Below, one piece after another: positions 1 through 25,390 of a DNA stretch of 25,390 nucleotides. A program made the position numbers and the translations under genes. The DNA comes from a virus. Within the stretch, counting starts at the first letter, position 1, and every line of letters begins with the position of its first letter. The notes beneath the pieces are model-generated. The model did no database searches and was not told the origin of the DNA. It saw only the letters and a program-made list of their open reading frames with translations. The DNA lies in IMG/VR virus record IMGVR_UViG_3300031857_001254, positions 1 through 25,390 of that record; one strand, given 5' to 3'.

Positions 1-278
1 TATAACATATCTTCTGATATTTTTTTATTATCAGCCCCATACCTATATGTATATTTACACACATAACCTAAATTTTTGTGATTATGTATTTTTGTTTTTG
101 GTTGTGTTATTTCAACTATAAGTTTACTGCGCTCTTGAAGTTTATTATCAAACTGTATAGATAGGTGTTCTAATTGTTTTTCAATAAATCTATCAAACCA
201 CCGTTCTTCCACGGTGTATCGTAAATTAACATAACCATCAATATAATCGGGTTCATAAATAACATAAATATATTTCAT
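1..278 (-). CDS. Hypothetical phage protein, C-terminus cut by window edge
   Basis: The minus strand reads openly from an ATG at 278-276 to the window edge, giving 92 codons without a stop. The product starts MKYIYVIYEPDYIDGY and continues with a charged, probably helical stretch (WFDRFIEKQLEHLSIQF), then lysine- and aromatic-rich sequence. I recognise no family and see no signal peptide or membrane segment. It is the most distal visible gene of the leftward operon. It lies 13 bases after the stop of the preceding gene, behind an A/T-rich leader (TTAATTAAAAAAA) of the kind used for initiation in Bacteroidota. The in-line position and clean reading frame support a real gene; function is unknown. 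Confidence 0.7.
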   Translation of the reverse strand, partial: MKYIYVIYEPDYIDGYVNLRYTVEERWFDRFIEKQLEHLSIQFDNKLQERSKLIVEITQPKTKIHNHKNLGYVCKYTYRYGADNKKISEDML

Positions 279-291
279 TTTTTTTAATTAA

Positions 292-594
292 TTAAAAAGG
301 TAAATCTTCATCAAATTCATTCGGTACACTACTATTCTTATAACCCATTTCTTCCATCCTTTTAAAATCTTCATCAATAAAATCTTTCCAAGGTTGGTTA
401 AGTTCAGTTAATAATTTTAATATCATTTCTAAATCATATTCACTTAAAAAACCGCCTCTTCTTGGTGCATCATAATAAAAGAAACCATCCTCAAGCATCT
501 GAAACTCACCAACATAGGCGCTTTCATTAAAATAAATCTTATAGTGAGTTGGTTCTTCCTCCTTATTCGGTATTAGTTTAAATTTTTCTTTCAT
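292..594 (-). CDS. Small acidic hypothetical protein with SSB-like C-terminal tip
   Basis: This 100-residue protein has a mixed N-terminal half with aromatic residues and a Glu/Asp-rich C-terminal half. I chose the ATG at 594, one base after the thyX stop; an in-frame ATG at 615 would give seven more residues but would lie inside thyX. The last residues, DEDLPF, closely resemble the DDDIPF tip by which bacterial SSB proteins recruit repair and replication proteins. The similarity is visible, but any role in binding SSB partners is inference. No enzyme motif is seen and I do not recognise the family. It is probably translated with thyX from one leftward transcript. Confidence 0.75.
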   Translation of the reverse strand: MKEKFKLIPNKEEEPTHYKIYFNESAYVGEFQMLEDGFFYYDAPRRGGFLSEYDLEMILKLLTELNQPWKDFIDEDFKRMEEMGYKNSSVPNEFDEDLPF

Positions 595-595
595 T

Positions 596-1276
596 TTAAT
601 ATCCAAATGCTTCAATTGTATGTTTAAATGGATTACCTTCGATATTTTTAACTAAGTCCAGCATTTCTTGTGTAAGTTCTCTTACTTCAACCTGAGCATG
701 TTCGCTATTGCGTAGTTGTTGGAAGTGTGCAAAACTTCTCCAGTTAAACATAATATCCATTGTGATTTGTGAATTGAATGTTTTAAAGAATCTAGCAGAC
801 TCTTTTGCTCTTTTTCTACCTAAGATGGGTGTTAAATCAGACAAACATTCGTGATAGAGAGCGTTACCTAAATCAGTATAAGATTTTAATGCTTCAAACC
901 AACTATTGATATTACCATCGTTATCATAAAAAAACTCATTGGCGTGACCCTGAGAAATTTCAATTCCTTTCCAATCTTTAGGTAGATACGTCTTATCTTC
1001 CTTCAACTCTTTATAACGAGCACTTTCACCATTAACACTTACACCTATTCGGTGCTTCAATACATGAATATGTGTTGCTTGATCGACTGTAACTAGAAAA
1101 TGTAAGCTAGATTTTTCAAAAGGAGTGTGATGACCTTCTTTTGCTAACATTGTTAATAATTTAGGTACACGTTCTAATTTTTCAGGTGTCAATTCACGCG
1201 AGGTAGATGTCCACGCTGAACAAGCGTGTGTTAAATCATCACCATAGTAACCAAGTAATTCTACTTTATTGTTCAT
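596..1276 (-). CDS. thyX: Flavin-dependent thymidylate synthase ThyX
   Basis: ThyX makes dTMP from dUMP using methylene-tetrahydrofolate, FAD and NADPH, supplying thymidine for phage DNA synthesis. The 226-residue length is normal for the family. Visible hallmarks are the HHTPFE segment (residues 49-54), the signature region KHRIGVSVNGESARY (74-88), and a C-terminal RSFAHFQQLRNSEHAQVEVREL segment matching the conserved helix with the AQ-E-R pattern. The signature differs from the textbook RHRX7S: the first Arg is Lys, and eight rather than seven residues separate the HR from the Ser. The gene sits in a run of small leftward genes; its stop is one base from the next start. The start at 1276 follows an A/T-rich leader. 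Identification is firm; activity with the variant signature is presumed. Confidence 0.95.
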   Translation of the reverse strand: MNNKVELLGYYGDDLTHACSAWTSTSRELTPEKLERVPKLLTMLAKEGHHTPFEKSSLHFLVTVDQATHIHVLKHRIGVSVNGESARYKELKEDKTYLPKDWKGIEISQGHANEFFYDNDGNINSWFEALKSYTDLGNALYHECLSDLTPILGRKRAKESARFFKTFNSQITMDIMFNWRSFAHFQQLRNSEHAQVEVRELTQEMLDLVKNIEGNPFKHTIEAFGY

Positions 1277-1313
1277 TTCTTATTAATAATTAATGTATTC
1301 ATATACGCCCATT

Positions 1314-1544
1314 TTAAGAGTGAATTATAAAATGATTATATATGTTTAAAATTGTAAATTGCATTTCAAATTTTGGGCATGGTTTCATTTTCCACAAATC
1401 TAAGGAAAATTTTAGATTAAAAAAAGTTATACCATCAGAAAATGAACGATTTTTTGCTAATAGCTGCAAATCAATATATTTTCTTTTAAAGAATGAAATT
1501 TTTCCGTATATACATAAACCGTTTATTATTCTTGTTTTAATCAT
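1314..1544 (-). CDS. Hypothetical protein, 76 residues
   Basis: Its ATG directly abuts the stop of the upstream gene (TAAATG), the arrangement expected for coupled translation, which is why I prefer it over the opposite-strand ORF of similar length. The product is basic and aromatic-rich: an N-terminal strand-like part (MIKTRIINGLCIYGKISFF), then FSLDLWK and KFEMQFTILNIYNHF segments that alternate hydrophobic and polar residues, as in a small beta protein. There is no signal peptide or membrane helix, and no family is recognised. The gene lies between a 74-residue unknown and thyX in the leftward operon. Confidence 0.6.
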   Translation of the reverse strand: MIKTRIINGLCIYGKISFFKRKYIDLQLLAKNRSFSDGITFFNLKFSLDLWKMKPCPKFEMQFTILNIYNHFIIHS

Positions 1545-1769
1545 TTAATCGATATATTCAAATTCAGATTCAAGTAATTTAATTCTACTCCCATCATCAA
1601 GTTCTACCCATTTAAATCTAGAATCAAGATAATAATAACCTAACATACCATTATAATTTTTATGATTGTTAGTAATCTTAATTCGCTTTCTAAATGTATA
1701 AATTGGTTTATGATAAACTGATGTAATTTCCCACCCGTCTGGTGTTTTATCTCCAATTTTATAATCCAT
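1545..1769 (-). CDS. Hypothetical protein, 74 residues
   Basis: The product begins MDYKIGDKTPDGWEITSVYH and ends in an acidic tail (LLESEFEYID). The pattern of short hydrophobic strands with Gly and Asp turns (YTFRKRIKIT, GMLGYYYL, FKWVELDDGSRIKL) suggests a small beta-barrel or SH3-like fold, but this is only an impression. The start follows TTAAATAAT, an A/T-rich leader with no Shine-Dalgarno sequence. It lies 17 bases after the preceding gene and its stop touches the ATG of the next. No known family is recognised. Confidence 0.7.
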   Translation of the reverse strand: MDYKIGDKTPDGWEITSVYHKPIYTFRKRIKITNNHKNYNGMLGYYYLDSRFKWVELDDGSRIKLLESEFEYID

Positions 1770-1786
1770 ATTATTTAATTTTAAGT

Positions 1787-2227
1787 TTAGTAGGTTCCAT
1801 GTTCAATTCTACCAATTTCGTTTATAATTTCTTCAGGTTTCATATCAATGACCCGACCACCATTTGCTTTAGAATACGGTGTCGTACTTAATAACCATTC
1901 ATTAAGTTCTTTTTTATTACCGAATGTATCAATACCCATCTCAAGAATTTTTGGGTTTTGTTCTAAAAATACAGATGTTTCACTCATATCAAAATAACGT
2001 TTAATTTTTTTTATATCATTAGGATTAATAATCATTGAATCAAAATCACCATATCTTGATTTATATCCAAAAATATATTTTATTGCAACACCAATTCGTT
2101 TAAAAAAGTTACGATGTTGTTGTAAGTGCGGCATAAAATGAACATCATTAAATTCTTCATCATACCAAAATGCGTATGTATGTTCAAGTGAACCACATTC
2201 ACAAATAAAAATTTCTGTTTTTTCCAT
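1787..2227 (-). CDS. Phage N-terminal domain fused to MbcA/ParS/Xre (DUF2384)-like domain
   Basis: This 146-residue protein appears to have two parts. Residues 1-79 hold a CxC motif (FICECGSLEH), aromatic and His-rich sequence, and FFKRIGVAIKYIFGYKSRYGDFD; this resembles a small phage protein type that I know only as hypothetical. Residues 86-146 resemble the C-terminal toxin-binding domain of Xre/MbcA/ParS antitoxins: FGNKKELNEWLLSTTP, then GGR at 123-125, an acidic helix, and the closing GRIEHGTY, which is highly typical. In cellular systems that domain normally follows an HTH domain and binds RES-family NAD-degrading toxins. Here no HTH is visible and no toxin gene lies nearby. I infer a possible phage-encoded antitoxin mimic; the domain call comes from reading motifs only. 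Confidence 0.75.
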   Translation of the reverse strand: MEKTEIFICECGSLEHTYAFWYDEEFNDVHFMPHLQQHRNFFKRIGVAIKYIFGYKSRYGDFDSMIINPNDIKKIKRYFDMSETSVFLEQNPKILEMGIDTFGNKKELNEWLLSTTPYSKANGGRVIDMKPEEIINEIGRIEHGTY

Positions 2228-2228
2228 A

Positions 2229-2366
2229 TTATTTAATTTTATAACTTAAAAAGGACCAAAATCCCCATTCAATAACAACATACTCAAAGGTATCATTTTT
2301 TTCAAAAAAACCAATGGGTAACCAATAAAAAGGTCCACCTTCAAAAAAACATTCAATTTTAATCAT
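2229..2366 (-). CDS. Tiny aromatic-rich hypothetical protein (45 residues)
   Basis: A short leftward frame begins at ATG 2366-2364 and ends at TAA 2231-2229. Its start overlaps the end of the upstream gene by eight bases (ATGATTAA), a common translational-coupling arrangement in phages, and its stop lies one base from the next ATG. It fills what would otherwise be the only gap of more than 100 bases in this operon. The product begins MIKIECFFEGGPFYWLPIGF and ends WGFWSFLSYKIK, so it is unusually rich in Phe, Trp and Tyr. It may be a small beta protein or membrane-associated. No family is recognised; the support is positional. Confidence 0.65.
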   Translation of the reverse strand: MIKIECFFEGGPFYWLPIGFFEKNDTFEYVVIEWGFWSFLSYKIK

Positions 2367-2604
2367 TATGTGGGTCGGGTTTAAAAGTTATTCCTTCAAT
2401 TAATTCATAATCACTTGTATCAACAACATCTTGTTTTGTTGCATCCTCATGTTTTCCCATCCATTCTTCATGATATACATTTAGACCAACGGTGATTTCT
2501 TTAATTCCGGTACAATAGTTATAACCACCTTCATATCCTTTAATAAAAACATGAAGTTCTGGATTAACTTTTGATAGTATTTCTATGAGTTCTTTTATTT
2601 TCAT
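2359..2604 (-). CDS. Small conserved-type phage hypothetical protein
   Basis: The 81-residue product opens with a helix (MKIKELIEILSKVNPELHVF) followed by KGYEGGYNYCTGIKEITVGLNVY and an acidic C-terminus (PDPHND). The pattern of an N-terminal KELIEIL helix, hydrophobic strand and EGGY motif is one I associate with small phage proteins of unknown function. There is no membrane segment or catalytic motif. It starts two bases after the upstream gene's stop and overlaps the next gene by eight bases, so it is embedded in the leftward operon. Confidence 0.75.
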   Translation of the reverse strand: MKIKELIEILSKVNPELHVFIKGYEGGYNYCTGIKEITVGLNVYHEEWMGKHEDATKQDVVDTSDYELIEGITFKPDPHND

Positions 2605-2606
2605 GT

Positions 2607-2789
2607 TTATATAAAATTATTAATTAATAAATACAATAACACCATCATACTAATAAAAAATGCAATTATAACATATGATGAAAAAATATAGTATTTTTTG
2701 TTTTGAATGTCAAATTTTGTTGGTAACCAAGCAATTAAAGTAAATAAAACAAACAAAAAAATTGTTATAATTGAAAATATTTGTATCAT
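2607..2789 (-). CDS. Small two-helix membrane protein
   Basis: This 60-residue product is almost entirely hydrophobic, with two predicted transmembrane helices at about residues 3-20 and 35-57, joined by a polar loop (TKFDIQNKKYY). It is the first gene of the leftward operon, and its ATG lies about 21 bases downstream of the Bacteroidota-type promoter at 2810-2840, so it should be the most promoter-proximal message. Small early membrane proteins of phages often act in superinfection exclusion or alter the envelope, but nothing here shows which, if either, applies. Confidence 0.7.
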   Translation of the reverse strand: MIQIFSIITIFLFVLFTLIAWLPTKFDIQNKKYYIFSSYVIIAFFISMMVLLYLLINNFI

Positions 2790-2809
2790 TGTATTAAATT
2801 TGATTACCG

Positions 2810-2840
2810 CAAAGCTAAAACTAAAATATCAAATTTCAAA
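2810..2840 (-). promoter_or_regulatory. Bacteroidota-type promoter for the leftward operon
   Basis: On the minus strand TTTG (2840-2837) is followed by exactly 19 bases and TAGCTTTG (2817-2810). This matches the Bacteroidota primary-sigma consensus (TTTG at -33, TAnnTTTG at -7). The first gene's ATG is 20 bases beyond the -7 box, leaving a short A/T-rich leader. It implies recognition by unmodified host polymerase, hence early expression. Confidence 0.75.
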
Positions 2841-2841
2841 A

Positions 2842-2849
2842 TATTTATA
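2842..2849 (+). promoter_or_regulatory. TATTTATA octamer before the HAD-like gene
   Basis: TATTTATA ends three bases before the ATG at 2853 and adjoins the divergent early promoter. The same octamer or a one-base variant precedes most late genes of the window. The short three-base spacing would require a leaderless message or a later start if it were a -10 element. Confidence 0.4.
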
Positions 2850-2852
2850 GAT

Positions 2853-3671
2853 ATGAAACAAAAACTTTTTAAGTTAACCGAGCAAATGTCTGAGTTGGGT
2901 TCACCAATTTTAAAGTATTATGCTTTTGATTGGGATGATAACATCGTTAAAATGCCAACCAGAATTTATCTTATGGATAATAATGGAAATGAGGTTGGAA
3001 TGACCACAGATGATTATGCAAAATATAGGTCAATGATTGGTAAAGAAGAATTTGAATACGGAGGAAAAACAATCGTTGGATTCGCTGATGATGCATTTAA
3101 GAATTTTAAAACATCTGGTGATAAAAATTTCTTAATTGATGCGATGCTTGCAAAACCCGGACCATCTTGGAATGATTTCGTTGAAAGCATAAATGGGGGA
3201 TCAATATTTGCGATTATTACAGCGAGGGGACATTCACCTGAAATTTTAAAGCAGGGTGTTTATAATTATATTATTTCCGATTTCAACGGAATAGATAGAA
3301 AAGAATTGGTTAAAAATTTAAGAAAATATAGAAATATTTCAGATGAAAAAGATTTAAATGATATCGAACTAATAAGAGAGTATTTAAATCTATGTCGTTT
3401 TTATCCGGTAACTTATGGAAACGAAAATGAACTTAATCCTGAAAATGCTAAAGTTGTTGCATTAAAAGAATTTTCAAATTATGTGAAAGAAATGTCTGCG
3501 CAACTAAACCAAAAAGCATACTTAAAAAATGATGTTAAAAACTATTTTATTCCTGTAATTGGTTTTTCAGATGATGATTTAAAGAACATTTCAACAATAA
3601 AATCACATTTTAAAAACGAACCTGATATAAAAACTTATTATACTGGTACAGGTAAGAAAGAAAAATATTAA
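2853..3671 (+). CDS. HAD-like hydrolase-fold protein in the virion gene cluster
   Basis: The 272-residue protein carries haloacid dehalogenase motifs in order: FDWDDN (nucleophile Asp26, acid/base Asp28), IITARGH with Thr123, a Lys in VALKEF (Lys205), and GFSDDD (Asp240-Asp242) as the metal-binding acidic pair. Most HAD proteins are phosphatases acting on small phosphorylated molecules; the substrate here is unknown. The start chosen is ATG 2853 (MKQKLFKLTEQM); a longer frame from a TTG at 2781 would run through the divergent promoter. An internal ATG at 2886 is possible. It is the first rightward gene, just before the tail tube gene, so a virion-assembly or structural role is possible. The fold is well supported, the role is not. 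Confidence 0.8.
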   Translation: MKQKLFKLTEQMSELGSPILKYYAFDWDDNIVKMPTRIYLMDNNGNEVGMTTDDYAKYRSMIGKEEFEYGGKTIVGFADDAFKNFKTSGDKNFLIDAMLAKPGPSWNDFVESINGGSIFAIITARGHSPEILKQGVYNYIISDFNGIDRKELVKNLRKYRNISDEKDLNDIELIREYLNLCRFYPVTYGNENELNPENAKVVALKEFSNYVKEMSAQLNQKAYLKNDVKNYFIPVIGFSDDDLKNISTIKSHFKNEPDIKTYYTGTGKKEKY

Positions 3672-3678
3672 TATAATA

Positions 3679-3765
3679 TATTTATATAATAGAACTTCTA
3701 TAGAGAGAATAATTTTTAAAAAACAAAAGTAAATAGAAAATTTTTTAAAAGTTATAGTATTTATA
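3679..3765 (+). promoter_or_regulatory. Leader of the tail tube gene with two TATTTATA octamers
   Basis: TATTTATA occurs at 3679-3686 and again at 3758-3765 within a 127-base gene-free stretch. The second copy is 33 bases before the tail tube ATG, leaving a long A-rich leader. Two copies would fit the high output needed for the most abundant tail protein. The promoter function is inferred from recurrence of the motif. Confidence 0.5.
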
Positions 3766-3798
3766 GATAAGAAATAAAAAAATTAAAAATTATAGAAC

Positions 3799-4287
3799 AT
3801 GGCAGACTTACTTATGAAAATGCCCTTACCTTATGAACCTAAAAGGAAGAATAGATTTATTTTACGTTTTCCATCTTCATTAGGTATTAATGAATGGTAC
3901 GTTGAGTCAACAAAAAGACCTTCAATTAAAATTAATGCTGTTACTATTCCTTTTTTAAATACCGAAACTTATGTTGCTGGTAAATTCAATTGGGATACAA
4001 TTAACGTAACATTTAGAGATCCTATTGGACCTTCAGCAGCGCAAGCTCTTATGGAGTGGGTTCGTTTACATGCAGAATCAGTCACAGGTAGAATGGGTTA
4101 CGCAGCCGGTTACAAGAAAGATATTGACTTGGAACTCCTTGATCCTACGGGAGTTGTGGTTGAAAAATGGATTTTACAAGGGACGTTCTTATCTGGTGTT
4201 GATTTCCAAGATTTGAACTATGGTCAGGATGGTTTAGCAACAATTAATGCTACGCTTAGACCGGATCGTTGCATATTGGTATACTAA
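3799..4287 (+). CDS. Tail tube protein (T4 gp19-like)
   Basis: The 162-residue length matches T4 gp19, whose hexameric rings form the inner tube through which DNA passes. Supporting features are an N-terminal KNRFILRFP strand, the WYVESTKRPSIKINAVTIPF segment, LNTETYVAGKFNWDTINVTFRDP (tube proteins typically carry a loop naming the tube interface followed by a W/F-aromatic strand), a helix with ALMEWVRLH, and a C-terminal strand series ending NATLRPDRCILVY. This order of strands and a single central helix is typical of the tube fold. Genes for a gp26-like protein, tape measure and baseplate follow. A sheath gene is not in the window. Related fold proteins (gp48, gp54) are much larger, so tube is the best call. 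Confidence 0.85.
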   Translation: MADLLMKMPLPYEPKRKNRFILRFPSSLGINEWYVESTKRPSIKINAVTIPFLNTETYVAGKFNWDTINVTFRDPIGPSAAQALMEWVRLHAESVTGRMGYAAGYKKDIDLELLDPTGVVVEKWILQGTFLSGVDFQDLNYGQDGLATINATLRPDRCILVY

Positions 4288-4327
4288 AAATTAAGTATAT
4301 CCTTTACAACCAAAATTAAATTCCATA

Positions 4328-4335
4328 TATTTATA
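4328..4335 (+). promoter_or_regulatory. TATTTATA octamer before the homing endonuclease
   Basis: TATTTATA lies 16 bases before the ATG at 4352, within the short arms CATATA/TATATG. It fits the late-type motif shared across the module, and suggests the endonuclease carries its own promoter rather than relying on read-through. Confidence 0.45.
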
Positions 4336-4351
4336 TGAAAAGTATAGATAT

Positions 4352-5929
4352 ATGGAATTTTCTTTTTTCACAACAGATAATAAATCGGGTTATAAAACAA
4401 GAGAAGGTTGGTTTTCTAAAAATCATCCAGAAGTTTATGATGAAATTATTAGTTATTCTTCTAAAATAGATTTAAACCTTTCTTTCAAAGAAAAAATTTG
4501 GTTTTATTTTAACCAATTATCTGAAAGACCAAAATGTGTAACATGTTCTAAAGAACTTAAATTTAGAGAACGATTCGATAATCCATACGGAGAATTTTGT
4601 TCATTAATTTGTATTAATACAAATAAAGATGAAATGCTTAAACGACAAAAAAATACCTTCAATGAAAAGTATGGAATTGATTTTTATCCTCAACACCAAG
4701 ACTTTGTAAAGAAACAAAAACAAACAAAATTAGAACGTTATGGTGATGAAAATTTTGTTAATGCTGAAAAAATGCTAAAAACAAAATTATTAAAATATGG
4801 TAGAGAAAATATTAGTAACTCTAAAAAATATAAAGAAACATGTATTAAAAAATACGGTATAGATAATTTTGCAAAAACAACTGAATTTAAAAACAAAATT
4901 CATCAAAAATATAGAGATTTATATCCAAATTATAATATAATCAATATTGATGGTACACAATTAACTGTTTTTTGTGAAAAATGTGGTGATAATTATGAAA
5001 TTCATAAACAAGTTTTTTATGAAAGAATTCGTGATAACAATATTGTCTGCACAAATTGTAATAAACTTGGTCAATGTTTCATTTCAAGCAAGGAACAAGA
5101 AATTAATGATTTTGTAAGAAGTTTAAATATTGAAACAATTCAAACATTTAAAACAAAAGACAAAACTGAAATCGACATTTTTGTACCATCAAAAAACTTA
5201 GGGATTGAGTTAAATGGTGTTTATTGGCACAACGAACTCTTTAAAGATAAGAATTTTCATTTAAGCAAAACAAAAAGTGCTGAAAATGATGGAATTGAAT
5301 TGCTTCACATATTTGAGGATGAATGGAATGGTAAAAAAGAAATTGTTAAATCTATAATTAAAAATAGATTAGGATTAGTTGATGAAAAAATCTATGCTAG
5401 AAAATGTTACATAAAAGAATTAACCTCAAAGGTTACTAGTGATTTTTTAAATGAAAATCATATTCAAGGTGAAACTAAATCATTAGTAAAATTAGGTTTA
5501 TTTAATGGTGAAAAATTAGTTTCAATTATGACCTTTTCAAAAGGTAGAATTATAATGGGTGGAAAAGACGATGAATGGGAGTTGGTTAGATTTTGTAATA
5601 TTTTAAATACAAATGTTATCGGAGCGGCATCAAAATTATTAAATTATTTTATAAAAAACTATAATCCAAAGAAAATTGTGTCTTATTCAGATATTAGACT
5701 TTTTAATGGTAGTTTATATGAAAAAATAGGATTTACAAGAATATCACAATCACCACCAAGTTATTGGTATGTTATTAATGGTATTAGGCATTATCGTTTT
5801 AATTTTAGGAAATCCATTTTAATTAAAGAAGGTTTTGATTCAAATAAAACAGAACATCAAATAATGTTAGATAGGAGTATCTATAGAATTTATGACTGTG
5901 GTGCGATAAGATGGGAATTAAACTATTGA
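4352..5929 (+). CDS. Free-standing homing endonuclease, Vsr-like (EDxHD) type
   Basis: This 525-residue multidomain protein has an N-terminal Cys pair set (CVTC...FCSLIC, about residues 62-87), then about four degenerate repeats of around 20 residues each opening with K/RYG (from residue 106 to 190), which look like DNA-binding modules. A second zinc-ribbon-like CxxC...CxxC follows (about 209-237). The nuclease core is about 245-335: SSKEQEI, TEIDIFVP, GIELNGVYWHNE and HIFEDEW, the Glu/Asp/His pattern of Vsr-like EDxHD homing enzymes. The C-terminal 370-480 region (KLGLFNGEKLVSIMTF, VIGAASKLLNYF, LYEKIGF) resembles a GNAT-type fold. It sits between the complete tail tube and gp26-like genes with no disrupted exon, so it is a free-standing mobile gene. 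DNA cleavage is inferred from the motifs. Confidence 0.85.
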   Translation: MEFSFFTTDNKSGYKTREGWFSKNHPEVYDEIISYSSKIDLNLSFKEKIWFYFNQLSERPKCVTCSKELKFRERFDNPYGEFCSLICINTNKDEMLKRQKNTFNEKYGIDFYPQHQDFVKKQKQTKLERYGDENFVNAEKMLKTKLLKYGRENISNSKKYKETCIKKYGIDNFAKTTEFKNKIHQKYRDLYPNYNIINIDGTQLTVFCEKCGDNYEIHKQVFYERIRDNNIVCTNCNKLGQCFISSKEQEINDFVRSLNIETIQTFKTKDKTEIDIFVPSKNLGIELNGVYWHNELFKDKNFHLSKTKSAENDGIELLHIFEDEWNGKKEIVKSIIKNRLGLVDEKIYARKCYIKELTSKVTSDFLNENHIQGETKSLVKLGLFNGEKLVSIMTFSKGRIIMGGKDDEWELVRFCNILNTNVIGAASKLLNYFIKNYNPKKIVSYSDIRLFNGSLYEKIGFTRISQSPPSYWYVINGIRHYRFNFRKSILIKEGFDSNKTEHQIMLDRSIYRIYDCGAIRWELNY

Positions 5930-5974
5930 TTAAAAAAAAATTATAATTATTTTTATGTTTAAACTATTATAATA

Positions 5975-6724
5975 ATGGAAAATCTAGATGCTCAATACGG
6001 TCAAATGAATTTTAATTTACCTCACGATGTTGTATTATTACCGTCAAAAGGTATTTTTTATAAGAATAAGAAAAAGTCTGTTAAGGTTGGTTATTTGACC
6101 GCTGCGGATGAAAATATGTTGTTATCAACAAATAATAATGATTTGATTATTAACCTTCTACGTTCAAAAATTTATGAACCAGACTTAAGACCTGAAGATT
6201 TGCTAAACGGTGATATTGAAGCAATTCTAATCTTTTTAAGAAATACTTCATTTACTCCTGAATATAATATAACTGCTACAGATCCAAAAACAGGTAAAAA
6301 ATTTGATAGCGTAATAGTTTTAGATTCATTAGAGTCAATCACACCTGAAGTAGAACCAGATGAAAATGGTTTATACACAACAACATTACCAAAATCAAAT
6401 TCGGTTGTTAAATTAAAACCTTTAACATATCGAGAAAGAAATGAAATCGATAAAAATGCTGAAAATTATCCAAAGAATAGGACAGCGCCGATTGTAACGT
6501 GGAGACTACAAAAACAAATTGTTGAAATAAATGGTGATAGAGACCTTGGTAGTATTTCAAAAGCAATAGAAACTCTTCCAATTATGGATTCGAAATATAT
6601 CAGAAATTTTATGTTAAGAAATGAACCAAGATTGGATTTAGAAAAAGAAATTGTTTGTCCTTCCGGAGAGAGGATAAATGTCCAAATTAATTTTGGACCG
6701 GAGTTTTTTCGTCCTTTCTTCTGA
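5975..6724 (+). CDS. Baseplate hub assembly protein, T4 gp26-like
   Basis: The 249-residue protein contains LPSKGIFY (about residues 22-29), a run of charged strand (KKKSVKVGYLTAADENMLLS), then a helical LLNGDIEAILIFLRNTSF segment and PEYNITATDP. This LPS-G-Y, T-A-D/E-E, L-GD--A-L-LR pattern is characteristic of the T4 baseplate hub family that includes gp26. It lies two genes before the tape measure, as hub genes do in T4. The T4 protein is somewhat shorter (208 residues). The stop is TGA, not the usual TAA, and its final 47 bases overlap the next ORF in the +1 frame; a frameshifted product of about 295 residues is possible. An upstream TATTTTTAT (5948-5956) is a weak match to the late motif. 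Confidence 0.75.
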   Translation: MENLDAQYGQMNFNLPHDVVLLPSKGIFYKNKKKSVKVGYLTAADENMLLSTNNNDLIINLLRSKIYEPDLRPEDLLNGDIEAILIFLRNTSFTPEYNITATDPKTGKKFDSVIVLDSLESITPEVEPDENGLYTTTLPKSNSVVKLKPLTYRERNEIDKNAENYPKNRTAPIVTWRLQKQIVEINGDRDLGSISKAIETLPIMDSKYIRNFMLRNEPRLDLEKEIVCPSGERINVQINFGPEFFRPFF

Positions 6725-6863
6725 GTATAGAAAATCGTCACTTGACGAATATTATTATTTGGCGAAGTATTTGAATTTGGATTATAGTTCTTACTTATCC
6801 ATGCCAATATTCATTCGACGTTATTTAATTGATAAATTGATTGAGGAATATACTAAAAAATAA
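6678..6863 (+). CDS. Small ORF overlapping gp26-like gene, just before tape measure
   Basis: The frame encodes 61 residues if initiated at ATG 6678. The conserved-looking part is SSLDEYYYLAKYLNLDYSSYLSMPIFIRRYLIDKLIEEYTKK, predicted helical, which I quote only in outline: DEYYYLAKYLNL and IFIRRYLIDKLIEEY. The upstream gene is in the other frame through 6724. Two ways of making it are visible. A Shine-Dalgarno-like GGAGAGG lies just before the ATG, which is unusual in this genome. Alternatively, ribosomes could slip +1 at TTT-CGT (6707-6712), fusing this helix to the gp26-like protein. Position before the tape measure resembles the frameshifted chaperone pairs of many phages, or T4 gp51 by order. 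Function is unknown. Confidence 0.65.
   Translation: MSKLILDRSFFVLSSEYRKSSLDEYYYLAKYLNLDYSSYLSMPIFIRRYLIDKLIEEYTKK
6704..6712 (+). other. Candidate +1 ribosomal frameshift site
   Basis: In the gp26-like frame the codons read GAG TTT TTT CGT. A one-base forward slip of the P-site tRNA-Phe from TTT to TTC enters the downstream frame (GTC CTT), bypassing the TGA at 6722. The same TTT-CGT-C arrangement is the +1 slip site known from influenza PA-X. This is a sequence-based suggestion only. Confidence 0.4.
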
Positions 6864-6872
6864 AATAACTTC

Positions 6873-6880
6873 TATTTATT
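6873..6880 (+). promoter_or_regulatory. TATTTATT octamer before the tape measure gene
   Basis: TATTTATT lies 15 bases before the ATG at 6896 in a short intergenic gap. It differs from the commonest form of the late-type motif in its last base only. Confidence 0.45.
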
Positions 6881-6895
6881 ATAAAAAGTACCTCA

Positions 6896-9091
6896 ATGGC
6901 AAGTCAAGATGATTTACTAAAAAGAATAGATGAGTTAGAAGAAGAAGTTGAAGTTCTTAAAACAAGATTACAACGCTCAGAAAGAAAAGCATCATTTGGT
7001 CGTTTAGGTGATGTAGGTCAAGATACTTCAAATCCATTTGAAGCTATTTCTTTAGGTATTAATAAAATTGCAGAAGGATTTATTAACTTAGATAAAATTA
7101 CTTCAGGTGTTTTTGTCGATATTAGAAATGCGGCAACAAATGCTGCTGCTGAATTTGGCACTGGGTTAAAAAATTATGAAAGTATTAGTCAGGAAATTGC
7201 AAAATCAATACCAGATTTAACTAGACTTGGGTTTGAAGTATCACAAATTGGTGGTATGCAGGAAAAATTCACAGAAAAGATTCAAACAAATGTTGTTTTA
7301 AGTTCTGATGCATTAAAAAATATTGGTGTTTTAGATAAACTTGGGGCTAATGGCGCTGCTATAGCTGCAAGTTTTAGAGATTCAGCACAATCTGTTTCTG
7401 GTATGATTGATGAATTGGAAGTTGCTGGTCAAGTTGCTGGTGATTATGGTGTTAATGCTAGTAAGATTTTTGCGGATATTGAAAAAACAATGCAAACAAC
7501 GAACCAATATAGGTTTGAAAATGGTGTTGAAGGTATTTCAAGAATGGCGGCACAGACAGCGATTATGGGAATTAGTTTTGAGAAAGTTGTTGAATTTGCG
7601 GATAGCGTAATGAACCCACAAGGTGCGATTGATGCTGTTGCAGCATTCCAAAGATTGGGCGTTACTGTTAGTGGATTACAAGATCCTTTTAAACTTATGT
7701 ATATGGCTCAAAGTGATATGGAAGGTTTAACGGAGGAAATTGGTAAATCTGTTAGTAATTTAGGTACATTTAATAGAGAAACAGGTAAATTAGAAATTCC
7801 ACCATCGGCTAGAATGCAGTTGAAAGAAATGGGAGACATTTTAAAACTTGGACCTGAACAAATGAATAAAATGGTAAGCCAGCAAGCTAAATTTAATGCA
7901 ATGGCTGGCGATTTTGAAGGTCTTGGTGTCTCGGAAGAAGATAGAATGATGATTTCAAATTTAGCTGAGTTTAATAAAGAAACACAACAGTTCGAAGTAA
8001 AAGTTGGTGGTGAAACAAAAGCAGTAACATCATTAAGTGATGAAGATATTAAAATATTACAACAAAGACCGGAATCTTTAGAAGAAGCGGCATTTCAGCA
8101 ACTTGATTACGTGAGTTCTATAAATAACAATGTTGCTGCAATGTTAAAAACTCCCGGAGCAGCGGTTGCTGCGACAAAAGCTCAGTTAGATACTGAGCGA
8201 TTAGCTAGGGGAATGTTTGAGTCGGGCGGGGAAGTTATTACAAAAGCATTTAAAGATGCTAAAATTAGAGAAGAAGTTGATAGATTTACAAAAGAATTTG
8301 GCGGGTCATTAGATGATGTTGTAAATGCATTAAAATCTGGTAATGTGGAAGAAATTAAAAAAGTGTTCGGAAATCTTTCTTCTATTGGAGAAATTGGGTT
8401 TGAAGATGCCTTTAATAGATTCCAAAGTAGTTTTAGCGAAGGATTATCCAAAATACCTGAAAATTTAAGCGAAGTGTTAGGTGATAAAAATATTTATATG
8501 GGACTAAGTGGTGTTATAAAGGAGGTTGTTAATGAATTTGGTGCTAAAATTAAAGAAACGTTTAATACTTCTATTAACGAAACAACACAATCCCCAATAC
8601 CAAATCAACCATCCCCCCAAGCAGGAATAACACAAGCAGCAGAAAATCAAATACAAAGTGTTGGAGTAACTGGGTCACAAGCAACCCCCTCTAGTGAAGT
8701 TCCCGCTGAAGATTTCGTAATTAGAACATTACCAGAAGATACAATAAAAGTTGTCGGTGGAACAAATCTCCCCCCCGGTGGTGCAGATATAACAAATATT
8801 CTAAATAATCAAACAAATAATACTCAAGCATTAACCTCAGTACAACCTGTTTTAAACAGAGATTTAGCAAACTTAGAAACACCAAGAACCGCTGAAAATA
8901 ATAGGATTGAAGAAAAGGAATTAAGAGTAAAATTTGACCCATTTATTGTTAAATTAGAAGGTGATGGAAAATCAATAGAGATGGCGTTACAAGATAATGT
9001 TGTTAGAGATAAAATAATCGACATGGTTGGTAAAGCTATGACATCTGACTACAACACAATGGGTAGACCAATATTAGGTGGTCGTGCATAA
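6896..9091 (+). CDS. Tape measure protein (T4 gp29-like position)
   Basis: This 731-residue protein has an N-terminal coiled coil (residues about 3-31, heptads of Leu/Ile with Glu/Lys), then a long, mainly helical, Ala/Gly-rich region without catalytic motifs, an Asn/Gln/Pro-rich linker at about 560-660, and a small C-terminal domain (KFDPFIVKLEGDGKSIEM). This make-up, and its place after a gp26-like gene and before the tube-initiator-like gene, matches the tail length determinator; T4 gp29 is 590 residues. Using the usual rule of about 0.15 nm per residue gives a tail near 110 nm, an inference. The linker holds short C runs (for example seven Cs at 8770-8776), but the frame stays open through them. 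The call rests on composition and context rather than on a sequence signature. Confidence 0.7.
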   Translation: MASQDDLLKRIDELEEEVEVLKTRLQRSERKASFGRLGDVGQDTSNPFEAISLGINKIAEGFINLDKITSGVFVDIRNAATNAAAEFGTGLKNYESISQEIAKSIPDLTRLGFEVSQIGGMQEKFTEKIQTNVVLSSDALKNIGVLDKLGANGAAIAASFRDSAQSVSGMIDELEVAGQVAGDYGVNASKIFADIEKTMQTTNQYRFENGVEGISRMAAQTAIMGISFEKVVEFADSVMNPQGAIDAVAAFQRLGVTVSGLQDPFKLMYMAQSDMEGLTEEIGKSVSNLGTFNRETGKLEIPPSARMQLKEMGDILKLGPEQMNKMVSQQAKFNAMAGDFEGLGVSEEDRMMISNLAEFNKETQQFEVKVGGETKAVTSLSDEDIKILQQRPESLEEAAFQQLDYVSSINNNVAAMLKTPGAAVAATKAQLDTERLARGMFESGGEVITKAFKDAKIREEVDRFTKEFGGSLDDVVNALKSGNVEEIKKVFGNLSSIGEIGFEDAFNRFQSSFSEGLSKIPENLSEVLGDKNIYMGLSGVIKEVVNEFGAKIKETFNTSINETTQSPIPNQPSPQAGITQAAENQIQSVGVTGSQATPSSEVPAEDFVIRTLPEDTIKVVGGTNLPPGGADITNILNNQTNNTQALTSVQPVLNRDLANLETPRTAENNRIEEKELRVKFDPFIVKLEGDGKSIEMALQDNVVRDKIIDMVGKAMTSDYNTMGRPILGGRA

Positions 9092-9107
9092 AATTTTAAA
9101 ACTCATC

Positions 9108-9115
9108 TATTTATT
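9108..9115 (+). promoter_or_regulatory. TATTTATT octamer before the 1580-residue gene
   Basis: TATTTATT lies 14 bases before ATG 9130, nearly the same spacing as before the tape measure gene (15) and the 20604 gene (13), supporting a shared late promoter element. Confidence 0.45.
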
Positions 9116-9129
9116 GAGAAAGTGATAAT

Positions 9130-12100
9130 ATGCCAAGTCAATTAACATTTGAAGCTACTGAATTTTTAAGAAATAAGTTGTTGAATAGAAATTTACCTTC
9201 CTATAATAAAGAAGGTCAATTTTCTTCTCCACCTCCCCCAAATGCTTATGAATATCAGCAAAATGATTTTAATGTTATTGATTCACCTGATAATTTAATC
9301 GACGATGGTATTTTAATTAGTGGACAATACGCTTCAAATAAATACGGTCCAGATGGTGGTTATACAACGGATATAGCATCAATAGGTACTGTTAGCATTG
9401 GTTCAAATGAGGGACCGTATGGTAACAATGATGCTGACCTATTAGAATTTAGCAAAAGTTTTCTATCTAACTTAGGTCTTAATAACATATATTCACCAGT
9501 TGCTGGTGTGGTCGGTGAGAATTATAATTTTGTTTATACAACAGATGTTAAATTTCCCCAACCATCACCTAAGTGGTTATATTCACCTTATTTACCTTAT
9601 TGGGATCCCCCTAGTTTTAGACCATCATTTTATTCACCATTTGAATTATTTATAAATCCGTTCCCTGTTGGGAATAATGGTTCTTTAAGTGATGATTCAG
9701 TTTTAGCACAAAATAGTGCTAATTCATTCAGAACCATGATGCAATATCGAGTACAACAAAATTTATATACCGAAACAATCGGTAGATTGAATTTTATTGA
9801 TGCTCTTAGCGATCCGACAGATTGGATTGCAATTTTAAATGGTAATGTACCTTTAATTGAAAGAAATTATCAAATTACCGTACCACAGAGTTTACTTGGA
9901 AGGGGTGCGGATTTCTTAGCTAGATTACAAGGGTTATATTATCCAGCTTCAACAATTCCGGGTGATTATTTTGAAGAAGCTAATAGAACAGAAAACAACA
10001 ATACGACATTTATTGGTCGAACAATAGATTATATTGGTGGTTTATTTGGATTGGGCGGTAGAAGAGGTAGAACACCTTCTCAGTTATTTTTGGATAACAC
10101 TAGTGCTGGACAAAAGAAACAATTATCAAATAACTTAGAATTTAATAAGTATAGACCTTTTTATGTAACAAATTCAGCACAAAATCCTGTTGGTTTTGTA
10201 TCGAGATTGTTGGGTATTCAGTTTCCCGCTGGAAATTATTATGTTGGAAGTCAGGATAGAGACCCAAGCTATATTTCATCACCTCCGGGTCAAATTCCGT
10301 TGGATTCAAGTGGAAAACAAATTGATGCGTTGGTTTATGGTCCCGAATTATTAGCTAAAGATTTTGAAGGTACCGATAATAATTTAAAAATTGGTTTAGC
10401 TGGTAAAACGGTTATTGATAGTGGTGGAATTAATGGTGGTATGTCTTGGAACTCACAAAAATTCAGCGGTAATGCTGGATTTAAAGTTGGTCCCGGTGGT
10501 GATATTGTTAAAAATGATGATGAATTTAATGCGATAAGTTCACAATATGAATCAACAAAATCAACAAATTATGATTTTAAAGAGGGAAGCATTCTTTATA
10601 ATACACAAAAACTAATTGATTCACAACCACCTAATGCGAATAGATATTCACATGCTGGTAATGCTATTGACCAAGTTTCAAAAATATTTAATGATGGTTA
10701 TAAAGAAATAACAAAAGGTTCAAAAGTAATCAGTTATATTAACGAAAATGGAATTGAAAAGGGTCAAGAATATTGCAGAATCTTTACCAAAGATACACCA
10801 TATTTAACGTATGCTGATTTACAAAAGACCGATGGTAATATTAGAAAGTTTGAAAATTCAGTATTAAATAATACGTTTAATTTGAATATTGCACCATTTA
10901 AAGGTAATGGTAGTACCAATATTTTAAATGATTCTTCAGCAAATGCTAATGATGGTAAAGTTAAAAAATATATGTTCTCACTTGAGAATTTAGCTTGGAG
11001 AACATCATCAAAACCCGGTTTTAGAGTTCAAGATTTACCAATTTGCGAAAGAGGACCGAATGGTGGAAGAATAATGTGGTTTCCACCATATGAATTAACT
11101 TTTAATGAAGATTCAAGACCAGATTTTGCAACTCACGTATTCTTGGGTAGACCTGAACCGATTTATACGTACAAAAGTACATCAAGAAGTGGTTCTTTAA
11201 GTTGGAAAATAATTGTTGACCATCCATCTGTACTTAACGTTATAACAAATAAAGTTTTAAGCAAAGAAACTAGTAAGGAAAAAGTTAATTCAATTATTGA
11301 TTCATTTTTTGCTGGTTGTAAAAAGTATGATCTTTATGAATTAGCTGCGAAATACCCATCAATCCCAATTTCTGAATTAGAACTTTTACAAAATGTAATT
11401 AATAATCCGAATTCTTCGGAAGAAGATGTTCGTGAAGCATATCGACAAAATACGGTAACTGATGCTGGAGCACAAGACCCCTCAAGTACATCAACAAGTG
11501 GGTCAATTGATAGTTTTAATGAAACGATGTTTTATTTCCCTGTATTAGATAACTCACAAGGGGTTTTAGCTAATACTAGTTATGAAATTTATTATAATGA
11601 GTATATTACGCAGAAGCAAAATAATTACGTATCAGATAATTTAGCAAAAACTTTTATTGAAACTGAAGTTGAGCCAACACTAAATAACCTTGATAGTTTA
11701 ATAGAGACGGTATATGACGCAATAAAAAATAAAGGTGTCAGTGTTGTTAAATTAAATTTTGAAGCTTCTATATACCCACCAAATCGTTCATTAGATATTA
11801 GTTCTGAACAGATTGCTGGTTCAACACCCTCAAACAAAGTTAGTACAATTAAAACTTATTTAACTCAAAGAGTTTTACCATCAGGTAATGAGGAAAAAAC
11901 CTTAAGAGATTATATAAATAATAATAAAGTAATTATTACAACATTATCAAGTCTTTCAGATATTGCATCAACTAATACCAACAGTTTTAATTGCTTAAAT
12001 CCTGAGGAACCACAAACTGAAACTAATAAAATGGCGTGTAATAGTATTAGAATTAAAAGTATTATTACGGAAATAACACCGGAATCAAATACTGTTACTG

Positions 12101-13872
12101 AAAATGAAACACCAGTAGCACAACCCGCAACAACACAACAACCAACATTATCTGAGCAATCAATAACAGGTATTTCAAAAAGATTATTGAGAAATCTTCT
12201 TTCAGAATGTGATTATTTCGAAATGATAAAAGAAGATGACCCAATGTTGTATGACTCAATAAGTCAGAAAATTAAATATTTCCAACCAGCATTTCATAGT
12301 ATAACACCTGAGGGATTAAATTCTAGATTAACATTTTTGCAACAATGTATGAGACCCGGAGAAACAATCCCAACTATTGGTGCTGACGGTCAACCAAAAA
12401 CAACTGACGCATTAAATACATCATTTGGTGCTCCACCTGTTCTTGTTTTACGAGTTGGAGATTTCTTTAATACTAAAATAATACCAACTAGTTTAAGTTT
12501 AAAATATGAAAATTTAGATATTAATCCAGAAGGCATTGGTGTCCAACCCATGATTGCGACAGTTACCATGAGCTTTAATTTTATTGGTGGTCATGGACTA
12601 AGAGAACCTGTACAAAGATTGCAGAATGCGTTATCATTCAATTATTATGCGAATACTGAAATGTATGATGAAAGAGCGATTGCAACCGAAGATACGAAAA
12701 AATTTGACCGTCAAGTTCTTGATGCGATATTAGCTCAGGTTGAACCACCAAAAGCAACAGTTAATAATATAACGAATAATGGTGGTAATACAATTGGAGA
12801 AATAATTAATAGCGTTCAAACAAGTACTAGTGAGACGGGTACTACTAGCTATATTAAGATTATGGACACATTAATTTCAGAGTCTCAAACATATTTTAAT
12901 GCAACTATAAATGGATTTGAAGGAATAATTAATAATTATAATTATGGAATTCTACAATTGATTTCTGATAATAGAAAATATACCACAGGTAATTTTGGAG
13001 CGACTAATGTGGAAATTGTTGGTAAATCAAATAAAATACAAGATAATATTGATAAATTATTTAAATCGGTCATTTCTGATATTAAAAATGAAAATAATCC
13101 CGTTTTTAATAGTTTTAGTGCTTACACAACTAATGCCGAAAAAAGAATATTTAAGAGAAATTATGAAAATTATTTGAATGAGTTAAGAAATTCATTTACC
13201 GATAATTTAAATAACACAATTAATGATTTAACCACAGCACAAGAAAATTTAATTTTTACCGTTGAAAAAATTAATTATTTAATTGATGAAAAGGCTGATG
13301 GATTAATACAGGGAAATGGTGATGTTAAAATATATAAACTAGCATCAAATAATGAGAAATTTATTATAATGGTTAAAGATTATGGAATTATTGCAACATC
13401 AGCAAATACCTTCCAACAAATGCTAGTTGAGAAAAAATTATTATTTAATTCTTATATAAATAACATATTTGTTCCGGCAAACAATGATTTTAATACGCTA
13501 GAAGATGAGGTTAAAACAGAATATATGATTATTTGTCAAAAATTATTAAATAATACTGATGAATTTTTAAACAAAATAACAAAAGACATTAGTGAAGATG
13601 TTAGTGATTCAATTATAGGTTATTATAATACTTTAAAAAATAATAGTTATAAAGAAGAATTTGATTCTGAGATTAAATTAATTAATGATTTTAAACAAGA
13701 CAATCCTCAATACACTAAATTTATTCCACTTGATAGCACACCAACAGAAAGAACTGTTGAGTTTGAGGTCGCAAAGGCATCAACATCAGAAAGAAATAAA
13801 TTAATTAAACTTTATGATGAAGAAAATAGTGGTTCAAATAATACATATAATGGAAAATACAAATTTTTATAA
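9130..13872 (+). CDS. Giant baseplate/tail-tube-initiator-like protein (1580 residues)
   Basis: The N-terminal third (1-600) is Pro-, Tyr- and Asn-rich without recognised domains. Residues about 614-702 (FSLENLAWR, MWFPPYELTFNED, GRPEPIYTY, SGSLSWKIIVDHPS) and about 1102-1172 (PPVLVLRVGDFF, SLSLKYENLDINPEGIGVQP, FNFIGGHG, LQNALSF) look like the two halves of a contractile-tail tube-initiator fold, as in gp48/gp54 or the tube proteins of contractile injection systems. About 400 residues separate them, including a stretch at 801-908 with a faint OmpA-like look. The C-terminal 390 residues are helical and Asn-rich. The position after the tape measure matches gp48/gp54 in T4, but those have about 320-360 residues. 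Baseplate location is likely; details are inferred. Confidence 0.7.
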   Translation: MPSQLTFEATEFLRNKLLNRNLPSYNKEGQFSSPPPPNAYEYQQNDFNVIDSPDNLIDDGILISGQYASNKYGPDGGYTTDIASIGTVSIGSNEGPYGNNDADLLEFSKSFLSNLGLNNIYSPVAGVVGENYNFVYTTDVKFPQPSPKWLYSPYLPYWDPPSFRPSFYSPFELFINPFPVGNNGSLSDDSVLAQNSANSFRTMMQYRVQQNLYTETIGRLNFIDALSDPTDWIAILNGNVPLIERNYQITVPQSLLGRGADFLARLQGLYYPASTIPGDYFEEANRTENNNTTFIGRTIDYIGGLFGLGGRRGRTPSQLFLDNTSAGQKKQLSNNLEFNKYRPFYVTNSAQNPVGFVSRLLGIQFPAGNYYVGSQDRDPSYISSPPGQIPLDSSGKQIDALVYGPELLAKDFEGTDNNLKIGLAGKTVIDSGGINGGMSWNSQKFSGNAGFKVGPGGDIVKNDDEFNAISSQYESTKSTNYDFKEGSILYNTQKLIDSQPPNANRYSHAGNAIDQVSKIFNDGYKEITKGSKVISYINENGIEKGQEYCRIFTKDTPYLTYADLQKTDGNIRKFENSVLNNTFNLNIAPFKGNGSTNILNDSSANANDGKVKKYMFSLENLAWRTSSKPGFRVQDLPICERGPNGGRIMWFPPYELTFNEDSRPDFATHVFLGRPEPIYTYKSTSRSGSLSWKIIVDHPSVLNVITNKVLSKETSKEKVNSIIDSFFAGCKKYDLYELAAKYPSIPISELELLQNVINNPNSSEEDVREAYRQNTVTDAGAQDPSSTSTSGSIDSFNETMFYFPVLDNSQGVLANTSYEIYYNEYITQKQNNYVSDNLAKTFIETEVEPTLNNLDSLIETVYDAIKNKGVSVVKLNFEASIYPPNRSLDISSEQIAGSTPSNKVSTIKTYLTQRVLPSGNEEKTLRDYINNNKVIITTLSSLSDIASTNTNSFNCLNPEEPQTETNKMACNSIRIKSIITEITPESNTVTENETPVAQPATTQQPTLSEQSITGISKRLLRNLLSECDYFEMIKEDDPMLYDSISQKIKYFQPAFHSITPEGLNSRLTFLQQCMRPGETIPTIGADGQPKTTDALNTSFGAPPVLVLRVGDFFNTKIIPTSLSLKYENLDINPEGIGVQPMIATVTMSFNFIGGHGLREPVQRLQNALSFNYYANTEMYDERAIATEDTKKFDRQVLDAILAQVEPPKATVNNITNNGGNTIGEIINSVQTSTSETGTTSYIKIMDTLISESQTYFNATINGFEGIINNYNYGILQLISDNRKYTTGNFGATNVEIVGKSNKIQDNIDKLFKSVISDIKNENNPVFNSFSAYTTNAEKRIFKRNYENYLNELRNSFTDNLNNTINDLTTAQENLIFTVEKINYLIDEKADGLIQGNGDVKIYKLASNNEKFIIMVKDYGIIATSANTFQQMLVEKKLLFNSYINNIFVPANNDFNTLEDEVKTEYMIICQKLLNNTDEFLNKITKDISEDVSDSIIGYYNTLKNNSYKEEFDSEIKLINDFKQDNPQYTKFIPLDSTPTERTVEFEVAKASTSERNKLIKLYDEENSGSNNTYNGKYKFL

Positions 13873-13874
13873 GC

Positions 13875-14195
13875 ATGTATAGGTACTACGATAGATATAA
13901 AAATTTTTTAATTAATGGTCAACAAACTGTTGTACCATTTATATCTATTCCAGAAAAAAATTCAGATAAACAATACATATATAAAGAGAACGTTAGTCGT
14001 TTAGATAAGGTTTCATTTGAATATTATGGTTCGCCATTATTTACTTGGTTAATATTATCAGCAAATCCAAAATTTGGTGGACTTGAAAGTAATATACCGG
14101 ATGGATCAGTATTGACAATCCCATTTCCATTGGTAACTTCTCTACAAGATTATAATTCACAGTTAGAAAACTACTTCTTCTATTATGGTAGATAA
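13875..14195 (+). CDS. Baseplate wedge protein, gp53/LysM-like
   Basis: The 106-residue protein carries a LysM-like core: RLDKVSFEYYGSPLFTWLIL (residues about 41-60) followed by SANPKFGG and IPDGSVLTIPFPL. This R-D-S-YYG-W-L-AN-I-G-L-IP order is shared by LysM domains and by T4 gp53, which joins neighbouring baseplate wedges. T4 gp53 is about 196 residues, so this is a short version holding mostly the LysM-like part. It begins two bases after the preceding giant gene and overlaps the next by 11 bases (ATGGTAGATAA), implying coupled translation and matched output of baseplate parts. Confidence 0.8.
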   Translation: MYRYYDRYKNFLINGQQTVVPFISIPEKNSDKQYIYKENVSRLDKVSFEYYGSPLFTWLILSANPKFGGLESNIPDGSVLTIPFPLVTSLQDYNSQLENYFFYYGR

Positions 14196-17100
14196 CGAAA
14201 AAATATTAGTTGAGGTTGATTATGACAATATTGTTTTAATTGACCCAAATAAAGTAATTGGTGATAATGGAAAATCGCAAGAACGACTTGTTAAGCAAGA
14301 AGATTTAGTTATGTATGCAAATCTTGAAGCTATTTTTGTTCCTCGCACAAAATTTAATATAGGTTCCGCCCAAGACGATACGGTTCAACCAGTAACAATA
14401 GCAACAAATAATTTCGGCGCAATAAATTTTTTAAATCCCGGAAATGAAGGTTTTTTTACAACAGAATGGTCTGATGAAATTACGGGTAAAGATACTTTAA
14501 AAAATGAAGGTACAAATCAAATAAGACAGGTAATTGATACAAATAGTGCTTTTTATTTAAAACAAAAAATCGATAATGTTAAAGATACACAAACGTTAGG
14601 TATAACTAACATTCTTGTTGATAATAACGCATCTCAAACACCTGTGGTTACAATAGATTTGGTCGATGTTGGTGGAAGAACCCTTTTTGAAAAAGGTGAC
14701 GAATCCCCATATTCTGTATTTTTTAATTTACCATATCCAACATTCTATTTAACATTAAAAGGTTATTTTGGAAAAGCAATCAGATATCAGTTGATTTTAG
14801 CTAAATTCACATCTGAATTAGATTCACAAAATGGTAATTTTACTGTTAGATTAACTTTTTATTCATATAAGTATACAATATTAGCTGATTTACAAATAGG
14901 TTCTGTTTTGGCGTTACCAAACATGTATAATACAACTTATACGTTAATACCAACAACCGAAACCAACCAAAATTCAGATGCAGCAAGAATTTCTGTTGGA
15001 CAAACAGATAAGCCGGTAACAAATGTTGTTGTTGGTAAAGGCTATCAAAAAATAAGAGAATTATATTCTGAGTATAAAAGCAAGGACTTAATACCTGAAG
15101 ATTTTCCTGAATTATCGATACCACAATTAGTGGTTAAACTTGAAAATTTTGAAAGAAATATAATAGCACAATTAGGCACCGAAAAATTTGATTCATTTAC
15201 CGACATTAAAAATTATAAAGAAGGTATTAAAAACCTACAAACTAAAGTATTCTCAACAAATCTTGAAGCTTGGTCCAGAAAATATTTGGATTTGGAAAAT
15301 TACTATATTTTAATCAAACTAAAAACAAATGACCCAGAAGTAAGAGCTTATAGATATAAAAAAGAAATTAGTAGTGATTTACAAAAAATTGAAAATGCTA
15401 AAGCCGAACTAACTAAATTAATAGAAGAATTAAAAGAAGTTTGGACAAAAAATAGCACATTAGGCCCAAATGGAACGTATACTATTAATGGTAAAACAAT
15501 AGAATCACAAATTAATTTTAACCTAAATGTTGATTTAATAAATAAAAATATTAGTGATAACCAAATTGATTGGTGTGAAACCTATAGAAGAAAATTTGGG
15601 CGACAGATAAATGAAAAATGTAAAGAAAGTGTTATAGAAAATTATGGTGATTTTTCTAGCACAATATATATTGAAAATAGTACAGAAATAGTAATTAATA
15701 ATATATTTGTTTTTAATGGTGAAAATTCCTTCAATAAGGAAATTAATCAAATGATAACCAAAGCAAATAATATTGAAGAACAAATTGAAAAAGAATTAAC
15801 CGCAATTTTACAAAAAAAATTAGAATCTGCTGAAGGTTTAGGTTTTAAGCCAACAATTAGAAATATTTTTGCAATTATATTTGCATCGGTAGAAGGTATT
15901 TTTAGGTTACTTGATGATGTTCATAAAGATGCTTTTGATCAGAGATATAGTAGAGTTAGATACGATGCTTTATTTTCCGATGGTAAAGACGATGTTAGCT
16001 CTGATTCAACAGATTTAGTATCAAAAACTCAAGAACCAAATCAAACTAACGGTGATATTCAGGTATATCCTTGGCCTGAGTTTTTTATAAAAACAGAAAC
16101 TGAGAATAAAATTAGTTTTCCTTTAGCTTATCCGGCTGATCCTGAACTAATTGAAAAAACACAAGCAGATAATTACGATATTTGGCCTGAAGTTGAATTT
16201 GTTGAAGAAATGATAAAAGGTCTTACACAGAGAGATGTTGTGTTCAATACTTCCGATGTTACTTCAGACGAAGAATATAGTGTAAATAGATTATCACTTA
16301 ATGCAATTGAATTTCCAACAACAAATAGGTCTTATGGTCCAAAAGAATTTGTTAAATTCTTTTATGAAATAAAAGAAAGATTAATTGTAGCTTCAACAAT
16401 TGATAAACTTAACAGAAATTATAAGCAAACGAATGATATAACTGAGGTTATTGCTCAAATGGAGGCGTATAATATACTTACATCATTAAGTGTAGATAAT
16501 CCTCAGATTATTACCGCATTAAAGAATTTTAAGATAGATAATCAAGAAAATTTTGATGCTTATTTGAAACAAATATCAAATGAAGGTATTGGTGAAAGCT
16601 GGCAATTATATATTAGAGGTTTATATAGCACACCATATTTAAGAGAATTAACAGAACAAACAAAAGATTTTAATATATTACCCAGCGATATAATTTCAGG
16701 TCCATCACCAAATTCTGAAGTTGAAAGTATTAACAAATTAGTTATGTTTTTAAATCAGGATTCAAATGTTATTGATTTTACCGATATATATCCGATAGTA
16801 AATCTTGAATGGGCAAGACAAAATTTGGCAAATGGTTCCGGATTAGGTTCAATAACTAATTTAACTAAAACATCTTCTGTTATTGGGTTTAATTCAGAAA
16901 AAAAACATATTACTAATTTTAACACTAATGAAAATGACAAAATAAAAAGACCATTAACAAGTTTTTCTTTTACATTACAGACACCGCCAAACACATATAA
17001 CAACTCAATTGAACTAAATACTTTTTATCAAAATAGATATAATAATTATAATAATTTATTACCAACCGAAGGACTTATAACATATGAAAATTCTCCACCT

Positions 17101-20100
17101 AGTTCAGTTGGTAACAATCAAACTACATCTATATTCAATACACCTTTTATGATTAATGCACTACAAAGTGCTGCGGATAAACTAAGAAATAATAACCCAC
17201 ACCCATTTACTGAGGCTGCGTACCTTTTTTTAAATTCACTACCGCTCTCAACTCTCAAAGAAAAGTATATTTCACAAAATGAAAATTCTATTAACAACTT
17301 AGATTACTTAATTTCATCATTTAAAAAATTTGGTGCAACGCATAAGCTGCCATACGCTTGGATATTAAAATATGGATCTATTTGGCATAGATATAAAAAT
17401 TATGTTGATTCAAACGGAACAAATGATTTAATAAACAATGTTTGGACTAACGCAAATACATTCACAAATTTCGACCCTGTAAATAGTAACCCAACAAGGC
17501 AATATAATCTATCAATTAGTGGTGAAACAAATTCAATTGTTTTACAAAACGTTGGGAATAACGTTACAAGTATGAATTTGGGTTTTTATCCTAAATTAAT
17601 AAATGATTTTTATTATCTATTAACAAATAAAGAATATTTTCAAACATATTCAGATTCCGAAATACAGGAAAAAATTGATAACCAAAGTTTGTTTTTAAAT
17701 CGAAATCAAGTCAATAGTTATGCACAAGGGGTTGATTTATTAAATCCTAGTAGGTCGATTTCTATAAAATATTGGGATGTATTGTTAAAAACAAATGATT
17801 CAAGTGATTTTTCAGATGAAAATAAACAGAAAACAATTGTGTTACCATCGTTTGGTACAACAACTAATCAATCTAAGTTTGAGTGTTTTAGTGACTCAAA
17901 CCAACTAAATGTTGAAGTTTTAAATAATCAATCACTTTTTAATGGTTCGGCTAGACTTTTCTGGGCAGCACCAAACTATGGATATTTTGACGAGTCTCAA
18001 GCGATCAAACCAAATTATGACGAATATCTTAAAGAAATATTTACTCAAGCACAGAATCAAACACCATTTTCAATTAACTCGTCATATTCAAAAATAGATG
18101 AATTAATACCAACATTTAAAAAAGAAATTTTGGATAAATTTGAAGAGGAGTTTTTAAAATTCTCACAAAGCTCTTTAAATATTCCTGAAGAAAATAGAGG
18201 TACAAATTCTTATTTGAAAAACTTTCAATTATTGTTATCAAATTTATTAATTATTGATGATGTTTCAGTAAATACATCTGTTGTTAATAACGTTTGGTCA
18301 AATCAAACAAAAAAGTTCTCACAAACAATAACCACATTTTTATTAAATAATGATATCTATTTTAGATATGGTAATCCATCTAATTTTAATAGAAGAATTT
18401 TTAATTCATTTAACACAAAAACTGTTGTAGATCCTTATTCTTATAATGGTTATATAAATAATACATTACCACCACAAATTAGCTTATCGGCATCAGAAAC
18501 AAACAATCCTGATGCGTGGAACGCAATGAAGAAATATATTGGGTTTTACACAATTTCGGGTATGAATTATTCTGATACCGGATCAACACTAACAGATTTT
18601 TTCATTGATATTGACGTTGAATTTACAAAAGAAAATGTGGAAAATCTTTTCCCATTAATTCAAATTTATGGTACACAAAAATTAAATGGTCCAATAAATA
18701 AAGAACAATTTAAACAAAAATTATATGATTATTTAATTAATAATGTTGATGGTTTTGAAGCAAATATTTTACAAAAAACAATAACCATTTTACAAAAACA
18801 ACTACCAAATGTAAGTTCTGTTTCACAAGAAAATAGAATACCCCCTTCTAATGATAAGCAAGGTAAACTTGAATTATGGCAACATTTTAAGACCTTTAAT
18901 GACAGATGGATTGCTGGTAATGATTATAAAAACAAAACACTTTTTGAGGATGTTCTATTTTTAGATAGAGCAAGTAGAGATTTAGGTAATTTAGTTTATG
19001 TTGATATCTTTAAATTAAAAGATAGAATAAAAGCAAGATATGATGGAAAGGGTAGGGTTATTGATTTAATAAGCGCAATTCTTGAAGAAAACAAATTTAT
19101 TATGATGCCTTTACCAGCATTCGTTAATTTTTACGGAGTTACAACACCACAATTAACAGATAATCCTAGTATTGAATCATCTTTTGATTTTGCAAATGAT
19201 TTATTTGGTACATTTTTAAATGTAGATTATAGAAATTCATCACCAAAATTAGTTTGTTTTTACACCGATATCCCAAGTCAGCATTTAGATTTAAAAAATA
19301 ATCCAAACTATCTTTATAGAACCGATGCATTTGATTTAGGAAGACCATCAAATAACACAAATAGAGAAAGTTTAGCTAATAAAAAGGATTGGTATTTCTC
19401 AAATCGATGTGTTGGATTTAATGTTGATTTTGGAACTAGAAATCAAAGTATGTTTAAAACATTAACTTTAAGTCAAGAAAATACTTCAAACACATCAGAA
19501 ACATTTAAAATATATGAAATGATGGCTGACCAAGCTGCTGGCAGGTCTGTTGCACAACAGAACGTTTCGTTATTTACTGAATATAGAAATAGATCATATA
19601 CTTGTACCGTAATGGGAATGGGTAACGCATTAATCCAACCAACAATGTACTTTAATTTAAAACATGTACCAATGTTCAGCGGTCCTTATATGATTTTAAG
19701 TGTAAAACATATTTTAAATTCTGGTGAATTTATAACCCAGTTTACTGGTGTTAGAATGCCGGTATTTTCATTACCAACAATCAACAATTCATTAGCGTCA
19801 CTAAACACTAATTTATTTAGTAAAATTTTTAGTGATATAAAAGCAGACGTACAAAAAGCACAAGCCGATGGTGATTTAAGTTCAAACAAAATAAACTCAA
19901 ATAATTCAATACAACTTCAAACTTCAAAAGATAAATCACCTGTTTCTGAAGGATGTACAATTTATACTCTTGGTGATAATACAAACACAATATACTCAAC
20001 ATATAGAAAAGCGGGTCAAGCAATTAGAAATTCATACTCAATTCAAGAAATAATTTCTATCATAAAAAGTAAAGTGGTTGGTTCAGATGATAATACCAAA

Positions 20101-20577
20101 AAAATTAGAGCAATGGTATTTTCAACAATTTATCTCGATGGTGGCGATAGACAAGAAGTAATTGCGTGGAACAATAATTTTGGAGGTGCGCCGTTAAAAG
20201 ACCTTCAGGATAATATAATTTCTTATTCAGAATCCGCTAACGTATATTTCCAAAAACAATATTTATGTTTAAGAGGAATAGATGGATATACATTACCATA
20301 CCCAACATTTGAAACCGTCGATAATAATATCTTATTCTTAAGAGATAAATTTACGAATTTAACGGGAAATATTGATTTATCATCTTACACAAATGACACA
20401 ATTACAGGAAACACTTTAACAAATACATTATTTAAGAATTGGGTACAAAATTGGCCCAAGAATAATCAAGTTGATTTTGAAGATTTTGTAAGAACAAATG
20501 AAAAAAAGGCGCAAAGTTTAAAAAATAAATTTGGTCAATCGGTTTCATTAATGAATTCTATGAATCTTTTCACATAA
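14185..20577 (+). CDS. Giant baseplate hub-like protein (2130 residues)
   Basis: This is the largest gene in the window. An N-terminal region (about 1-255) has beta-rich sequence such as PTFYLTLKGYFGKAIRYQLI and FTVRLTFYSYKYTILADL. The middle is Asn/Thr/Ser-rich with helical stretches near 310-440. Residues about 1622-1857 resemble a tail hub (gp27/gpD-type): RVIDLISAILEENKF, a segment ending CTVMGMGNALIQPTMYFNL, and HVPMFSGPYMILSVKH with FITQFTGVRMP, the usual closing strands of hub barrels. The last 200 residues (about 1924-2130: IRAMVFSTIYLDGGD, WNNNFGG) weakly recall a glucosaminidase-type lytic domain. T4 splits these roles over gp27 and gp5. It overlaps the gp53-like gene and is followed by two small genes. 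Hub role is probable; lytic activity is a guess. Confidence 0.7.
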   Translation: MVDNEKILVEVDYDNIVLIDPNKVIGDNGKSQERLVKQEDLVMYANLEAIFVPRTKFNIGSAQDDTVQPVTIATNNFGAINFLNPGNEGFFTTEWSDEITGKDTLKNEGTNQIRQVIDTNSAFYLKQKIDNVKDTQTLGITNILVDNNASQTPVVTIDLVDVGGRTLFEKGDESPYSVFFNLPYPTFYLTLKGYFGKAIRYQLILAKFTSELDSQNGNFTVRLTFYSYKYTILADLQIGSVLALPNMYNTTYTLIPTTETNQNSDAARISVGQTDKPVTNVVVGKGYQKIRELYSEYKSKDLIPEDFPELSIPQLVVKLENFERNIIAQLGTEKFDSFTDIKNYKEGIKNLQTKVFSTNLEAWSRKYLDLENYYILIKLKTNDPEVRAYRYKKEISSDLQKIENAKAELTKLIEELKEVWTKNSTLGPNGTYTINGKTIESQINFNLNVDLINKNISDNQIDWCETYRRKFGRQINEKCKESVIENYGDFSSTIYIENSTEIVINNIFVFNGENSFNKEINQMITKANNIEEQIEKELTAILQKKLESAEGLGFKPTIRNIFAIIFASVEGIFRLLDDVHKDAFDQRYSRVRYDALFSDGKDDVSSDSTDLVSKTQEPNQTNGDIQVYPWPEFFIKTETENKISFPLAYPADPELIEKTQADNYDIWPEVEFVEEMIKGLTQRDVVFNTSDVTSDEEYSVNRLSLNAIEFPTTNRSYGPKEFVKFFYEIKERLIVASTIDKLNRNYKQTNDITEVIAQMEAYNILTSLSVDNPQIITALKNFKIDNQENFDAYLKQISNEGIGESWQLYIRGLYSTPYLRELTEQTKDFNILPSDIISGPSPNSEVESINKLVMFLNQDSNVIDFTDIYPIVNLEWARQNLANGSGLGSITNLTKTSSVIGFNSEKKHITNFNTNENDKIKRPLTSFSFTLQTPPNTYNNSIELNTFYQNRYNNYNNLLPTEGLITYENSPPSSVGNNQTTSIFNTPFMINALQSAADKLRNNNPHPFTEAAYLFLNSLPLSTLKEKYISQNENSINNLDYLISSFKKFGATHKLPYAWILKYGSIWHRYKNYVDSNGTNDLINNVWTNANTFTNFDPVNSNPTRQYNLSISGETNSIVLQNVGNNVTSMNLGFYPKLINDFYYLLTNKEYFQTYSDSEIQEKIDNQSLFLNRNQVNSYAQGVDLLNPSRSISIKYWDVLLKTNDSSDFSDENKQKTIVLPSFGTTTNQSKFECFSDSNQLNVEVLNNQSLFNGSARLFWAAPNYGYFDESQAIKPNYDEYLKEIFTQAQNQTPFSINSSYSKIDELIPTFKKEILDKFEEEFLKFSQSSLNIPEENRGTNSYLKNFQLLLSNLLIIDDVSVNTSVVNNVWSNQTKKFSQTITTFLLNNDIYFRYGNPSNFNRRIFNSFNTKTVVDPYSYNGYINNTLPPQISLSASETNNPDAWNAMKKYIGFYTISGMNYSDTGSTLTDFFIDIDVEFTKENVENLFPLIQIYGTQKLNGPINKEQFKQKLYDYLINNVDGFEANILQKTITILQKQLPNVSSVSQENRIPPSNDKQGKLELWQHFKTFNDRWIAGNDYKNKTLFEDVLFLDRASRDLGNLVYVDIFKLKDRIKARYDGKGRVIDLISAILEENKFIMMPLPAFVNFYGVTTPQLTDNPSIESSFDFANDLFGTFLNVDYRNSSPKLVCFYTDIPSQHLDLKNNPNYLYRTDAFDLGRPSNNTNRESLANKKDWYFSNRCVGFNVDFGTRNQSMFKTLTLSQENTSNTSETFKIYEMMADQAAGRSVAQQNVSLFTEYRNRSYTCTVMGMGNALIQPTMYFNLKHVPMFSGPYMILSVKHILNSGEFITQFTGVRMPVFSLPTINNSLASLNTNLFSKIFSDIKADVQKAQADGDLSSNKINSNNSIQLQTSKDKSPVSEGCTIYTLGDNTNTIYSTYRKAGQAIRNSYSIQEIISIIKSKVVGSDDNTKKIRAMVFSTIYLDGGDRQEVIAWNNNFGGAPLKDLQDNIISYSESANVYFQKQYLCLRGIDGYTLPYPTFETVDNNILFLRDKFTNLTGNIDLSSYTNDTITGNTLTNTLFKNWVQNWPKNNQVDFEDFVRTNEKKAQSLKNKFGQSVSLMNSMNLFT

Positions 20578-20582
20578 TCATA

Positions 20583-20590
20583 TATTTATA
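20583..20590 (+). promoter_or_regulatory. TATTTATA octamer before the 20604 gene
   Basis: TATTTATA lies 13 bases before ATG 20604, in the 26-base gap after the giant hub gene. It would start a short transcript covering the two last genes before the terminator at 21481. Confidence 0.45.
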
Positions 20591-20603
20591 TAATAAAAAC
20601 AAA

Positions 20604-20828
20604 ATGAACATTCAATCAGCTTTAGATAGTTATTTAAACAAAAAGACAAGAATTACCCAAAAAGATATGGGTAATGGTTACAATGAAGTTTGTGATTTAG
20701 ACACAGGCGATTGCTATACAGTTAGAATGAAAGACGGTCTAATTGAAAGAATTGACAACACTATGAGTGTAAATAAAAGAGTTCAAGTTGAAACACCTTC
20801 AGGTATTAAACAATTATTAAATGGTTAA
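20604..20828 (+). CDS. Hypothetical protein, 74 residues, in virion cluster
   Basis: The product starts MNIQSALDSYLNKKTRI and contains YNEVCDLDTGDCYTVRMKDG, with two cysteines seven residues apart in a turn-rich segment, then VETPSGIKQLLNG. It could be a small two-strand beta domain. I recognise no family. Its own octamer upstream and its overlap with the next gene suggest co-expression with the coiled-coil protein in the late module. Structural or assembly roles are possible from location only. Confidence 0.7.
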   Translation: MNIQSALDSYLNKKTRITQKDMGNGYNEVCDLDTGDCYTVRMKDGLIERIDNTMSVNKRVQVETPSGIKQLLNG

Positions 20829-20832
20829 TAAA

Positions 20833-21468
20833 ATGAAAATGGACGATAGAATCTTAAATGAATTAAAAAGACATAATTCAATAAATAAATATATCTTTGA
20901 ACAAGATGTTACAATTCCTCCCCCAGAAGGAGAAGAAATTCCACCCGCTCCAGAAGCTATACCGGATGCTACAATTCCATCGTCACCAATAACAGCAGAA
21001 CCAACTCCTGTTGTTCCTGAAACAGACCCTGAAGTTGAAAAAATTGATGCTAGTGGAGCATCAGAAGAACAAACTTCAAGCACAGAAGAATTGGATATTA
21101 CCGATTTGGTAACGTCACAAAAAAATGTAGAACAAAAACAAGAAGAATATTTCAAGAATTTATTTTCACAATTGGAAACATTGCAAACCAAACTTTCAGA
21201 AATGGATGGAATTGTTGGTAAATTAAATGATATTGAACAGAAAATTGAAAAATATCGTCAAAAAACACCCCAAGAAAAACTTGAATTAAGAAGTTTGGAT
21301 AGCGGTCCTTACACACAAAAATTATCCGATTTCTTCACCGACAAAGAGAGTGAAATGGAAGCATCTGGAAAAAATGAATATGTTTTAACATCTGATGAAG
21401 TAACAGATTTTACACCAAATGAAATTAAAAACACATTTATTCCACCGACAGAAGACGAAACAATTTAA
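20833..21468 (+). CDS. Pro/Glu-rich coiled-coil protein, end of late module
   Basis: Counted from ATG 20833 it has 211 residues: an N-terminal helix (MKMDDRILNELKRHNSINKY) ending IFEQ, a Pro/Glu/Ala-rich disordered linker (about 25-90), a coiled coil (about 95-145, EEYFKNLFSQLETLQTKLSE onward), and a C-terminal part with SLDSGPYTQKLSDFF. An in-frame ATG at 20821 overlaps the upstream stop by eight bases and is equally possible; a third is at 20839. I preferred 20833 because it follows AATAAA directly. The layout of helix, flexible linker and coiled coil suits a scaffold, tail-assembly or adaptor protein. IFE fits the I/L-x-E cleavage rule of T4-type prohead proteases. No family is recognised. 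Confidence 0.75.
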   Translation: MKMDDRILNELKRHNSINKYIFEQDVTIPPPEGEEIPPAPEAIPDATIPSSPITAEPTPVVPETDPEVEKIDASGASEEQTSSTEELDITDLVTSQKNVEQKQEEYFKNLFSQLETLQTKLSEMDGIVGKLNDIEQKIEKYRQKTPQEKLELRSLDSGPYTQKLSDFFTDKESEMEASGKNEYVLTSDEVTDFTPNEIKNTFIPPTEDETI

Positions 21469-21480
21469 TTAAGATTTTAA

Positions 21481-21524
21481 AAGAAAGGAAAAGATAGCAT
21501 TTGTCTTTTCCTTTTTTCTTTCCT
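21481..21524 (+). terminator. Intrinsic terminator ending the late module
   Basis: AAGAAAGGAAAAGA (21481-21494) can pair with TCTTTTCCTTTTTT (21504-21517) around a nine-base loop, giving a stem of about 14 pairs with one G-T wobble; a T-rich tail follows. It starts 12 bases after the stop at 21468. The stem has few GC pairs but the T tract is strong. Confidence 0.75.
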
Positions 21525-21531
21525 ATATTTA
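21500..21531 (+). promoter_or_regulatory. Bacteroidota-type promoter for the ssb-like gene
   Basis: TTTG (21500-21503) is followed by 20 bases and TATATTTA (21524-21531), a near match to TTTG-N19/20-TAnnTTTG. The -33 box falls in the loop of the terminator hairpin, so termination and initiation signals are nested. The leader to ATG 21582 is about 45 bases, with repeats of AACAATTAAAAAC. Confidence 0.55.
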
Positions 21532-21581
21532 AAAACGGTCGATAATGACAAACAAATTAACAATTAAAAACAATTAAAAAC

Positions 21582-22406
21582 ATGAGTACATTAGATTCGA
21601 TTTTATCGCAGTATGAAAAAAACACAACCAAAGACGGTAATAAAATGTCTATGGAGGAGAAGATGAAAAAGTATTTTGCTTGTCTTCTTCCAAATGGAGT
21701 ATCAAATGGACAAAGGAGAATCAGAATTCTTCCAACAAAAGATGGAAGCTCTCCCTTCAAAGAAGTTTGGTTCCACGAAGTTCAAGTTGGTGGTAAATGG
21801 GTTAAACTTTATGATCCCGGTAAGAATGACAATGAGCGTTCACCCTTAAATGAAATTTTTGAGGAATTAAATTCAACCGGAAAAGAATCCGATAAACAAC
21901 TTGCTGCGCAATACAGATCCAGAAAGTTCTATATTGTAAAGGTTGTTGATAGAGATGCTGAAGGTGATGGTGTTAAGTTCTGGAGATTCAAACACAATTA
22001 TAAGAACGAAGGAATTTTGGATAAAATCATCCCCATCTTTAGAGCTAAGGGGGATATTACTGACCCAAAAGAAGGTAGAGATTTGATTATTCAGCTTGTC
22101 AAATCCAAAACCCCGAAAGGTAAGGAATATACAACAATTCAGACAATTATGCAAGAAGACCCTTCTGCTTTGAGCAAAAATAAAGAGCAAATGAAAGCTT
22201 GGGTTGAAGATGAATTAACTTGGGAGGATGTCTATTCGAAAAAACCGGTTGAATATCTTGAAGCAATTGCAAGGGGAGAAACACCGCGTTGGGATTCAGC
22301 AAAGGGTGGTTATGTTTATGGTGAAGAAGCTGAAAATCTTACATCTGAGAGCACCATTGTTATGGATGGTCAAGATGATGAACCAAGCGGAGAATTACCC
22401 TTCTAA
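21582..22406 (+). CDS. Single-stranded DNA-binding protein, T4 gp32-like
   Basis: The 274-residue protein coats single-stranded DNA during replication and recombination. gp32-like features are a short N-terminal helix (MSTLDSILSQYE), then GQRRIRILPTKDGSSPFKEVWFHEV (RILP at 48-51, the hallmark strand of gp32 OB folds) and GGKWVKLYDP, followed by YRSRKFYIVKVVD and VKFWRF. T4 gp32 has a zinc site of one His and three Cys. Here only one Cys (Cys34) exists in the whole protein and the CPVC-like position reads ERSPL, so that zinc site is absent. The C-terminal tail ends DDEPSGELPF, closer to a bacterial SSB tip than to the T4 acidic tail. It precedes the uvsX-like gene, its likely functional partner. 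Confidence 0.85.
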   Translation: MSTLDSILSQYEKNTTKDGNKMSMEEKMKKYFACLLPNGVSNGQRRIRILPTKDGSSPFKEVWFHEVQVGGKWVKLYDPGKNDNERSPLNEIFEELNSTGKESDKQLAAQYRSRKFYIVKVVDRDAEGDGVKFWRFKHNYKNEGILDKIIPIFRAKGDITDPKEGRDLIIQLVKSKTPKGKEYTTIQTIMQEDPSALSKNKEQMKAWVEDELTWEDVYSKKPVEYLEAIARGETPRWDSAKGGYVYGEEAENLTSESTIVMDGQDDEPSGELPF

Positions 22407-22427
22407 AATAGAATTATATTAAATCAG

Positions 22428-22465
22428 AATCCCTCAGGTTATAGCTTGGGGGATTTTGCTTTTTT
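22428..22465 (+). terminator. Intrinsic terminator after the ssb-like gene
   Basis: AATCCCTCAGG (22428-22438) pairs with CTTGGGGGATT (22445-22455) around the six-base loop TTATAG, with two wobble pairs, and is followed by TTGCTTTTTT. It lies about 20 bases after the ssb-like stop and isolates this gene as a single transcription unit. Confidence 0.8.
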
Positions 22466-22480
22466 ATGATATTTATGGTT

Positions 22481-23197
22481 ATGAAAAAGATTAAATTAAC
22501 AGAATCAGATTTATATAGGATTGTTAGAAAGGTTCTTCTTGAGCAAGAGGAAGAAAATAACAGAAGAATTTTTAATGAGAATCCAGAATATTTTAAAACG
22601 ATTCTTAAAAATGTATTTAAAAATGATTCTAAGAAATTAACAAGGTTTTTTAATAAACAATACGATAAGGTTATTATTAATGGAAGTTTGAATTTAGAAG
22701 GAGCACCAATTCAATCCTTACCGGATAATCTTTATGTTGGGGAAAATTTGTATTTAAGTGAAACACCAATTCAATCCTTACCGGATAATCTTTATGTTGG
22801 GGGGGAGTTAGATTTATCTTATTGTGAAGAAATTGAAACTTTACCTGAAACTCTTGAAGTTAAGGGTAATATTGATTTATCCTATTCGTCAATAAAATAT
22901 TTACCCGATAACTTTAAAGTACCAAAAAACCTATTTTTAGATTATTCTAAATTAGAACATTTACCGGATAATCTCACGGTTGGAAATAATTTAATAGTAA
23001 GGAGCACACTTATAACAAAACTACCAAATAATTTAAAAGTTGGTGGTAAATTAAATATCCGCAATACAGAGGTGGAAGAATTACCTGATGATTTAGAAGT
23101 AAAATCTCTTATTTTAATAGATTTTACACCATTGTCTTATAACTTAGATTTACAAAAGAAATACAAGGAAAAAGGTTTTATACTATATACCAATTAA
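22481..23197 (+). CDS. Leucine-rich-repeat protein with possible capsid-targeting N-terminus
   Basis: Counted from ATG 22481 the protein has 238 residues (an ATG at 22466 would add five and overlaps the octamer-like TATTTATG). The N-terminus, MKKIKLTESDLYRIVRKVLL then E21, is an amphipathic basic helix ending LLE, which fits the I/L-x-E cleavage rule of T4 prohead protease and capsid-targeting peptides. A helical segment follows (about 22-65). Residues about 66-218 are seven repeats of about 20-21 residues with the pattern G-LxL--T-I--LPDNL-V, a LPX-type bacterial leucine-rich repeat. Such repeats bind proteins. No enzyme motif is seen. Two adjacent repeats share a 39-base exact DNA repeat. 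Function is unknown; a packaged internal protein is an inference. Confidence 0.8.
   Translation: MKKIKLTESDLYRIVRKVLLEQEEENNRRIFNENPEYFKTILKNVFKNDSKKLTRFFNKQYDKVIINGSLNLEGAPIQSLPDNLYVGENLYLSETPIQSLPDNLYVGGELDLSYCEEIETLPETLEVKGNIDLSYSSIKYLPDNFKVPKNLFLDYSKLEHLPDNLTVGNNLIVRSTLITKLPNNLKVGGKLNIRNTEVEELPDDLEVKSLILIDFTPLSYNLDLQKKYKEKGFILYTN
22704..22802 (+). repeat. Near-perfect 60-base tandem repeat inside the LRR gene
   Basis: Bases 22704-22742 and 22764-22802 are identical (39 bases, 60 apart), encoding two copies of PIQSLPDNLYVG. Neighbouring repeats have diverged much more, so this pair is probably the newest duplication. Confidence 0.85.
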
Positions 23198-23216
23198 ATT
23201 ATCTTATCACAATATG

Positions 23217-23246
23217 TTGTTTTTTATTGGTTTTTTCTTATATTTT
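23217..23246 (+). promoter_or_regulatory. Bacteroidota-type promoter for the uvsX-like gene
   Basis: TTG (23217-23219) is followed by 19 bases and TATATTTT (23239-23246), a near match to the TTTG-N19-TAnnTTTG consensus. The ATG at 23263 lies 16 bases further. The match is imperfect in both boxes. Confidence 0.5.
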
Positions 23247-23262
23247 AAGAAAATCTAATAAT

Positions 23263-24255
23263 ATGGCACTTAAGAAAAAAGAAATTACATTAGCGGATAT
23301 TAAGAATAAATTTTCGACCAAAACAAAATATAAGGAAACCCAGTTTTATAATTGTGGTGAAGCGTTTTTGGATGCTTGTGGTTTACCGGGACCGGTGATG
23401 GGTTCTATAAATTTGTTTATGGGTCATTCAGACACGTCAAAATCGACAGCAATGATTTTATCTGCGGTTGATGCACAAAGTAAGGGTCATTTACCCGTAT
23501 TTATTATTACGGAGAAGAAATTCAGTTGGGAACATGCTATTGAATTGGGGTTGGACGCACAATTAGATTCAGATGGTTCTTATGTTGGTCAATTTATTTA
23601 TAATGATTCATTTGATTATGTTGAACAAGCAACCGATTATATTAATTCATTATTAGATGCACAAGAAAAGGGGGAGTTACCGTACAATCTATTATTTTGT
23701 TTCGACAGTATTGGTTCAATTCCTTGTTTGGCAACATACGAAGGAAAGGGTGGCGGCATGCATACGGCTAAGGTATTGGCGGATAAGATTGGCATGGGAC
23801 TTCATTCTAGAATTACTAAATCTAGAAAAGAAGAATATCCGTATATAAATACTATGGTTGTAATCAACCAAGTTTGGATTGAAATTCCAGATAATCCATA
23901 TAGTCAACCTGTAGCAAAACCTAAAGGTGGGGAAGCTTTATTTTTTTCGGCAGCATTAGTATTTTTATTTGGTAATCATAAAAATTCTGGTGTATCGCAC
24001 ATTACTGCGACAAAAAATGGTAGAACGGTATCATTTGCTACAAGAACTAAGATATCAATATTAAAGAATCACATTAATGGTATATCGTTTAAAGATGGTA
24101 AAATTATCGCAGTACCTCAAGGGTATATTAAAGACGATAAAGCAGACATTGATAAATATAAAAAGCAATATTCACAATATTGGAATAAAATATTAGGTGG
24201 TGGTGATGATGATATTAATTTAGAAGAAGGTAAAGATGAATTATTTGAATCATAA
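23263..24255 (+). CDS. uvsX: UvsX/RecA-like recombinase
   Basis: This 330-residue ATPase should polymerise on single-stranded DNA and promote strand exchange. The Walker A loop reads GHSDTSKST (residues 54-62), lacking the Gly before Lys60, as in T4 UvsX (GPSKSFKS). Walker B is LLFCFDSIGS with Asp148. A loop-2-like region KPKGGEALFFSAALVFLF (about 218-235) matches the RecA-family GG-A-F-A pattern. The acidic C-terminus (GGGDDDINLEEGKDELFES) is typical of RecA-type proteins. T4 UvsX is longer (391). I chose ATG 23263; a TTG at 23227 would add 12 residues upstream and overlap the promoter. It pairs functionally with the gp32-like protein upstream. Confidence 0.85.
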   Translation: MALKKKEITLADIKNKFSTKTKYKETQFYNCGEAFLDACGLPGPVMGSINLFMGHSDTSKSTAMILSAVDAQSKGHLPVFIITEKKFSWEHAIELGLDAQLDSDGSYVGQFIYNDSFDYVEQATDYINSLLDAQEKGELPYNLLFCFDSIGSIPCLATYEGKGGGMHTAKVLADKIGMGLHSRITKSRKEEYPYINTMVVINQVWIEIPDNPYSQPVAKPKGGEALFFSAALVFLFGNHKNSGVSHITATKNGRTVSFATRTKISILKNHINGISFKDGKIIAVPQGYIKDDKADIDKYKKQYSQYWNKILGGGDDDINLEEGKDELFES

Positions 24256-24290
24256 TTTGTTAATAATAACAACTTTTTATAAAATCTAGA

Positions 24291-24298
24291 TATTTATT
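24291..24298 (+). promoter_or_regulatory. TATTTATT octamer before the RHH-endonuclease cassette
   Basis: TATTTATT ends three bases before ATG 24302, the same short spacing seen at 2842 and 22470. If used as a promoter, the cassette may be expressed with the late genes rather than with uvsX. Confidence 0.4.
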
Positions 24299-24301
24299 AA
24301 T

Positions 24302-24460
24302 ATGGGAAGAAAGAAAATAACTAACGAAGAAAAAAAACAAAGTATTTCTATTGCTCTGAAACCGGAGTTATTAGAATATTTTCGCGGACTCCATATTAAT
24401 CTTTCTTCTCTAATAAATAAATTATTAGAGGATTATAAAAATGGAAAAGAAAATATGTAA
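24302..24460 (+). CDS. Small ribbon-helix-helix (Arc/CopG-type) DNA-binding protein
   Basis: The 52-residue protein has the ribbon-helix-helix layout: basic N-terminus (GRKKITNEEKK), a strand QSISIAL, helix A (KPELLEYFRGL), and helix B beginning LSSLINKLLEDY, with the S-L-I-N/K-L-L pattern typical of the fold. Such proteins bind DNA as dimers and often repress their own operon. Its last 20 bases overlap the start of the downstream endonuclease, so the two are probably translated together. I infer that it could regulate that endonuclease. The gene is too short for routine ORF cut-offs and can be missed. Confidence 0.8.
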   Translation: MGRKKITNEEKKQSISIALKPELLEYFRGLHINLSSLINKLLEDYKNGKENM

Positions 24461-25390
24461 TAAATGTGGAATCGAAGCTCTTATATCGAACCAAGGAAAA
24501 GGTTTTTGTGAGACTTGTCGAGTTTTGGACATTAAAGAACAACGAAGTCGTAAATATTTTGAAAAAAAAGAGCAAGAGAGGTTAGAGTTATTTTATAGGG
24601 ATTGTCCGATTTGTGGGAAAGTAATAACCTATAAAACAAGTAATGGATGTTATAAAGCTAATAAAAAAAACACATCTTGTTTGACTTGTTGTAAAATGGG
24701 CGAAAAAAATCCTTTTTATGGTAAAATCCATACCGCTGAAAGTATGGATAGAATGAAGAAGACCACACTAGAAAGTGAAAAAAGAAAAGACTTTTGGAAA
24801 AGACAACAAACACAAGAATTTAGAGATAAATTAAGTGAAACTTTAAAGATAAGACAACCAAATAAAGGTAAGGGTTATTATAAAGCGTGGATTAGAGATT
24901 ATGGGTTAGAAGTTGCAAACCAAATGGTAAAAGAATTTGGTGATAGAATATCTAAAACAGCTAAAGGTAAACGCTTAGGGATACCACCAAAACACGGGAT
25001 TGCATGTGGTAACGGATGGTCTGGTTGGTATAAAGAATATTTCTTTAGAAGTGTTGGTGAGTTAAGTTTTATAATAAATGTGATTGAGAGATTTGGATTT
25101 AATGCGATTTCGGCTGAAAGTCAGAAATATAAAGTGCGTTATTTTATAGATGGTTTTGAAAGAAATTATTTTCCGGACTTTGTTTTAAATGATAAGTACG
25201 TAGTTGAATGTAAACCAAAAAAATTACAAGAAATACCTCATAATAAAATTAAGTTTGATGCCGCTAAATTAAAATTCAAAGAAGATGGTTTAATCTTTAA
25301 GGTTGTTGACATTCCAATTATTGATTTTAATCTATTATTAGATTTACATGATAAGGATTTAATAAAATTTTCTAAAAAAACAAATGAAAA
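24441..25390 (+). CDS. Homing endonuclease with NUMOD3 and PD-(D/E)xK motifs, 3' end cut by window
   Basis: The frame runs from ATG 24441 to the window edge (316 full codons). Two Cys sets suggest zinc ribbons (Cys6, 9, 23, 26; Cys55, 58, 80, 83). A NUMOD3-like motif GEKNPFYGKIHT (about 87-98) follows, known from homing endonucleases as a DNA-binding element. Near the C-terminus are a Ser-Val-Gly-Glu (SVGEL, Glu207) and a PD-(D/E)xK core: FPDFVLNDKYVVECKPKK with Asp246, Glu256 and Lys258. These are nuclease residues, so DNA cutting is inferred. It overlaps the ribbon-helix-helix gene and lies downstream of uvsX. It differs in nuclease type from the endonuclease at 4352, so the two were acquired separately. 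Confidence 0.85.
   Translation, partial: MEKKICNKCGIEALISNQGKGFCETCRVLDIKEQRSRKYFEKKEQERLELFYRDCPICGKVITYKTSNGCYKANKKNTSCLTCCKMGEKNPFYGKIHTAESMDRMKKTTLESEKRKDFWKRQQTQEFRDKLSETLKIRQPNKGKGYYKAWIRDYGLEVANQMVKEFGDRISKTAKGKRLGIPPKHGIACGNGWSGWYKEYFFRSVGELSFIINVIERFGFNAISAESQKYKVRYFIDGFERNYFPDFVLNDKYVVECKPKKLQEIPHNKIKFDAAKLKFKEDGLIFKVVDIPIIDFNLLLDLHDKDLIKFSKKTNE

Follow-up and report, generated by a model that had tools for sequence, protein, structure and literature searches.

A phage protein that joins a small phage-family domain to a divergent toxin-binding domain of RES-partner antitoxins, with a plausible role in silencing host RES toxins

RES-Xre modules are common in bacteria, where their natural role is open and a role in defence is disputed; to our knowledge, no RES toxin is an established phage defence. 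No PADLOC model matches a RES/Xre pair. Earlier work on the NatR-NatT module has shown that the C-terminal helix of the antitoxin extends into the active-site groove of the toxin, and that, of more than 50 phages, none was affected by NatT of P. aeruginosa (PMC11535050). Phage proteins that silence host toxins are known from other systems: AdfB of ICP1 is an antitoxin mimic against DarT (PMC11481870), Dmd of T4 is an antitoxin mimic against RnlA (PMC9503650) and is paired with LsoA as well, and TifA of T4 acts on ToxN. These proteins act on RNases or on a DNA ADP-ribosylating toxin and have been tested experimentally, whereas we infer the role of the protein described here, for which the same logic is proposed. 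In the literature searched we found no phage mimic acting against RES toxins, and the parts of the fusion reported below are known ones in a new arrangement.

The fusion gene lies in a window of 25,390 nucleotides (the whole stretch of DNA that was analysed), whose source is a large uncultured phage. The initial annotation had called an open reading frame at 1787-2227 ending in GRIEHGTY, giving no strand; we recovered this frame on the minus strand, with GRIEHGTY at its stop (Table 1). It is part of a minus-strand cluster of small genes that includes ThyX and is adjoined by plus-strand structural and replication genes, among them gp32 (PF08804) and a RecA-like gene. The idea that this cluster is a probable early operon was not borne out, since a scan for promoters and terminators returned sites no more frequently than chance. 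Two IMG/VR records, one of them 256,029 bp in length, matched the window at 100% identity across a compared 8.2 kb, and a third, short record agreed with it over 2.2 kb. The fusion gene is present in three IMG/VR contigs (L001-L003), the DNA being 100% identical where compared, and from these sequences the three matching records and the window look like one phage. No isolate phage similar at the DNA level was found; the closest isolate relatives of the N-terminal domain are Flavobacterium phages, and the phage DNA polymerase is closest to those of Salinibacter phages (23-24%).

Table 1. Coordinates of the fusion gene, its two domains and neighbouring genes in the window.
Feature	Position	Strand	Remarks
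Fusion gene	1787..2227	-	Whole ORF including stop, 146 aa, ATG to TAG
phrog_12660-family phage domain, residues 1-80	1988..2227	-	C9, C11, H16, KYIFGYK 50-56, G60
Xre/MbcA/ParS (DUF2384) toxin-binding domain, residues ~82-146	1790..1984	-	Profiles and predicted fold
ThyX thymidylate synthase, neighbour in same strand cluster	596..1276	-	PF02511, E 7.6e-28
Downstream neighbour, 74 aa, no assigned function	1545..1769	-	AAAATTAAATAATATG start context, as in fusion gene
Upstream neighbour, 81 aa, small phage protein	2359..2604	-	Weak PHROG matches

Profile searches and structure prediction together confirmed that residues ~82-146 form a genuine though divergent toxin-binding domain of the Xre/MbcA/ParS (DUF2384) type, with a resemblance beyond chance. 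The initial annotation had proposed a C-terminus of this type and named PF09722 as the profile to search; the type was upheld by wider profiles, and the literal Pfam match was not. PF09722 gave no match to the fusion protein, even at an E-value of 10 with the domain alone; it matches the bacterial relatives at 1e-15 to 1e-16, and a Pseudomonas orphan with the short loop reaches 24.4 bits, narrowly missing the cut-off of 24.5. The NCBIfam model NF049845 aligned residues 93-146 with its positions 55-111 of 112, in register with the model end (E 3.3e-4, a match that falls below the curated cut-off of 90 bits for that model). A blind tblastn search with residues 79-146 against 72,556 plasmids returned nine weak matches, eight of them annotated as DUF2384/Xre-MbcA-ParS, and an annotated RES gene adjoins four of the six that were inspected. 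Furthermore, a profile of bacterial relatives that leaves out the phage protein scored it at 41.2 bits (E 3.7e-11), whereas the highest score was 6.2 bits among 2000 shuffles and 7.4 bits among 3614 viral ORFs; the bacterial set was collected with a seed alignment containing the phage sequence, a mild bias from which the NF049845 search is free. The comparison by hhalign gave 98.3% over residues 92-146, the best-aligned stretch of the region. Because a joint MAFFT alignment of both domains was misaligned, the N- and C-terminal parts were aligned and folded separately.

The best-kept part of the phage domain is its last helix (residues 131-142), which bears I-G-R-I-E-H-G (138-144); the phage copy and 13 bacterial copies all carry I-G-R-x-E-H-G without variation. 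The domain has neither the usual "RP" proline nor five loop residues, and these losses suggest that its surface may have drifted. When set beside the RES-Xre antitoxins VPA0769, ParS, MbcA and NatR, the phage protein is alike in the fold and sequence of the toxin-binding domain and in the terminal helix (GRxEHG); it differs in its shorter loop, its missing RP proline, the lack of an HTH and of a RES partner gene, and the phage domain joined to it.

The predicted fold of the C-terminal domain is that of RES antitoxins, MbcA among them, as had been anticipated from the sequence. The model of the domain alone (pLDDT 83, pTM 0.72, with pLDDT >90 over most helices) matched 8gug (VPA0769; Z 7.4), 6d0h (ParS; Z 6.1, 57 residues, 2.2 Å) and 6fkg (MbcA; Z 5.8), all three of them RES antitoxins in the toxin-bound state, and every other row had Z <2. 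Foldseek placed the domain model on 8gug_B with a probability of 0.97. Values of Z <8 would be weak taken alone; we regard the match as convincing because the list consists of RES antitoxins only and because the sequence agrees. The full-length AF2 model (pLDDT 84.1, pTM 0.71), built from an alignment that held relatives of the N-terminal domain only and zero DUF2384 sequences, again resembled the VPA0769 antitoxin more than any other structure; this match spans residues 89-146 (Z 5.0, 55 residues, 3.2 Å), and the next unrelated row stood at Z 2.8. Foldseek scores of this model against the PDB were weak, with 8gug at rank 3 (E 2.2, probability 0.23).

The N-terminal part had been described as a different, CxC-containing phage domain, and this description stands. 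Residues 3-80 match phrog_12660 in a PHROG profile search (E 1.2e-6), as do 37 of 38 aligned family members, and the CxC is C9-E-C11. The invariant columns of the family alignment are C9, C11, H16, L35, K50, Y51, F53, G54, Y55, K56 and G60, and the fusion protein carries the CxC, H, KYIFGYK and G60 pattern. Residues 1 to ~80 belong to a widespread stand-alone phage family with a putative Cys/His-containing domain. Members such as the Flavobacterium Muminvirus gp16-like proteins, Sinorhizobium phiM12 gp365 and Klebsiella RaK2 ORF182 resemble residues 1-80 and share the invariant Cys, His and Gly positions. A viral scan for the domain found 80 loci, three of which are copies of this phage; unlike the fusion protein, the ORFs at the other 77 (50-113 aa) end right after the domain, so that the C-terminal extension occurs in this phage only. 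The label "virion structural protein" on some members is confined to RefSeq, the GenBank copies being annotated as hypothetical. Searches with the full-length model revealed no clear relative of the N-terminal domain among solved or predicted structures other than its own family (phiN3, probability 0.99).

A neighbourhood count around 48 of these loci revealed no constant gene partner. One gene family lies near the phrog_12660 gene in 7 of the 48 non-redundant loci, including L038:4275-4679, and a scan of one member identified it as a cREC (cyclic-phosphate processing receiver, PF20274) protein; the cREC family is tied to ADP-ribose/RNA-repair processing. In phiM12, RaK2 and Atu_ph07, a 64-aa gene follows the N-domain gene (L006:4285-4479, L007:4309-4503 and L008:3320-3514); the three proteins are identical in length, yet not visibly alike.

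A complete RES-Xre module has an N-terminal Xre-like HTH and an adjacent RES gene, and the phage locus has neither, in agreement with what had been read from the sequence at first. The Pfam search found no HTH in the fusion protein, whose N-terminus is phrog_12660 instead, and RES (PF08808) was absent from the window, from a 35,961-bp record and from the 256,029-bp record. The fusion protein and its neighbours received no anti-defence label from Pfam, PHROG or PADLOC. At the sensitivities used, neither IMG/VR nor 50,697 phage records nor PHROGs yielded a further viral relative of the antitoxin domain; this absence is not absolute, since a survey reports RES-HTH pairs in phages (PMC9503650). 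Matches to tail proteins of Bordetella phages (E 6) were rejected as noise.

In bacteria, the closest relatives of the domain accompany RES toxins: of the 16 loci that a genome scan yielded, 11 encode antitoxins followed directly by a RES-like ORF, and the two best-placed Bacteroidota relatives, both examined, directly precede a RES gene. The remaining five (L099-L101, L103 and L104) are HTH-less and have no RES-like ORF downstream. The antitoxin at L101 has decayed, its frame being interrupted by a stop, and the other four are HTH-less, stand-alone DUF2384 proteins of Vibrio, Alginatibacterium and Pseudomonas with no adjacent RES. Two Pseudomonas species and a plasmid carry the same 114-aa HTH-less form. 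The Pseudomonas orphan WP_020189848 (114 aa) shares with the phage protein the lack of an HTH and of an adjacent RES gene, the same five-residue loop gap and 38% identity; it differs in being bacterial and in its unrelated N-terminal part.

By sequence, model and analogy, we put at roughly one in two the probability that the C-terminal domain is an antitoxin mimic, binding a RES toxin of the host and silencing it. Such a silencing role is plausible because the phage domain has retained the toxin-inserting helix at its C-terminus and because RES genes were found in 95 of 296 sampled Bacteroidota genomes. The initial annotation had offered this role as conjecture, and we likewise infer the binding, the target and the benefit to the phage; what the analyses show is the two-part architecture, the homology, the fold and the lack of a RES gene in the contig. 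Under this proposal, a common small phage protein of the phrog_12660 family would have been fused to an HTH-less toxin-binding domain captured from an antitoxin that partners RES. In the infected cell, this domain would bind a host RES NAD+-phosphorylase or ADP-ribosylating toxin, its last helix inserting into the RES active-site groove as the NatR helix does in NatR-NatT, and would keep the toxin from release when phage takeover stops renewal of the host antitoxin. The fusion protein, having no HTH, would not repress the toxin operon, and the N-terminal domain may retain its usual phage role or act as a carrier. Weighed against the mimic were the sub-cut-off Pfam and NCBIfam scores, the lost RP proline and loop, the NatT result, the restriction of the domain to one phage lineage, HTH-less orphans in genomes that yielded no RES, and a contig in which searches for NAMPT, NADAR and Macro genes gave nothing. 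We are more tentative about the phage having evolved this protein as a dedicated inhibitor of RES NAD+-phosphorylase toxins in its hosts, a reading suggested by sequence and model that we place somewhat short of even odds.

Among the alternatives, the one that survives best is that the fold has been re-used as a module for dimerisation or for docking a partner other than RES, either a phage protein or another host protein, with no antitoxin role. The lost RP proline and loop residues would suit such a module, as would the N-terminal domain being a widespread phage family with a role of its own whose only copy in the 256-kb contig is this one, a second having been sought and not found. HTH-less orphans of V. 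splendidus and P. lundensis in genomes where no RES was found also point this way, and they mean that a DUF2384 domain alone is no proof of a RES partner. Against this, the residues kept best, I-G-R-x-E-H-G, sit at the helix that in the known complex reaches into the active site of the toxin, and a scaffold would not need them; we consider re-use unlikely.

The extension occurs in one phage lineage only and thus offers no selection signal for the C-terminal domain, and its absence from the 77 other loci would fit a recent, functionless capture, in which read-through has extended the N-terminal gene into an antitoxin remnant. Decayed antitoxins do occur in bacteria, as at L101. In the phage, however, the frame is open across the whole domain, the fold is well predicted, and the GC content is phage-like (0.318 compared to 0.294 for the window). 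Neutral inserts tend to disappear from compact phage genomes, which further argues against this explanation, and we judge it improbable.

A mimic of an antitoxin need not be protective, since NatR both inhibits NatT and acts as its co-toxin, and also stabilises it (PMC11535050). The fusion protein could by this precedent displace the host antitoxin and stabilise or activate RES to the benefit of the phage, for example by stopping host growth or excluding other phages. Loss of NAD would harm phage replication, however, and neither a NAMPT-family salvage gene nor NADAR or Macro genes (NAD-salvage/ADP-ribose) were found in the 256-kb contig, so that there is no sign of the phage countering NAD loss otherwise; we give activation very little credence. 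That residues 82-146 merely resemble DUF2384 by chance, as the missing PF09722 match might suggest, is scarcely tenable given NF049845, tblastn, the bacterial profile, hhalign and the fold matches.

If the protein is indeed a dedicated inhibitor of RES toxins, this would imply that RES-Xre modules act against phages in the hosts of this phage, a role not known for them to date. The toxin-binding half alone, with neither toxin nor HTH, in a phage would be natural evidence that a RES toxin is an obstacle, and the protein is small and cloneable, which makes the question of RES-Xre defence directly testable.

Several other genes were of separate note. An HNH/homing endonuclease-like gene lies among the structural genes (window 4352-5929, plus strand; phrog_3339, E 9e-118; DUF7487). 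A 52-aa protein (window 24302-24460, plus strand) matched the CcdA antitoxin family at 24.6 bits (Pfam cut-off 22.4); no toxin was evident, and it may simply be a small ribbon-helix-helix protein. In addition, two repeat proteins (window 22466-23197 and L117:11962-13080, both on the plus strand) have a similar start, MKKIKLTESDLYRI, and carry repeats like TPIQSLPDNLHVGGNLDL, which are leucine-rich-like.

Follow-up and report, generated by a model that had tools for sequence, protein, structure and literature searches.

Lambda-type phages (P2, Mu and HK97 relatives) carry the G/GT arrangement, in which two frames that overlap just 5' of the tape measure gene yield a short and a C-terminally extended form through a -1 slip at an X_XXY_YYZ site. 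T4 gp26 and gp51 are both classed as chaperones of hub assembly; gp51 is required, yet the virion does not contain it (PMC3004832). Slips in the +1 direction are described elsewhere. In E. coli prfB (RF2), a +1 slip occurs with a duplex in the mRNA exit channel, formed by a Shine-Dalgarno (SD) sequence with 16S rRNA, while a stop codon occupies the A site. The sites of influenza A PA-X and plant amalgavirus are UUU_CGN, where tRNA-Phe moves from UUU to UUC before a rare A-site Arg codon (PMC3498833, PMC5052127); a change of UUU_CGU to UUC_AGA abolishes shifting in PA-X (PMC3498833). The +1 shift of yeast ABP140 is stimulated by a conserved stem-loop located 6 nt 5' of the heptamer; this works only at sites that allow re-pairing of the P-site tRNA, and one extra spacer codon abolishes the stimulation (PMC12661321). 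Artificial upstream hairpins also raise +1 shifting on E. coli 70S ribosomes (PMC6321510).

We analysed positions 1 to 25,390 of the virus record IMGVR_UViG_3300031857_001254; this whole stretch of 25,390 nt is referred to as the window. It contains a gp26-like gene with a tail tube gene on its 5' side and a long probable tape measure gene on its 3' side (Table 1). Flavobacterium phage immuto and Bacillus phage SP-15 both have a gene annotated as the tape measure at the equivalent place. The tail tube gene is separated from the gp26-like gene by a 525-aa ORF with DUF7487 (4352-5929), possibly an inserted mobile gene resembling homing endonucleases. Another homing endonuclease is likely encoded at 24441-25388, where the ORF gave a NUMOD3 match and a TnsA-like match below the cut-off. 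The window also has a ThyX-type thymidylate synthase (PF02511; 596-1276, minus strand) and a gp32-like ssDNA-binding protein (PF08804; 21582-22406), both consistent with a large T4-like phage. Two very large ORFs of 1,580 and 2,130 aa (9130-13872 and 14185-20577) lie among the tail genes, and no family match above threshold was found for the 1,580-aa ORF. There are no tRNA genes in the window.

Table 1. Positions of the features discussed in the text (window coordinates).
Feature	Position	Strand	Basis or remark
Tail tube gene	3799..4287	+	phrog_4542, E=9e-28; upstream of the gp26-like gene
gp26-like gene, short form of 249 aa, ending ...FGPEFFRPFF*	5975..6724	+	ORF; PF12322; phrog_150; AlphaFold model
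Predicted long form, 295-aa fusion via +1 shift	5975..6863	+	Continuous reading with UUUC as one Phe
Position of the clade's canonical outer stem	6657..6698	+	Pair counts on 122 sequences; energies
SD-like GGAGAGAGG and ATG of a separate +1 ORF	6665..6680	+	Not conserved in relatives
Window hairpin, GTCCAAA (6680-6686) with TTTGGAC (6692-6698)	6680..6698	+	Minimum free energy (MFE) fold of -60..-1, z -3.0
GGAG, possible extra SD-like element	6700..6703	+	Sequence; directly 5' of TTT TTT, 3 nt from the P-site codon
+1 shift site TTT_TTT_CGT_C	6704..6713	+	In frame; conserved in homologues
+1-frame C-terminal domain, 50 aa, three helices, stop at 6861-6863	6711..6863	+	Alignment A2; pN/pS; AlphaFold
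Probable tape measure gene, 731 aa	6896..9091	+	Position directly 3' of the gp26-like and +1 ORFs

The short form belongs to the PF12322 (T4_baseplate) family of T4 gp26, matching 11-218 of the 219 profile positions with E=1.4e-9 and 38.5 bits, above the curated cut-off of 24.5; it also matched phrog_150 with E=3e-14. AlphaFold was run separately on the gp26-like part and on the +1 domain. The model of gp26-like residues 1-243 had a pLDDT of 87 and matched predicted viral baseplate-hub proteins of the gp26 type (54 hits with E<=0.001). Sequence and fold searches of the PDB found no significant relative, and no Foldseek match to a tail assembly chaperone was significant. In the fold test against gpG and HK97 gp13, 2ob9 was the likeliest PDB match listed, with a probability of 0.54 but an E-value of 1.1. 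The locus shares with the lambda-type systems the two overlapping frames directly before the tape measure and the short and extended forms; the family here is by sequence that of T4 gp26 and not gpG.

The initial annotation had suggested that a +1 shift joins the gp26-like gene to the ORF that follows it, and the elements that it listed were found in place. The gp26-like ORF (5975-6724) and the +1-frame ORF (6678-6863, 61 aa from its ATG) overlap by 47 nt (6678-6724), and TTT TTT CGT C at 6704-6713 lies inside this overlap in the gp26 frame. When UUUC is read as a single Phe, a continuous protein of 295 residues results. At this site, the P-site UUU (6707-6709) would re-pair to UUC (6708-6710), with GTC (6711-6713) as the next codon. 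The expected junction peptide in the window is INVQINFGPEFFVLSSEYR, both for a +1 shift and for an mRNA with a run of five U's, while a -2 shift would add one F. The resemblance of TTT-CGT-C to the PA-X site, also pointed out in that annotation, is correct (PMC3498833, PMC5052127). Among the 7,555 codons of the window ORFs, in-frame TTT_CG occurs once, at the shift site, which speaks against a chance occurrence.

The site is conserved well beyond the window. We surveyed 80 loci in a manner independent of the overlap, since the profile used (A1) ends before it, and every one had an in-frame TTT_TTT_C, followed through as TTT_CGN in 78 cases and as TTT_CTC in 2. In each of the 80, the site precedes a domain of about 50 aa in the +1 frame. 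Both TTT_TTT_CTC loci share an identical local sequence, at which re-pairing from UUU to UUC is still possible. A search with the window protein gave 56 relatives, and in all 53 in which the end of the gene was reached, the pattern TTTTTTCGNCCTTTCTT[CT] was present and the +1 frame continued for about a further 50-60 codons (in one case it is cut short by the contig end). The 18-mer TTTTTTCGNCCTTTCTTC occurred in at least 120 stretches of viral contigs; among the viral matches listed, every one fell, in the same frame, where a gp26-like ORF ends. Bacterial genomes searched for this pattern as a control yielded 114 sites, and no gp26-like ORF contained any of them. Assignment of a host through bacterial genome contigs was dropped, as these 114 matches are due to chance.

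The codon that follows the slippery triplet is a rare one. CGN makes up 48 of the 7,555 codons in the window ORFs, in which AGA accounts for 71% of Arg codons, and AGA plus AGG for 81%; in the gp26 genes of the homologues, AGA/AGG account for 85%. At the shift site itself, AGR is absent and CGN is used to its exclusion. CGC and CGG together represent 39 of 1,591 Arg codons upstream in the gp26 genes of the relatives, compared to 77 of 122 at the shift site. A slow A-site codon beginning with C is what a slip of the P-site tRNA-Phe from UUU to UUC requires, and A-site tRNA levels are taken here to follow phage codon use.

The extension downstream of the overlap behaves as protein-coding sequence in one frame. 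Pairwise pN/pS beyond the overlap was 0.22 in the +1 frame vs. 0.96 and 1.62 in the other two frames, indicating that the extension is under purifying selection in the +1 frame only. AlphaFold predicted three helices for the +1 domain with a pLDDT of 91, and in an alignment of 35 diverse members (A2), residues L2, S3, S4, P32 and R36 were invariant. Three of the 35 matched phrog_634, the gp51 family, over profile positions 70-119 of 121 (best E=4.9e-5), while the +1 domain of the window itself gave no match to phrog_634. Weak matches to PF20546 (DUF6760) were seen for seven of the 35 (best E=0.0019). Comparison of the homologues thus bears out the +1 reading, with the slip site present in all those examined and the +1 frame under selection, and on these comparative grounds it is close to certain that a +1-frame fusion product exists.

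The rival to frameshifting named in the initial annotation was independent initiation, by which a separate small protein would be made from the ATG at 6678. The window does have a good SD and ATG: an SD is present where it was reported, although GGAGAGAGG (6665-6673) is slightly longer than the GGAGAGG given. Some ATG was also found in the overlap of 39 of 122 relatives, and gp51 of cyanophages is annotated as a separate ORF. However, start positions vary between relatives. Among 122 non-redundant sequences, an ATG was present in the overlap of 39 and a GTG without ATG in that of 10; 62 had TTG alone and 11 lacked all three, so that 73 had neither ATG nor GTG before the end of the motif; the ATG position of the window was used in 11. 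Up to +60, 8 of 131 distinct sequences lacked ATG, GTG and TTG altogether, and in three loci (L030, L049 and L112) there is a +1-frame stop directly 5' of TTT TTT. Because conservation does not extend to the ATG and a +1-frame start is missing altogether from some homologues, independent initiation is contradicted as the general mechanism; retention of the ATG and SD with loss of the slip site, the pattern that would have favored it, is the opposite of what the homologues display, in which the slip site is essentially invariant. Nor does it explain either TTT_TTT_CGN or the hairpin described below. We consider it very improbable as the source of the +1-frame product, with supplementary initiation possible in the window's own clade. 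The sequence hallmarks of UUU_CGN +1 frameshifting were found: an in-frame site within the overlap, a rare A-site codon and, in some relatives, a +1 ORF with no start of its own.

Directly upstream of the shift site, the clade has a conserved RNA hairpin, which was not included in the initial annotation (nor were the probable relation of the +1 domain to gp51 and the possibility of transcriptional slippage). Its outer stem pairs -48..-43 with -10..-5 and its inner stem -33..-26 with -18..-11, separated by a 9-nt bulge on the 5' side, UCAGGAGAA, and the hairpin ends 4 nt before TTT_TTT. The bulge (alignment A4 columns 19-27, window 6662-6670) is strongly conserved, contains AGGAG and encodes S-G-E; its conservation may reflect either coding alone or an RNA element. 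Codon usage within the stem is constrained at synonymous positions: the Gly codon at -9..-7 is GGG in 93% of cases vs. 8% elsewhere, and at -48..-43, Ala and Pro are mostly encoded by GCC CCG or GCC CCA. We had suspected from the GGG bias that GGGG served as an SD, but dropped this, since GGGG covaries with the upstream GCC/CCN codons and is therefore read as the 3' side of the stem. The GGAG immediately before TTT TTT in the window is present in only 27 of 122 relatives.

Covariation in the 122 sequences supports this structure. Paired cells amounted to 85.3%, compared to 37-60% when the partner was slid, and double-changed cells numbered 130 vs. 55 in shuffled data. The top three of 1,596 column pairs by corrected mutual information (-30:-14, -31:-13 and -46:-7) all fall in the structure, while pair -28:-16 of the hairpin ranks ninth and pair -49:-4, which would lengthen the outer stem, ranks sixth. 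On a tree of the upstream protein, 34 switches from one Watson-Crick pair to another were counted at five pairs, vs. 1-7 when slid. The shuffles and parsimony counts correct for relatedness in part, and the slid controls share the same relatedness. RNAalifold alone returned only four outer-stem pairs; the inner stem is derived from averaged pair probabilities and covariation. The window carries a local variant that departs from the bulged consensus and ends 5 nt before TTT TTT. Its GTCC (6657-6660) and GGAC (6695-6698) could form an outer stem instead of CCCC:GGGG, although by prediction the local hairpin is the more stable fold.

The covariation shows that the RNA is selected, though it does not specify for what purpose. 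The hairpin might have some other role, such as in mRNA stability or in translation of genes further downstream, with the +1 frame still coding. However, its position is fixed beside the shift site, and hairpins are predicted at the equivalent place in distant +1 phages, so that we regard another role as quite unlikely. The spacing also resembles that of ABP140: with the last stem position of the clade at -5, or at -4 if one more pair is counted, and the P-site codon at +3, the gap is 7 or 6 nt, and in ABP140 a natural covarying hairpin ends 6 nt before the P-site codon and acts with P-site re-pairing (PMC12661321). It differs in that ABP140 has a CUU_AGG site on the eukaryotic 80S ribosome, compared to a bacterial host and a bulged hairpin here (PMC12661321). 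Considering the ABP140 stem-loop and the artificial hairpins that act on E. coli ribosomes, we propose that the same mechanism operates at the phage site, and it is likely that the hairpin stimulates the shift.

By analogy with these systems, one gene probably gives rise to two tail-assembly chaperones through a hairpin-aided +1 slip at UUU_CGN. Most ribosomes would complete the gp26-like short form. A fraction would slip by +1 with tRNA-Phe (anticodon GAA) on UUU in the P site and the rare Arg codon CGN in the A site, where the rarity of CGN would cause a delay and the hold on UUU in the E and P sites would be weak. On its way out of the ribosome, the mRNA would refold into the hairpin, which would have its base about 6-7 nt behind the P-site codon and would pull the mRNA in the 5' direction; the tRNA-Phe would then re-pair on UUC, a better match, and the three-helix domain, probably of the gp51 type, would be translated. 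The short form would be the counterpart of lambda gpG and T4 gp26, and the long form that of lambda gpGT and T4 gp51, the pair loading tail tube or hub parts onto the tape measure protein. Gene position and the comparison with T4 point to such a chaperone function in the phage of the window. Apart from the direction of the shift (+1 here, -1 there), the difference from the lambda-type systems is that the conserved hairpin lies upstream of the shift site. Compared to PA-X, which has no evident stimulator and an efficiency of about 1%, the site here belongs to phages and bacterial ribosomes (PMC3498833, PMC5052127).

The main rival is transcriptional slippage, in which the polymerase would drop one U within T6, helped by the nascent hairpin, to give a U5 mRNA that encodes the same protein. 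T6 is invariant in the window's clade even though TTC makes up 18% of the Phe codons in the window, the conserved hairpin ends 4 nt upstream of it, and stem-loops in the nascent RNA are a known trigger of single-base deletions (PMC5009743). In the Roseiflexus IS element, a hairpin likewise lies upstream of a T-run from which a single base may be lost, but it is adjacent to T5C5, compared to a 4-nt spacer, T6 and conserved rare codons here (PMC5009743). With the stem 4 nt away from the run rather than adjacent, the RNA-DNA hybrid would include bases that mismatch after realignment. Furthermore, slippage by the polymerase needs no C after the T-run, and AGR would serve equally well, yet it never occurs at the site. 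A homopolymer run is not found in all members either: three distant loci have only T3, as TTC TTT CGT (L176), AAC TTT CTA (L177) and AGC TTT CTT TGG (L178), and retain both the +1 domain and a predicted upstream hairpin. In distant phages, the site reads UUU_CGU or UUU_CUA, with no T-run. T6 is explained equally well by weak pairing on UUU in the E site (PMC6321510, PMC3498833). Transcriptional slippage is unlikely, and the shift itself is likely ribosomal. A -2 shift on the U-run would reach the same frame with one additional Phe, as the second UUU is able to re-pair on UUU two bases back. It leaves unexplained why a C follows the run, why the A-site codons are rare and why three loci have T3 only, and 5' hairpins favor forward slips (PMC6321510); we consider a -2 shift extremely improbable.

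The locus can also be compared with the two T4 proteins. In the T4 locus (NC_000866, 115802-117228), gp51 is paralogous to gp26 but carries an additional domain of about 48 aa at its C-terminus: residues 1-201 of gp51 match PF12322 (E=4e-52), as does gp26, and the gp26 and gp51 families align by hhalign over 191 columns (E=2e-21). The rest of gp51, its C-terminus, falls in phrog_634, the end of which was matched by the tiny gp51 of OLIVR5 (E=2e-7) and by the three +1-domain members (best E=5e-5). As single sequences, T4 gp26 and gp51 gave no significant match to the clade profiles; matches were found with Pfam, PHROG and family-level hhalign. Since T4 gp51 appears to be a gp26 extended by a C-terminal domain of this type, one frameshifting gene would correspond to the gp26/gp51 pair, and the T4 genes look like a split version of the short/long chaperone pair, separate, divergently transcribed and paralogous in T4 but a single gene here.

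Relatives with sites for the opposite direction were also found. The gp26 genes of the cyanophages S-PM2 and MED4-213, of Rhizobium phages and of Stenotrophomonas phage YB07 end with U_UUU_UUC or U_UUU_UUG, and a tiny gp51-like ORF comes next in the -1 frame. A site of this type is also present in Aeromonas phage AS-yj, where the -1 extension behind it is unannotated, and a 595-kb phage (LR756511) has the same gene pair with a -1 arrangement at T_TTT_TTC. The -1 sites are those of S-PM2, MED4-213, RHph_I9, YB07, OLIVR5, AS-yj and LR756511, and the +1 arrangements those of RM378, Mel-JY01, immuto and SP-15. Six loci from cyanophage, Rhizobium, Stenotrophomonas, Agrobacterium and Aeromonas (L390, L391, L392, L394, L273 and L275) carry a canonical -1 heptamer at the end of gp26, followed in the -1 frame by a gp51-like domain, which in most cases has been annotated as a small gene of its own. 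Most simply, the gp26 family would be a tail chaperone with a long form made by a -1 shift, by a +1 shift, or, in T4, from a separate paralogous gene.

Our literature search found no phage UUU_CG site and no upstream stem-loop in phage frameshifting; as far as we could find, +1 sites with an upstream hairpin are known in eukaryotic viruses and yeast, with no phage case. We are inclined to think, with some reservation, that this is the first natural UUU_CGN +1 shift in a phage or bacterium driven by a conserved hairpin of the mRNA itself within the exit channel, where it would mimic the prfB duplex without an SD, and that the gp26 family has switched between -1 shifting, +1 shifting and duplication (T4 gp26/gp51) for the same chaperone pair. 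The locus would provide bacterial translation with a natural upstream hairpin at a +1 site that is supported by covariation; the 2025 work on yeast ABP140 had expected that upstream hairpins might exist in other organisms. It would also mean that UUU_CGN of the PA-X type is not confined to eukaryotic viruses, and the natural variants of the site number well over a hundred. In a large group of phages, most of them uncultured, a single gene appears to yield two versions of a tail-building helper protein. This suggests that the T4 proteins gp26 and gp51 may represent the short and the long half of a chaperone pair in the lambda style, which other T4-like phages would make from one frameshifting gene.
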